Below, one piece after another: positions 1-64,000 of a stretch of 64,000 nt of DNA. The notes under the pieces were generated by a model. It was not told the origin of the DNA. It was given only the letters and a program-made list of their open reading frames with translations, and did no database searches. This DNA comes from Helcobacillus massiliensis (GTDB lineage Bacteria; Actinomycetota; Actinomycetes; Actinomycetales; Dermabacteraceae), in assembly GCF_014191425.1 (NCBI RefSeq), contig NZ_JACHWP010000001.1, positions 620,001-684,000 on the forward strand, read 5' to 3'. A program made the translations under genes and the position numbers. Position 1 is the first letter of the stretch. The number at the start of each line of letters is the position of its first letter.

Positions 1-1195
1 CTACATCGGTCCTGTCGACGGGCACGACGTCCACGCCCTCGAAGCCGCCCTGACGCAGGCGCGGGACGCCGCCGGCCAGGGCGCGGTTCCGCTCGTCCAC
101 GCCGTCACAGCGAAGGGCCGCGGCCTGCTCGCCGCCGAACTGCACGAGGTGGACCTGTGGCACGCCCACGGCCCGTTCGACATCACCACCGCCCAGTCGA
201 CCCCCGACCCGGTGCCGACCGGCCCCGGCGCCACCTGGACCGACCGCTTCGCCGCGACCGTGCTCGGCATCGCCGATCAGCGCGACGACATGGTGGCGCT
301 GAGCGCCGCCATGATCGACCCCGTCGGCCTCACCCCGATGCAGCAGGCCCACCCCGCACGGGTCCTCGACACCGGCATCGCCGAGCAGGTGACCCTGGAC
401 ATCGCCGCCGGCCTCGCGAACGCCGGCCAGCGGCCCCTGGTGGCGCTGTACTCCACGTTCCTCACCCGCGCGATCGACCAGCTGCTGATGGACATCGGCC
501 TGCACAGCGAGCCGGTGACGATCACCCTGGATCGCGCCGGTGTCACCGGTGATGACGGCGCCAGCCATCACGGCATCTGGGACCTCGCGCTCGCTGCGCA
601 GGTGCCGGGCCTGGAGGTGTGCGCGCCGCGCGACGGGCAGCGGCTGGAGGACGCCCTGCGCCGCCGCCTCGGTGGTGATGAGGCGCCGACGGGTCCCGGC
701 CTGATCCGGTTCCCGAAGGGCTCAGTCGGCCCCGATGTGGCCGCGGCGGCCTCGGTGCCCGCCGGAGATGTCCTGTTCGCGTCCTCCGACGCCGCGCTGG
801 CGTGCGCGACGGGCGAGGCGCTCGATGCTGAGGCGCCGACGCTGATCATCACGATCGGGTCGCTCGCTGCCCGCGCCGTGGCGGCGGCGAAGACGCTCGC
901 CGCGACCGGCGCAGAGGTGCTGGTCATCGACCCCGTCATCGCCCTGCCGCTCGCGGGACCCCTCCTGGACCTGTGTGCGCGTGCGTCGGCCGTGGTGACG
1001 ATCGAGGACGGCGTGCGGGAGCGCGGCATCGGGGCGGCGCTGCGGTTCGCCCTCGCGGACCGCGGCGTGCAGGTGCCGAGCGCCGTGCTCGGTGTGGACC
1101 AGGCGTTCATCGATCACGCGAAGCGCGACGCGATCCTCAGCCGTGAGGGCCTGGACGCGGAGGCGATTGCGGAGGCTGCGGCGCGCCTGCGCTGA
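1..1195 (+). CDS. dxs: 1-deoxy-D-xylulose-5-phosphate synthase, 5' end outside window
   Basis: The thiamine-diphosphate enzyme DXS condenses pyruvate and glyceraldehyde 3-phosphate, the first step of the MEP isoprenoid pathway. The reading frame is open from base 2, so the gene enters from outside; about 397 residues of a usual 630-650 are present. The family motif YIGPVDGHD lies at the very start, VTAKGRG follows, and GIAEQ near base 375 carries the catalytic glutamate of the pyrimidine-binding domain. The C-terminal transketolase-like domain is complete and ends in TGA. A GTG at 149 could be mistaken for a start, but the conserved sequence upstream rules that out. The gene converges on map. 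Confidence 0.96.
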   Translation, partial: YIGPVDGHDVHALEAALTQARDAAGQGAVPLVHAVTAKGRGLLAAELHEVDLWHAHGPFDITTAQSTPDPVPTGPGATWTDRFAATVLGIADQRDDMVALSAAMIDPVGLTPMQQAHPARVLDTGIAEQVTLDIAAGLANAGQRPLVALYSTFLTRAIDQLLMDIGLHSEPVTITLDRAGVTGDDGASHHGIWDLALAAQVPGLEVCAPRDGQRLEDALRRRLGGDEAPTGPGLIRFPKGSVGPDVAAAASVPAGDVLFASSDAALACATGEALDAEAPTLIITIGSLAARAVAAAKTLAATGAEVLVIDPVIALPLAGPLLDLCARASAVVTIEDGVRERGIGAALRFALADRGVQVPSAVLGVDQAFIDHAKRDAILSREGLDAEAIAEAAARLR

Positions 1196-1232
1196 CCAGC
1201 GGGCCCGCGCCGCTCTGCTGAACGGGTGCGGT

Positions 1233-2045
1233 TCAGGCGATGCTGGAGCGCGGCGACGGGTCGTCGGCGCGGCCGGTCATGATGATCGGAGCACCGTCGG
1301 TCACGATCAGCGTGTGCTCCGCGTGGGCGCCGGTGGAGCCGTCATCGGTCTCGACCGTCCAGCCGTCCCGCTCGGTGATGAACAGGGACGCCGTGGTGGG
1401 GGACAGGAACGGCTCCACGGTGATAGCCATTCCCGCCTCCAGGCGCTGACCCGTCCCGGGCTGACCCCAGTTCGGGATGAACGGCTCCTCATGCATGGTG
1501 CGACCCACGCCGTGCCCACCGAAGCGGGTATTGATGCTGTAGCCGAGTGCGTGCGCCCGTGACTCGACCGCGTGCCCGATGTCGCCCACGCGAGCGCCGG
1601 CGACGGCGGCGTCGATCCCCGCCCACATGACGTCCTCGGTGTCCTGGATGAGGCGGCGGTGCGCGTCGGACTGCTCACCCACGCTGATGGACAGGCAGGA
1701 GTCGGCGACCCAGCCGTCGAGTTCGACGGCGAAGTCGAGGGACAGCAGGTCCCCGTCGGCCAGGACGCGGTCGTAGGGGCGGCCGTGCAGCACCGCCTCG
1801 TTGACGGAGGTGCAGATGACGTGCCCGAACGGGGAGCCGCCGAAGCTGGGGTGGTAGTCGAGGTAGCAGGAGGCGGCGCCGGCTTCGCGGATCAGGCGGT
1901 GCGCTTCGGCGTCGATCTCCAGCAGGTTCATGCCGGGCTCCACGACCGTGCGCAGGTGGGAGAGCACACCGGCGACGAACTCGCCGGCGGGCCGCAGCTG
2001 CTCGGGGCTGGGACGGTCAGTGCGCGGGCGTCGGCGTCGCAGCAT
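1233..2045 (-). CDS. map: Methionine aminopeptidase, type I
   Basis: Removes the N-terminal methionine from nascent proteins in the cytoplasm; a two-metal hydrolase of the pita-bread fold. All five metal ligands are visible from the chosen start: Asp104 (LSLDF), Asp115 (VADSC), His178 (GGHGVGRTMHE), Glu211 (VEPF) and Glu243 (AEHT). Length is 270 residues, normal for the type Ib form. An in-frame ATG at 2063 exists, but the ATG at 2045 is preceded 9 nt upstream by GAGGAGG, so 2045 is preferred. The start overlaps the 3' end of ctaA by 29 bp, so translation is probably coupled to ctaA. Confidence 0.93.
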   Translation of the reverse strand: MLRRRRPRTDRPSPEQLRPAGEFVAGVLSHLRTVVEPGMNLLEIDAEAHRLIREAGAASCYLDYHPSFGGSPFGHVICTSVNEAVLHGRPYDRVLADGDLLSLDFAVELDGWVADSCLSISVGEQSDAHRRLIQDTEDVMWAGIDAAVAGARVGDIGHAVESRAHALGYSINTRFGGHGVGRTMHEEPFIPNWGQPGTGQRLEAGMAITVEPFLSPTTASLFITERDGWTVETDDGSTGAHAEHTLIVTDGAPIIMTGRADDPSPRSSIA

Positions 2046-3000
2046 GGGCGCCGGCCTCCTCATGGTCGACTGCGGTCTTCTCCCGCCACGTGTACAGGCT
2101 GGAGCCCACCCAGGAGATGCCGCCGGCGAACAGGGCGGCGCCGGTCATGTGCAGCGCCACGAGCAGCTCCGGCAGCCCCAGCAGGTACTGGGTGTAGCCG
2201 ATGACGGCCTGCAGGGCGGTCACCACGACGAGTGCGAGGGCGGCGCGGCGGGCGGGGCGGTGCGCCCCGGAGGCGACGAGCGCGACCAGCAGGCCCACAA
2301 GGAGCCCTGCGAACAGCATGACGACGTCCGCGTGCAGCCAGGAGATGGTGCGCGGATCCACCATGAAGCGAACCATCGTGTTCGCGTCACCGGAGTGGGG
2401 GCCGGAGCCGGTGACGACAGTGCCGAGGATGAGCACGAGGAACCCGGCCGCTGCCATCGGCCAGAACAGCAGCCGCACTGGGCGGGCCACGGCGGGACGG
2501 CCGGTGTCATTGCCGTCGTACAGGCGGTACAGCAGCAGGCCGGAGACGAACACCAGGATGGGGGAGACCAGGAAGTGCAGGCTCACCCATTTCGGGTCGA
2601 GGTGCAGCACCACCACGCCCATGCCGAGCAGCGCCTGTACGAGGGTGAGGATGAGCGGCACCCACGCGAGGACGCGGAAGCCGGCCCCCTTGTGCTTGAG
2701 CCACAGATAGGTGAGGACCAGGACCGCGACGGCAAACACCACCAGCACTCCGGTGAGGGTGCGGTTGCCGAACTCGATGAACGGCCGGATGCCCATCTCA
2801 GGGTGGTAGCGGGGCGTGAACTGGCCCGGTTCGCAGTTCGGCCAGGTGGAGCAGCCGAGGCCGGACCCGGTCAGGCGGACCACGGCGCCGGTGACGATGA
2901 TGCCCATCTGGGAGATCATGTTGCCCCAGAAGGCGATGCGCAGCAGGAGCGACTGCTTCGGGGTGAGGCCGATCAGGCCCTGGTGCGGGGTGGAGCTCAT
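2017..3000 (-). CDS. ctaA: Heme A synthase (COX15/CtaA family)
   Basis: Membrane enzyme that oxidises heme O to heme A for aa3-type cytochrome oxidase. The protein has about eight hydrophobic segments and the cysteine pair GLGCSTWPNC of the first extracellular loop. Histidines in LHFLVS, WLHADVV and LHMTGA are candidate heme ligands. The ExxHR motif of many bacterial CtaA proteins reads EFGNR here. The frame extends up to 3045, but ATG at 3000 is chosen because TACAAT lies exactly 6 nt upstream (leaderless layout) and because this removes the overlap with the permease gene. It lies beside an ABC exporter and sufR, a common actinobacterial arrangement. Confidence 0.93.
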   Translation of the reverse strand: MSSTPHQGLIGLTPKQSLLLRIAFWGNMISQMGIIVTGAVVRLTGSGLGCSTWPNCEPGQFTPRYHPEMGIRPFIEFGNRTLTGVLVVFAVAVLVLTYLWLKHKGAGFRVLAWVPLILTLVQALLGMGVVVLHLDPKWVSLHFLVSPILVFVSGLLLYRLYDGNDTGRPAVARPVRLLFWPMAAAGFLVLILGTVVTGSGPHSGDANTMVRFMVDPRTISWLHADVVMLFAGLLVGLLVALVASGAHRPARRAALALVVVTALQAVIGYTQYLLGLPELLVALHMTGAALFAGGISWVGSSLYTWREKTAVDHEEAGAHAATPTPAH

Positions 3001-3006
3001 GCGGTC

Positions 3007-3012
3007 ATTGTA
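3007..3012 (-). promoter_or_regulatory. -10 element of leaderless ctaA promoter
   Basis: TACAAT on the minus strand, followed by 6 nt and the ATG of ctaA at 3000. No Shine-Dalgarno is visible in the 6-nt spacer, so the transcript probably begins at or next to the A of ATG. It allows ctaA to be expressed apart from the ABC genes upstream. Confidence 0.6.
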
Positions 3013-3037
3013 GGAAGGGGCCATCGGGACGAACGTC

Positions 3038-3841
3038 TCATGCACTGGTCCATTTGAAGAACCTCACCGTGAGGACCGTGAACAGCACGGTCCAGCCGGC
3101 GAGGATGAGCGCGGACAGCCAGGGCAGCGCAGCACCGTTGAGGGCGGCGCGGACCAGCGCCATCAGCGCGCCGGAGGGCAGCAGCTGCACGAGCGGCTGC
3201 GCCCATGAGGGGAACGATTCGACCGGAAGGGCGACCCCGCCACCGGCGACCAGGGCGATGAACGCGAGGTTCGCCAGCGCCAGCACTCCTTCCGCGCGCA
3301 GCGTCCCGGCGATGAGGAGCCCGAGGGCGCCGAACGCGGCGGTGCCGAGCAGCCATGGGAGCACCGCGGTGAGGACCTGGGCGGCCGACGGGTGCCAGCC
3401 GAGCGCGAGGGCGAGGGCGCCGAGGGCGGCGACCTGCAGCAGATGGATGAGACCGAGCGCGAGGAGCTTGCCGGCAATGTAGCCGGAGCGGCCCAGGGGA
3501 GTGGTGGCGATCCAGCGCAGCACGCCTGCCCGTCGGTCGAAGCCGGTGGCGATGGACTGCGAGGTCATCGAGGTGGCGATGATCGCGGTGACGGCGGTGG
3601 CGGCGACCTTGTCGCCCATGGTGAGGGCACGACCGTCGAACATCGAGTCGGGCAGGGGGATGAGGTGCAGGCCGAGCAGGACGAGGGCCGGCAGGACGAT
3701 CGCGACCATGAGCTGTTCGCCGTTGCCGAGGAGGGTGCGGGCCTCCAAGGAGGCGTGGGTGAGGATGCGGCGGCCGGTGCTGGCGGCGCGCTGCGGCGTC
3801 GGGGCGGCCGCCGGCGTCTGCGGGGCGGTGGCGGTGCTCAT
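3038..3841 (-). CDS. ABC-2 type transporter permease
   Basis: Integral membrane half of an ABC exporter; the substrate is unknown. The 267-residue protein has about six hydrophobic segments after a Pro/Ala-rich cytoplasmic N-terminus, and carries GFDRRAGVLRWIATTPLGR, a typical ABC-2 cytoplasmic loop. Its start overlaps the stop of the ATPase gene by 4 bp (ATGA), so the two are made together. An ABC pair between ctaA and sufR is conserved in many actinobacteria, which suggests a link to cytochrome or metal-cofactor assembly, but that is inference from context. Confidence 0.88.
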   Translation of the reverse strand: MSTATAPQTPAAAPTPQRAASTGRRILTHASLEARTLLGNGEQLMVAIVLPALVLLGLHLIPLPDSMFDGRALTMGDKVAATAVTAIIATSMTSQSIATGFDRRAGVLRWIATTPLGRSGYIAGKLLALGLIHLLQVAALGALALALGWHPSAAQVLTAVLPWLLGTAAFGALGLLIAGTLRAEGVLALANLAFIALVAGGGVALPVESFPSWAQPLVQLLPSGALMALVRAALNGAALPWLSALILAGWTVLFTVLTVRFFKWTSA

Positions 3842-4719
3842 GCGCGGGCCTCCTCAGTGTCGTTGGTGAGCTGCACCAGGATGTCCTCCAGCGCGTCGGA
3901 AGCCGGTGCGGCCTCCAGGGTGAGGCCCTTCTCGACGGCGGCGCGGCGCATCTGCTCGGTGAACGCGGCACGGTCCTCATCGGTGCCGCCGCCCAGGGTG
4001 AGGGCGGTCCGGGTCGGAGCGGAGTCCTGCAGCTGGGACACCACGTCGGCGGTGGAGCCGGAGGCGAGCATGCGGCCCCCGGCGATGACCACGACGTGGT
4101 CGGCGAGGGCCTCGACGTCGTCGATGGCGTGGGTGGTGAGGATGACCGCGGCGCCGCGGTCCGCTTCGGCGCGGATGATGTCACGGGTGCGGCGGCGGAT
4201 GGCGGCGTCCATCCCAGCGGTGGGCTCGTCCAGGAACAGCAGGTCGGGTTGCGCGATCAGGGCAAGCGCGAGGGACAGCCGCTGCTTCTGGCCGCCGGAG
4301 AGCCGCCGCACAATGGTGGAGGCGAACTGGTCGATTCCGAGCTGGCGGGCGAGTGCGTCAGCGTCCCGGGGCTGCTGCACCATGCGGGCGGCGTAGGCGA
4401 GCAGCTGGCGGGGCTTCGCGCTGGTGCTGAGGCCGCCGTCCTGCAGCATCACACCGATGCGGGCGCGCTCATCCGCTGTGGCCCGCAGGGGGTCGGCGCC
4501 GAGGGCGCGGATGGTGCCGGAGTCGGGAGCGAGCAGGCCGGTGGCGCAGGCGATCGTGGTGGATTTGCCGGCGCCGTTGGGGCCGAGGATGGCGGTGATC
4601 TCACCGCGGCGGGCGGTCAGGCTCACGCCGTCCACGGCGGTGACGGACCCGAAGCGCTTGGTGAGTGAGTCGATGACCAGGCCGTCGGAGGCGCGGGCTG
4701 GATGGGGCAGTTCAGTCAT
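3838..4719 (-). CDS. ABC transporter ATP-binding protein
   Basis: ATPase of the exporter encoded with the downstream permease. Walker A GPNGAGKST (about residues 46-54), signature LSGGQKQR, Walker B LLFLDEPTAG and the switch histidine TTHAIDD are all present. A C-terminal extension of about 80 residues follows the nucleotide-binding domain, as in DrrA/CcmA-like exporters. The frame runs up to 4773, but ATG at 4719 has GGAG 5 nt upstream and a TACGAT hexamer at 4729-4734, and the conserved protein begins just after it. Substrate unknown. Confidence 0.9.
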   Translation of the reverse strand: MTELPHPARASDGLVIDSLTKRFGSVTAVDGVSLTARRGEITAILGPNGAGKSTTIACATGLLAPDSGTIRALGADPLRATADERARIGVMLQDGGLSTSAKPRQLLAYAARMVQQPRDADALARQLGIDQFASTIVRRLSGGQKQRLSLALALIAQPDLLFLDEPTAGMDAAIRRRTRDIIRAEADRGAAVILTTHAIDDVEALADHVVVIAGGRMLASGSTADVVSQLQDSAPTRTALTLGGGTDEDRAAFTEQMRRAAVEKGLTLEAAPASDALEDILVQLTNDTEEARA

Positions 4720-4728
4720 GGCTGCTCC

Positions 4729-4734
4729 ATCGTA
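4729..4734 (-). promoter_or_regulatory. Putative -10 of the ABC exporter operon
   Basis: TACGAT on the minus strand, 9 nt before the ATG at 4719, with GGAG between. The likely transcript start near 4722 would leave almost no leader. No good -35 is seen. Confidence 0.4.
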
Positions 4735-4797
4735 GGCCCGCCCCGTCGAGCTGGGTGTGCCCGGGGTGGTCATCGGTGCTGCGCGGTGCTGCGCACC

Positions 4798-5856
4798 TCA
4801 GCGGTGCGTGATCTCCAGCGGCGTGTTCTCCTGGGCGACCGTCTCGGATTCCAGCGGGGGCAGGGGTGCGGTGCCGCCGTCGCCCCACGTGTTCGTCTCG
4901 AACCGGTCGCGGCCGTGCGGCTCCAGCAGCCACTCCATAGTCGGCCCCTTCGGCACGATCTGGGTGGGGTTCACGTCTTCCTGGACGATGTAGTAGTGGT
5001 CCTTGATCTGCTGGAAGTCGACGGTGTCGCCGAAACCGGGTGTCTGGAACAGGTCGGCGAGGTAGCCGGAGAGGTTCTCCATCGAGCGGATGGTCTGGCG
5101 GTTCGCCTTGAAGTGACCGTGGTAGACGGGGTCGAAGCGCACCAGCGTGACGAACAGGCGCACATCGGCCTCCGTGATGGAGCGGCCCATCAGGTAGCGG
5201 CGGGCCGAAAGGCGCTCATCGAGGACGTCGAGGGCGTCCCACAGCTCGTCATAGGCCTCCTCGTAGGCCTCCTGCGTGCCGGCGAAGCCGCACTTGTACA
5301 CGCCGTTGTTGACGCGGTGCAGGATGAAGTGGAGCAGCGCCTCCATCTCCTCGGCATGCTCGGCGGGCCACAGGTTCGGGGCACCGTCACGGTGGAACTC
5401 GGTCCATTCGGAGGAGAAGTCGCGGGTGATCTGGTCGAAGTCGTTGGTGACGACTTTGCCGTCGCGGGTGTCGACGATCGCGGGGACGGTGATGCCGCGC
5501 TCGTAGTCGGGGAAGCGCTGGAAGTACGCCTCCTGGAGGCGTTCGATGCCGAGCACCGGGTCCTTGCCGCCTTCGTCGAGGTCGAACGTCCAGGAGCGGG
5601 CATCGTGCGTGGGCCCCGGCATGCCGACCGAGATGGCCTCTTCGAGGCCGAGCAGGCGTCGGACGATGAGGGTGCGGTTGGCCCACGGGCAGGCACGGGC
5701 GGCGATGAGGCGGTAGCGGTGCGCTTCGACCTCGTAGCCGTCGCGCCCGTCGCGGGTGATGCGAGTGGGGATGTAGGTCATGTCGCGCTCGAAGGCTTCG
5801 CCCTCATGCACGTAGGAGCCCTTGGTGGAATGCTGGGTGGTGTCGTCGGCAGTCAT
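4798..5856 (-). CDS. Xi-class glutathione S-transferase / glutathionyl-hydroquinone reductase family protein
   Basis: Member of the YqjG/ECM4 family, thioredoxin-fold enzymes that reduce S-thiol-conjugated hydroquinones. The catalytic cysteine sits in the family motif ACPWANR at about residue 56, followed by the GST helical domain; later conserved stretches include TEADVRLFVTLVRFDPVYHGHF. The 352-residue length fits the family. A strong ribosome-binding site (AAGGAGG, 4-5 nt spacing) supports ATG at 5856. Actinobacteria usually lack glutathione and use mycothiol, so the true thiol partner is uncertain. It lies between the ABC exporter and the divergent sufR. Confidence 0.88.
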   Translation of the reverse strand: MTADDTTQHSTKGSYVHEGEAFERDMTYIPTRITRDGRDGYEVEAHRYRLIAARACPWANRTLIVRRLLGLEEAISVGMPGPTHDARSWTFDLDEGGKDPVLGIERLQEAYFQRFPDYERGITVPAIVDTRDGKVVTNDFDQITRDFSSEWTEFHRDGAPNLWPAEHAEEMEALLHFILHRVNNGVYKCGFAGTQEAYEEAYDELWDALDVLDERLSARRYLMGRSITEADVRLFVTLVRFDPVYHGHFKANRQTIRSMENLSGYLADLFQTPGFGDTVDFQQIKDHYYIVQEDVNPTQIVPKGPTMEWLLEPHGRDRFETNTWGDGGTAPLPPLESETVAQENTPLEITHR

Positions 5857-6003
5857 GGTGCCTCCTTCTCCGGCGGTGGGCCGACGGATGCTCGTCGGCG
5901 GTTGGAGTCCACTCTAGCGACCGATAGTTGAATAGTGAAGCAACATGGGTGAGCGGCCGATGACTTAGGTCCCCCTTCGTTTCTTTTCGCAACGGCCGGG
6001 TTG

Positions 6004-6009
6004 TAGAAT
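6004..6009 (+). promoter_or_regulatory. Putative -10 of the suf operon
   Basis: TAGAAT, a 5/6 match to the housekeeping -10, lies 38 nt before the sufR ATG; AGAGGTG at 6037-6043 is the ribosome-binding site. The -35 region is poor, which fits a repressed or activated promoter. Confidence 0.5.
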
Positions 6010-6047
6010 CGGTGTCAATGTCGTCGAGCAGCGGAAAGAGGTGAACG

Positions 6048-6818
6048 ATGACCGATCAGAGTCCCGCACCCGCGGGAGTCGGTGCTCCTGAGAACACTCG
6101 TGATCGCCTCGTCGAAGCCATCTCCGTGGACGGCCCCATCGCAGCCGGCGACCTCGCCGAGCGCTTCGGCCTCACTGGCGCCGCCATCCGCCGCCATCTC
6201 GCTCAGCTGGAGGCCGACGGCGTCATCGAGGAGCGCGAACCGGCCACCGTCAAGCGCGGCCGCGGGCGCCCCCGCCGCGAATTCGTCCTCGCCTCCTCAA
6301 CGCCTCGCGACCTCGCCTCCTCCGAGGCGGACGAGATCGCCATCGCCGCCATGCGCGAGCTGGAAGCAGCTGGGGGAGCGGAGGCCGTTGTGCGCCTCGC
6401 CCGCGCCCGCACTGATCGCTGGGAGCGCGAGTTCGCCAGGCGCCTCACGGCCGAGCAGGCCGACGGGGCCGAGGTCACCACGGCCCGCCGTCTGGAGATC
6501 GTCGTCGACCTGCTGCAGGAGCGCGGCTATGCCGCCTCCATGCGTCCCGTCGCAGTGCGCCTTCCCGGAGGTGGGCGGACTCTGCGCACCGTTCAGCTGT
6601 GCCAGGGGCGCTGCCCCATTCAGGACATCGCAGCTGAGCACCCTGAGCTGTGCGACGTCGAGACGTCCGCACTCGCCCGCATGCTGGGGGCGCCGGTCCA
6701 ACGGCTGGCGACCCGCGCTTCGGGCGCCCATGTCTGCACCACCCACGTCACTCCGATGCCGGGTGGTGGGGACGAGCTGCCCGACCACGAATTGTTCACA
6801 GAAGGAAGGACACCATGA
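6048..6818 (+). CDS. sufR: Iron-sulfur cluster biosynthesis transcriptional regulator SufR
   Basis: Helix-turn-helix repressor that binds an Fe-S cluster and controls the suf operon. The N-terminal winged helix covers about residues 17-80 ([21 protein letters not shown] is the DNA-binding unit; [11 protein letters not shown] is the wing). The C-terminal half carries the cluster cysteines [13 protein letters not shown] and HVCTTH. Length 256 is normal. Its stop overlaps the sufB start (ATGA), so regulator and biosynthetic genes share a transcript, the usual autoregulated arrangement in actinobacteria. Confidence 0.95.
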
Positions 6819-8242
6819 CGAGTGCACCTGAACAGCTGACCCAGGACGAGATCATCTCGTCCATCGGAAGCTATGAATACGGCTGGAGGGACTCTGACGA
6901 AGCAGGCCAGAACGCCCGCCGCGGTCTGTCCGAGGATGTTGTCCGCAACATCTCCGAGCTGAAGGACGAGCCGGAGTGGATGCTCAAGCGCCGCCTGCGC
7001 GCCCTCAGCCTGTTCGAGAAGAAGCCGATGCCCACCTGGGGCCCCGACCTCTCCGGCATCGACTTCGACAACATCAAGTACTTCGTGCGCTCCACCGAGA
7101 AGCAGGCCACCAGCTGGGAGGACCTGCCCGAGGACATCAAGGAGACCTACGACCGCCTCGGCATCCCCGAAGCGGAGAAGGAGCGCCTGGTCGCCGGCGT
7201 CGCCGCGCAGTACGAGTCCGAGGTCGTCTACCACCAGATCCGTGAGGACCTCGAGGCCCAGGGCGTCATCTTCGTGGACACCGACACCGGCCTGCGGGAG
7301 TACCCCGAGCTGTTCGAGGAGTACTTCGGCACCGTGATCCCGTCGGGCGACAACAAGTTCGCCGCTCTGAACACCGCCGTGTGGTCCGGCGGCTCCTTCG
7401 TGTACGTCCCGCCGGGTGTCCACGTGGAGATCCCGCTGCAGGCCTACTTCCGCATCAACACGGAGAACATGGGCCAGTTCGAGCGCACGCTGATCATCGC
7501 GGACGAGGGCTCCTACGTCCACTACGTCGAGGGCTGCACCGCCCCGATCTACAAGTCGGACTCGCTGCACTCCGCCGTGGTGGAGATCGTCGTGAAGAAG
7601 GACGCCCGCGTCCGCTACACCACGATCCAGAACTGGTCGAACAACGTGTACAACCTCGTCACCAAGCGCACCACGGTGGAAGAGGGCGGCACCATGGAGT
7701 GGGTCGACGGCAACATCGGCTCCAAGGTCACCATGAAGTACCCGGCTGTCTGGTTGATGGGCGAGCACGCCCGCGGCGAGACCCTCTCGATCGCGTTCGC
7801 CGGCGAGGGGCAGCAGCAGGACACCGGCTCGAAGATGGTGCACATGGCACCGAACACCTCGAGCTCGATCGTCTCGAAGTCCGTGTCGCGCGGCGGCGGC
7901 CGATCCTCGTACCGCGGCCTGGTGCAGGTGAACAACAATGCCCGCCACTCGGCCTCCACCGTGCTGTGCGACGCCCTGCTGGTGGACACCCAGTCCCGCA
8001 CCGACACCTACCCGTACGTGGATGTGCGCGTGGACGATGTCCAGATGGGCCACGAGGCGACCGTCTCCAAGGTGAGCGAGGAGCAGCTCTTCTACCTGAT
8101 GAGCCGCGGCCTTGAAGAGACCGAGGCGATGGCGATGATCGTGCGCGGCTTCATCGAGCCGATCGCGCGTGAGCTCCCGATGGAGTACGCGCTTGAGCTC
8201 AACCGACTCATTGAACTGCAGATGGAAGGAAGCGTTGGCTGA
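6815..8242 (+). CDS. sufB: Fe-S cluster assembly scaffold protein SufB
   Basis: Core of the SufBCD scaffold on which Fe-S clusters are built from persulfide sulfur. The 475-residue protein has the C-terminal beta-helix of the family, with Cys241 in VEGCTAP and Cys385 in VLCDALL matching the sulfur-transfer and cluster-site cysteines. No intein is present, unlike in many mycobacterial SufB proteins. ATG at 6815 is chosen over an upstream in-frame start at 6650: it has GAAGGAAGGA just upstream and overlaps the sufR stop by 4 bp. It overlaps sufD as TGATG. Confidence 0.97.
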
Positions 8243-9429
8243 TGACAGTCACAGACCACTCGAAGGCTGAGCTGGAGTCCGAGGGCATCGCCCTCGGTGC
8301 CCACACGGAGGATTCCCGCGCGTACCGCTACGCCGCGTTCGGCGTGGACAACCACGAGATCCCGACCGGCCGCGAGGAGGAGTGGCGCTTCGCCTCCCTG
8401 CGCGAGATCTACCCGCTCCTCCAGGCCACCGAGACCACCGTGTCCGAGGACGTCGTCGCCTTCGACGTCGACGAGGTCGAGGGCATCACCGTCGGCTCAC
8501 TGGGGGCCGACGAGGCGCCCCGCAACACCCTGCTCGTCCCGGAGGACCGCATCGCGGCCGCAGCCGCTGAGCTGACCGCGAACGCCCTCCACCTGAAGGC
8601 GCCGAAGAACACCGTGGTGGAGCAGCCGCTGCGCGTGGAGATCACCGGCAAGGACGGCTCCACCGCCTCGCACGCCGCGATCGTGCTCGAAACCGAGGAG
8701 TCGGCTCGCGCCACCTACATCCTCAACCACACCGGCACCGCCCTGTTCGGTGAGAACGTGGAGATGGTCGTCGGCGACAACTCCGAGATGACCGTCATCT
8801 CCCTGCAGGACTGGGACGACGACGCCATCCATGTCGCCACCCACGTGGCGCACCTGGGCCGCGATGCGAAGCTCAAGCACATCGTCGTCTCCCTGGGCGG
8901 CCGTGCCGTGCGCGTGAACTCCACGTCGAAGTTCAACGCCCCGGGCTCGGAGATCGAGCAGATCGGCCTGTACTTCGCCGATGACAAGCAGCACCTCGAG
9001 CACCGCCTGTTCGTGGACCATGCCGCCCCGAAGTGCACCTCGGACGTCACCTACAAGGGGGCGCTGCAGGGCAAGGGCGCTCGGTCCGTGTGGGTCGGCG
9101 ATGTGCTGATCCGCAAGGAGGCCGAAGGCACCGACACCTACGAGCTGAACCGCAACCTGGTCCTCACCGAGGGGGCGCGCGCGGACTCCGTGCCGAACCT
9201 GGAGATCGAGACCGGTGAGATCGAGGGCGCCGGCCACGCCGCCGCCACGGGTCGCTTCGATGACGAGCAGCTGTTCTACCTGCGCTCGCGCGGCATCCCC
9301 GAGATCGAGGCCCGCCGCCTGGTGGTCCGCGGCTTCTTCCAGGAGCTGATCCAGAAGATCGACGTTCCGGAGATCCGCGAGCACCTCACCGACTCCATCG
9401 AGGACGAGCTCCGTCGGAGCATGAACTGA
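8242..9429 (+). CDS. sufD: Fe-S cluster assembly protein SufD
   Basis: Partner of SufB in the SufBC2D complex. The 395-residue protein shares the C-terminal beta-helix fold, with the SufBD-type ending LFYLRSRGIPEIEARRLVV followed by FFQEL. Its start shares the A of the sufB stop (TGATG) and its stop does the same with the next gene, so it is tightly coupled at both ends. No cluster-site cysteine like SufB Cys241 is seen in the equivalent region, as expected for SufD. Confidence 0.96.
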   Translation: MTVTDHSKAELESEGIALGAHTEDSRAYRYAAFGVDNHEIPTGREEEWRFASLREIYPLLQATETTVSEDVVAFDVDEVEGITVGSLGADEAPRNTLLVPEDRIAAAAAELTANALHLKAPKNTVVEQPLRVEITGKDGSTASHAAIVLETEESARATYILNHTGTALFGENVEMVVGDNSEMTVISLQDWDDDAIHVATHVAHLGRDAKLKHIVVSLGGRAVRVNSTSKFNAPGSEIEQIGLYFADDKQHLEHRLFVDHAAPKCTSDVTYKGALQGKGARSVWVGDVLIRKEAEGTDTYELNRNLVLTEGARADSVPNLEIETGEIEGAGHAAATGRFDDEQLFYLRSRGIPEIEARRLVVRGFFQELIQKIDVPEIREHLTDSIEDELRRSMN

Positions 9430-9764
9430 TGACCCCGACCTTCCACGCGGCTGCGAACATCGCGGACATCGCCCCCGGAGAGGTGCTCAGCGTGAGCGTC
9501 GCCGGTGTCGATGTCGCCCTGGCGCGCGACGCCGACGGCACCCTCCACGCCCTGGAGGACCGCTGCAGCCATGGGGAGGTCGCCCTGTCCGACGGAGACG
9601 TGTTCGAGGGCACGCTCGAATGCTGGAAGCACGGCAGCCAGTTCGATCTGCGAACCGGCCGTCCCCGCCAGCTGCCCGCCACCGAACCCGTGGCCGTCTA
9701 TCCCGTATCCATCGATGAGGCCACCGGCGCGATCAGCGTTGCGGTGACCGACCCCCACAGCTGA
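9429..9764 (+). CDS. Rieske-type [2Fe-2S] ferredoxin in the suf operon
   Basis: Small electron carrier related to the ferredoxin subunit of non-heme iron oxygenases. The 111 residues contain both halves of the Rieske motif: Cys46-Ser-His48 and Cys65-Trp-Lys-His68, 16 residues apart. The gene lies between sufD and sufC, overlapping the sufD stop (TGATG). It may deliver electrons for cluster assembly, but no function has been shown here; the placement inside suf is shared by many actinobacteria. Confidence 0.92.
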   Translation: MTPTFHAAANIADIAPGEVLSVSVAGVDVALARDADGTLHALEDRCSHGEVALSDGDVFEGTLECWKHGSQFDLRTGRPRQLPATEPVAVYPVSIDEATGAISVAVTDPHS

Positions 9765-9784
9765 CTGAAACTCGAAAGGACATC

Positions 9785-10549
9785 ATGTCTGTTCTTGAAA
9801 TCAAGGACCTCCACGCAACCGTGGAGACCCCCGAAGGCGACACCAAGGAGATCCTCAAGGGCGTCAACCTGACCATCAAGTCGGGTGAGACCCACGCGAT
9901 CATGGGCCCGAACGGCTCCGGAAAGTCCACCCTCGCCTACGCCGTCGCCGGCCACCCGAAGTACGAGATCACCCAGGGCGAGGTCCTGCTCGACGGTGAG
10001 GACGTGCTGGAGATGTCCGTGGACGAGCGCGCCAAGGCGGGCCTCTTCCTCGCCATGCAGTACCCGGTGGAGGTGCCGGGCGTGACCGTCTCGAACTTCC
10101 TGCGCACCGCGAAGACCGCCGTGGACGGCGAGGCCCCGAAGCTGCGCACCTGGGTGAAGGACGTCAAGGGCGCCATGGACCAGCTGCGCATGGACCCGAA
10201 GTTCGCCGAGCGCAACGTCAACGAGGGCTTCTCCGGCGGCGAGAAGAAGCGCCACGAGATCCTCCAGATGGAGCTGCTGAAGCCGAAGATGGCGATCCTG
10301 GACGAGACCGACTCGGGCCTGGATGTGGACGCTCTGCGCGTCGTCTCCGAAGGCATCAACCGCGTGAAGGAGAACGAGGGCCTGGGCGTCATGCTCATCA
10401 CCCACTACACCCGCATCCTGCGCTACGTGAAGCCGGACTTCGTGCATGTGTTCGTCAACGGCCGTGTTGCTGAGCAGGGCGGCCCGGAGCTCGCTGCGCG
10501 CCTGGAGGAAGAGGGATACGACCGCTTCCTCACCGCAGCGAACGCCTGA
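9785..10549 (+). CDS. sufC: Fe-S cluster assembly ATPase SufC
   Basis: ABC-type ATPase that drives the SufBD scaffold. Walker A GPNGSGKST (41-49), signature FSGGEKKRHEI, Walker B MAILDETDSGLD and switch histidine ITHYTR are present; ETDSGLD with serine after Asp is typical of SufC. Length 254. A clear ribosome-binding site (GAAAGGA) precedes ATG 9785. It is followed directly by sufT; the cysteine desulfurase sufS and sulfur acceptor sufU that often come next are absent. Confidence 0.97.
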   Translation: MSVLEIKDLHATVETPEGDTKEILKGVNLTIKSGETHAIMGPNGSGKSTLAYAVAGHPKYEITQGEVLLDGEDVLEMSVDERAKAGLFLAMQYPVEVPGVTVSNFLRTAKTAVDGEAPKLRTWVKDVKGAMDQLRMDPKFAERNVNEGFSGGEKKRHEILQMELLKPKMAILDETDSGLDVDALRVVSEGINRVKENEGLGVMLITHYTRILRYVKPDFVHVFVNGRVAEQGGPELAARLEEEGYDRFLTAANA

Positions 10550-10583
10550 GACCTGAGCGCACCCGCGCAGAAACGAGGCAGAC

Positions 10584-10904
10584 ATGGCTGAATCCAAGCC
10601 CGTCACTGAAGAGGACCTGATCGAGGCCCTCAAGGACGTCATCGACCCGGAGCTCGGCATCAACATCGTTGATCTGGGCCTGGTGTACGGCGTCACTCTC
10701 GAGGACGGTCACGCGGTCGTGGATATGACACTGACGTCCGCGGCGTGCCCGCTGACCGATGTGCTGGAGGAGCAGACCTTCGCCGCGCTGGATCCGATCA
10801 CCGAGTCGCACCGCATCAACTGGGTGTGGATGCCGCCGTGGGGCATGGAGAAGATCACGGAGGATGGTCGCGAACAGCTGCGCGCGATCGGCTTCAACAT
10901 CTGA
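10584..10904 (+). CDS. sufT: SufT-like DUF59 (MIP18-type) metal-sulfur cluster assembly factor
   Basis: DUF59 proteins help deliver Fe-S clusters to target enzymes. The 106-residue protein has VIDPELGINIVDLGLVY (19-35), the family signature, and the conserved cysteine Cys55 in SAACPLTD. It is the last gene of the operon, 34 bp after sufC, with a strong hairpin right behind it. Confidence 0.92.
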   Translation: MAESKPVTEEDLIEALKDVIDPELGINIVDLGLVYGVTLEDGHAVVDMTLTSAACPLTDVLEEQTFAALDPITESHRINWVWMPPWGMEKITEDGREQLRAIGFNI

Positions 10905-10921
10905 CGCCTGTCCCTGACAGT

Positions 10922-10959
10922 CACCGGCGCCGTTCCCCTTCGTGGGGGCGGCGCCGGTG
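10922..10959 (+). terminator. Hairpin terminator after the suf operon
   Basis: Inverted repeat with arms beginning CACCGGCGCCG and ending CGGCGCCGGTG around a TTCG-type loop; the stem is about 15 bp if two G-U pairs are allowed. There is no T tract. The core is almost identical to the hairpin at 43444-43478. Confidence 0.7.
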
Positions 10960-11053
10960 GCGTTCCAGGAGGGGGCCGACGGGTGCCCGCGAGTGTGGAA
11001 TCAGGGGTGGGGGGCAGGATGGTTCGTTCGGTCACACCACGGTGACGTCCGAA

Positions 11054-11092
11054 TTGACCCGATCGGCCAGTAAGTTACTAGAGGGTCTAGTA
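11054..11092 (+). promoter_or_regulatory. Promoter and operator-like palindrome of the secreted-protein gene
   Basis: TTGACC (11054-11059) is a good -35; at 16-bp spacing TACTAG (11076-11081) could be the -10. That hexamer is inside a perfect inverted repeat, TACTAGA-GGG-TCTAGTA (11076-11092), which looks like a repressor site over the promoter. A further ACTAGA copy lies at 11118-11123. Confidence 0.5.
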
Positions 11093-11123
11093 GTGCTCGA
11101 ACGGCGGCACCGTGCCGACTAGA

Positions 11124-11140
11124 CCTTTCGCCCCGAAAGG
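11124..11140 (+). promoter_or_regulatory. RBS-sequestering hairpin
   Basis: Perfect inverted repeat CCTTTCG-CCC-CGAAAGG. The 3' arm holds most of the ribosome-binding site (AAAGGA, 8 nt before ATG 11150), so when folded it would hide the site. Confidence 0.5.
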
Positions 11141-11149
11141 ACACCCCCT

Positions 11150-11725
11150 ATGTCTCAGCAGATCTCCCGCCGCGCGCTCGCGCGCGGTGGCGCGTGGTCG
11201 GTTCCCGTTGCCACGGTGAGCGTCGCCGCTTCCGCCTATGCGGTGAGTCGACCCTGCAACCCGGTCCTGGACTCAGGCGGAGGTTTCTCCTACGACTGGG
11301 GAGTAGCGGATACAGAGAGGACTAACCAGACCCTGAAGGCGGCAGGCAGCCTGACTGTCAAGAACCTTCCGGCCGACGCTGTCATCACCACGGTGGATTA
11401 CCGCCTCATCGTCATGAACCGGAATGACAGGGGAGGTGACAAGTGGCAGGACCGCGGCGCCTACGACCCGGGCAACAATAAGGTGAATAAGACCTACTTC
11501 GGCAATACGACGTGCTCGGCCGAGTTCGGCGCCATTACTGGCTGTGAGTTCAAGTCGCTCTACGATACGACGGTGGACGCCGGTAGCGCGGCGCTGGCAT
11601 CGGGGAACCGCAAAAAGCTGCTCTACCGAAGCCTGTCCGGCACTGACCCGATCTGGGTCACCCGTGACGCTCGAATCTACCTCGAAAGCAACTGGGTGGA
11701 CCGGACCTTCCGGGACGGCACCTAG
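11150..11725 (+). CDS. Tat-type secreted protein of unknown function, N-terminal part
   Basis: The first 31 residues form an export signal: twin arginines in ISRRALARGGAW, a hydrophobic stretch rich in Val and Ala, and a likely cleavage after AYA. The exported part (about 160 residues) has no recognised domain; it is rich in polar residues and contains four cysteines, CNP, TTCSAE and TGCEF being visible. Base usage is lower in GC than neighbours and includes AAT, AGG and GGA codons, a sign of a different origin. The frame is stopped by TAG at 11723, but coding continues in the same frame to 12022, so this is probably a truncated product. Confidence 0.7.
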   Translation: MSQQISRRALARGGAWSVPVATVSVAASAYAVSRPCNPVLDSGGGFSYDWGVADTERTNQTLKAAGSLTVKNLPADAVITTVDYRLIVMNRNDRGGDKWQDRGAYDPGNNKVNKTYFGNTTCSAEFGAITGCEFKSLYDTTVDAGSAALASGNRKKLLYRSLSGTDPIWVTRDARIYLESNWVDRTFRDGT

Positions 11726-11728
11726 GGC

Positions 11729-12022
11729 ATGGCCTGGACGCTGAAGTTCCAGTCCGACCCGAGCAAACTCACGCCATCCCACTGGACCACGAATTCCACC
11801 ACCGGGTGCAAGACGCTCACCATCAAGGACACCCCGATCTTCGAACTCGGGTACAGAAGTGTCAGCGGTCCCACCGCCAAACAGTCGACGTGGCCGACAG
11901 CCGACTGGCAAGTCGTTGTCGAATACACCACCAAGGATGGCCGGAAGTGGCGCATGACCCGGGTCTGCCCGAGCGACCCGCGAACCGGTGGAACCTGCAC
12001 TTCGTCCACAGTTCAGATCTGA
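11729..12022 (+). pseudogene. C-terminal part of the secreted protein, cut off by in-frame TAG
   Basis: The frame of the upstream gene resumes one codon after the TAG and stays open for 97 residues, beginning MAWTLKFQSDPS and ending in TGA. It has no ribosome-binding site or signal peptide of its own and has the same composition as the upstream part (two further cysteine pairs, WRMTRVCPSD near the end). The simplest reading is one gene of about 290 codons (11150-12022) with a nonsense change, for example TGG to TAG. Independent translation from the ATG at 11729 or stop read-through cannot be excluded. Confidence 0.6.
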
Positions 12023-12032
12023 AGCCGACCAT

Positions 12033-12076
12033 ATGACGAAGCGGCGGGCCCCTGTGGGGGCCGGCCGCTTCGTCAT
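12033..12076. terminator. Bidirectional terminator between convergent genes
   Basis: Thirteen-base perfect arms, ATGACGAAGCGGC and GCCGCTTCGTCAT, enclose a second GC-rich stem. It lies between the secreted-protein gene and ald and can serve both. Confidence 0.75.
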
Positions 12077-12113
12077 TCCCGCGTGGAAACTGTCCACGAG
12101 GCGGGGGAGCGCC

Positions 12114-13229
12114 TCAGCCGAGAACGCTGCTGATCTCCTGCGTCTCGATGCCGAGTGCTTCGCCCACACCGGCGTTGAAGAGCGCACCATCATGGGTGTG
12201 CAGGCCCTTCGCGAGTGCTGCATCGTCGGCCAGCGCAGCCCTCCAGCCCTTGCCCGCGATCGCCATCACGAACGGCAGCGTCGCATTGTTCAGCGCCGTC
12301 GTCGCGGTGCGCGGAACCGAGCCCGGCATGTTCGCCACGCAGTAGTACGTGGTCTCATGTACCCGGAACGTCGGGTCGTCATGCGTGGTCGGCCGGCTGT
12401 TCTCGAAGCAGCCACCCTGATCGATCGCCACATCCACCAGCACCGCGCCCGGCTTCATGCCGCGCACCATCTCATCGGTCACCAGCTTCGGCGCCTTCTT
12501 ACCCGGGATCAGCACCGACCCCACGACCACATCCGCGTCCCGCATGTGCTCCGCCAGATCGAGGCTGGTGGAATACGCAGTGCGGATCGACCCACCATGC
12601 GTCAGATCGATCTGACCCAGGCGCGCCACATTCACATCCATCACGGTGACGTCGGCCTGCATGCCGCGCGCCATGATCGCGGCCTGCTCACCGACCACAC
12701 CGCCGCCCACCACCAGGATCCTCGCCTTCGGTGTGCCCGGGACACCGCCCATCAGCACACCCGCACCGCCCAGCGGAGCCATCAGATGGTAGGCCCCCAC
12801 CTGCGCCGCCAGACGCCCAGCGATCGCGCTCATCGGCGCCAGCAGCGGCAGCGACCCATCCGGGCGCTGCACCGTCTCATACGCGATTGCGGTGGTGCCC
12901 GCCTCCAGCAGAGCCCGAGTCAGCGACTCATCCGCTGCCAGATGCAGGTAGGTGAACAGGATCAGGTCACTGCGAAGGTATCGGTACTCCTCCTGCAGCG
13001 GCTCCTTCACCTTCACCACCATGTCCGCCCCGGCCCACACCTCCTCGGCGGACTCCAGTACGGCAGCGCCGGCCTTTTCATACGCGGCATCATCGAAACC
13101 GGCGCCCACACCCGCACCCGCCTGAACGGACACGCTGTGCCCGGCCGCAACGAGCTCATGCACCGCGGCGACCGACAGGCCCACCCGATACTCGTGGTTC
13201 TTGATCTCCTTCGGCACTCCGATGCGCAC
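12114..13229 (-). CDS. ald: Alanine dehydrogenase
   Basis: NAD-dependent interconversion of L-alanine and pyruvate plus ammonium. From the GTG start at 13229 the protein is 371 residues, the family's standard length, and begins VRIGVPKEIK. Substrate residues Arg15, Lys75 (VKVKEP) and His96 (YLHLA) fall at the family positions; ILVVGGGVVGEQAA is the NAD-binding loop and DVAIDQGGC carries the later catalytic aspartate. An upstream ATG at 13277 would add 16 unrelated residues, whereas GGAAGGAG sits 6 nt before the GTG. Transcribed alone toward the shared terminator. Confidence 0.95.
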   Translation of the reverse strand: MRIGVPKEIKNHEYRVGLSVAAVHELVAAGHSVSVQAGAGVGAGFDDAAYEKAGAAVLESAEEVWAGADMVVKVKEPLQEEYRYLRSDLILFTYLHLAADESLTRALLEAGTTAIAYETVQRPDGSLPLLAPMSAIAGRLAAQVGAYHLMAPLGGAGVLMGGVPGTPKARILVVGGGVVGEQAAIMARGMQADVTVMDVNVARLGQIDLTHGGSIRTAYSTSLDLAEHMRDADVVVGSVLIPGKKAPKLVTDEMVRGMKPGAVLVDVAIDQGGCFENSRPTTHDDPTFRVHETTYYCVANMPGSVPRTATTALNNATLPFVMAIAGKGWRAALADDAALAKGLHTHDGALFNAGVGEALGIETQEISSVLG

Positions 13230-13333
13230 AGCAGCTCCTTCCTGTTGATGGGGAGCGCCGGCCGCTCCGACACTCACCCCGGCTGGTCACCTCCATCACA
13301 TCACAGAGGTCTCGGGACCTGTGTCGGTGCGCG

Positions 13334-13339
13334 TAGGAT
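13334..13339 (+). promoter_or_regulatory. Putative -10 of the ABC-F gene
   Basis: TAGGAT, 36 nt before ATG 13376; AGAGG gives the ribosome-binding site. The same hexamer occurs before efp and pdtaR. Confidence 0.4.
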
Positions 13340-13375
13340 CAACAGGGCCCGAAACAGCGAGACGCAGAGGTGTTC

Positions 13376-14980
13376 ATGATCAGCGTGCAGGACCTGGAGA
13401 TCAGAGTGGGCGCACGCCTCCTGATGGAGAACGTCAGCTTCCAGGTGAACAAGGGGGACCGCGTCGGCCTCGTCGGCCGCAACGGCGCCGGCAAGACCAC
13501 CCTGACCCGCACCATCGCCGGCGACCTCCAGCCCGCGAACGGCACCATCGACACCCGCGGCCAGATCGGCTTCCTCCCGCAGGACACCCAGGTCTCCGAT
13601 CCCACCCAGACCGTCCTCGCCCGCATCCTCTCCGCCCGCGGCCTCGACGAGATCCACCGCCGCCTGGCCAAGGCGGAACATGAGATGGCGGACATGTCCA
13701 TCAGTGCGGACCGCCGGGAGAAGGCCCTCAACCGCTACAGCCGCCTCTCCAATGAACTGGAGATCCAGGGAGGCTACGCCGCTGAGGCGGACGCCAAACA
13801 GCTCGCCGCGAACCTCGGCATCCCCAACAGCCTCCTCGAGAACGAACTCGGCACCCTCTCCGGTGGCCAGCGCCGCCGCGTGGAACTCACCCGCATCCTC
13901 TTCTCCCAGGCCGAAACCCTCATCCTCGACGAACCCACCAACCACCTCGATGCCGACTCCGTCAGCTGGCTGCGCGACTTCCTCATGACCTACCCCGGCG
14001 GGATGGTGATCATCTCCCACGACGTCGCCCTCGTGGAACAGGTGGTCAACAAGGTGTTCTACCTCGACGCCAACCGCCACGTCATCGACATCTACAACAT
14101 GGGCTGGAAGAACTACCTGACCAAGCGTGAGGACGATGAGAAGCGCCGCCGCCGCGAACGCCTCTCCGCCGAGAAGAAGGCCGCCGCACTCACCACCCAG
14201 GCCGAGAAGATGAAGGCGAAGGCCACCAAAGCGGTCGCAGCGCAGAACATGCTCCGCCGCGCCGAACGCCTCCTCGACGGGGTCGAGGAGGACCATCAGC
14301 GCGACAAGGTTGCGAAGCTCCGCTTCCCATCCCCGGCGCCCTGCGGACGCACCCCGCTGAAGGCCGACGGGCTCTCGAAGTCCTACGGGTCCCTGGAGAT
14401 CTTCACCGGTGCCGACCTCGCCATCGACCGCGGCTCCCGCGTGGTCGTGCTCGGCCTCAACGGCGCCGGCAAAACCACCCTTCTGCGACTCCTCGCCGGA
14501 GTGGAGACCCCCGATTCCGGCGAGGTCATCGCCGGGCACGGCCTGCGCCTCGGCTACTACGCACAGGAGCACGAGACCCTCGACGGTGACCGCACCGTCC
14601 TGGACAACATGCAGCGCGCCGCCGGCGATATGGCCGAGGTGGAGGTGCGCAAGATCCTCGGCTCGTTCCTCTTCACTGGGGACGATGTGCACAAGCCCGC
14701 GCGAGTCCTCTCCGGCGGCGAGAAGACCCGCCTGGCCCTCGCCACCCTGGTGGTCTCCAGCGCCAACGTCCTCCTGCTCGATGAGCCCACCAACAACCTC
14801 GACCCCGCCAGCCGTGAGGAGATCCTCGGGGCGCTGCACGCCTTCGAGGGCGCGATCGTGCTGGTCAGCCACGACCCGGGCGCCGTGCGCGCCCTCAACC
14901 CGGAGCGCGTGCTCGTGATGCCGGATGCGACCGAGGATCTGTGGGGCCCCGACTACGAGGAGCTCATCGAGCTCGCCTGA
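13376..14980 (+). CDS. ABC-F family ATPase (ribosome-associated type)
   Basis: Soluble twin-ATPase with no membrane segments; ABC-F proteins act on the ribosome in translation control or antibiotic protection. The two domains show Walker A GRNGAGKTTL and GLNGAGKTTL, signatures LSGGQRRRVEL and LSGGEKTRLAL, and Walker B LILDEPTNHLD and LLLDEPTNNLD. A charged linker (about residues 245-320, many Lys/Arg/Ala) joins them. ATG at 13376 is preferred to GTG two codons upstream because of AGAGG at 13365-13369. An ABC-F gene close downstream of suf is common in Micrococcales; here the broken secreted gene and ald lie between. Confidence 0.92.
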   Translation: MISVQDLEIRVGARLLMENVSFQVNKGDRVGLVGRNGAGKTTLTRTIAGDLQPANGTIDTRGQIGFLPQDTQVSDPTQTVLARILSARGLDEIHRRLAKAEHEMADMSISADRREKALNRYSRLSNELEIQGGYAAEADAKQLAANLGIPNSLLENELGTLSGGQRRRVELTRILFSQAETLILDEPTNHLDADSVSWLRDFLMTYPGGMVIISHDVALVEQVVNKVFYLDANRHVIDIYNMGWKNYLTKREDDEKRRRRERLSAEKKAAALTTQAEKMKAKATKAVAAQNMLRRAERLLDGVEEDHQRDKVAKLRFPSPAPCGRTPLKADGLSKSYGSLEIFTGADLAIDRGSRVVVLGLNGAGKTTLLRLLAGVETPDSGEVIAGHGLRLGYYAQEHETLDGDRTVLDNMQRAAGDMAEVEVRKILGSFLFTGDDVHKPARVLSGGEKTRLALATLVVSSANVLLLDEPTNNLDPASREEILGALHAFEGAIVLVSHDPGAVRALNPERVLVMPDATEDLWGPDYEELIELA

Positions 14981-14994
14981 CGCAGTGCTGCGTC
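14979..14994 (+). terminator. Short hairpin at the end of the ABC-F gene
   Basis: GACGCAG-TG-CTGCGTC, overlapping the stop codon. No T tract follows, so terminator function is uncertain. Confidence 0.35.
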
Positions 14995-15053
14995 CCGTGT
15001 GTTCAACGGGTCACCACCGTCTGCGACCTGCACGATCACCGGGCCGGCTCTTG

Positions 15054-15059
15054 TAGGAT
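15054..15059 (+). promoter_or_regulatory. Putative -10 of efp-nusB
   Basis: TAGGAT preceded by TTG, about 69 nt before ATG 15128; no clear -35. Confidence 0.4.
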
Positions 15060-15127
15060 GGGGCGGACATGCGCCCGCGACCGGGACGAGCCCGAACGAG
15101 AGCGCTCAGAGACTATCGAGGAGACCC

Positions 15128-15685
15128 ATGGCAACGAGCAACGACCTCAAGAACGGCATGGTGCTGAAGATCGACAACGGCCTCTGGCAGGTCGTGGAGT
15201 TCCTGCATGTGAAGCCCGGCAAGGGCCCGGCCTTCGTGCGCTCCAAGCTCAAGAACGTCCTCACCGGCAAGACCGTGGACAAGACCTTCAACGCCGGCGT
15301 CAAGGTCGAGACCGCCACCATCGATCGCCGCGACATGCAGTACTCCTACAAGGACGGCGACATGTTCGTCTTCATGGACACCAGCACGTGGGAGCAGACC
15401 AACCTCACCGAAGAGCTCGTCGGCGACAGCGCTGACTACATGCTCGAAGGCCAGGACATCGTCATCGCCTTCCACGAGGGCAACCCGCTGTTCGTGGAGC
15501 TGCCGCCGTCGGTGGTCCTCACCATCACCCACACCGAGCCGGGCCTGCAGGGCGACCGCTCCTCCGGCGGCACCAAGCCCGCCACCCTCGAAACCGGCAA
15601 GGAGATCCAGGTGCCGCTGTTCCTCGAACAGGACACCAAGGTCAAGGTCGACACCCGCACCGGCGAATACACCGGGCGCGCCTGA
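15128..15685 (+). CDS. efp: Translation elongation factor P
   Basis: Relieves ribosome stalling at polyproline stretches. The 185-residue protein has the three beta-barrel domains of the family. The loop that reaches the peptidyl-transferase centre reads KPGKGPA with Lys32 at the tip; this palindromic PGKGP loop is the actinobacterial type that works without lysine modification. ATG at 15128 has GAGGAG upstream; an earlier start at 14999 would add unrelated residues. nusB follows 2 bp after the stop. Confidence 0.97.
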
Positions 15686-15687
15686 GC

Positions 15688-16182
15688 ATGACCGACCTCC
15701 CCCTTCCGGAGCGCGACGGAGCGGACGTCGAGCTCGTCCGCTCCGTCGCTGCGGACACCTCCGGCTTCAGCGCCACCACCCGCGCACGCCTGCGCGCCGT
15801 CGATGTGCTGTTCGAAGCCGATCTGCGCGGCGCCGACACCGCCGAGATCGCCGAGAGCCGCACCCAGCGCTCCACGGCCCAGACCACCCTGCCCGAACGG
15901 GCCCGCGCCTTCGCCGACCTCTACGCCCGCCACCGCGCAGATGTCGACGACGCTCTGCACACCCACTCCGAAGCGTGGCAGCTGTCGCGCATGCCGGCCG
16001 TGGACCGTGCCATCCTGCGCCTGGGCACAGCGGAGATCCTCTTCTCCGAGCAGGACACCCCGCCGGCGATCATCATCCGCGAGTACGTCCGGATCGCGGA
16101 GCAGATCTCCACGGAGAAGTCGCCCGCGTTCGTCAATGCGCTCCTGCAGCGGATCGCCGACATGAAGGAGCTCCTCGGCTGA
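15688..16182 (+). CDS. nusB: Transcription antitermination factor NusB
   Basis: RNA-binding factor of the rRNA antitermination complex. The 164-residue protein has an acidic N-terminal extension of about 25 residues, then the NusB helical fold; conserved stretches are ARLRAVDVLFEAD near the start, MPAVDRAILRLGTAEIL in the middle and SPAFVNALLQRI at the end. The gene starts 2 bp after efp and is probably co-translated with it. Confidence 0.94.
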   Translation: MTDLPLPERDGADVELVRSVAADTSGFSATTRARLRAVDVLFEADLRGADTAEIAESRTQRSTAQTTLPERARAFADLYARHRADVDDALHTHSEAWQLSRMPAVDRAILRLGTAEILFSEQDTPPAIIIREYVRIAEQISTEKSPAFVNALLQRIADMKELLG

Positions 16183-16217
16183 CCCCGTCGGCCCGGGCGC
16201 TCCGCCCACCCGCCCTT

Positions 16218-16223
16218 TAAAAT
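16218..16223 (+). promoter_or_regulatory. Possible -10 ahead of pyrR
   Basis: TAAAAT, 32 nt before the pyrR ATG. A transcript start near 16230 would cut through the PyrR-type hairpin that begins at 16224, so this hexamer and the RNA element cannot both work on the same transcript. Confidence 0.35.
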
Positions 16224-16241
16224 CGCGTCCAGAGAGGCGCG
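16224..16241 (+). promoter_or_regulatory. PyrR-binding RNA hairpin in the pyr leader
   Basis: CGTCCAGAGAGGCG (16226-16239) matches 12 of 14 positions of the PyrR-recognised consensus ARUCCNGNGAGGYU and is closed by CGCG/CGCG arms. The ribosome-binding site GGAAGGGAG starts at its 3' end, so binding of PyrR with UMP would block translation of pyrR, as known for mycobacterial pyr genes. Confidence 0.65.
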
Positions 16242-16255
16242 GAAGGGAGCCACAC

Positions 16256-16837
16256 ATGACCGATACACCCACCACCCGCACCGAGGTCCTCCGGGCGGAC
16301 GAGATCAGCCGAGCGCTCACCCGCATCGGCTTCGAGATCGTCGAAGCGCAGAAGGGCGAAGACGACTTCGTCATCCTCGGCATCCACAACCGCGGCGTCC
16401 CCCTCGCACGCCGCATCGGCGAATCGCTGCGCCGCACCGGCGCCACTGACCGCGAGATCGACGACTTCGTCGGCACCCTGGACATCACCATGTTCCGCGA
16501 CGACCTCGCTCAGCACCCCACGCGCGTCCCGTACTCCACGGACCTGCCGCCCAGCGGCATCGACGGCCGCACCGTCGTCCTCGTCGACGACGTCCTCTTC
16601 TCCGGCCGCACCATCCGCGCCGCATTGGACGCCCTCAGCTCCCTGGGCCGCCCGCGCAACGTGCGCCTGGCCGTCCTCGTGGACCGCGGCCACCGCGACC
16701 TGCCGATCCGCGCAGACTTCGTCGGCAAGAACCTCCCCACCTCCCGCCGCGAAGCCGTCCGCGTCCACCTCACCGAGACCGACGGCGACGACGCTGTCCT
16801 CCTCGAACGCCCCCTCACCGAGGAGGAGACCCGATGA
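16256..16837 (+). CDS. pyrR: Bifunctional pyr operon regulator / uracil phosphoribosyltransferase PyrR
   Basis: RNA-binding regulator of pyrimidine synthesis with uracil phosphoribosyltransferase activity. The PRPP loop [13 protein letters not shown] lies at about residues 103-115, and [10 protein letters not shown] and [18 protein letters not shown] are family motifs. Length 193. ATG 16256 has GGAAGGGAG upstream, beside the RNA hairpin it would bind itself. Its stop overlaps pyrB (ATGA), making it first gene of the seven-gene operon. Confidence 0.96.
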
Positions 16838-17787
16838 AGCACCTCATCTCCATCGACGACCTCACCCGCCAGGACGCCATCGACGTCCTCGACACCGCGG
16901 AGCACATGGCGCAGACCCAGTCCCGCTCCATCCGCAAACTCCCCACCCTCGTGGGCCGCACCGTGGTCAACCTCTTCTTCGAGGACTCCACCCGCACCCG
17001 CATCTCCTTCGAAGCGGCCGCCAAGCGCCTCAGCGCCGACATCATCAACTTCTCCGCCAAGGGCTCCAGCCTGTCCAAAGGGGAGTCTCTGAAGGACACC
17101 GCGCTCACCCTCGACGCCATGGGGGCGGACGCCATCGTGGTCCGCTCCTCCTCCTCGGGCGCCGCGCACCTGCTCGCCAATGCCGGCTGGATCGACAAGC
17201 CGATCGTCAACGCCGGTGACGGCACTCACGAGCACCCCACGCAGGCGCTGCTGGACGCGTACACGCTGCGCCGCCACCTCGTGGAGGGGCCGACGGGCTC
17301 CGACCTCGCCGGCAAGCGGGTCATCATCGTCGGCGACATCCTGCACTCCCGCGTGGCCCGCTCCAACGTGAAGCTGCTCAGCCTGCTCGGAGCATCCGTC
17401 ACCCTCGTCGCACCGCCCGCCCTCATCCCCATCGGCGTCCAGTCGTGGCCGTGCGAGGTGTCCTACAGCCTGGACGCCGCCATCGCCGAAGGCGCCGACG
17501 CCGTGATGATGCTGCGCGTGCAGCGCGAGCGCATGGTCGGCGGCGGATTCTTCCCCACCGAAGGGGAGTACTCCCGCCGGTTCGGCCTGTCCACCGACCG
17601 CGCCGACCGCCTCCCGGACCACGCCGTCGTCCTGCACCCCGGCCCGATGAACCGCGGATTCGAGATCGCCAGCGATGTCGCCGACGGTCCCCGCAGCGTC
17701 ATCGTCGAGCAGGTCAACAACGGCGTCAGCGTCCGCATGTCCGTCCTCTACCACGTCCTCGCAGCCCACACGGAGGAAGCATCATGA
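16834..17787 (+). CDS. pyrB: Aspartate carbamoyltransferase catalytic subunit
   Basis: Joins carbamoyl phosphate and aspartate, the committed step of pyrimidine synthesis. The carbamoyl-phosphate loop STRTR is at 52-56 ([13 protein letters not shown]), SSLSKGES is the swinging loop with Ser and Lys, and [11 protein letters not shown] is the second signature. Length 317. No pyrI regulatory chain is present. Overlaps pyrR and pyrC by 4 bp each. Confidence 0.97.
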
Positions 17788-19085
17788 CCTCGATCCTCAT
17801 CACCGGCGCCTCGCTGTACGGCGACACCATCGCCGACGTCCTCATCGACGGCGAGGACATCGTCGCCGTCGGCCCCGAAGCGACCGGCCGCGTCACCGCC
17901 ACCACCGAAAAGGTCGACGGCACCGGATGCATCCTCCTGCCCGGCCTCGTGGACCTCCACACCCACCTGCGCGAACCGGGCGGCGAAGAGGCCGAAACCG
18001 TCGACACCGGCACCATGGCCGCAGCCCGCGGCGGCTTCACCGCCGTGCACGCCATGGCCAACACCACCCCCACCGCCGACACCGCCGGTGTTGTGGAGCA
18101 GGTGCACCAGCGCGGTCAGGAAGCCGGGCACTGCGACGTGTTCCCCATCGGCGCGGTCACCGTCGGCCTCGAGAGCGAGCGCCTCGCCGACCTCGGTGCC
18201 ATGGCCGAATCCGCTGCCCGCGTCCGCGTCTTCTCCGACGACGGCAAATGCGTGTTCGACCCCCTCCTCATGCGCCGCGCCCTCGAATACGTCAAGACCG
18301 TCAACGGCGTGATCGCGCAGCACGCGCAGGACCCCGCCCTGACCCCCAACGCGCAGATGCACGAAGGCGCCGTCAGCGCCGAGATCGGCCTCATGGGCTG
18401 GCCCGCCGTCGCCGAGGAGTCGATCATTGCGCGCGACGTCCTGCTCGCCGAGCACGTCGGCTCCCGCCTGCACGTGTGCCACCTGTCCACCGCCGGCAGC
18501 GTCGACATCATCCGGTGGGCGAAGCAGCGCGGCATCGCCGTCACCGCCGAAGTGACCCCGCACCACCTCATCCTCACCGACGAGAAGGCCCGCACCTACA
18601 GCGCCCGCTACAAGGTGAACCCGCCGCTGCGCACCCAGAAGGACGTCGACGCCGTCCGCGAAGGACTCGCCGACGGCACCATCGACATCGTCGCCACCGA
18701 CCACGCCCCGCACCCGCGGGACGCGAAGGACACCGAATGGGACCGCGCCGCCTTCGGCATGACCGGGCTGGAGACCGCCCTCAGCATCGTGCAGGCCACC
18801 ATGGTGGACACCGGCCGCCTCACCTGGCGGGACGTCGCCCGCGTCATGAGTGAGAAGCCCGCCCAGATCGGGCTCGACGCCCGCCACGGCCGCCCCATCG
18901 CGGCAGGGGAGCCGGCGAACCTGCTGCTGTGGGACCCGTCGACCACCGCCACCGTGGACCCCGCCGACCACGCCTCGCGCTCCTCCAACACCCCCTTCGA
19001 GGGAATGGACCTGCCCGGCACGAACCGCGCCACCATATTCAACGGCCGGTTCACCGTGCGCGACGGGGAGCTCGTGCATGGATGA
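17784..19085 (+). CDS. pyrC: Dihydroorotase
   Basis: Zinc amidohydrolase closing carbamoyl aspartate to dihydroorotate. The 433-residue protein has the metal motif [10 protein letters not shown] (His59, His61), [18 protein letters not shown] and the catalytic TDHAPHP, the pattern of class I enzymes. Translation from ATG 17784 overlaps the pyrB stop by 4 bp; the frame is open further upstream only as an out-of-phase shadow of pyrB. The 3' end overlaps the next gene by 8 bp. Confidence 0.96.
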
Positions 19086-19644
19086 GCTCCTCAGACCCGA
19101 CCGCTTCATGCCGCTGGCGGTCCTCGGCGTCCTGTTCATCGGCATCCTCGTCGCCATGTGGTTCGGATGGAAGAACCGCACCGACTCCGACTCCGACCTC
19201 CCTGAACCGCTCCCGGTCTCGAACCTCGACCTTCCCAGTGAGGACGAGATGACCGAAGCGGTCGAGGAGCACCCGGCGCCGTCCGCCTCGGACCGCTGGG
19301 AGGCCGACGGGATCTACGTCTCCACCACGAAGGCGCGCCAGCCGCTGGAACGGGTCACCGTCCACAACATGGGCGCCCGCAGCGAAGTGACCGTCCGCCT
19401 CGGCAGCGACCGCATCCAACTGGTCCGCTCCGGCGCCACCAGCTTCGAAATCCCCATGCAGTCCGTTCTGCAGATCACCACCGCGCGCGGCATGGCCGGC
19501 AAGGTCGTCGGCAGGAACGGCCTGTCCGTCATCCGCTGGCGACTGGGGGAGCGGGAACTGGACACCGGCATCCGCTTCCACACCCGTGACGACCACAACG
19601 AATTCCTGACCCGCAGCACCACAATCCACCAGGAGAACTCATGA
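19078..19644 (+). CDS. Conserved membrane-anchored PH-like protein of the pyr operon
   Basis: The 188-residue product has one membrane segment (about residues 11-31), an acidic Ser/Pro-rich linker, and a C-terminal beta-rich region (about 75-180) resembling bacterial PH-like domains. Proteins of this shape sit between pyrC and carA in many actinobacteria, so a role in or near pyrimidine synthesis is possible, but no function is known. It overlaps pyrC by 8 bp and carA by 4 bp, so it is firmly part of the operon. Confidence 0.82.
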
Positions 19645-20794
19645 CGCGCGATGGCGCCCTTCTGATCCTCGAAGACGGCACAGTCTTCCGCGGCGACGCC
19701 TACGGCGCGCGCGGCACCACCCTCGGCGAAGTGGTCTTCACCACCGGGATGACCGGCTACCAGGAGACCCTCACCGACCCCTCCTACACGGGCCAGATCG
19801 TGGTGCAGACAGCCCCGCACATCGGCAACACCGGCACCAACGCCGAGGACATGGAGTCCTCCCGCATCTGGGCCGCCGGATACGTTGTGCGCGACGCCGC
19901 CCGCCGCACCTCCAACTGGCGCAGCGAGAAGCCCCTCGTCGACGCCCTCACCGACGCCGGGATCGTCGGCATCGCCGGCATCGACACCCGCGCCCTCACC
20001 CGTCGGCTGCGGGAGTCCGGCGCCATGCGCGGCGGCATCTTCTCCGGCCCCGCCCTCGACCAGGCCGACGAGGCCGCCCTCCTCGAGCAGGTCCGCACCG
20101 CTCCCACCATGGAAGGCGCCTCCTTCGTGGACGAGGTGACCACCCGCGAGGCGTACATCATCCCCGCGGAGGGCGAGAAGATCGGCACCGTTGCGGCGCT
20201 CGACCTCGGCATCAAGTCCGCCACCCCGCGCCACATGGCCGCCCGCGGACTCGACGTCCATGTCCTGCCAGCCGCCTCGGGCATCGAGGACATCCTCGCG
20301 ATCAGCCCCGACGCGGTCTTCTTCTCCAACGGCCCCGGTGATCCCGCCACCGCCGATGAGCAGGTGGAGGTGCTGCGTGAGGTCCTGCGCCGCGGCCTGC
20401 CGTTCTTCGGCATCTGCTTCGGCAACCAGCTGCTCGGCCGCGCCCTCGGCTTCGGCACCTACAAGCTCAAGTACGGCCACCGCGGCATCAACCAGCCCGT
20501 GCAGCGCCTTGCCACCGGCCAGGTGGAGATCACCAGCCACAACCACGGATTCGCTGTCGACGCACCCATCGGCGAGGCCGTCACCGCCCCGCACAACGAC
20601 GGCGAGTTCGGCCGGGTCCGCGTCAGCCACGTCTGCCTGAACGACGACGTGGTCGAAGGCCTCCACCTGGAGGACCGGCCCGCGTTCTCCGTCCAGTACC
20701 ACCCCGAATCCGCGTCCGGCCCGCACGACGCCAACTACCTGTTCGACGCCCTCGTGGACATGATCCGCACCCACCGCGCAGGAAAGGACTCCTG

Positions 20795-20795
<1 letters not shown>
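19641..20795 (+). CDS. carA: Carbamoyl-phosphate synthase small (glutaminase) subunit
   Basis: Releases ammonia from glutamine for the large subunit. The class I amidotransferase triad is present: nucleophile Cys259 in FFGICFGNQ, His354 and Glu356 in QYHPES. The N-terminal CPSase domain shows [20 protein letters not shown]. Length 384. It overlaps the membrane-protein gene (ATGA) and carB (TGATG). Confidence 0.97.
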
Positions 20796-24135
<3,340 letters not shown>

Positions 24136-24139
<4 letters not shown>

Positions 24140-24975
24140 GCTTCGGAACCGATCTGCAGGCGTCCGTCGCCGAACGCGGCCCGATCGTCGCCGGCATCGA
24201 CCCCCACGCCTCCGTTCTGGAGCAGTGGGGCCTGCCGAACACCGCGGCCGGTGCCCGTGACCTGTCCCTGCGCATGCTCGAGGCGGTCCAGGGCCGGGTC
24301 AGCGCGATCAAGCCGCAGGCCGCGTTCTTCGAACGCTTCGGCGCCGACGGGTTCGCCGTCCTCGAGGAGCTGCTGCAGGCCGCCCGCGCCGCGGGCGTCC
24401 TCACGATCCTCGATGCGAAGCGCGGCGACATCGGCTCCACGATGGGTGCCTACGCTGAGGCGTTCCTCGCGCCCGGCGCACCGATGGAGGTCGACGCCCT
24501 GACCGTCTCCCCGTACCTCGGCTACGGCTCCCTCGAGCCCGCCGCCGAACGGGTGTGCTCAGCCGGCAAGGGCATGTTCGTCCTCTCCCTCACCTCCAAC
24601 CCCGACGGCCCCGAAGTGCAGCACGCCCGCACCGCGGACGGCGTTCCGGTCGCCTCCGTGATGGCTCGCCACGCCGCCGAGGCGAACGCTCAGGCGCGCG
24701 CCGCGGGGGAGTGGGGGAGCGTCGGACTCGTCGTCGGTGCGACCATCGGCTCGGCCGCCGCGGACCTCGGCATCGATCTGGACGCCGTGGGCGGGCCGCT
24801 GCTCGCTCCCGGATTCGGTGCCCAGGGCGCCGGTCCCGCACAGCTGCGCAGCGTGTTCGGCTCTGCCGCGCCGCGCGTGCTGGTGTCGATGTCGCGTTCG
24901 CTGATGGCGGCCGGCCCCGATGCCGGTGCGATCAGCGCTGCCTGCGAGAGCACCCGCGCCGACTACGCGCTCTGA
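24136..24975 (+). CDS. pyrF: Orotidine 5'-phosphate decarboxylase (actinobacterial type 2)
   Basis: Last step to UMP. The catalytic lysine is Lys95 in [18 protein letters not shown] near the start and the C-terminal [10 protein letters not shown] phosphate-loop region are family motifs. Length 279 fits the longer PyrF type of actinobacteria. Last gene of the pyr operon, overlapping carB by 4 bp. pyrD and pyrE are not in the window. Confidence 0.95.
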
Positions 24976-24993
24976 CCGGCCACGCGCCTGTCT

Positions 24994-25007
24994 GGGGATT
25001 CATCCCC
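24994..25007 (+). terminator. Small hairpin after pyrF
   Basis: GGGGAT-TC-ATCCCC, 19 bp after the stop. Short and without a T tract; a weak candidate terminator of the pyr operon. Confidence 0.35.
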
Positions 25008-25117
25008 GAGAGGGTGGGTTCTGACCATATCGCTCCGCTATCCTCAGTCGTGAGCGGGATCGCAGGCACACCCGGTGCTGTGCACCCGTCGGCCATTGGA
25101 ATGAAGAGGTGACGAAG

Positions 25118-25444
25118 ATGGCTCTTCCGACACTGACCCCCGAGACGCGCGCCGCTGCGCTCGAGAAGGCGGCGCGGCTCCGTCAGGAGCGGGCCGCGGT
25201 CAAGGCGCGCCTGAAGTCCTCGACCGGCAGCCGAGCGGACGAGATCCGCCGCCTGCTCGGCGAGGTCGACGAGTCCGAGGCCGTAGCGCGGCTCAAGGTC
25301 TCCGCCATGCTCGAATCGCTGCCCGGCATCGGCAAGGTGAAGGCAGCGCAGATCATGGAGGAGATCGGCATATCGCCGTCCCGCAAAATGCGCGGCCTGG
25401 GACGCCACCAGGCGCAGAAGCTCCTTGACCACTTCGCCGACTGA
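25118..25444 (+). CDS. Integration host factor, actinobacterial type (mIHF)
   Basis: Nucleoid-associated DNA-binding protein unrelated to enterobacterial IHF. The 108 residues begin with a long basic helix (EKAARLRQERAAVKARLK) and end in a helix-two-turn-helix motif LPGIGKVKAAQIMEEIGI. ATG 25118 has AGAGGTG at correct spacing; a GTG at 25109 is the alternative. A mIHF gene directly before gmk and rpoZ is the standard actinobacterial order. Confidence 0.94.
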   Translation: MALPTLTPETRAAALEKAARLRQERAAVKARLKSSTGSRADEIRRLLGEVDESEAVARLKVSAMLESLPGIGKVKAAQIMEEIGISPSRKMRGLGRHQAQKLLDHFAD

Positions 25445-25461
25445 CTGACTGATTGAGACAC

Positions 25462-26082
25462 GTGACGACCCCTTCCTCTCGAACCCCCCGTACGACCCCC
25501 TCGCCGGCGGCTGAACCAGCCCGCGTGACCGTTCTGGCCGGTCCCACAGCCGTCGGCAAGGGCACGGTCGTGAACCGCCTGCTGGAGAAGCAGCCGAACC
25601 TCCACCTGTCGGTCTCGGCGACCACCCGGCCGCCGCGCCCCGGTGAGAAGGACGGCGAGCACTACCACTTCGTCAGCGAGGACGAGTTCACCTCCCTCGT
25701 GGACGCAGGCGACATGCTGGAATGGGCCATCGTGCACGGCAAGCACCGCTACGGCACCCCGCGCGGCCCCGTCATCGAACAGCTCCAGGCGGGCCGGCCC
25801 GTCCTGCTCGAGATCGACCTCGCCGGCGCCCGCCAGGTGCGCGCCTCAATGCCGGAGGCGCAGTTCGTGTTCCTCGCCCCGCCGTCCCGCGAAGAACTGG
25901 TCCGCCGCCTCATCGGCCGCGGCACCGAAACCGCTGAGGAGCGCGAACGCCGGCTGCTCACCGCTGAGACCGAGATGGCGGCCGAAAAGGAATTCGATCT
26001 GACGATCGTCAACGACGACCTCGACCGTGCCGTTGAGGAGCTCGCCCGCGTCATCGGCGTGGGAGACGTCACCGCCGCCTGA
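25462..26082 (+). CDS. gmk: Guanylate kinase
   Basis: Phosphorylates GMP to GDP. The P-loop is [12 protein letters not shown], followed by [21 protein letters not shown], the GMP-binding signature. GTG at 25462 is chosen as start (206 residues); a TTG three codons earlier is less likely. No good ribosome-binding site is visible, and the gene begins 17 bp after mIHF, so coupling is probable. The first 24 residues are Thr/Pro-rich and not conserved, so the true start could be a later GTG. Confidence 0.93.
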
Positions 26083-26117
26083 GGCGGCCGCTCCTTCCAC
26101 CCGAACACCCCACCGCC

Positions 26118-26123
26118 TATGAT
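26118..26123 (+). promoter_or_regulatory. -10 of the rpoZ promoter
   Basis: TATGAT, a 5/6 match, 39 nt before the rpoZ start; no clear -35. Confidence 0.5.
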
Positions 26124-26162
26124 GGTGGGTTGCAGTACGAACCGCTCGATGAAAGGACACCT

Positions 26163-26504
26163 GTGTCCGGAACAGTCGCACAGCCCGAAGGCGTCACGAA
26201 TCCGCCGATCGACCGTCTCCTGGAGACCGTCGATTCGAAGTACGCTCTCGTGCTCTACTCGGCGAAGCGTGCTCGCCAGATCAACTCCTACTACTCGCAG
26301 ATGGAGGACGGCCTCCTCGAGCACGTGGGACCGCTGATCGACACTGATCCGCAGGAGAAGCCGCTGTCGATCGCGCTGCGCGAGATCGATGAAGGCCTGC
26401 TCACCGCCAAGGAGCATGATGACTCCGAGCCGGAGAAGCCAGCGCGTCAGCCGCTCAAGCTCGGCGATGACGCCCCCGAGGCACCGATCAGCTTCGAACT
26501 CTGA
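26163..26504 (+). CDS. rpoZ: RNA polymerase omega subunit
   Basis: Small RNA polymerase subunit that aids assembly. Conserved omega residues are in [31 protein letters not shown] and [14 protein letters not shown]. From GTG 26163 the protein is 113 residues, with GAAAGGA 6 nt upstream; a TTG at 26130 would only add residues without a ribosome-binding site. The acidic tail is typical of actinobacteria. Confidence 0.95.
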
Positions 26505-26521
26505 GCACCCCCGGACCCGGC

Positions 26522-27849
26522 ATGACGCATCAGCCCCTGGCAGGTGAGCGCATCGTCGTCGGCGTCACTGCGGGAATCGCCGCGTACAAGGCCGCGCATA
26601 TCGTGCGCGGCCTTGCCGCGTGGGGAGCGGACGTCCGCGTCATCCCCACCCCGTCCTCCCTCGAGTTCGTCGGCGCCGCCACCTGGGAGGCCCTCACCGG
26701 GCACCGCGTCCTCACCTCCGTGTTCGAGGACGTCGACCAGGTCGCGCACGTCGCCACCGGCCAGGACGCCGACGCGATCCTCATCGCCCCCGCCACTGCG
26801 GACTTCCTCGCCCGCGCCCGCATGGGCCGAGCCGACGACCTGATGACCGCCTCCCTCCTCGTGGCCCGCGGCCCCGTCATCATGGCGCCCGCCATGCACA
26901 CCGAAATGTGGGAGCACCCCGCCACCCGCGACAACGTGACCGTCCTGCGCGAGCGGGGAATCGACGTGATGGAGCCCGCCGTCGGCCGCCTCACCGGCCC
27001 CGACTCCGGGCCCGGCCGCCTGCCCGAACCCGAGCAGATCCTCCACCGCGTCCTCGCGACCCTGCGCGCACCCCGCGCCGCCGCACCCACCGGCAGCGCC
27101 CGCGCTGCCGCTGCAGGCGCGCCCCTGCGCGACCTCGCCGGCCGACGGGTCCTCATCACCGCCGGCGGCACCCACGAAGCGATCGACCCGGTCCGCTTCA
27201 TCTCCAACCACTCCTCCGGCAAACAGGGCGTCGCCCTCGCCCATGCTGCCGCAGCCCGCGGCGCCGATGTCACCCTCATCCTCGCCGGCGCCGTCACCGA
27301 ACCGCTGCCCACCGGCATCGCCGTGGAGCGCGTCGACTCCGCTGCCGAGCTCGCCGAGGCCGTCCACCGCCACGAAGCAGACCACGACGCCGTCGTCATG
27401 GCCGCCGCCGTCAGTGACTTCGCCCCGACCGGTGGGGGAGCGGGCAGCAAGCTGAAGAAGACCTCGCCGAAGGCCGGCCTCACCCTCCAGATGGAACAGA
27501 CCGAGGACATCCTCCGCAGCCTTGTGACGAATCGTGAACGCGCCGGCAGCGGGCCTACTGTCATCGTCGGCTTCGCCGCCGAAACCGGTGACGAGCACGC
27601 CACCGCGCTGGACCACGCGCGCGACAAGGCCCGCCGCAAGGGCGCGGACCTCCTCGCATTCAACAACGTTGCGGAGCACGCATTCGGCTCCGCGGACAAC
27701 GCCGTCGTACTGTTGGACGGCTCCGGCAGCGAGATCGACCGTGCTGACGGCACCAAAACGGATGTCGCCCACGCCATCCTCACCGCCATAGCCCGCCTGC
27801 TCACCCCGAGCGGCGGAGCCTCTGACCCCGAACGAAAAGGACGCCGAGA

Positions 27850-27853
<4 letters not shown>
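26522..27853 (+). CDS. coaBC: Bifunctional phosphopantothenoylcysteine decarboxylase / phosphopantothenate-cysteine ligase
   Basis: Two consecutive steps of coenzyme A synthesis. The N-terminal flavoprotein half (to about residue 180) has [12 protein letters not shown] and [10 protein letters not shown]; the C-terminal synthetase half begins [17 protein letters not shown] and holds [16 protein letters not shown] and the lysine-rich [12 protein letters not shown]. An Ala-rich linker joins them. Length 443. It follows rpoZ by 17 bp and overlaps metK (ATGA). Confidence 0.96.
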
Positions 27854-29048
<1,195 letters not shown>

Positions 29049-29052
<4 letters not shown>

Positions 29053-29438
29053 GCGCCGAGGCCGCCTCCATCCGCTGGGGGGCCGACGGGCTCATCCCCG
29101 CCGTCGTGCAGGACCACACCAGCCGTGAGGTGCTCATGCTCGGCTACATGGACGCCGAAGCGCTGCGCCGCACCCTCGAGGAGGGCCGCGTCACCTTCTG
29201 GTCCCGCTCCCGCCGCGAATACTGGCGCAAGGGCGACACCTCCGGCCACGCCCAGTACGTGCGCCGCGCCCGCCTCGACTGCGACGCCGACACCATCCTC
29301 ATCGAGGTGGAACAGATCGGCGCGGCCTGCCACACCGGCACCCGCACCTGCTTCGAGGAGGAGGGCGCCGACGGGTCCGTGCGCGGCCGGGACCTGCCCG
29401 CAACCATCGACGCTGCCCCAGAGGAGACCACGCAGTGA
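29049..29438 (+). CDS. hisI: Phosphoribosyl-AMP cyclohydrolase
   Basis: Third step of histidine synthesis. Metal-binding [10 protein letters not shown] and the cysteines of [11 protein letters not shown] are present; [19 protein letters not shown] is the family core. GTG 29049 overlaps the metK stop as GTGA and gives 129 residues; an upstream frame to 29007 is a shadow of metK. No other histidine gene is in the window. HisI before trpE is a conserved actinobacterial pairing. Confidence 0.95.
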
Positions 29439-31078
29439 GCACCGAGCAGTCCCGCACTATGCAGAGCGCCCAGATCTACCCCGAGCAGATCCAGGGCCTC
29501 ACCAGTGAACGCCTCGGCGAGGTCTGGCCGGACCGCGAACAGTTCCGGGTCCTCGCCGCGCAGCAGCGTGTGGTGCCGGTGGTGCACCGCGTCCTCGCTG
29601 ACCAGGACACCCCCATCAGCGTGTACCGCAAACTCACCGCCGCCACCGGCACCGACGGCACGTTCCTGCTGGAATCCGGTGGCGAAGGGGAGGACGCCCG
29701 CTGGTCGTTCATCGGCACCCGCGCCCGCGCTTCTCTCACCGAGAAGGACGGCGCCGCCCGCTGGTTCGGCGACGTCCCCGCCTCCGTCCCCACCGACGGG
29801 GACCCCCTGGAGGCACTGCGCGCCACCGCGGATGAGTTCCGTGCGGCGCGCCTGCCGAACCTGCCGCCGTTCACCGGTGGCCTCGTCGGCTTCATCGCGT
29901 ACGACGCCGTCCGCCGCTGGGAGCGACTCGGCGAGAAGCCCGCCGACGAGATCGGCACCCCCGATCTGTGCATGCTGCTCGCCGAAGACGTCGCCGTGTA
30001 CGACCACGTCGACTCCACCGTGCTGCTCGTCGCCAACGCCCTCAACATCAACGCCCTCGACACCGGGGTCGACGCCGCCTACGACGCCGCCCTGCAGCGC
30101 CTCGAGGTGATGCGCCGGGCTCTCGCCGCCCCTGTGGACACCGCGCCCGTGGTGTACGAGAACCGCGACGGCGACGGCGGCACCTCCCACCTCGACCAGG
30201 CCCTCTTCGAAGAGATCGTCCGCACCGCTGTGGACCGCATCCGCGACGGCGACATCTTCCAGGTGGTGCCGTCCCGCCGCGTCTCCCACGACAGTGCCGC
30301 CGACCCCCTGGACGTGTACCGGGTGCTGCGCCGCCTCAACCCCAGCCCGTACATGATGCTGGTGCGCGCGCACGACGGCGACGGGAACCCGATCGACATC
30401 GTCGGCGCCAGCCCCGAAACCCTCGTCCGCGTCCGCGCCGGCGAAGCGATGACCTACCCCATCGCCGGGTCCCGCCCGCGCGGCCGCACCGCGGAGGAGG
30501 ACGCCCACCTGCGTGACGACCTCCTCGCCGACCCGAAGGACGCCAGCGAGCACGTCATGCTCGTGGACCTGTCCCGCAATGACCTGCAGAAGGTGTGCGA
30601 ACCCGGCAGTGTGGTGGTGCGCGAATTCAAGCACGTGGTGAAGTACTCCCACGTCATGCACATGGTCTCCACCGTCACCGGCCGCCTCCGGGACGGAGCC
30701 ACCAGCTTCGACGCTCTGCGCGCCACCTTCCCCGCCGGCACCCTGTCCGGCGCGCCGAAGCCCAGCGCCATGCAGATCATCGACGAAGTGGAGCCGGTTT
30801 CCCGCGGCATCTACGGCGGCACCGTCGGCTACCTCGACTTCGCCGGCGACATGGACATGGCGATCGCGATCCGCACCACCGTCATGAAGGACGGCCGCGC
30901 CCACGTGCAGGCCGGCGGGGGAGTGGTCGCCGACTCCAACCCCACCATGGAGTTCCGCGAATCCGAGCAGAAGGCTGCCGCCGCGGTCCGCGCCGTCGCC
31001 TCCGCCGCCACGCTCCGCCCCGACACGCCCGCGCCGCGCACGGAGCCGGGGGCCGACGGGTCCCGAGGGGACGCCTGA
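29435..31078 (+). CDS. trpE: Anthranilate synthase component I
   Basis: Converts chorismate to anthranilate with ammonia from TrpG. The tryptophan feedback site begins LLESGGEG and the chorismate-binding domain has [22 protein letters not shown] and [12 protein letters not shown]. Length 547 from GTG 29435, which overlaps the hisI stop. trpG and trpD are not nearby. Its stop is shared with the next start (TGATG). Confidence 0.96.
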
Positions 31079-31671
31079 TGCGCTCACTGAAGCTCCTGCC
31101 GCTGCTCGGCATCGCCCTCGGCGCCGGCACCCTCGGCCTCACCCGCACCGTGTGGCTGCACGCCACCGCTATGGACCTGACCGGCACCGCTGTCGCGCAG
31201 AACGTCGTCGGCTCCTCCGCCGCACCCGCCGCCGCAGCCCTCGCCGTGGTCGTCATCGCGGCGTTCCTCGCCTCCGCGCTGGCCCGCGGTACCGCCCGCA
31301 CCGTCATCGCCGGGATCGCGGTCCTCGCCGGGGTCAGCGCCGCCGTCGCCTCCCTGCTGGTGCTGCTCGACCCGGAGGCAGCGGCCGCAGGCGCCGTCTC
31401 CGAAGCAACCGGTGTGCTCGGTGGTGAGGTGGTCGCCCGCACCACCACCATGCCGATCCTCGCCGCTCTCGCGGCCTTCGCCGCCGCAGCGGTCGCCAGT
31501 GCGCTGACCGTGACGAGCCGCCGCGCCGCACGCGCGGACGGGCAGGACCCGTCGGCCCCCACCGCCAGCCGCTACAGCCGCTCCGCCGACCGCTCCGCCA
31601 CCGGCGCGAAGACCGCCCGGTCCGACGCCTCCGATTGGGACGCCCTCAGCCGCGGTGACGACCCCACGTGA
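31078..31671 (+). CDS. Trp biosynthesis-associated membrane protein
   Basis: Integral membrane protein of the Trp_oprn_chp family, function unknown. The 197 residues carry four hydrophobic segments (about 8-24, 48-69, 76-98, 125-146) with the family's W26 region TRTVWLHA and the hallmark ending DWDALSRGDDPT. It starts on the last base of the trpE stop, so it is translated with trpE. Confidence 0.88.
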   Translation: MRSLKLLPLLGIALGAGTLGLTRTVWLHATAMDLTGTAVAQNVVGSSAAPAAAALAVVVIAAFLASALARGTARTVIAGIAVLAGVSAAVASLLVLLDPEAAAAGAVSEATGVLGGEVVARTTTMPILAALAAFAAAAVASALTVTSRRAARADGQDPSAPTASRYSRSADRSATGAKTARSDASDWDALSRGDDPT

Positions 31672-31708
31672 GCGTGCGCGGCCGAGTCCCTGGCACATGG
31701 CACAATAG

Positions 31709-31731
31709 GGGAGGAGCAGCCCGCTCCTCCC
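31709..31731 (+). terminator. Hairpin between the trpE pair and the small membrane gene
   Basis: Perfect arms GGGAGGAGC and GCTCCTCCC around AGCCC. A CACAAT hexamer lies just upstream (31701-31706), so the hairpin could end the hisI-trpE transcript or regulate the next gene. Confidence 0.45.
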
Positions 31732-31768
31732 GACCCCTTCCGATCCCGTTCGATGGAGAGATCACCTG

Positions 31769-32002
31769 ATGTCGAAGACCTACATGGTTCCGCCGTCCCC
31801 GCCCGCGAACGAGGGCAAGACCCTCGCAGCCTGGGTGCTGTCCGTGCTGGTGGTCGTCGGTGCGATCGTGGCGGCCTTCGGCCTCGCCACCGCGTCGCAG
31901 CTGGTCATGATCATCGGCGCCGCCGTCATCGTGGTCGGCCTCATCGCCGGCTTCGGCCTTGCGAAGGCGGGCAAGGGCCAGCCGCGCGAGCACACGGCCT
32001 GA
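31769..32002 (+). CDS. Small two-span membrane protein, HGxxPAAW family
   Basis: The 77-residue protein has two membrane segments (about 21-42 and 44-65) and a basic C-terminus. The family is named for HGxxPAAW before the first span; here the spot reads EGKTLAAW, so the histidine and proline are replaced. Such genes lie in actinobacterial trp clusters; function unknown. Ends in front of a strong hairpin. Confidence 0.78.
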   Translation: MSKTYMVPPSPPANEGKTLAAWVLSVLVVVGAIVAAFGLATASQLVMIIGAAVIVVGLIAGFGLAKAGKGQPREHTA

Positions 32003-32024
32003 GCACTCCCACCTGCTGAACACC

Positions 32025-32048
32025 GGCGGCCCCGCACCCGGGGCCGCC
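32025..32048 (+). terminator. Terminator before trpC
   Basis: GGCGGCCCCG-CACC-CGGGGCCGCC followed by CCTTT. It sits 30 bp before trpC, so trpC-trpB-trpA-lgt needs read-through or its own promoter; no clear promoter is seen after it. Confidence 0.65.
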
Positions 32049-32078
32049 CCTTTGGCGGCGCCCTGACGAAAGGTTCCC

Positions 32079-32903
32079 ATGAGCACCACTGTTCTGGATT
32101 CGATCATCGACGGCGTGCGCGCCGACCTCGACACCCGCCGCGCCGCGACCCCCCTCGCGCGCATCCGCGACCTCGCCGCCGAGACCACCGCCCAGCGGCC
32201 CGCCGCCGACGTGTGCGCCCGGCTCGACGGCCGCGACACCGTCGGCCTCATCGCTGAGATCAAGCGCTCCTCACCCTCCAAGGGCGCCCTCGCCGACATT
32301 CCCGAACCCGCGGACCTCGCCCGCTCCTATGAGGCCGCCGGCGCCACCGCCATCTCCGTCCTCACCGAACAGCGACGCTTCGGCGGGTCCCTCCACGACC
32401 TCGACCGCGTCCGCACCGCAGTCGACATCCCGCTGCTGCGCAAGGACTTCACGGTCGAGGAGTACCAGATCTACGAGGCCCGCGCCCACGGCGCCGACAT
32501 CGTTCTGCTGATCGTTGCCGCCCTCACTGACGCCCAGCTCGCCGAGCACCTGCAGCTCACCCACGAGCTCGGCATGCGGGCACTCGTCGAAGCGCACAGC
32601 GCCGACGAGCTCGAGCGCGCCCTCGCCACCGACGCCCGCCTCATCGGAGTCAACGCCCGCAATCTCAAGACCCTCGACCTCGACCTCGACGGCGCCGCCG
32701 CCCTGCTGCCCACCATCCCCGGTGACCGCTTCGCCATCGGCGAATCCGCGGTCCTGAAGAAGGCTCACGTCGAGACGTACGCCCGCCACGGTGCCGACGC
32801 GGTCCTCGTCGGCGAAGCCCTCGTCACCGACGGCGACCCGGAAGCGACCGCACGCGACTTCCTCAGCGTTCCCGCGCAGACCGACGAAAGAAGGAACCGA
32901 TGA
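32079..32903 (+). CDS. trpC: Indole-3-glycerol phosphate synthase
   Basis: Ring-closing step of tryptophan synthesis; a TIM barrel of 274 residues. [13 protein letters not shown] holds the catalytic lysine, LLRKDF the second lysine, and [11 protein letters not shown] and AIGESAV the phosphate-binding loops. GAAAGG precedes ATG 32079. Overlaps trpB by 4 bp. Confidence 0.96.
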
Positions 32904-34204
32904 ACATCACGGACGTCCAGGGACCCTACTTCGGCGAGTACGGCGGCCGCTGGCTCCCCGAAGCGCTCATCCCCGCACTCGACGAGCTCGCCGAAGCATG
33001 GGAGAAGGCGAAAGCCGATCCCACCTTCGATGCGGAGGTGCAGCGTCTGTTCCGTGACTACACCGGGCGCCCCTCTCTGCTGACCGAAGTGCCGCGCTTC
33101 TCCAGGATCGCCGGCGGTGCCCGCATCTTCCTCAAGCGCGAGGACCTCAACCACACCGGCAGCCACAAGATCAACAACGTTCTCGGCCAGGCCGTTCTCA
33201 CCAAGCGGATGGGCAAGAAGCGCGTCATCGCGGAGACGGGCGCCGGTCAGCACGGCGTCGCCACCGCCACCGCCGCCGCCCTGCTCGGTCTCGACTGCAC
33301 CGTCTACATGGGCAGGGTCGACACCGAACGCCAGGCCCTCAACGTGGCCCGCATGCGCCTGCTCGGCGCCGAAGTGATCCCCGTGGAGCAGGGCTCCGCC
33401 ACCCTCAAGGACGCCATCAACGAGGCGTTCCGCGACTGGGTCGCGAACGTGGAGACCACCCACTACCTGCTCGGCACCGTCACCGGCCCCCACCCGTACC
33501 CCACGATGGTGCGGGAGTTCCACCGCTGCATCGGTGAGGAGGCGCGCGACCAGATCCAGGAGCAGATCGGCCGCCTCCCGGACGCGGTCGTCGCCTGCGT
33601 CGGCGGCGGTTCCAACGCCATCGGCCTGTTCCACGCGTTCCTCGACGACGAGGACGTCCGAATCATCGGCTGCGAAGCCGGCGGCTCCGGCATCGAATCC
33701 GGTGAGCACTCCGCCACCATCAACGCCGGCTCCCCGGGCGTCCTCCACGGCGCTCGCTCCTACGTGATGCAGGACGAGGACGGCCAGACCATCGAATCGC
33801 ACTCCGTCTCCGCCGGCCTCGACTACCCGAGCGTCGGCCCCGAGCACTCGTTCCTGCACGACATCGGCCGGGTCGACTACCGAGCCGTCAACGACACCGA
33901 GGCGATGGAGGCGTTCGCGTACCTCTCCATGACCGAAGGCATCATGCCGGCCATCGAATCGGCGCACGCCCTCGCCGGCGCCATCGACCTCGGCCGCGAG
34001 ATGGGGGAGGACGCGGTCATCATCGTGAACCTCTCCGGCCGCGGCGACAAGGACGTGCACACCGCCTCCGCCTGGTTCGGCCTCGTCGGCGACGACGGAC
34101 GCGCCGATCTCGCCGAGATCCGCCGCACCGTCGCCGACGCTCTCGAGAACGCACCCGTCGGCCCCGCTGCGCCGGCCGCACCCGCCGGAAAGGACGAGAA
34201 CTGA
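32900..34204 (+). CDS. trpB: Tryptophan synthase beta subunit
   Basis: PLP enzyme joining indole and serine. The Schiff-base lysine is Lys90 in [20 protein letters not shown] and the phosphate-binding [10 protein letters not shown] loop are intact. Length 434, with a short Pro/Ala-rich tail. Starts within the trpC stop (ATGA); trpA begins 1 bp after its stop. Confidence 0.97.
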
Positions 34205-34205
34205 C

Positions 34206-35015
34206 ATGACCCGCTTCCGCTCCGCCGACGTCATCGACCGGGCCCGCGCCGAGGGCCGCAGCGCCCTCATCGCCTACCTGCCCGTCGGCTTCCCCACCCT
34301 CGACCGCTCCATCGACGCCGCCCACGTCCTCACCCAGTCCGGTGTCGACGCCATCGAATTCGGCGTGCCCTACACCGATCCGGTGATGGACGGCCCCGTC
34401 ATCCAGCAGGCCGCCGACATCGCCCTGAAGAACGGCACCCGCCCGCGCGACGTCATCGCCGCCATCGATGAGCTCTCCGGCCGCGACTGCGACGCCGCTC
34501 TGCTCGTCATGAGCTACTACAACCCGATCCTCGCCTACGGACCCGACGCGTTCGCCCGCGACCTCGCCGCCGCAGGCGGCGCCGGCGTCATCACCCCGGA
34601 CCTCGTGCCCGACGAAGGCGCCGAATGGATCGACGCCGCAGCGAAGCATGAGGTGGACCGCGTTTTCCTCGTCGCCCCCAGCTCCGACGCGCAGCGCCTG
34701 GAGTACGTGGTGCGCAGCGCCAGCGGCTTCATCTACGCCGCCTCCACGATGGGCGTGACGGGCATGCGCGCCTCCGTCGGCTCCCGTGCCCGTGACCTTG
34801 TGGACCGCACCCGCCGCGCCGGCGCTGAACGGGTCTGTGTGGGCCTCGGCGTCTCCACCGGCGCACAGGCGGCCGACATCGCCTCCTACGCCGACGGCGT
34901 CATCGTGGGCAGCGCGTTCGTCCGCGCCATCCTCGAAGCCGACGACCGCGCCGATGCCCATCGCCGCCTCGAGGCCCTCGCAACGGAGCTGCGCCGCGGC
35001 GTGGAGGGCGCATGA
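34206..35015 (+). CDS. trpA: Tryptophan synthase alpha subunit
   Basis: Cleaves indole-3-glycerol phosphate to indole, which is channelled to TrpB. The catalytic glutamate lies in IEFGVPYTDP with the second acid in the same region; MGVTGMR and VGSAFV are phosphate-loop motifs. Length 269. Overlaps lgt by 4 bp. Confidence 0.96.
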   Translation: MTRFRSADVIDRARAEGRSALIAYLPVGFPTLDRSIDAAHVLTQSGVDAIEFGVPYTDPVMDGPVIQQAADIALKNGTRPRDVIAAIDELSGRDCDAALLVMSYYNPILAYGPDAFARDLAAAGGAGVITPDLVPDEGAEWIDAAAKHEVDRVFLVAPSSDAQRLEYVVRSASGFIYAASTMGVTGMRASVGSRARDLVDRTRRAGAERVCVGLGVSTGAQAADIASYADGVIVGSAFVRAILEADDRADAHRRLEALATELRRGVEGA

Positions 35016-35956
35016 GCCTCGCCACCATCCCCAGCCCGACGGTCAACGCGATCTCCCTCGGACCGCTGACGATCCACTTCTACGCCCTCTGCATCCTCAC
35101 CGGCATCGGTGTGGGTCTGTTCTGGGCGACGAAGCGGTGGCAGAAGCGCGGCGGCACCTCCGACAGCATCTTCGACATCTGCTTCGTCGCGATCATCGCC
35201 GGCATCATCGGCGCCCGCCTCTACCACGTGCTGATCACCGACCCGGCCACCTACTTCGGTCCTGGCGGCAACCCGATCGAGATCCTGCAGATCTGGAAGG
35301 GCGGTCTCGGCATCGGCGGCGCCGTCGTGGTGGGCGGGCTCGCCGCCTGGGTGATGTGCCGCATGAAGGGCGTGAGCATCGCCGTGCTCGCTGACTCGAT
35401 CGCACCGGCGCTGTTCGTGTCGCAGGCGATCGGCCGCATCGGCAACTGGTTCAACCAGGAGCTGTACGGCGGCCCCACCGACCTGCCGTGGGGTCTGGAC
35501 ATCACCTGCGAGCAGAACGGCCAGATCATCGCCGGCTGCGTCGCCGGCGCATACCACCCCACCTTCCTGTACGAAGCGCTGTGGAACCTCACCATGTGCG
35601 TGCTCGTGCTCGTCATCTCCGAGCGTCTGCGCATCGGCGGCGGCCGCGTCTTCTGGATGTACGTGATGGGCTACTCACTCGGCCGCTCCTGGATGGAGAC
35701 GATCCGGATCGACGACGCCCCGATCATCGCGGGCCTGCGCATCCACTTGTGGGTGTATCTGATCGTGTTTTTGATCGGCGCGCTCGTGTTCGCGGCCCTG
35801 ACGGCCCGGTATCGTCGGCGCAGCTGGGAGGCCCGACGGGTGCACGACATCCACGGCCCCACCGCCAGCGCTGCCGGCCCCGACAGCGACGATGAGGACG
35901 TCCCGGCGATCGCACGCGCTGTCGACGAGCGCGCCGAGCGCACCGATCAGGACTGA
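35012..35956 (+). CDS. lgt: Prolipoprotein diacylglyceryl transferase
   Basis: Membrane enzyme that attaches diacylglycerol to lipoprotein cysteines. About seven membrane spans; the Lgt signature RIGNWFNQELYG follows GRLYHV-like GARLYHV, and HPTFLYEALWN is the second conserved stretch. Length 314 with a polar C-terminal tail. Directly coupled to trpA, an arrangement common in actinobacteria. Confidence 0.95.
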   Translation: MSLATIPSPTVNAISLGPLTIHFYALCILTGIGVGLFWATKRWQKRGGTSDSIFDICFVAIIAGIIGARLYHVLITDPATYFGPGGNPIEILQIWKGGLGIGGAVVVGGLAAWVMCRMKGVSIAVLADSIAPALFVSQAIGRIGNWFNQELYGGPTDLPWGLDITCEQNGQIIAGCVAGAYHPTFLYEALWNLTMCVLVLVISERLRIGGGRVFWMYVMGYSLGRSWMETIRIDDAPIIAGLRIHLWVYLIVFLIGALVFAALTARYRRRSWEARRVHDIHGPTASAAGPDSDDEDVPAIARAVDERAERTDQD

Positions 35957-35984
35957 TCTCCTGGCACATGCGCGCAATGTGACC

Positions 35985-35990
35985 TAGACT
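35985..35990 (+). promoter_or_regulatory. Putative -10 of pyk
   Basis: TAGACT about 29 bp after lgt; it would give a leader of roughly 95 nt before the pyk ATG at 36093. Confidence 0.4.
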
Positions 35991-36092
35991 CGAGACAAGG
36001 ATCTCGGCGTCGCGACCTGTATGGCTCTAGACCCGATCCCGCATCCGTCCACCCATGCTGGTCCGGCCCGACAAGCAACGAATTGGGTTGAG

Positions 36093-37571
36093 ATGCGCAA
36101 AGCGAAGATTGTCTGCACACTTGGTCCGGCGACCAACACCTACGACCAGATCAGGACTCTGATCGAGTCGGGGATGAACGTGGCCCGGATGAACTTCAGC
36201 CACGGCACGCACGAGGACCATCGCCAGGTCTACGAGAACATCCGCGCTGCGGCTGACGACCTCGGTCGGTCCGTCGCCGTCCTCATGGACCTGCAGGGCC
36301 CGAAGATCCGCCTCGGCAAGTTCGAGAACGGACCTCATGAGCTGAACGTGGGCGACACCTTCACCATCACCACCGATGACATCCTCGGCACGGCCGAGCG
36401 CGTCTCCACCACCTTCTCGGGTCTCCCCGGGGACTGCCGCCCCGGCGACATCCTCCTCATCGACGACGGAAAGGTCTCCGTCCGCGTCCTCGAAGTCTCC
36501 GACACCGACGTGAAGACCGTGGTCGAGGTCCCCGGCCCCGTCTCCGACAACAAGGGCATCAACCTGCCCGGTGTCGCCGTGTCCGTGCCGGCGCTCAGCG
36601 AGAAGGACATCGAGGACCTCCGCTGGGGCCTGGAGCTCGGTGCCGACATGGTCGCCCTGTCCTTCGTGCGGGACGCCCACGACATCGACGGGGTGCACCG
36701 CATCATGGACGAGGTCGGCATCCGTCGGCCCGTGATCGCGAAGATCGAGAAGCCCCAGGCGGTGCGCTCCCTGCGCGCCATCGTGTCCGCATTCGACGGC
36801 ATCATGGTCGCCCGCGGCGACCTCGGCGTGGAACTGCCGCTGGAGCAGGTGCCGCTGGTGCAGAAGCGCACCATCGAGCTGGCGCGCCGCAACGCGAAGC
36901 CGGTCATCGTCGCCACCCAGGTGCTGGAGTCGATGATCGAGAATCCCCGCCCCACCCGGGCCGAAGCATCCGACTGCGCCAACGCCATTCTCGACGGCGC
37001 CGACGCCGTCATGCTGTCCGGTGAGACCTCCGTGGGCAGCTACCCGTTCGAAGCGGTCCGCACGATGGCCCGCATCATCTCCAACACGGAGCAGAACGGT
37101 GCGGACCGCATCATGGAGCTCGGCACCATCCCGCACACCCGCGGCGGCGCCATCACCCGCGCGGCCGCCGAGATCGGCGACCAGCTCTCCGCCCAGTACC
37201 TGGTGACATTCACCGAATCCGGTGACACGGCGCGCCGACTGTCCCGGCTGCGCCCCACCATCCCCCTGCTCGCGATCACCCCGTACGACCATGTCGCGAA
37301 CCAGCTCGGCCTGTCCTGGGGCATCGAGGCCTTCCTGGTGTCGATGCAGAAGAACACCGACGAGATGATCGAGGGCGTGGACCGGCTGCTGCGGGAGAAG
37401 AAGGGCCTGCAGCCCGGCGACCTCGTGGTGATCGCCGCCGGTTCGCCCCCGGGCCAGCGCGGCTCCACCAATACGCTGCGCGTGCACCGCATCGGCGACT
37501 TCGACGGCACCGCCGCGGCGCGCGTCGAGGCAGAGGCGATCGCGCGCGGCGAGTCCCCGACCCACCGCTGA
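36093..37571 (+). CDS. pyk: Pyruvate kinase
   Basis: Last step of glycolysis. From ATG 36093 the protein (492 residues) starts MRKAKIVCTLGPAT as in the family; an upstream in-frame start at 36021 would add a non-conserved stretch. The active-site lysine and metal acids are in IAKIEKPQAV and MVARGDLGVE; GETSVGSYP follows. The ribosome-binding site is weak (GGGTTGAG). A strong hairpin follows the gene. Confidence 0.96.
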   Translation: MRKAKIVCTLGPATNTYDQIRTLIESGMNVARMNFSHGTHEDHRQVYENIRAAADDLGRSVAVLMDLQGPKIRLGKFENGPHELNVGDTFTITTDDILGTAERVSTTFSGLPGDCRPGDILLIDDGKVSVRVLEVSDTDVKTVVEVPGPVSDNKGINLPGVAVSVPALSEKDIEDLRWGLELGADMVALSFVRDAHDIDGVHRIMDEVGIRRPVIAKIEKPQAVRSLRAIVSAFDGIMVARGDLGVELPLEQVPLVQKRTIELARRNAKPVIVATQVLESMIENPRPTRAEASDCANAILDGADAVMLSGETSVGSYPFEAVRTMARIISNTEQNGADRIMELGTIPHTRGGAITRAAAEIGDQLSAQYLVTFTESGDTARRLSRLRPTIPLLAITPYDHVANQLGLSWGIEAFLVSMQKNTDEMIEGVDRLLREKKGLQPGDLVVIAAGSPPGQRGSTNTLRVHRIGDFDGTAAARVEAEAIARGESPTHR

Positions 37572-37614
37572 CCCGCGCGGCCGCTCGGCGGCGACTGCCG
37601 CGCGGCCCCGTCCG

Positions 37615-37654
37615 CAGCAGAAGAGCCCCGGAGCGATCCAGGGCTCTTCTGCTG
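37615..37654. terminator. Hairpin between pyk and tRNA-Leu
   Basis: Fourteen-base perfect arms, CAGCAGAAGAGCCC and GGGCTCTTCTGCTG, with a 12-nt loop. It separates the convergent pyk and tRNA transcripts. Confidence 0.75.
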
Positions 37655-37693
37655 AAACGGTTCTCCCGGGACTGCTGCCCGGGAGGGATGCGG

Positions 37694-37774
37694 TGCCGGA
37701 TGCGGGACTCGAACCCGCACGCCCGAAGACAAGGCATTTTGAGTGCCCCGCGTCTACCATTCCGCCAATCCGGC
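37694..37774 (-). tRNA. tRNA-Leu (anticodon CAA)
   Basis: On the minus strand an 81-nt cloverleaf: acceptor arms GCCGGAT and ATCCGGC with discriminator A, D-arm region TGGCGGAATGGTAGACGC, anticodon loop CTCAAAA giving CAA, a long variable arm as expected for leucine, and T-arm GCGGGTTCGAGTCCCGC. CCA is not encoded. It reads UUG codons, rare in a GC-rich genome. Confidence 0.95.
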
Positions 37775-37807
37775 GAATCCGCTGACTGTCCAGCCAGCGG
37801 GCCGCTC

Positions 37808-37814
37808 TAGGATA
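37808..37814. promoter_or_regulatory. Overlapping divergent -10 elements for pdtaR and tRNA-Leu
   Basis: Plus strand TAGGAT (37808-37813) points to pdtaR; minus strand TATCCT (37814-37809), preceded by TG, points to tRNA-Leu. The two use the same bases, so only one could fire at a time. Confidence 0.4.
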
Positions 37815-37909
37815 CAGTTGACGGCTTCGCCTCCCACCCGGCCCCGCCGGATCGGTGGTGAACCTCGCACAACCATCCGCGCACGATCGCGAGATCCCAA
37901 GGAGGGACC

Positions 37910-38575
37910 ATGACCGACGTCCACGACCCCATCGAGCCGGACACCGCCGCCGAGGCGGACGCCCTCGAGGACACCGCAGCTGATGAGACCGCATCCCGTC
38001 AGCGCACCGCCGTGGTCGCCGAAGATGAGTCCCTGATCCGCATGGACATCGTGGAGACCCTCTCCGAAGCGGGCTACGAGGTCCTCGCCGCCGTCGGCGA
38101 CGGCGCCTCCGCCGTGGAGAAGGTGCGCGAACTGCGCCCCGACATCGTGGTGATGGACGTGAAGATGCCGCAGATGGACGGCGTCACCGCGGCCGAGAAG
38201 ATCGGCGAGGAGAACCTCGCCCCCGTCGTGATGCTGACCGCCTTCAGCCAGAAGGAGCTGGTGGAGCGGGCCCGTGACGCCGGTGCGTTCGCGTACGTCG
38301 TCAAGCCGTTCACCCCGGCTGACCTGCTGCCCGCGATCGAGATCGCCGTCTCCCGCTTCCAGCAGATCACCGCTCTGAACGAAGAGATCAAGGATCTCGG
38401 GGATCGGTTCGAGACCCGCAAGCGGGTGGACCGGGCGAAGGGCCTGCTGCAGTCGAACATGAACCTGTCGGAGCCGGATGCGTTCCGCTGGATCCAGAAG
38501 ACGTCCATGGATCGCCGCCTGACCATGCGCGAGGTCGCCGACGCGGTCATCGACCAGCTCGGCTCCGGCAAGTAG
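37910..38575 (+). CDS. pdtaR: ANTAR-domain response regulator (PdtaR family)
   Basis: Two-component regulator that acts on RNA: the ANTAR domain binds paired hairpins and prevents termination. The receiver domain (about 33-150) has the acidic pair AEDES, phosphorylated Asp83 (VVMDVKMP), MLTAF and Lys132 (VVKPF); the C-terminal ANTAR helices (about 160-215) contain RVDRAKGLLQSNMNLSE. A 30-residue acidic N-terminal extension precedes. AAGGAGG supports ATG 37910. The partner kinase is not in the window. Ends in TAG. Confidence 0.93.
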   Translation: MTDVHDPIEPDTAAEADALEDTAADETASRQRTAVVAEDESLIRMDIVETLSEAGYEVLAAVGDGASAVEKVRELRPDIVVMDVKMPQMDGVTAAEKIGEENLAPVVMLTAFSQKELVERARDAGAFAYVVKPFTPADLLPAIEIAVSRFQQITALNEEIKDLGDRFETRKRVDRAKGLLQSNMNLSEPDAFRWIQKTSMDRRLTMREVADAVIDQLGSGK

Positions 38576-38597
38576 TCCCTGCCGCTCGGCGTGAGCC

Positions 38598-39035
38598 TCA
38601 GTCGCGCGGCGGCAGCATCTGCACGCTCATCATGACGGTGGACAGCAGGCGCTCGTCCTGGTCGCGCACATCCACCATGTAACTGGCGACGGTGCGGCCC
38701 AGGTGCCGCGCCGTCGCCGTTGCCGTCACCAGGCCGCTCCGCCCGGACCGGTAGTGGGTGGCGGACGCCGTCGTGCCGACGCCCTGAGCCGTCGGTCCGT
38801 AGAGGTTCCTGGCGCGCAGGATCCCCGCGAACGACGCCAGGGACTCCGCCAGCGCGATCGTCGCGCCGCCGTGCAGCAGGCCCGCGGGCTGCGTATTGCC
38901 CTGAACGGGCATCGTCATGACGCCGCCGTCCTCAGACAGCTCCGTCAGGCGCATTCCGAGTCGTTCGCAGAGGGTGCCGCGCAGCATGTCGTTGAGCTGG
39001 TCGAGTTCAGCGGGGGAGAGGCTGGTCGAAGTCAT
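38598..39035 (-). CDS. PaaI-family hotdog-fold thioesterase
   Basis: Probable acyl-CoA thioesterase. The hotdog signature is GLLHGGATIALAESLAS, with the second strand set THYRSGRSGLVTATATARH. ATG 39035 gives 145 residues; the frame is open to 39053. Only about 26 bp separate it from the divergent polA. A thioesterase beside polA is frequent in actinobacteria; the substrate is unknown. Confidence 0.88.
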   Translation of the reverse strand: MTSTSLSPAELDQLNDMLRGTLCERLGMRLTELSEDGGVMTMPVQGNTQPAGLLHGGATIALAESLASFAGILRARNLYGPTAQGVGTTASATHYRSGRSGLVTATATARHLGRTVASYMVDVRDQDERLLSTVMMSVQMLPPRD

Positions 39036-39061
39036 GGGCCCAGCGTGCCACACTTATGCTC

Positions 39062-41752
39062 ATGAGTGAGCAGTCCTCCCACCAGCGCATCATCCTGATC
39101 GACGGCCACGCCATGGCGTTCCGCGCGTTCTTCGCGCTGCCGCCGGAGTCGTTCAAGAACGGTCAGGGCCAGGCCACGAACTCCGTCTACGGGTTCGCCC
39201 GCATGGTCTTCAACGTCATCAAGAACGAACAGCCCACTCATATCGCGGTCGCGTTCGACCTCGCCGGCGGCACCTTCCGCGACCGCATCTATGACCAGTA
39301 CAAGGGCGGGCGCGACGCCACCCCGGAGGAGTTCAAGGGCCAGGTCGAACTGACCCAGAAGATGCTCGACGCCTTCGGCATCACCTGGTACACGGTCGAG
39401 GACTACGAAGCGGACGACATCGTCGCCACGCTCGCCACCACCGCGGAGAAGGCGGGGGTGGAGCCGCTGCTGCTCACCAGCGACCGCGACGCGATCCAGC
39501 TCGTCACCGACAGGACCACGCTCCTGCAGCCCGTCAAGGGCGTCACGGAGCTGCGGCGCATGGACCCGTCGGCCGTTCAGGAGAAGTACCTGGTGCCGCC
39601 CCACCTGTACCCCGACCTCGCGGCCCTGGTGGGGGAGAGCGCCGACAACCTGCCCGGCGTGCCGGGCGTGGGCCCCAAGACCGCCGCGAAGTGGATCGGC
39701 CTGTACGGCGACCTCGACGGCATCCTCGAACATTCGGAGGAGATCAAGGGCAAGGCGGGGCAGAGCCTCCGCGACAACCTGGAGGCGGTGCGGCGCAACC
39801 GGCAGCTGAACGAAGCGGTCCGTGACCTCGACCTGCCGGGCGACCTCGACACCTGCAGGCTCGGCCGCGGCGACCTGGTCGCCATCAACTCCGTGTTCGA
39901 CGAACTCTCGTTCGGCCCCACCATCCGCCGCGACATCCCCACCGCCCTCCTCAGCGAATCCTCCCAGAAGGAGGAGCGGGTGATCGTGGCGAACCCCGAA
40001 CTGCCCGTCATCGAACCGGCCGACGGGGAGCTGAACGCCGTCCTCGGGGAGCACGCCGCCGTCGGCGCCGTGGTGCAGGCCGACGGGACCTGGGCGGAGG
40101 GCCAGGCGGACCTCCGCGCCCTGGTGCTGTCCAGCGACACCGCGTCGATCGTGCTGCAGCCCAACGAGCTCGGCGGCGACGACCGCGCCGCCCTCGAGCG
40201 CTGGCTGCGCAACAGCGTCATCCCGAAGCGGGCGTTCTCCACGAAGCTGACCGGACACCTCCTGTCCGGCGCGGACCTCCAGGTGCGCGGCTGGGAGTTC
40301 GACCTCGCGCTGGCGGAGTTCCTCTGCCGCCCCGATCAGCGGCCGACGGACGAGGCCGGTCTGGCTATGCGCCACCTGCAGGAGGACATTGCGCAGGCCG
40401 CGGACTCGGGCGCGCAGCAGTCGCTGGACCTCGACGGTGTGGATTCGCAGGCGCTGGTGCGGCGCGCCTCCGCGGTCCGCCGCATGGTGCCGATGCTGCG
40501 CGCCGAACTGGAGGAGCGCGGCGCGCTCGGTCTGCTGCGGGACCTGGAGCTGCCGCTGGCGGTGATCCTGCGGGAGATGGAATCCGTCGGCATCGCCGTG
40601 GACCGCGAGAAGCTTGATGAGCTGGATGCTGAGCATGAGCGTCAGCAGGCGCAGGTGGCGGAGGAGGCGTTCAGCCACATCGGTGGCGAGCAGATCAACC
40701 TCGGCTCCCCGAAGCAGCTGCAGAGCGTCCTGTTCGACCGCCTCAACATGCCGCCCACCCGGAAGACGAAGACCGGCTACTCCACCGATGCGGAGTCGCT
40801 GAACACTCTGTTCGCGCAGACCCAGCATCCGTTCCTGGAGGCGCTGCTGAAGCACCGCGACGTCACGAAGCTGCGCCAGATCATCGAAACGCTGCGGAAG
40901 GCCGTGACGCCGGAGGGCCGCATCCACACCACCTTCTCGCAGAACGCCGCCGCGACGGGCCGCCTCGCCTCGTCCGCACCGAACCTGCAGAACATTCCGG
41001 CGCGCTCCGAAGCGGGCCGGCAGATCCGCTCCGCGTTCCGCGCGTCCGACGGATTCGCGAGCCTCATGACCGCGGACTATTCGCAGATCGAGATGCGGAT
41101 CATGGCGCACCTCTCCGAGGACGAGGGGCTCATCTCGGCGTTCCGTTCGGGCGAGGACCTGCACAGCTTCGTCGCCTCCCAGGTGTTCGGAGTGGAGGCC
41201 GACGAGGTCGACACCGCCATGCGGTCGAAGACGAAGGCAGTGTCCTACGGCCTCGCGTACGGCCTGTCCGCGTTCGGTCTGGGCCGCCAGCTCGGCATCC
41301 CGCAGTCGGAGGCGACGGCGCTGCGCGACCAGTACTTCGAACGCTTCGGCGGGGTCCGCGACTACCTGCGCGAATCCGTGGAGGAGGCGCGCGAGCGCGG
41401 CTACACCGAGACGATCCTCGGCCGCCGCCGCTACCTGCCGGACCTCACCAGTGACCGCCGCCAGGCCCGCGACAACGCGGAGCGGGTGGCGCTGAACTCC
41501 CCGATCCAAGGCAGTGCCGCGGACATCATCAAACTCGCCATGCTGCGGGTCCGTGAGGGCCTCGAGCAGGCGGACCTGCGCAGCCGTCTGCTGCTGCAGG
41601 TGCATGACGAGCTGGTCCTGGATGTCGCCGAGGGCGAGGAGGAGCAGGTCATGCAGGTGGTGAAGGACGGCATGGAGGGCGCGTACGAGCTCTCGGTGCC
41701 GCTGGATGTGTCGGTGGGCACGGGTCGCACCTGGCTGGAGGCCGCGCACTGA
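39062..41752 (+). CDS. polA: DNA polymerase I
   Basis: Repair polymerase that also removes primers. The N-terminal 5' nuclease domain (about 8-290) begins IILIDGHAMAFRAFFAL; the middle 3'-5' exonuclease-like region lacks recognisable catalytic acids, as in other actinobacteria; the polymerase domain has DYSQIEMRIMAHLS, KAVSYGLAYGLSAFGLG and LQVHDELVLDV. Length about 896. The start may be ATG 39056 or 39062; neither has a ribosome-binding site. Confidence 0.96.
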   Translation: MSEQSSHQRIILIDGHAMAFRAFFALPPESFKNGQGQATNSVYGFARMVFNVIKNEQPTHIAVAFDLAGGTFRDRIYDQYKGGRDATPEEFKGQVELTQKMLDAFGITWYTVEDYEADDIVATLATTAEKAGVEPLLLTSDRDAIQLVTDRTTLLQPVKGVTELRRMDPSAVQEKYLVPPHLYPDLAALVGESADNLPGVPGVGPKTAAKWIGLYGDLDGILEHSEEIKGKAGQSLRDNLEAVRRNRQLNEAVRDLDLPGDLDTCRLGRGDLVAINSVFDELSFGPTIRRDIPTALLSESSQKEERVIVANPELPVIEPADGELNAVLGEHAAVGAVVQADGTWAEGQADLRALVLSSDTASIVLQPNELGGDDRAALERWLRNSVIPKRAFSTKLTGHLLSGADLQVRGWEFDLALAEFLCRPDQRPTDEAGLAMRHLQEDIAQAADSGAQQSLDLDGVDSQALVRRASAVRRMVPMLRAELEERGALGLLRDLELPLAVILREMESVGIAVDREKLDELDAEHERQQAQVAEEAFSHIGGEQINLGSPKQLQSVLFDRLNMPPTRKTKTGYSTDAESLNTLFAQTQHPFLEALLKHRDVTKLRQIIETLRKAVTPEGRIHTTFSQNAAATGRLASSAPNLQNIPARSEAGRQIRSAFRASDGFASLMTADYSQIEMRIMAHLSEDEGLISAFRSGEDLHSFVASQVFGVEADEVDTAMRSKTKAVSYGLAYGLSAFGLGRQLGIPQSEATALRDQYFERFGGVRDYLRESVEEARERGYTETILGRRRYLPDLTSDRRQARDNAERVALNSPIQGSAADIIKLAMLRVREGLEQADLRSRLLLQVHDELVLDVAEGEEEQVMQVVKDGMEGAYELSVPLDVSVGTGRTWLEAAH

Positions 41753-41759
41753 CGCCCGA

Positions 41760-41777
41760 GGCGGCCGCAGCGCCGCC
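41760..41777 (+). terminator. Short hairpin after polA
   Basis: GGCGGC-CGCAGC-GCCGCC a few bases after the stop. Weak candidate terminator. Confidence 0.35.
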
Positions 41778-41833
41778 CTGCTCCGCGGTCGCAGGTCAGG
41801 GCACTCACAATTCGCCGACAATTAACCGAAAAG

Positions 41834-41874
41834 GGTTGGCTGGGGCCTGTTCGGAAGGTTAGGCTGGAGCCTGT
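41834..41874 (+). promoter_or_regulatory. rpsA promoter in tandem repeat
   Basis: TTGGCT (41836-41841) and TAGGCT (41860-41865) at 18-bp spacing form a -35/-10 pair. Each hexamer lies in one copy of a direct repeat: GGTTGGCTGGGGCCTGT (41834-41850) and GGTTAGGCTGGAGCCTGT (41857-41874). The leader to ATG 41961 is about 90 nt. Confidence 0.5.
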
Positions 41875-41960
41875 CTGCTTTCCCGCCTGCTCGAAGGGCG
41901 GCAGCGGGCATCGCAAGCAAGTATCCCTACGACTTTTGTCCCGACGGAGTTCCTACCTAC

Positions 41961-43418
41961 ATGACCACCACCAGCAATGCACCTCAGGTCGCTATCAACG
42001 ACATCGGCAGCGAAGAAGAGCTGCTCGCAGCGATCGATGAAACCATCAAGTACTTCAACGATGGCGACATCGTCGAGGGCACCGTCGTCAAGGTAGACCG
42101 GGACGAGGTCCTGCTTGACATCGGCTACAAGACCGAGGGTGTCATCCCCTCCCGTGAGCTCTCCATCAAGCACGATGTGGATCCGGACGAGGTCGTCGAG
42201 GTCGGCGACGAGGTCGAGGCCCTGGTCCTCCAGAAGGAGGACAAGGAAGGTCGCCTGATCCTGTCCAAGAAGCGCGCACAGTACGAGCGCGCCTGGGGCT
42301 CGATCGAGGAGATCAAGGAGAACGAGGGCGTCGTCACCGGCACCGTCATCGAGGTGGTCAAGGGCGGCCTCATCGTGGACATCGGTCTGCGCGGCTTCCT
42401 CCCCGCCTCCCTCGTGGAGATGCGCCGCGTGCGCGACCTCCAGCCGTACATCGGCCAGGAGCTCGAAGCGAAGATCATCGAGCTGGACAAGAACCGCAAC
42501 AACGTGGTCCTGTCCCGTCGCGCCTACCTGGAGGAGACCCAGGCGTCGGTCCGCAGCGACTTCCTGCAGACCCTGCAGAAGGGCCAGGTCCGCGACGGCC
42601 ACGTGTCCTCCATCGTCAACTTCGGTGCCTTCGTGGACCTCGGCGGTGTGGACGGCCTCGTCCACGTCTCCGAGCTGTCCTGGAAGCACATCGACCACCC
42701 GTCCGAGGTCGTCGAGGTCGGTCAGCCGGTCACCGTCGAGGTCCTCTCCGTCGAGATGGACCGCGAGCGCGTCTCCCTGTCGCTGAAGGCGACCCAGGAG
42801 GACCCGTGGCAGGCATTCGCCCGCACCCACGCCATCGGCCAGGTCGTGCCGGGCAAGGTCACCAAGCTCGTTCCGTTCGGTGCGTTCGTCCGCGTTGAGG
42901 ACGGCATCGAGGGCCTCGTGCACATCTCCGAGCTCGCGCAGCGCCACGTGGATCTGCCGGAGCAGGTCGTGACCGTGGACCAGGAGGTCTTCGTCAAGGT
43001 CATCGACATCGACCTGGAGCGTCGCCGCATCTCCCTGTCGCTGAAGCAGGCCAACGAGGGCGTGGACCCGGAGGGCGACGACTCGACCTTCGATCCGGCT
43101 CTGTACGGCATGGCCGCCGAGTACGACGAGAACGGCGAGTACAAGTACCCCGAGGGCTTCGACCCGGAGACCAACGAGTGGCTCGAGGGCTACGACGAGC
43201 AGCGTCAGGCCTGGGAGGCCGACTACGCTCGCGCCTACGAGCGCTGGACCCAGCACAAGGCGCAGGTCGCCGAGGCTCTCAAGGCCGATGCTGACGCCGC
43301 CGCCACCGCCGCTGTGGGCGAGGCACCGGCCTCCTACCAGTCCGCACCGACCGACGAGGGCACCCTCGCATCGGACGAAGCACTGGCAGCCCTCCGCGAG
43401 AAGCTCACCGGCAACTGA
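41961..43418 (+). CDS. rpsA: 30S ribosomal protein S1
   Basis: Binds mRNA on the small subunit. Four S1 domains start at about residues 35, 121, 207 and 292 (for example GAFVDLGGVDGLVHVSELSW in the third). A C-terminal acidic tail of about 110 residues follows. Length 485, the actinobacterial four-domain form. The Shine-Dalgarno is weak and distant (GGAG, 13 nt), as is common for S1. A strong hairpin ends the transcript. Confidence 0.97.
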   Translation: MTTTSNAPQVAINDIGSEEELLAAIDETIKYFNDGDIVEGTVVKVDRDEVLLDIGYKTEGVIPSRELSIKHDVDPDEVVEVGDEVEALVLQKEDKEGRLILSKKRAQYERAWGSIEEIKENEGVVTGTVIEVVKGGLIVDIGLRGFLPASLVEMRRVRDLQPYIGQELEAKIIELDKNRNNVVLSRRAYLEETQASVRSDFLQTLQKGQVRDGHVSSIVNFGAFVDLGGVDGLVHVSELSWKHIDHPSEVVEVGQPVTVEVLSVEMDRERVSLSLKATQEDPWQAFARTHAIGQVVPGKVTKLVPFGAFVRVEDGIEGLVHISELAQRHVDLPEQVVTVDQEVFVKVIDIDLERRRISLSLKQANEGVDPEGDDSTFDPALYGMAAEYDENGEYKYPEGFDPETNEWLEGYDEQRQAWEADYARAYERWTQHKAQVAEALKADADAAATAAVGEAPASYQSAPTDEGTLASDEALAALREKLTGN

Positions 43419-43443
43419 TCACCTGATCACACGCTGAACCGGC

Positions 43444-43478
43444 ACGGCGCCGTTCCCACACTGTGGGGGCGGCGCCGT
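43444..43478 (+). terminator. Hairpin terminator after rpsA
   Basis: Arms ACGGCGCCG and CGGCGCCGT with inner TTCCC/GGGGG pairs. The 13-base left and 15-base right segments are identical to those at 10922-10959; only the loop differs. Confidence 0.7.
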
Positions 43479-43496
43479 CCGCGTCCCGGCGCCGAG

Positions 43497-43502
43497 TACC
43501 AT
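43497..43502 (+). promoter_or_regulatory. Putative -10 of the aro operon
   Basis: TACCAT about 73 nt before the aroC GTG; the same hexamer precedes rapZ. No clear -35. Confidence 0.35.
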
Positions 43503-43574
43503 GGAGCGCACCGCGGACCCCACCGTCCCGCATCCACCACCGCCGACCCCCGTCGGCCTGACCGAAGGAGCCCA

Positions 43575-44810
43575 GTGCTCACCTGGCTCACCGCTGGCGA
43601 ATCCCACGGACCCTCGCTGACCGCCCTGATCGACGGCTTCCCCGCCGGCGTCACCATCACCTCCGATGATGTCCGCCGCCACCTCTCGCGTCGCCGCCTC
43701 GGCTACGGCCGCGGCTCCCGCCAGAAGTTCGAACAGGACGCCCTGCGCATCCTCGGCGGTGTCCGCCACGGCACCACCCTCGGCTCGCCGATCGCCATGG
43801 AGATCGGCAACAGCGAATGGCCGAAATGGGAGAAGGTGATGAGCCCCGACCCCGTTGACCCGGCCGACCTCCTCATCGACGCCGGCACCGGCGACGAACG
43901 CGAAATCGCCCGCAACCGCGCCCTCACCCGCCCCCGCCCGGGTCACGCCGACCTCGCCGGCATGGCGAAGTACGGGTTCGAGGAGGCCCGTCCCGTTCTG
44001 GAGCGCGCATCGGCCCGCGAAACCGCCGCCCGCGTCGCCATCGGCGCATTCTGCGCCGCCCTCCTGGAACAGGCGGCCGGCATCCGCCTGGTCTCCCATG
44101 TCCGCTCTGTCGGCACCGCCGCCATCGCCGCGGACGCACCCGTTCCCACCCCGGATGACGAGCAGCGCCTCAACGACGATCCCGTCCGCTGCCTCGACCC
44201 CGAAGCCTCCGCCCGCATGGTCGCGGAGATCGACGCCGCGAAGAAGGACGGCGACACCCTCGGCGGTGTTGTGGAGGTCCTCGCCTACGGCGTCCCCGTC
44301 GGCCTCGGCTCCCACACCCAGTGGGACCGCCGCCTCGACGGCCGCCTCGCCCAGGCGATCATGTCCATCCAGGCGTTCAAGGGCGTGGAGATCGGCGACG
44401 GATTCGCCACTGCCGCCCGCCGCGGCTCCGCCGCCCACGATGAGATCCTCACCGGCGGTGACGGCCCCGCCGCCACCAGCCGCGCCACGAACCGCGCCGG
44501 CGGTCTCGAAGGCGGCATCTCCAACGGCCAGGTCATCGCCGTGCGCGGCGCCCTGAAGCCGATCTCGACCGTGCCCCGCGCCCTGCGCACCATCGATGTC
44601 GCCACCGGTGAGGAGTCCACCGCGAACCACCAGCGGTCCGATGTCGCCGCGGTCGCTCCCGCCGCCGTCATCGCCGAAGCGATGGTGGCGATCACCCTCG
44701 CTGATGCGCTGCTGGAGAAGGCCGGCGGCGACAGCGTCGCAGAGATCCGCCGCCACCTCGAGGCCACCGCCGCGCTGCAGGCCGACGCCCTCTGCCCGCG
44801 CGAGGCATGA
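43575..44810 (+). CDS. aroC: Chorismate synthase
   Basis: Final step of the shikimate pathway, FMN-dependent. The N-terminal [32 protein letters not shown] and [14 protein letters not shown] are signatures; [12 protein letters not shown] follows. GTG 43575 has GAAGGAG 4 nt upstream. Length 411. First gene of aroC-aroK-aroB-aroD, overlapping aroK by 4 bp. Confidence 0.97.
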
Positions 44811-45367
44811 CCGACACGTCCCGCACCACCGCCCCCGGCCCGAGCAGAGGACCGGTCGCTGTTCTGATCGGGCCGATGGGCTCCGGGAAGACGACCGTGG
44901 GCCGCGCCCTCGCCCGGCTCCTCGGCGTGCCCTTCGCGGATTCGGACGCCGCCATTGTGGAGGCCGACGGGCGCACCATCCCGGTCATCTTCGAGCAGGA
45001 CGGCGAGACCGGTTTCCGCACTGTCGAGCAGCGCGTCATCGCGCGGCTCCTCACAGACCACCGGGGGGTGCTCGCCCTCGGTGGGGGAGCCGTCACCACC
45101 GGCGCCACCCGCGAGGCCCTGACCGGCCACACGGTGATCCTGCTCGACGTCGACGAGGACGCCGTCGGTCCCCGCATCGGCACGGGGGAGGGGCGTCCCC
45201 TGCTGGCAGGCGGGCCCGACCCCCTGGCCGCGTGGCGGGAGCGCACCGCCTCACGCGCACCCCTGTTCGCCGCCTGCGCAACCCACACCGTTGACACCAC
45301 CGGGCGCACCCCGGACCAGATCGCCCGCACCATCGCCGACATCACCGGCACGAAGGAGCAGCCATGA
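44807..45367 (+). CDS. aroK: Shikimate kinase
   Basis: Phosphorylates shikimate. P-loop [12 protein letters not shown], substrate Asp in FADSDAAI, the GFRTVEQRV stretch and the GGGAV loop are intact; RPLL is the lid region. Length 186 with a short Thr/Pro-rich N-terminus. Overlaps aroC and aroB (ATGA at both ends). Confidence 0.95.
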
Positions 45368-46452
45368 CTACCACGATTCCCGTCGGCTCCGGCCAGGCGG
45401 CCTACGACGTCCACGTGGGCCGCTCCATCCTGCCGCGCGTTCCCGCCGCCCTCCCGGACCGGTGCGAACGCGTCATGATCATCCACCAGCCGTCCACCCG
45501 CGTCCTCGCCGATGAGCTCCGCGGCGCCATCGCCGACACCGGGCGCGAGGCGTACCTCGCCGAAGTGCCCGATGGCGAAGAGGCGAAGACCGCGCAGGTC
45601 GCCGGGTTCCTCTGGCAGGCCCTCGGCCAGGCCGACCTCACCCGCACCGACATCGTCATCGGCTTCGGCGGCGGCGCCGTCACCGACCTCGCCGGGTTCG
45701 CCGCCGCCACCTGGCTGCGCGGCATCGACATCATCCAGCTGCCCACCACTGTCCTCGGCATGGTGGACGCCGCAGTCGGCGGCAAGACCGGCATCAACAC
45801 GGCGGAGGGCAAGAACCTCGTGGGCGCGTTCCACACGCCCCGCGCCGTGTTCGCCGACCTCGACACGCTGCGCACCCTCCCGCCGAACGACGTCGCCGCC
45901 GGCCTCGCCGAGGTCGTCAAATGCGGGTTCATCCGCGACCCGCAGATCCTGGACATTATCGAGGACGACCCCGCCGCTGCCCTGGACGTCACCTCCGAGC
46001 CGTTCGCCGACATCGTCGCCCGTGCCATCCGCGTGAAGGCCGACGTGGTCAGCAGCGACCTGCGCGAGGTAGGGGAGCGGGAGATCCTCAACTACGGCCA
46101 CACGTTCGGCCACGCGATCGAACACAATGAGCGCTACCAGTGGCGCCACGGCGCCGCCGTCGCCATCGGCATGGTGTTCGCCGCCGAACTCGCCCACCTC
46201 GCCGGCCGCATGGACGAAGCCCTGCTCGACCGCCACCGGTCCATCCTCACCTCGCTCGGCCTGCCGGTCGCGTACCGGGGCCGCCAGTGGCCCCGCCTGG
46301 CCGATGCGATGAAGCGCGACAAGAAGACCCGCGGCAGCATGCTCCGCTTCGTGGTGCTGGACGCCCTCGCCTCCCCGGGCCGCCTCGAAGGCCCGGACCC
46401 GCAGCTGCTGCTCGCCGCGTACGCCGCCGTCACCGACGAGGCGCAGCCCTGA
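45364..46452 (+). CDS. aroB: 3-dehydroquinate synthase
   Basis: NAD- and metal-dependent formation of dehydroquinate. [21 protein letters not shown] and [19 protein letters not shown] form the nucleotide/substrate site; [12 protein letters not shown] gives metal histidines. Length 362. Shares its stop base with the start of aroD (TGATG). Confidence 0.96.
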
Positions 46453-47303
46453 TGCTGCCGCAGGTGATCGTCCCGATCATGCCCGCCGGCCCCACCGCAG
46501 CCGCCGCTGCGGCCGCTGCCGCGGACCAGGCCAGCGCAGCCGTCGCGGCGGGGGCCGACGTCATCGAATGGCGCGTCGATGCGCTCGGAGAGGCCGCGCT
46601 CGACCCAGCGGTGCGGGCGGAGGCTGCGGACGCGATCTCCCGCGCTCTCGCCGCGCACGCCGACCCGGCGGCACAGGCAGGCGCAGCATCGCACCCCGGC
46701 CGGACGTTGCAGGCCCGACGGGTCCCGCTGCTCGCTGCGGTTCGCACCGTCGCCGAAGGCGACGGCATCGCCCTCGGCGACGACGCCTACGCCGATTTGC
46801 TGCTCGACCTCGCCGCTCGCTCCGGCATCGACGCGATCGACGTGGAGGCCGCCCGGCTCGATCCCGCCTCTGCCCGTGACCTCGTCACCGGCATCGCACA
46901 GACCGGCGCCGCGGTCATCGGCTCCAGTCACGACTTTCGGCGGACCCCGTCGGCCCCCGAGATCCACGCCCTTCTCGACGCTCTCCACGCCGCCGGCTGC
47001 CGCACGCTGAAGATCGCCGTGATGCCGACCAGCCGCGCCGACGTCCTCACCCTTATGCAGGCCGTTGAGTCGTATCAGTCCGCGCAGCCCGCCCCGAGCC
47101 GGAAACCGGTGATCGCCATGTCGATGGGTCCGCTCGGCGCCGTCACCCGGATCGCTCCGCAGGCGTTCGCATCCGCCGCCACGTTCGCCGCCGTCGGCCG
47201 CGCCAGCGCCCCCGGGCAGATCCCGATCGACCAGGTCCGCGCCGCCCTCCCGCTCAGCGGTGAGCTGCCGGGCTCAGCGGCCGCGGTGGTGCTGCGGGCC
47301 TGA
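46452..47303 (+). CDS. aroD: 3-dehydroquinate dehydratase, type I
   Basis: Dehydrates 3-dehydroquinate through a Schiff base. Type I features: EWRVD near residue 40, histidine in SSHDF, the lysine in TLKIAVMP, and MSMGPLG plus ASAPGQI at the end. Many actinobacteria use the unrelated type II enzyme AroQ here. The 283-residue protein has an Ala-rich N-terminus and a low-complexity insertion (about residues 72-92). Its 3' end overlaps the convergent channel gene by 30 bp. Confidence 0.9.
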   Translation: MLPQVIVPIMPAGPTAAAAAAAAADQASAAVAAGADVIEWRVDALGEAALDPAVRAEAADAISRALAAHADPAAQAGAASHPGRTLQARRVPLLAAVRTVAEGDGIALGDDAYADLLLDLAARSGIDAIDVEAARLDPASARDLVTGIAQTGAAVIGSSHDFRRTPSAPEIHALLDALHAAGCRTLKIAVMPTSRADVLTLMQAVESYQSAQPAPSRKPVIAMSMGPLGAVTRIAPQAFASAATFAAVGRASAPGQIPIDQVRAALPLSGELPGSAAAVVLRA

Positions 47304-48230
47304 CTCGAACGGCGCCTCATCGTCGTCATCATCATCGACGTGCATCGCGCCGTCATGATCGTGCTCGCGCCGCAGTGACGGGAAATGGATCTGGAACGGC
47401 GGCGCAGCCGCCCTGGAGTCCGGCTCCTCAGGTGTTCCCTCCACGTTGAAGAAGGAGTCGTGCACGAGGTCCTGCGGGTCCAGCACCGGGATCTGCCCGG
47501 TCTCCGCCGCCACCCGCTGCCGCTCCTCGCGCCGCACCCGCCGCACGAACGCCCGCATCTGCACCGGTGACAGGGTCACGGCGAGATCGGGGGCCGTCGG
47601 CAGGGACCAGCGGCGCCACTGCGCCAGGATCGCCACCGCCGTGCCCGCGAGCGCCGCCAGCACCACGATCCAGCTCGGCAGGTTGAGGGCATCCACACCC
47701 CAGGTGAGGACCGCGGTCAGCAGTGCGGCCGTCGCATACAGAGGGCCGCCGGTGAAGATCCCGGGGATACGGCCCACCATGACGTCGCGGATCACACCGC
47801 CGCCCACCGCCGTCGTGAGCCCCAGCAGGATCGACGGCAGCGGTGACAGGCCCGCCCCGAGCGACTTCGCGCACCCGATCGCGGCCCACACGCCGAGAGC
47901 GACCGCGTCCAGCACCGTGGTGGAGTGCCTCCAGATCCTGGCGTCCACGGAGATGAGGAACGCGATGAGGACGCCGGCGAGGCTCGCCGCGAGGTACCAC
48001 GGGGTGGAGAAGGCGGCCGGCACGCCCTGGGCGAGGATGAGGTCGCGGATGATGCCGCCGCCGAGACCGGACACGATGCCGATGAATGCGAAGCCGACCG
48101 CGTCGAACTGGAGGCGCCGGGCGAGCGCACCGCCGACGATCCCCATCACGAACACGCCGATGAGGTCCATCGCGCGCATCATGTCGTTCGTCAGCAGGAA
48201 CGTCTCGGGGGTCGCGGCAGAGCTGGGCAT
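47274..48230 (-). CDS. TRIC-type cation channel family protein (UPF0126)
   Basis: Bacterial homologues of trimeric intracellular cation channels. About seven membrane spans in two repeats, each with its glycine motif: GGGIIRDLI and GGGVIRDVM. After the membrane part comes a long cytoplasmic tail (about residues 210-318) ending in a run of six aspartates and several histidines, which could bind metal. Start at ATG 48230 fits a leaderless promoter (TAGGCT, 6 nt away). Ion specificity is unknown. Confidence 0.87.
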   Translation of the reverse strand: MPSSAATPETFLLTNDMMRAMDLIGVFVMGIVGGALARRLQFDAVGFAFIGIVSGLGGGIIRDLILAQGVPAAFSTPWYLAASLAGVLIAFLISVDARIWRHSTTVLDAVALGVWAAIGCAKSLGAGLSPLPSILLGLTTAVGGGVIRDVMVGRIPGIFTGGPLYATAALLTAVLTWGVDALNLPSWIVVLAALAGTAVAILAQWRRWSLPTAPDLAVTLSPVQMRAFVRRVRREERQRVAAETGQIPVLDPQDLVHDSFFNVEGTPEEPDSRAAAPPFQIHFPSLRREHDHDGAMHVDDDDDDEAPFESGPQHHRGR

Positions 48231-48247
48231 ATCAGTAGCCTACGTCT
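48231..48247. promoter_or_regulatory. Two opposed leaderless promoters in a 17-bp spacer
   Basis: Plus strand: TAGCCT (48236-48241), 6 nt, then ATG of coaE. Minus strand: TAGGCT (48242-48237), 6 nt, then ATG of the channel gene. The hexamers overlap by six bases on opposite strands, and no Shine-Dalgarno fits. Confidence 0.6.
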
Positions 48248-48877
48248 ATGCGTCACCACCTTCAGCGCGTCGGTCTGACCGGCGGGATCGGTTCCGGAAA
48301 GACGACCGTGGCGGACCGGTTCCGCGAGACCGGCATCACGGTCATCGACCTCGATGAGCTGTCCCGCGCCGTCCTCGACCAGCCCGGCGAAGGCGTCGAT
48401 GATATGGTCGCCCGCTTCGGCGCCGAGTACCTCAACAGGGCCGGCACTGCGGACCGGGCGAAGCTCGGCGACCTCGTATTCTCCGACGCCGCCGCCCGCG
48501 CCGACCTCGAACGCATCGTCCTCACCCGCGTCGCCGAACAGGTCAGCGCCCTCGATGAGGCGGCCGCGGCGGCGGGGGAGGAGTTCATCGTGCACGACTC
48601 GCCGCTGCTGCTGGAGAAGGGGCACGACGCCGACTTCGCCGTCATCATCGGTGTCCTCGCCCCCGTCGAGGAGCGCATCCGTCGGGTCATGCAGCGCTCG
48701 AACAAGACCCGCGAGTGGGTGGAGCGCGTCATCGCCGCGCAGACCACCGATGATCAGCGCCGCCGCCGCTGCCACATCCTCATCGACAACACCGGCACCC
48801 GTGAGGACCTCGCCGCCGCCGCGGACGCTGCGGTGGGGGAGGTCCGACGGATGCTCGCTCCCAGTGATCCCCACTAG
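48248..48877 (+). CDS. coaE: Dephospho-CoA kinase
   Basis: Last step of coenzyme A synthesis. P-loop GLTGGIGSGKTTVADRF at residues 9-25, the DLDELSRAV stretch that binds substrate, and the lid RSNKTREWVERVI are present. Length 209. It begins with the first transcribed codon (leaderless layout) and ends in TAG, which doubles as part of the uvrB -10. Confidence 0.95.
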   Translation: MRHHLQRVGLTGGIGSGKTTVADRFRETGITVIDLDELSRAVLDQPGEGVDDMVARFGAEYLNRAGTADRAKLGDLVFSDAAARADLERIVLTRVAEQVSALDEAAAAAGEEFIVHDSPLLLEKGHDADFAVIIGVLAPVEERIRRVMQRSNKTREWVERVIAAQTTDDQRRRRCHILIDNTGTREDLAAAADAAVGEVRRMLAPSDPH

Positions 48878-48880
48878 TGT
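48875..48880 (+). promoter_or_regulatory. -10 of leaderless uvrB promoter, over the coaE stop
   Basis: TAGTGT, then GGCCGC, then ATG of uvrB at 48887. The TAG is also the coaE stop codon. No ribosome-binding site and no LexA-type box is seen nearby. Confidence 0.55.
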
Positions 48881-48886
48881 GGCCGC

Positions 48887-50980
48887 ATGCGTCCCGTCAC
48901 TGATCTGGTCCGAGCCCGGCACCCCTTCGAGGTCGTCAGCGAGTACGAACCCGCCGGTGACCAGCCGAAGGCGATCGACGAACTGGCGCGCCGCATCAAC
49001 GACGGCGAACAGGACGTGGTCCTGCTCGGCGCGACCGGCACCGGCAAGTCCGCGACCGCGGCGTGGCTGATTGAGAAGGTGCAGCGCCCCACCCTGGTGA
49101 TGGCGCACAACAAGACCCTGGCCGCGCAGCTCGCCAGTGAGTTCCGAGAACTGCTGCCGAACAACGCGGTCGAATACTTCGTCTCCTACTACGACTACTA
49201 CCAGCCGGAGGCGTACGTCCCGCAGTCGGACACGTACATCGAGAAGGACTCCTCGATCAACGCGGAGGTGGAGCGGCTGCGCCACTCCGCCACGAACTCC
49301 CTGCTCACCCGTCGCGACGTGGTCGTGGTGTCGTCCGTGTCCTGCATCTACGGCCTCGGCACCCCGCAGGAGTACGTGGACCGGATGGTGCGCCTGTCCG
49401 TCGGCGAGGAACTGGACCGCGACGACCTGCTGCGCCGGTTCGTGGACATGCAGTACGACCGCAACGACGTCTCCTTCGTCCGCGGCACCTTCCGGGTGCG
49501 GGGCGACACGGTCGAGATCATCCCGATGTACGAGGAGCTCGCCCTGCGCATCGAGTTCTTCGGCGACGAGATCGACGCCCTGTACACCCTCCACCCCGTC
49601 ACCGGTGAGGTGATCCGCGAGGAGGAGCAGGTCCACATCTTCCCCGCCTCCCACTACGTGGCGGGCCCCGAGCGACTCCAGCGCGCCATCGGCGACATCG
49701 AGAAGGAGCTCGCCTGGCGGCTCGAGGAGCTCGAAGGGCAGAACAAGCTCCTGGAGGCGCAGCGGCTGCGGATGCGCACCACCCACGACATCGAAATGCT
49801 CCGCCAGACCGGCTCCACCAACGGTGTGGAGAACTACTCCCGCCACTTCGACGGGCGCGGACCCGGCACCCCGCCGAACACCCTCATGGACTACTTCCCG
49901 GAGGACTTCCTGCTGATCATCGACGAGTCGCACGTGACCGTCCCGCAGATCGGCGCCATGTACGAGGGGGACCGTTCCCGCAAGCGGACGCTCGTGGACT
50001 ACGGGTTCCGGCTCCCGTCGGCCCTCGACAACCGGCCCCTGAAGTTCGAGGAGTTCATCAAGCGGACCGGACAGACCGTGTACCTCTCGGCGACCCCGGC
50101 GCAGTATGAGCTGGAGCGGGCGAACGGGTACGTGGAGCAGATCATCCGCCCCACCGGTCTCGTGGACCCCGAAGTGATCGTGAAACCGGTCAAGGGGCAG
50201 ATCGACGACCTGCGCGCAGAGATCGAGAAGCGCGTGGAGAAGGACGAGCGCATCCTCGTCACCACGCTGACGAAGCGGATGGCGGAGGACCTCACCGACT
50301 ACCTCCTGGAGAACGGGGTGCGGGTCCAATACCTCCACTCCGATGTGGACACGCTGCGCCGCGTGGAGCTGCTGCGGTCCCTGCGCATGGGTGAGTTCGA
50401 CGTCCTCGTGGGCATCAACCTGCTGCGTGAGGGTCTGGACCTCCCCGAAGTGTCCCTCGTGGCGATCCTCGACGCCGACAAGGAGGGATTCCTGCGTTCG
50501 CGCACCTCCCTGATCCAGACGATCGGCCGCGCCGCCCGCAACGTCTCCGGACAGGTGCACATGTACGCGGACACGATCACCGAGTCGATGCGCGAAGCGA
50601 TCGACGAGACCACGCGCCGCCGCGAGAAGCAGATCGCGTTCAACAAGGAGAACGGCATCGACCCGCGGCCGCTGCGGAAGAAGATCGCGGACGTCACCGA
50701 CATGCTCGCCCGCGAGGACGTCGACACCGAAACCCTCCTGGCCACCGACTACCGCGCCGGGAAGGAGAGGGTGGCGAGCCGCCACGGCCGCGGCGACTCC
50801 GTGCTCAACAACCGCTCGCTGGACCTGGGCGATGACCCGGTGGCGACGCTGAAGGACATGATCACGGAGATGACCACCTCGATGCACGCGGCAGCGGAGG
50901 CGCTCCAGTTCGAGGAAGCCGCCCGCATCCGCGACGAAGTGTCCGAACTGAAGAAGGAGCTGCGGCAGTTCGAAGGCTGA
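48887..50980 (+). CDS. uvrB: Excinuclease ABC subunit B
   Basis: Damage-verifying helicase of nucleotide excision repair. Walker [15 protein letters not shown], the beta-hairpin region [33 protein letters not shown] and [20 protein letters not shown], and a C-terminal UVR motif ([19 protein letters not shown]) that binds UvrC. Length 697. Begins 9 bp after coaE. Confidence 0.97.
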
Positions 50981-51008
50981 CCGGAGCGACAGGAAAGGAA
51001 GAGCACTC

Positions 51009-51479
51009 ATGCAGCTGACATCGCAGGCACTCACCGACGGCGAAGCGATCCCCCTGGAGTTCGCCGAACCCTCCAGCGGCGGCGAGAACACCATCCCCGA
51101 CCTCGCATGGAGCGGCGCCCCGGACGGCACGAAGTCCTACGCCCTCACCGTGTACGACCCGGACGCGCCGACGGGCTCCGGCTTCTGGCACTGGGTCGCG
51201 TTCGACATCCCCACGTCCGTCACGGACATCGAGAAGGGAGGTGCCCTCGAGTCCCCGGCGCGCGAATGGGAGAACGATTACGGCTACAAGGGCTACGGCG
51301 GTGCAGCCCCGCCGGCCGGCCGCACCCACCGCTACATCCACACGGTGCACGCTCTGAACGTGGAGAAGCTGGAGGTGCCGGAGGGCGCGACCCAGACCCA
51401 GGCGCGGTTCATGCTGATGGCCGCACAGATCGACTCAGCATCCATCACCCCGGTGTCCTCGCAGCCCGAGGAGGACTGA
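51009..51479 (+). CDS. YbhB/YbcL (PEBP) family protein
   Basis: Small phosphatidylethanolamine-binding-protein fold. The PEBP signature YDPDAPTGSGFWHWVAFDIP and GGAAPPAGRTHRYIHTVHAL are clear. The 156-residue protein has no signal peptide. AGGAAG upstream supports ATG 51009. It follows uvrB by 28 bp and may be read with it. Function of the bacterial family is poorly known. Confidence 0.9.
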   Translation: MQLTSQALTDGEAIPLEFAEPSSGGENTIPDLAWSGAPDGTKSYALTVYDPDAPTGSGFWHWVAFDIPTSVTDIEKGGALESPAREWENDYGYKGYGGAAPPAGRTHRYIHTVHALNVEKLEVPEGATQTQARFMLMAAQIDSASITPVSSQPEED

Positions 51480-51507
51480 CCGGGCGCGCTCCGACGGGGC
51501 CCGGGGA

Positions 51508-51694
51508 TCAGTCGGACACGGCGTCCTGGGCGAGGTCCACGATGACCCAGTGGTCGCCGGCCCATTCGAGTCCGGCGACGATGGACTGCGGAGCCAGCGG
51601 GACCACGGAGCCCTCGAGGGCGGTGTACTCGGGGGAGGGCTGAGAAGTAGTAGCCCGGCTCCAGGTTGCTGACGCTGTCCTGGCGGGTCGTCAT
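51508..51694 (-). pseudogene. Frameshifted small protein gene, about 61 codons
   Basis: An ATG overlaps the stop of the lipoprotein gene (ATGA) and opens MTTRQDSVSNLEPGYYFSAL in codons ending almost only in G or C. Good coding then moves to another frame, continuing PEYTALEGSVVPLAPQ and ending WVIVDLAQDAVSD before TGA at 51508. Removing one base from the run of five G at 51631-51635 (plus strand) joins both parts into one 61-residue protein. This is either a real frameshift, a variable tract or a sequencing error. No family recognised. Confidence 0.5.
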
Positions 51695-52005
51695 GCACCC
51701 GCTGCACCGGGTGGGGCCACGATGCTGTCGAAGGCTGACAGGTCCTCTGTGGCCATGGCGCAGAAGCGGGCATCGATGGAGCATTCGAGCGTCGCGAACG
51801 CTCTTTCACCGGTGTTCTGATCCATCCCGGTGCAGTCCTTCGGGTCGGGCGGAATCAGCTGCGGAATCATCACGCATCCTGTGGCGCCGACAGCGATGGC
51901 GATCGCGGCGGCCGTCGTGGTGATGGGGCGGCAGCGCCGCCGGGGCCGTCGATGAGTCGCGGGGCGTGTGCGGCGCTGGGCGGGGCTGATCGTTCGGGGT
52001 GACAT
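51691..52005 (-). CDS. Putative small lipoprotein
   Basis: From ATG 52005 the 104-residue product has a long arginine-rich N-region, a short hydrophobic stretch (AAAIAIAVGA) and the lipobox-like VGATGC. The exported part has three more cysteines in CTGMDQ, LECSID and RFCAMA. The frame is open to 52098, but those residues look non-conserved. No strong ribosome-binding site. It overlaps the broken small gene downstream. Function unknown; the long n-region makes the lipoprotein call tentative. Confidence 0.5.
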   Translation of the reverse strand: MSPRTISPAQRRTRPATHRRPRRRCRPITTTAAAIAIAVGATGCVMIPQLIPPDPKDCTGMDQNTGERAFATLECSIDARFCAMATEDLSAFDSIVAPPGAAGA

Positions 52006-52143
52006 CGGTGTCTCGTTCGCTGATCGACGGTGATGTGGCCCTTTCAGCCAAGCAGCGATCGGCCCGTCATGACCGGGTGCCGCCAGGATTGTGGACAACT
52101 TTTCTCCCGCCAGCCATCCTCCTCACCGATCACCGCCGTGTGC

Positions 52144-52191
52144 GGGGTACCGGAAGGGCCGACTTTAAATGTCGTACCCCCTCTGTAGCGT
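52144..52191 (+). promoter_or_regulatory. Inverted repeat and promoter region of the HNH gene
   Basis: GGGGTAC (52144-52150) and GTACCCC (52174-52180) are perfect arms around 23 nt that hold an AT-rich GACTTTAAATGTC, unusual in this genome. TAGCGT (52186-52191) is a possible -10. The ATG is at 52273. Confidence 0.4.
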
Positions 52192-52272
52192 CGGAGACAG
52201 ACGACGGCGGCAGAGGACAGACGGCTGTGACACCCGTTCAGCCGACCGATACTGGGAGAGGAGGCACCGATC

Positions 52273-53826
52273 ATGGGCGATGCGATTGATGCGCATGCAG
52301 ACACCCTGAACGCTGACAACGGCGCGGGCCTGCTCGAAACGATCCGAGCTGAAGCCGCCGCCATGCAGCAGCGGATGCTTCAGCTCACCGCCGCCCTCGA
52401 CTCCGCCCAAGCCACTATCGACGCCACCGACTACGCCGAGGCACTCGACACGGTCGCGCGCACGAGGGATTCCGTCGCCATGATGCTGGGGAGCCTCGCC
52501 GTGCAGGCGGTCCAAGCGGAGCTCACCCACGTGGTCCGGGAACAGGACGAGTCCGACTCCTCCTATCGCAAGCGTCGCATCACAGCGGAGCGTCACGCAC
52601 TGTCCGAGGTCGCGATCCTCAGCCGCCAGTCACCGCACAAGGCCCGACGGTTCGTCACGGCGCAGGCGATCATGTCATCAGCGATGCCGACGATCCGCCG
52701 CTCGGTGTGCCGCGGCGACGTCGAATTCGAAGCCGCCGAGGCGATCGCCCTCGAAGCGACCCACGCCCCGGACCGCGCCACCCAGATGGAGCTGGACCGG
52801 ATCCTCGCGGGTCAGATCCCGTTCCACCGGTCGGCGGGCACCCGCTATTGGAAGCGCGAAGCGCAGCGCCGCCTCGCCGAACTCGACCCCACGATTGAGA
52901 AGCGTCGCACCACGGCGGCGCGCCGGGGCCGCACCGTCACCCTCCACGACTGCGAGGACGGCATGGCCGTGATGCGCGCCTACCTGCCCCGCCTGGAGGC
53001 GCACCGCGCCTACACGGCCCTGCGGGCAGCGGCGGACACGATCCGCTTCGGCCCGGAGGGGCGCCCGGCGCCGCGGTTCGGTGAATATGGGCGCCTCCTC
53101 CCCGAAGAGCCCACCGCCCTGTCCGATTCCCAGGCGCGCGCTGACGCCCTCATTCGCCTGCTCACCGGGGATGCGCAGCCCGAAGCCGGCAGCGTCACCC
53201 TGAACATCGTGATGACGGAGCGCCAGCTGCTGGAACCGCTGCGCGGCGGACCGGTCACGATCCACGGATACGGCACCGCACCGCTCGAGGACGTCACCGA
53301 CATGATCCGCGACAACCATCAGCACATGTGGATCCGTCGGCTGTTCACCCACCCCACCACCGGGCAGCTGATCCAGATGGACTCGCAGCGCCGACGATTC
53401 ACCGGAGCGATGGCGGAGTTCGTGACGCTGCGCTCCGGCGGCATCTGCCAGGCACCGTACTGCAACGGCACGCCCCGCCACATCGACCACGTCCGCCCCG
53501 TCGCCGCCGGTGGCGACACCAGCATCGACAACGCTGCCGCGCTCGACGCCACATCGAATCTCGCGAAGGGCGCACGGCTGGGCGCCGCGACACCCACCGC
53601 CGACGGGGCCGGCATCACCTGGCGCACCACCAGCGGGCACGAAACCACCATCCACCACCATGACTTCCGCACCGCGGCAGAGAAGGAAGCTGCCGACCGT
53701 GCAGCGGCGGCTCGAACCGCCGCACGTCGCGCAGCCGAGAAGCATCGCACACGGGACCCCGATGCGGCAGTGCAACTGCTGATGGGAGCACTCAATCTGC
53801 CCATGCCGGACTTCCCACCGGCCTGA
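52273..53826 (+). CDS. DUF222 / HNH endonuclease domain protein (13E12 repeat family)
   Basis: Family often found in many scattered copies in actinobacterial genomes. The N-terminal DUF222 region covers about residues 20-330; the HNH domain follows from about 390 with CQAPYCNGTPRHIDHVRP and DNAAALDATSNLAKGA. The usual second cysteine pair (LCxxCN) reads LDATSN, so one zinc site half is missing and nuclease activity is doubtful. GAGAGGAGG precedes ATG 52273. Length 517. Target and role are unknown. Confidence 0.88.
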   Translation: MGDAIDAHADTLNADNGAGLLETIRAEAAAMQQRMLQLTAALDSAQATIDATDYAEALDTVARTRDSVAMMLGSLAVQAVQAELTHVVREQDESDSSYRKRRITAERHALSEVAILSRQSPHKARRFVTAQAIMSSAMPTIRRSVCRGDVEFEAAEAIALEATHAPDRATQMELDRILAGQIPFHRSAGTRYWKREAQRRLAELDPTIEKRRTTAARRGRTVTLHDCEDGMAVMRAYLPRLEAHRAYTALRAAADTIRFGPEGRPAPRFGEYGRLLPEEPTALSDSQARADALIRLLTGDAQPEAGSVTLNIVMTERQLLEPLRGGPVTIHGYGTAPLEDVTDMIRDNHQHMWIRRLFTHPTTGQLIQMDSQRRRFTGAMAEFVTLRSGGICQAPYCNGTPRHIDHVRPVAAGGDTSIDNAAALDATSNLAKGARLGAATPTADGAGITWRTTSGHETTIHHHDFRTAAEKEAADRAAAARTAARRAAEKHRTRDPDAAVQLLMGALNLPMPDFPPA

Positions 53827-53839
53827 CAGGCAGACCTGA

Positions 53840-53865
53840 CAGACGTGTCTGACCGGCCATGCCGG
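53840..53865. terminator. Tandem small hairpins between convergent genes
   Basis: CAGAC-GT-GTCTG (53840-53851) and CCGGC-CAT-GCCGG (53853-53865), between the HNH gene and the hydrolase. Weak candidates for terminators. Confidence 0.35.
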
Positions 53866-53901
53866 ACCGGCTAGGCCTGGGCGGCTGGTCCGGCGCGCTG
53901 C

Positions 53902-54615
53902 TCACCAGCCGCGTTCGCGCCACTCCTCCAGGTGCGGGCGCTCGGTCCCGATCGTCGTGTCTGCTCCGTGACCGGGGTAGACGTGCGCCGAATCATCCAG
54001 CACACCGAACAGGCGCTGCTCCACATCCGTGATCAGAGACTCGAAGCGGGCAGCATCACCCTGCGTGGCGCCCACACCGCCCGGGAACAGGGAATCACCG
54101 GTGAAGACGTGGTCCCCGTCGGCCCCCTCCCCGCGGAAGATCAGCGCGATCGAGCCCGGAGTGTGGCCCCGCAGCCCCACCACCTCCAGATCGTTCACAC
54201 CCACGCGGATCACGTCGCCGTGCGACACCGTCTGCGTCGTCGGGGTGGGGATGTCCGGGGCGTCGGCCGCGCCCGCCACGGTGCGCGCATCCGTGCTCGC
54301 CACCATCGCCGACAGCGCTCCCACATGATCATGATGCGCATGCGTAGTGACGATCGTGTCGAGCCGGCCCGTGGCGGAGCCCTCCCGCACCAGTTCCATC
54401 AGGCGCGGGAAATCGGCAGCCGCGTCGATCAGCAGCTGCGCGCCCGAGACCCGGCAGGTCAGCAGATAAGCATTGTTGTCCATATCGCCGACGGCGGCCT
54501 TGCGGACCGTCAGGGTGCGCAGCTCACGCACATCACTCGGGCCGCCGACCGTCACATCGCCCGTGTACTGGTGGTTGTTCGCGAAAGGGGCGGGGGAGGA
54601 GTCCGTGTTCATCAT
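53902..54615 (-). CDS. Metallo-beta-lactamase-fold hydrolase (glyoxalase II-like)
   Basis: Metal-dependent hydrolase of unknown substrate. The metal motif [30 protein letters not shown] and [11 protein letters not shown] follow the glyoxalase II pattern. From ATG 54615 it has 237 residues; two ATG codons are in tandem. TAGACT lies 7 nt upstream and no ribosome-binding site is seen, so a leaderless transcript is likely. Divergent from uvrA. Confidence 0.9.
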
Positions 54616-54622
54616 GCCGCGC

Positions 54623-54628
54623 AGTCTA
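54623..54628 (-). promoter_or_regulatory. -10 of the hydrolase gene
   Basis: TAGACT on the minus strand, 7 nt before ATG 54615. Confidence 0.5.
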
Positions 54629-54676
54629 GCCAGCGGGGGTGCATCACACCTCCGAATCGCCGACGCTGCCGGGCGA

Positions 54677-54682
54677 TACGAT
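54677..54682 (+). promoter_or_regulatory. -10 of leaderless uvrA promoter
   Basis: TACGAT, then GGCTCG, then GTG of uvrA at 54689. No LexA-type box is visible in the 73-bp spacer. Confidence 0.6.
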
Positions 54683-54688
54683 GGCTCG

Positions 54689-57522
<2,834 letters not shown>

Positions 57523-57526
<4 letters not shown>

Positions 57527-59451
57527 CGGATCCGTCGAGCTACCGTCCCGCCCGGGGGTCGATCCCGACGGATCCCGGGGTGTACCGGTTCTCCGACCCG
57601 GACGGCCGGGTCGTGTACGTCGGCAAGGCGAAGAACCTCCGCCAGCGCCTCTCCTCCTATTTCCAGGATCTGGCGGGTCTGCACCCCCGCACCCAGCGGA
57701 TGGTGACCACGGCATCCAGTGTGCAGTGGACCGTGGTGTCCTCCGATGTGGAGGCGCTGACGCTGGAGTACACGTGGATCAAGGAGTTCGAGCCGCGGTT
57801 CAACGTGAAGTTCCGCGATGACAAGTCCTACCCGTTCCTCGTGGTGACGATGGGGGAGAAGGTGCCGCGGGCGCTGATCACCCGCCGGGAGCGCTCGAAG
57901 AGCGACCGGTCGTTCGGGCCGTACGCGCACGTGTGGGCGATCCGCGAAACCCTCGACCTGCTGCTGCGGGTGTTCCCGATCCGCACCTGCTCCGCGGGCG
58001 TGTACCGGCGGGCTGAGCGGTCGGGCAGGCCGTGCCTGCTCGGCTTCATCGACAAATGCTCCGCGCCCTGCATCGGGAGGGTCAGCGAGGAGAGGCACCG
58101 GCAGCTGGCCGACGGGTTCGTCGACTTCATGGACGGCAACACCGGCAAGTGGGTCGCCGATCTGAAGCGCCGCATGGCGAACGCCGCCGCCGAAATGGAC
58201 TACGAATCGGCGGCGCGGTTCCGCGACGACATTCAGGCGCTGGACACCGTGATGTCGAAGAACTCGGTGGTGCTGTCGGAGGCGACCGACGCGGACCTGG
58301 TGGCGCTCGCGTTCGACGACCTGGAAGTGTCGGTGCAGGTGTTCCACGTGCGCGGCGGCCGCATCCGAGGTCAGCGCGGCTGGGTGGCGGAACTGCTGGA
58401 CGACTCCACCCCCGGTGACATCATGGAGCGGGCGCTGGCCGCCCTGTATGAGGGGACGGATACGCGGGCGCCTCAGGAGATCCTCGTCAGCCACCAGCCG
58501 ACGGATCCCGATGCGATCCGCGACCTGACCGGCCGACGCACCACCTCGATCCGCATCCCCGTGCGGGGCGAGAAGAAGGACCTGCTGGAGACGGTGACCG
58601 CCAACGCGGTGGAGGCGCTGCGGCTCGGGAAGCTGAAGCGCTCCGGTGATCTCACCTCCCGCTCGAAGGCCCTGGAGGATCTGGGGGAGGCACTGGAGAT
58701 GCAGGATGCGCCGCTGCGCATCGAATGCTTCGACATCTCCCATTCACAGGGCACCAATGTGGTCGGCTCCATGGTGGTGTTCGAGGACGGGCTGCCGCGC
58801 AAGAGCGAGTACCGCCGCTTCTCCGTGACCGGTGAAGCCGCCCGCGACGACACCGCCTCCATGCACGACGTCATGACCCGCCGGCTCAAGCACCACCTGA
58901 AGGTGAAGGAGCAGAGGGCCAGCGGGGAGCTGCCGACGGATCCCGAGACCGGCGAGAAGGCGCGGTTCGCGTACCCGCCGCAGCTGATCGTGGTCGACGG
59001 CGGCCAGCCGCAGGTCGCGGCCGCGCAGCGCGCGTTCGATGAGCTCGGCATCACCGACATCGCACTGGTCGGCATCGCCAAGCGGCTCGAGGAGCTGTGG
59101 CTGCCGGACGAGGACTATCCCCTCATCCTGCCGCGCACCTCCGAAGCGCTGTTCCTCATCCAGCGGCTTCGCGACGAAGCCCACCGGTTCGCGATCTCCT
59201 ACCACCGCTCCAAACGGGGCCGCTCCGTGCAGGAAAGCGCTCTGGACGCCGTGCCGGGGCTCGGCCCGGCGCGGAAGCGGGCGCTGCTGGAGCACTTCGT
59301 GACTGTGGACCGCATCCGCAAGGCGGGGGAGGACGAGCTGGCGCAGGTGAAGGGGATCGGCCGCACCCTCGCCCAGACCATCATGGCGACCCTCGCCGCG
59401 GATCAGCCCGGACCGGCCGTGAACATGACCACCGGTGAGATCCTCGAGTGA
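57523..59451 (+). CDS. uvrC: Excinuclease ABC subunit C
   Basis: Dual-incision nuclease of excision repair. N-terminal GIY-YIG domain ([20 protein letters not shown]), a UVR motif near residue 215 ([19 protein letters not shown]), the RNase H-like 5' nuclease domain ([20 protein letters not shown]) and C-terminal helix-hairpin-helix pair ([17 protein letters not shown]). Length 642. GTG start lies inside the uvrA stop (GTGA). Confidence 0.97.
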
Positions 59452-59460
59452 TGGAGCCGG

Positions 59461-59466
59461 TACCAT
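59461..59466 (+). promoter_or_regulatory. Putative -10 of rapZ-yvcK-whiA
   Basis: TACCAT, 34 nt before the GTG start; AAGGAG follows as ribosome-binding site. Confidence 0.4.
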
Positions 59467-59499
59467 CAGGACATCCATCCCTCACGTGAAGGAGCGCCC

Positions 59500-60393
59500 G
59501 TGACCCCGACGCCAGCGTCCCCGCCGGAAGCCGAAGCACCGGAGATCATCATCATCACCGGCATCGCCGGCGCCGGCCGTGAGACCGCCGCCCATGCCCT
59601 GGAGGACATCGGCTGGTACGTCGTCTACAACATCGCGCCGCAGCTGATCCGCCGCCTGTATGACCTGCAGGCGTCCACCTCCGGCCGCGACACCCGGTTC
59701 GCGGTCGTCACCGATCCCCGCTCGGGACCGTTCTTCGGTGAGCTGCCGGAGATCATCCGGCAGCTGAAGAAGCAGGAGCTGGATGTGCGCCTCGTCTTCC
59801 TCGACGCCAGTGAGGACGTCCTGGTGCGCCGCTTCGACTCCGTTCGTCGGCCCCACCCGCTGCAGGGCGAAGAGGGCGTCATCGAAGGGCTGCGCCGCGA
59901 AGCGGACCAGCTGGAGCCGCTGCGCCGCATGGCGGACGTGGTCATCGACACCTCGAACCTCAACGTGCACCAGCTGGCGATCCGCATGCGGGAGACGTTC
60001 GGCACGAACGAGGACCGCACCGTCACCGTGAACCTGCTGAGCTTCGGCTTCAAGTACGGCGTGCCCATCGAAGCGGACCACATGGCCGATGTGCGCTTCC
60101 TGCCGAACCCGTACTGGGTGCCGGAGCTGCGGGAGAAGCGCGGTGTCGACAAGGAGGTGTCCGACTTCGTGCTGAACGCCCCGAACGCGCGGGAGTTCGT
60201 CGACAAGTACGTGGACGCCCTGCTGCCGGTGCTGCGCGGATACAGCGAGGAGAACAAGCAGTTCGCCACCGTTGCGATCGGCTGCACCGGCGGGAAGCAC
60301 CGCAGCGTCGCCGTCAGCGAGGAGGTCGCGGCGCAGCTGCGGCGACTGGGCCATTCCGTGCGGGTCCGCCACCGGGATCTGGGGCGCGAGTGA
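59500..60393 (+). CDS. rapZ: RapZ family nucleotide-binding protein
   Basis: Homologue of the RNase adapter RapZ; in actinobacteria it is always found with yvcK and whiA. The C-terminal domain is normal (IGCTGGKHRSVAVSEEV). The N-terminal P-loop reads GIAGAGRETA (21-30), with Glu where Ser is usual, and GWYVVYNIAPQL replaces the usual DNLPP-type stretch. Nucleotide binding may be altered. Length 297; GTG 59500 has GAAGGAG upstream. Confidence 0.93.
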   Translation: MTPTPASPPEAEAPEIIIITGIAGAGRETAAHALEDIGWYVVYNIAPQLIRRLYDLQASTSGRDTRFAVVTDPRSGPFFGELPEIIRQLKKQELDVRLVFLDASEDVLVRRFDSVRRPHPLQGEEGVIEGLRREADQLEPLRRMADVVIDTSNLNVHQLAIRMRETFGTNEDRTVTVNLLSFGFKYGVPIEADHMADVRFLPNPYWVPELREKRGVDKEVSDFVLNAPNAREFVDKYVDALLPVLRGYSEENKQFATVAIGCTGGKHRSVAVSEEVAAQLRRLGHSVRVRHRDLGRE

Positions 60394-61415
60394 CCCACCA
60401 GAACCAGCGCCGGCAGACCAGCCTGATCCTCGAGCACTCCAAGCCGCGCAGCCGCATGGTCGAAGGGGAGACCCGCGTGGTCGCCCTCGGCGGCGGCCAC
60501 GGCCTCGCCGCGAACCTGCGGGCCCTGCGGCACGTCGCCCATGACATCACCGCTGTCGTCACCGTCGCCGACAACGGCGGCTCCTCCGGCCGCATCCGCA
60601 AGGAGCTGCCGATCCTGCCGCCAGGCGACCTCCGCATGGCGCTGTCCGCCCTGTGCGAGGACTCCGACTGGGGGATCGTGTGGCGGGACGTCGTCCAGCA
60701 CCGCTTCGAGTCCGACGGCGAACTGAACGGCCACGCTCTCGGCAACCTCCTGATCGCCGCCCTCTGGCAGATGTTCGGCGACCCCATCCAGGCGCTGGAC
60801 CACGTCGGCGCGCTCCTCGGGGTGCGGGGCCGGGTGCTGCCGATGGCTCTGGAACCGCTGGACATCGAAGCGACGGTGACGGACCGCTCCGGCACCAGCC
60901 GCATGGTGCGCGGCCAGGCCGAGGTGGCGTCCCTGGAAGGGCATGTGGATGAGCTGCGCCTGATCCCGTCGGCCCCCGAGGTGCCCACCGAAGTGCTGGA
61001 GGCGATCGCGCAGGCCGACTGGATCATCCTCGGCCCCGGCTCCTGGTTCTCCTCCGTGCTGCCGCACCTGCTGATCCCCGAGATCGTGGAGGCGATCCGC
61101 TCCTCGAAGGCGAAGCGGCTGATCACCATGAACCTCACCTCCGACCCCACGGAGACCGAAGGCATGACCAGCACCGACCACCTGCAGGTGCTGATGGACA
61201 CCGCACCGGACCTCGGCATCGATGCGATCGTCGCCGACCCGACCATGCTGGACGACTCCCTGGAGCTGGTGGAGTTCGCCCAGCAGCACGGCATCTCCTC
61301 GATCCTGCGCCAGGTGAGCGTGGGCCGGGGCATTCCGGTGCATGACCCCGTGCGGCTCGCCGCCGCCTACCGCGATGTGTTCGACGGCGTGATCGCCGAC
61401 GTAAGGGAGGACTGA
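60390..61415 (+). CDS. yvcK: YvcK/GlmR family protein (gluconeogenesis factor)
   Basis: Binds UDP-sugars and directs carbon to peptidoglycan synthesis in studied bacteria. The signature [18 protein letters not shown] is followed by [20 protein letters not shown] and [14 protein letters not shown]. Length 341 from GTG 60390, which overlaps the rapZ stop (GTGA). whiA begins 1 bp after its stop. Confidence 0.94.
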
Positions 61416-61416
61416 G

Positions 61417-62406
61417 ATGGCACTGACCCCCGATGTCCGCCGTGAACTGGCCGGTGTCGCCGTCACCCGCTCCAGCGCGAAGAAGGCCGAGATCGCGGCC
61501 ATGCTGCGGTTCGCCGGCGGGCTCCACATGGAGGGCGGCCGCGTCGTCATCGAAGCGGACCTCGACTCCGAGCGCACGGCCCGCCGCCTGCAGGCCCTCG
61601 TCTTCGACCAGTACGGCTTGGCGTCCACCGTCACCATCGTGCAGCCCTCCGGGATCCGGCGCTCCGCCCGCCACCAGGTGCGGTTCGCCGGTGACGGGGC
61701 CGTGTTCGCCAAGCAGACCGGCATCCTCGACTCCCGCGGCCGGCCCGTGCGGGGCCTGCCGCCCACGGTGGTCGGCGGCTCGGGGGCCGACGCGGCTGCC
61801 GCGTGGCGCGGTGCGTTCCTCGCCCAGGGAGCGCTGAGTGAACCCGGACGCGGCGCCGCCCTCGAACTCGCCTGCCCCGGCAGCGAAGCCGCCCTCGCCA
61901 TGGTGGGCGCCGCCCGCCGGCTCGGGGTGGCTGCGAAGTCCCGCGAAGTGCGCGGCGCCGATCGCGTCGTGCTGCGGGACGGGGAAGCGATCTCCCAGCT
62001 GCTGCGCGCCATGGGGGCGGAACAGGTGGTGAAGGAATGGGACCGCAAGCGGGTGCACCGGGAGGAGCGCGCAGCCGCGAACCGCCTCGCGAACTTCGAC
62101 GACGCAAACCTGCGGCGCTCCGCCCGCGCCGCCGTCGCAGCGAGCGCGCGCGTGCAGCGGGCCCTGGAGATCCTGGAGGGCCAGGCTCCCGACCACCTCC
62201 TCGCCGCGGGCGCGCTGCGCCTGCAGCACCGCCAGGCCAGCCTGGAGGAACTCGGGCGGCTGTCGGACCCGCCGATGACGAAGGACGCGGTTGCGGGAAG
62301 GATCCGTCGGCTGCTCGCCCTGGCGGACAGAAGGGCCGCTGAGCTGGGGGTTGAGCCGACGGATGCACACCTAAGTCCTGAAATGTTGAACGGAACGGGC
62401 CACTGA
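61417..62406 (+). CDS. whiA: Sporulation/division regulator WhiA
   Basis: DNA-binding protein with a LAGLIDADG-like N-terminal domain and a C-terminal helix-turn-helix. Family stretches are [57 protein letters not shown] and [20 protein letters not shown]. Length 329. It controls cell division and differentiation genes in actinobacteria, and links here to rapZ and yvcK by operon. Confidence 0.95.
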
Positions 62407-63567
<1,161 letters not shown>

Positions 63568-63585
63568 TCCGACCCCACTGACAAT

Positions 63586-63629
63586 CGGCCCGTGCGTCTC
63601 ATTCCGACAGGAATCGGGCGCACGGGCCG
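63586..63629 (+). terminator. Intercistronic hairpin between gap and pgk
   Basis: Eleven-base arms CGGCCCGTGCG and CGCACGGGCCG enclose a second stem, ATTCC-GACA-GGAAT. No long T tract; it may reduce pgk expression or protect gap mRNA. Confidence 0.6.
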
Positions 63630-63665
63630 TTGCATTCACCGCCCGCACCACCACAAGGAAGACTC

Positions 63666-64000
63666 GTGCTGAAGACCATCGACTCCCTCGGCGACCTCGC
63701 CGGCAAGCGCGTCCTCGTCCGCGCCGACCTCAACGTTCCCCTGGACGGCGACCGCATCACCGATGACGGCCGCATCCGGGCCTGCCTGCCCACCGTCACC
63801 GCCCTGCGTGACAAGGGCGCTCGCGTCATTCTGGTGGCCCACCTCGGGCGGCCCAAGGGCGAAGCGGACCCCGCCTTCACCCTGAAGCCCGTCGTCGATC
63901 GCCTGTCCGAACTCCTCGGTGCGGACGTCGCGTTCGCTGAGGACACCGTCGGCGACAGCGCCCGCTCCGTGGTCGACTCCCTCGGTGACGGCGACGTCGC
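63666..64000 (+). CDS. pgk: Phosphoglycerate kinase, 3' end outside window
   Basis: Glycolytic kinase making ATP from 1,3-bisphosphoglycerate. The first 111 residues are present, with [20 protein letters not shown] and [13 protein letters not shown], the substrate-binding signatures of the N-terminal domain. GTG 63666 has AAGGAAG 4-5 nt upstream. The frame runs off the window end. Confidence 0.96.

Follow-up and report, generated by a model that had tools for sequence, protein, structure and literature searches.

Can two divergent genes be transcribed from one -10 element when each transcript is expected to begin at its own start codon? The question is raised by a locus of Helcobacillus massiliensis lying in the window, i.e. 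the whole stretch of 64,000 nucleotides that was analysed (contig NZ_JACHWP010000001.1, positions 620,001 to 684,000). A first-pass annotation had described a symmetric pair of leaderless promoters within the 17 bp that separate a channel gene from coaE, and had proposed that polymerases competing for the site couple a membrane channel to coenzyme A synthesis.

Layout of the intergenic site and choice of start codons

Direct reading of the plus strand at 48228-48250 gave CAT, 17 bases and ATG (Table 1). We thereby confirmed the arrangement described in the first-pass annotation, namely divergent starts with 17 bp between them and the hexamers TAGGCT and TAGCCT exactly 6 nt before each ATG, overlapping by five base pairs (48237-48241). 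TRIC proteins are cation channels. The annotated identities of both genes also held, as the products match PF03458 and PF01121, respectively, and a profile of TRIC family members matches the solved TRIC proteins 5H35 and 5H36, as well as 5WUF, 5WUC and 5WTR. A consensus scan of the locus found no -35-like partner, and the bases preceding the hexamers are not TGN.

Table 1 Features of the divergent coaE/TRIC locus (positions are those of the window)
Feature	Position	Strand	Details
TRIC-type channel gene	47274..48230	-	318 aa; Pfam 'Gly_transporter' PF03458; ATG 48230-48228; residues 7-16 align with family N-termini
coaE, dephospho-CoA kinase	48248..48877	+	209 aa; PF01121 CoaE; ATG 48248-48250
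Minus-strand ATG (read CAT)	48228-48230	-	start of the TRIC-type channel gene
Spacer ATCAGTAGCCTACGTCT	48231-48247		17 bp between the two start codons
Plus-strand ATG	48248-48250	+	start of coaE
Predicted -10 of coaE, TAGCCT	48236..48241	+	6 nt upstream of ATG; first triplet is an in-frame TAG
Predicted -10 of the TRIC gene, TAGGCT	48237..48242 (read 48242-48237)	-	6 nt upstream of ATG; first triplet is an in-frame TAG
Symmetric core TAGCCTA (TANNNTA)	48236..48242	.	common to both predicted promoters
Predicted coaE transcription start	48248	+	A of ATG; from geometry only, rule in the available part of PMC10268837; complement is -18T of the minus promoter
Predicted TRIC transcription start	48230	-	A of ATG; from geometry only, rule in the available part of PMC10268837; complement is -18T of the plus promoter

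Because each hexamer opens with a TAG in frame with its own gene (12 nt upstream of the ATG in coaE), neither gene can start further upstream. The first six TRIC codons (ATG CCC AGC TCT GCC GCG) hold a single start codon, the ATG at 48230, and nine residues of CoaE stand ahead of the conserved LTGGIGSGK. None of the five Shine-Dalgarno-like motifs scanned precedes either ATG, and both genes have a TANNNT about 6 nt before the start codon, as expected of leaderless genes; the in-frame TAGs and the absent Shine-Dalgarno-like motifs thus leave no other start for either gene. Relatives begin TRIC at what corresponds here to codon 4 (in Dermabacter) or codon 6 (in most other genomes); in this genome these two codons are TCT and GCG, and its TRIC ATG is 3-5 codons further out than the starts of the relatives. 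With leaderless transcripts, as predicted, 18 bp would separate the two start sites on their opposite strands. The base pairs at 48237 and 48241 both do double duty, supplying -11A to one promoter and -7T to its partner, and the A of either ATG pairs with -18T of the opposite promoter.

A leaderless-looking start was also seen at uvrB (ATG 48887), where the element TAGTGT (48875-48880) ends 6 nt upstream of the ATG and begins on the coaE stop codon TAG (48875-48889 region).

Leaderless TANNNT starts in the H. massiliensis genome

Spacing was analysed in a 364,000-base sample made up of the window and fifteen 20-kb stretches. TANNNT-N6-ATG occurred 23 times and TANNNT-N7-ATG 14 times, versus 0-12 at every other spacing from 0 to 20, and ahead of long GC3-rich frames TANNNT was found at 6 nt (n = 16) and 7 nt (n = 4), and the remaining offsets between 0 and 24 had 0-3 cases each. 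The peak at 6-7 nt shows that this genome does use leaderless TANNNT starts. The base that makes the hexamer symmetric, an A directly after TANNNT, is uncommon at such starts: the position 3' of the hexamer at 34 leaderless-like starts in the sample was mostly G (n = 22), followed by T and C (n = 5 each), and an A stood there at two starts only, those of coaE and TRIC. TANNNTA itself occurred 20 times in the sample (about 5.5e-5 per position), and the full composite CATN5TANNNTAN5ATG was found once in the whole genome (2,616,799 bases).

Comparison within the Dermabacteraceae

This genome is the only species of its genus in the family comparison. Of the 47 family genomes, 46 yielded coaE. Querying the genome contigs with just the TRIC protein gave no match, and an alignment-based scan returned 56 loci. 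A divergent TRIC gene lies upstream of coaE at 45 of the 46 family loci, the remaining one (L195) having no TRIC gene within the stretch examined. With the leaderless signature defined as TANNNT 5-8 nt upstream of the start codon, coaE carried it at 39 of 46 loci, TRIC at 44 of 45 and both genes at 38, a spread in the family that supports the annotated pair of leaderless-type -10 elements. In place of TANNNT, the other seven coaE loci (four Dermabacter, two g6 and one g5) have Shine-Dalgarno-like motifs. Among the 38 loci with both signatures, only the present one has a 17-bp spacer; the remaining 37 have spacers of 41-182 bp and promoters that lie apart. The prevailing arrangement predicted for the family is thus a separate leaderless promoter for each gene. 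The first-pass annotation had called for the spacer to be compared in related genomes: its length of 17 bp was not conserved, being unique to this genome, while the TANNNTA core was retained in the sister genus.

Three Brachybacterium loci (L014, L026 and L028) have TANNNTA at TRIC, yet their coaE has a separate -10 of its own, so symmetry alone is no proof of shared use. At a Brachybacterium-type locus (L007), the TRIC gene is without a leaderless -10 and is separated from coaE by about 830 bp (670-1500), with another gene seemingly in between. Two coaE matches contain an in-frame TGA (L017, and L184 from G037) and another came in two pieces (L196, from G028), which suggests sequencing errors or decay.

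Persistence of the symmetric core in the sister genus

In a midpoint-rooted FastTree phylogeny of concatenated CoaE and TRIC sequences (45 loci), this genome grouped with four g3 genomes with a support of 1.0. The name Dermabacter for g3 was taken from named records with identical intergenic sequences, which exist for three of the four: L125 (D. hominis), L131 (Dermabacter sp.) and L128 (Helcobacillus massiliensis / Dermabacter indicis). The remaining locus, L030, has no such named counterpart. In all four Dermabacter genomes the TRIC leaderless -10 lies inside a TANNNTA (TAACCTA once, TAATCTA three times) that has a five-base overlap identical to the one found here and includes the sole forward TANNNT between the genes. 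Dermabacter coaE is preceded by an AGGAG motif and, counted from the predicted start, its leader measures about 50-62 nt; the TRIC start codon is GTG. The outer TA..TA is constant across TAGCCTA, TAACCTA and TAATCTA and the middles differ; the flanks of this genome showed no convincing alignment with those of Dermabacter. The occurrence of TANNNTA in Dermabacter with different middles and flanks indicates that the shared -10 is probably older than the contraction to 17 bp.

In 320 kb sampled from one Dermabacter genome, the symmetric A was present at 3 of the 44 starts that look leaderless. Outside this genome and Dermabacter, TANNNTA was found at 3 of 39 leaderless-like TRIC starts, all of them the Brachybacterium cases above, and the corresponding Fisher test (5/5 versus 3/39; p value of 5e-5) is descriptive only because the genomes are related.

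Occurrence of the composite across the order

Across 297 genomes of the order, 46 contained the composite CATN5TANNNTAN5ATG, at 65 places in total, versus 34 for the reversed pattern (table tally). A swapped-core control (CATN5ATNNNATN5ATG) was commoner than the real pattern, being found in 108 of the 297 genomes, but it is poor for counts because the 30 control loci examined fall mostly inside reading frames; we make no claim of enrichment. Frames were inspected at all 65 places, 57 of which were judged on frame length and look without a family search. Pfam-confirmed genes on both sides were found at two of the 65, the coaE/TRIC pair and L094 (1001-1023), and a class of fused pairs across the order was rejected on this count and on the commoner control. 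The L094 composite, from another family of the order, lies between msrA (minus strand) and an aldo-keto reductase gene (plus strand), and is apparently an independent fused leaderless pair; the fused form recurs yet looks rare.

Frames flank the composite on both sides at L047, L059, L060 and L061, with at least one side lacking a Pfam match above the cut-off. The starts at L059 and L060 are doubtful, since one frame stays open for 55 and 183 codons, respectively, upstream of the ATG. At L047 (1501-1523), in a 0.9-Mb genome, a nearly perfect palindrome CATCATTGTAATTTACAATGATG separates long divergent frames that both start with MDMK and gave no Pfam match. L054 and L058 were rejected as gene pairs, as they look like one gene and a shadow frame. 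A single repeat-like element accounts for nine places in G294, and it has lookalikes at no fewer than three others (L039, L040 and L118); the element, with the core GGATAGGTTAT, was seen at L038 and L120-L124 as well as at these three, in genomes of one genus (g74).

Six further places (L051, L062, L093, L096, L099 and L108) had appeared to share a conserved small peptide, a candidate we rejected: it is a short ATG frame opposite a LysR-type gene (Pfam-tested at L108, assigned by sequence likeness at the other five), and the real divergent neighbour is an FAD-dependent gene, which we take to be aspartate-oxidase-like. The frame from the composite ATG runs into the gene at L108 and ends within 20 codons at the other five, where a more convincing start, preceded by a TAGCGT-type element of its own, is found about 60 nt further on. 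The LysR-type gene has a leaderless-type start, and a conserved ATGCATTGGA-like motif between the two genes is perhaps the site of the LysR-type regulator. At L105, L107 and L111, from three genera of one family, the composite precedes a DUF3090 gene (Pfam-tested at L107 only) with no clear gene opposite, possibly reflecting antisense or small-RNA firing.

Interpretation of the 17-bp spacer

With a probability of about 0.7, we read the site at 48228-48250 as a shared bidirectional -10 element forming a minimal housekeeping-sigma promoter. TAGCCTA would be a single symmetric core that recruits RNA polymerase in both orientations, one polymerase at a time, and transcription would begin at the A of each ATG or within one base, giving leaderless mRNAs for coaE and the TRIC-type channel. 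We favour this explanation because its geometry fits the 18-bp bidirectional arrangement described in the available parts of the literature (see below), because no alternative start remains in a genome that uses leaderless TANNNT starts, because the leaderless signature is so widespread at coaE (39/46) and TRIC (44/45) in the family, and because all four Dermabacter genomes keep the shared TANNNTA though few leaderless-like starts have an A following the hexamer (2/34 here and 3/44 in Dermabacter). Counting against it are the 17-bp spacer, unique among 46 family loci, the Brachybacterium loci in which symmetry coexists with a separate coaE -10, the lack of a -35-like partner and of TGN, and the fact that, given one TANNNT, the symmetric form requires one further base only. 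Nor does the persistence of TANNNTA amount to five independent events, as the five genomes are related.

The overlap could be a tolerated accident of intergenic shrinkage by deletion, with no history of shared use. The occurrence of the 17-bp form in one genome only would fit such a chance origin, as would the low cost of the two elements, which together have four fixed bases; we nevertheless consider it unlikely, because the same five-base overlap is found in four Dermabacter genomes without comparable shrinkage and with three core middles overall. It is also conceivable that only one of the overlapping hexamers works, more likely that of TRIC, and that transcription of the other gene comes from another promoter type or from within its neighbour. 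The leaderless -10 of TRIC is indeed the more widespread in the family, the three Brachybacterium loci are symmetric though coaE there has its own -10, and 27% of M. tuberculosis start sites are without TANNNT according to the available part of PMC3898074. For coaE, however, the in-frame TAG 12 nt upstream, the absence of a Shine-Dalgarno-like motif and a hexamer at the usual leaderless distance of its relatives speak against such a division of labour, which we regard as improbable.

A shared bidirectional -10 does not by itself imply the regulation proposed in the first-pass annotation, in which polymerases compete for the core and strong firing one way represses the other, so that the channel is traded off against CoA synthesis. 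Mutual exclusion of polymerases at the site is likely on steric and structural grounds, and the available text of PMC12825309 reports that opposed polymerases cannot co-bind and that, in E. coli, a strongly activated direction can repress its partner. The same text found no substantial competition at five of five E. coli bidirectional promoters tested, their basal activity being too low, and most relatives keep the two promoters apart. Competitive coupling of the channel to CoA synthesis is thus unproven and not supported as stated, and we judge it very unlikely.

Concerning the history of the shared -10 element, the simplest account places a symmetric -10 serving both coaE and TRIC in the common ancestor of Helcobacillus and Dermabacter, after which the coaE start of this genome would have come to leaderless distance; its TRIC start has moved as well, and the order of the steps is inferred. 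A further proposal is tentative, at somewhat less than even odds: selection for two-way firing would have preserved this ancestral -10, and in this genome the symmetry of the promoter and the spacing of the start codons would be locked together at 17 bp. In this smallest form, the first base of each start codon would at once be the transcription start, the translation start and the complement of the -18T of its partner. If confirmed, the case would provide comparative evidence that bidirectionality between two protein-coding genes can be a trait kept across genera, and not a mere by-product of -10 symmetry. The locus offers a natural test case in which two-way firing would meet leaderless translation within 23 bp, and its relatives provide the contrast: in Dermabacter a shared -10 is combined with a leader on one gene, and most others have fully separate promoters.

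Relation to known divergent promoters

The founding paper on symmetric -10 bidirectional promoters is reportedly that of Warman et al. in 2021. In such promoters the divergent start sites lie 7-25 bp apart, most commonly 18, according to the portions of the literature available; the accessible part of PMC10268837 gives 18 bp as the most frequent separation in most bacteria, with -7T and -11A pairing reciprocally and -18T opposite +1A, and that of PMC12825309 likewise reports the 18-bp distance. The site described here resembles the E. coli and Salmonella promoters of Warman, Grainger and colleagues, as far as those accounts go, in that the -10 elements on opposite strands overlap with -7T and -11A in reciprocal register, the predicted start sites are separated by 18 bp and each predicted +1A stands opposite the -18T of the partner. 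It differs from them in that its -10 elements are of the actinobacterial TANNNT type and leaderless transcripts are predicted for both genes, the start codons themselves forming the +1/-18 positions.

Titles and opening abstracts on leaderless and bidirectional or divergent promoters yielded no leaderless pair sharing a -10, a weak negative with subscription papers mostly outside that scope. Divergent leaderless neighbours as such are already known: in the available part of Cortes et al. 2013 (PMC3898074), M. tuberculosis prpD and Rv1129c are each leaderless, and divergent promoters in close juxtaposition are said to be common in that species. Like these M. tuberculosis genes as described there, the coaE/TRIC pair has TANNNT 7-12 nt upstream of the start site, no conserved -35 and a start site that falls (here by prediction) at the start codon; beside prpD / Rv1129c, the two hexamers here overlap by five base pairs. 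With the other Dermabacteraceae, the pair shares its genes, their orientation and the leaderless TANNNT signature, unlike the 37 loci with longer spacers and a -10 for each gene. On its sequence features, the locus is a well-supported candidate for a compact addition to a known kind of two-way bacterial promoter.
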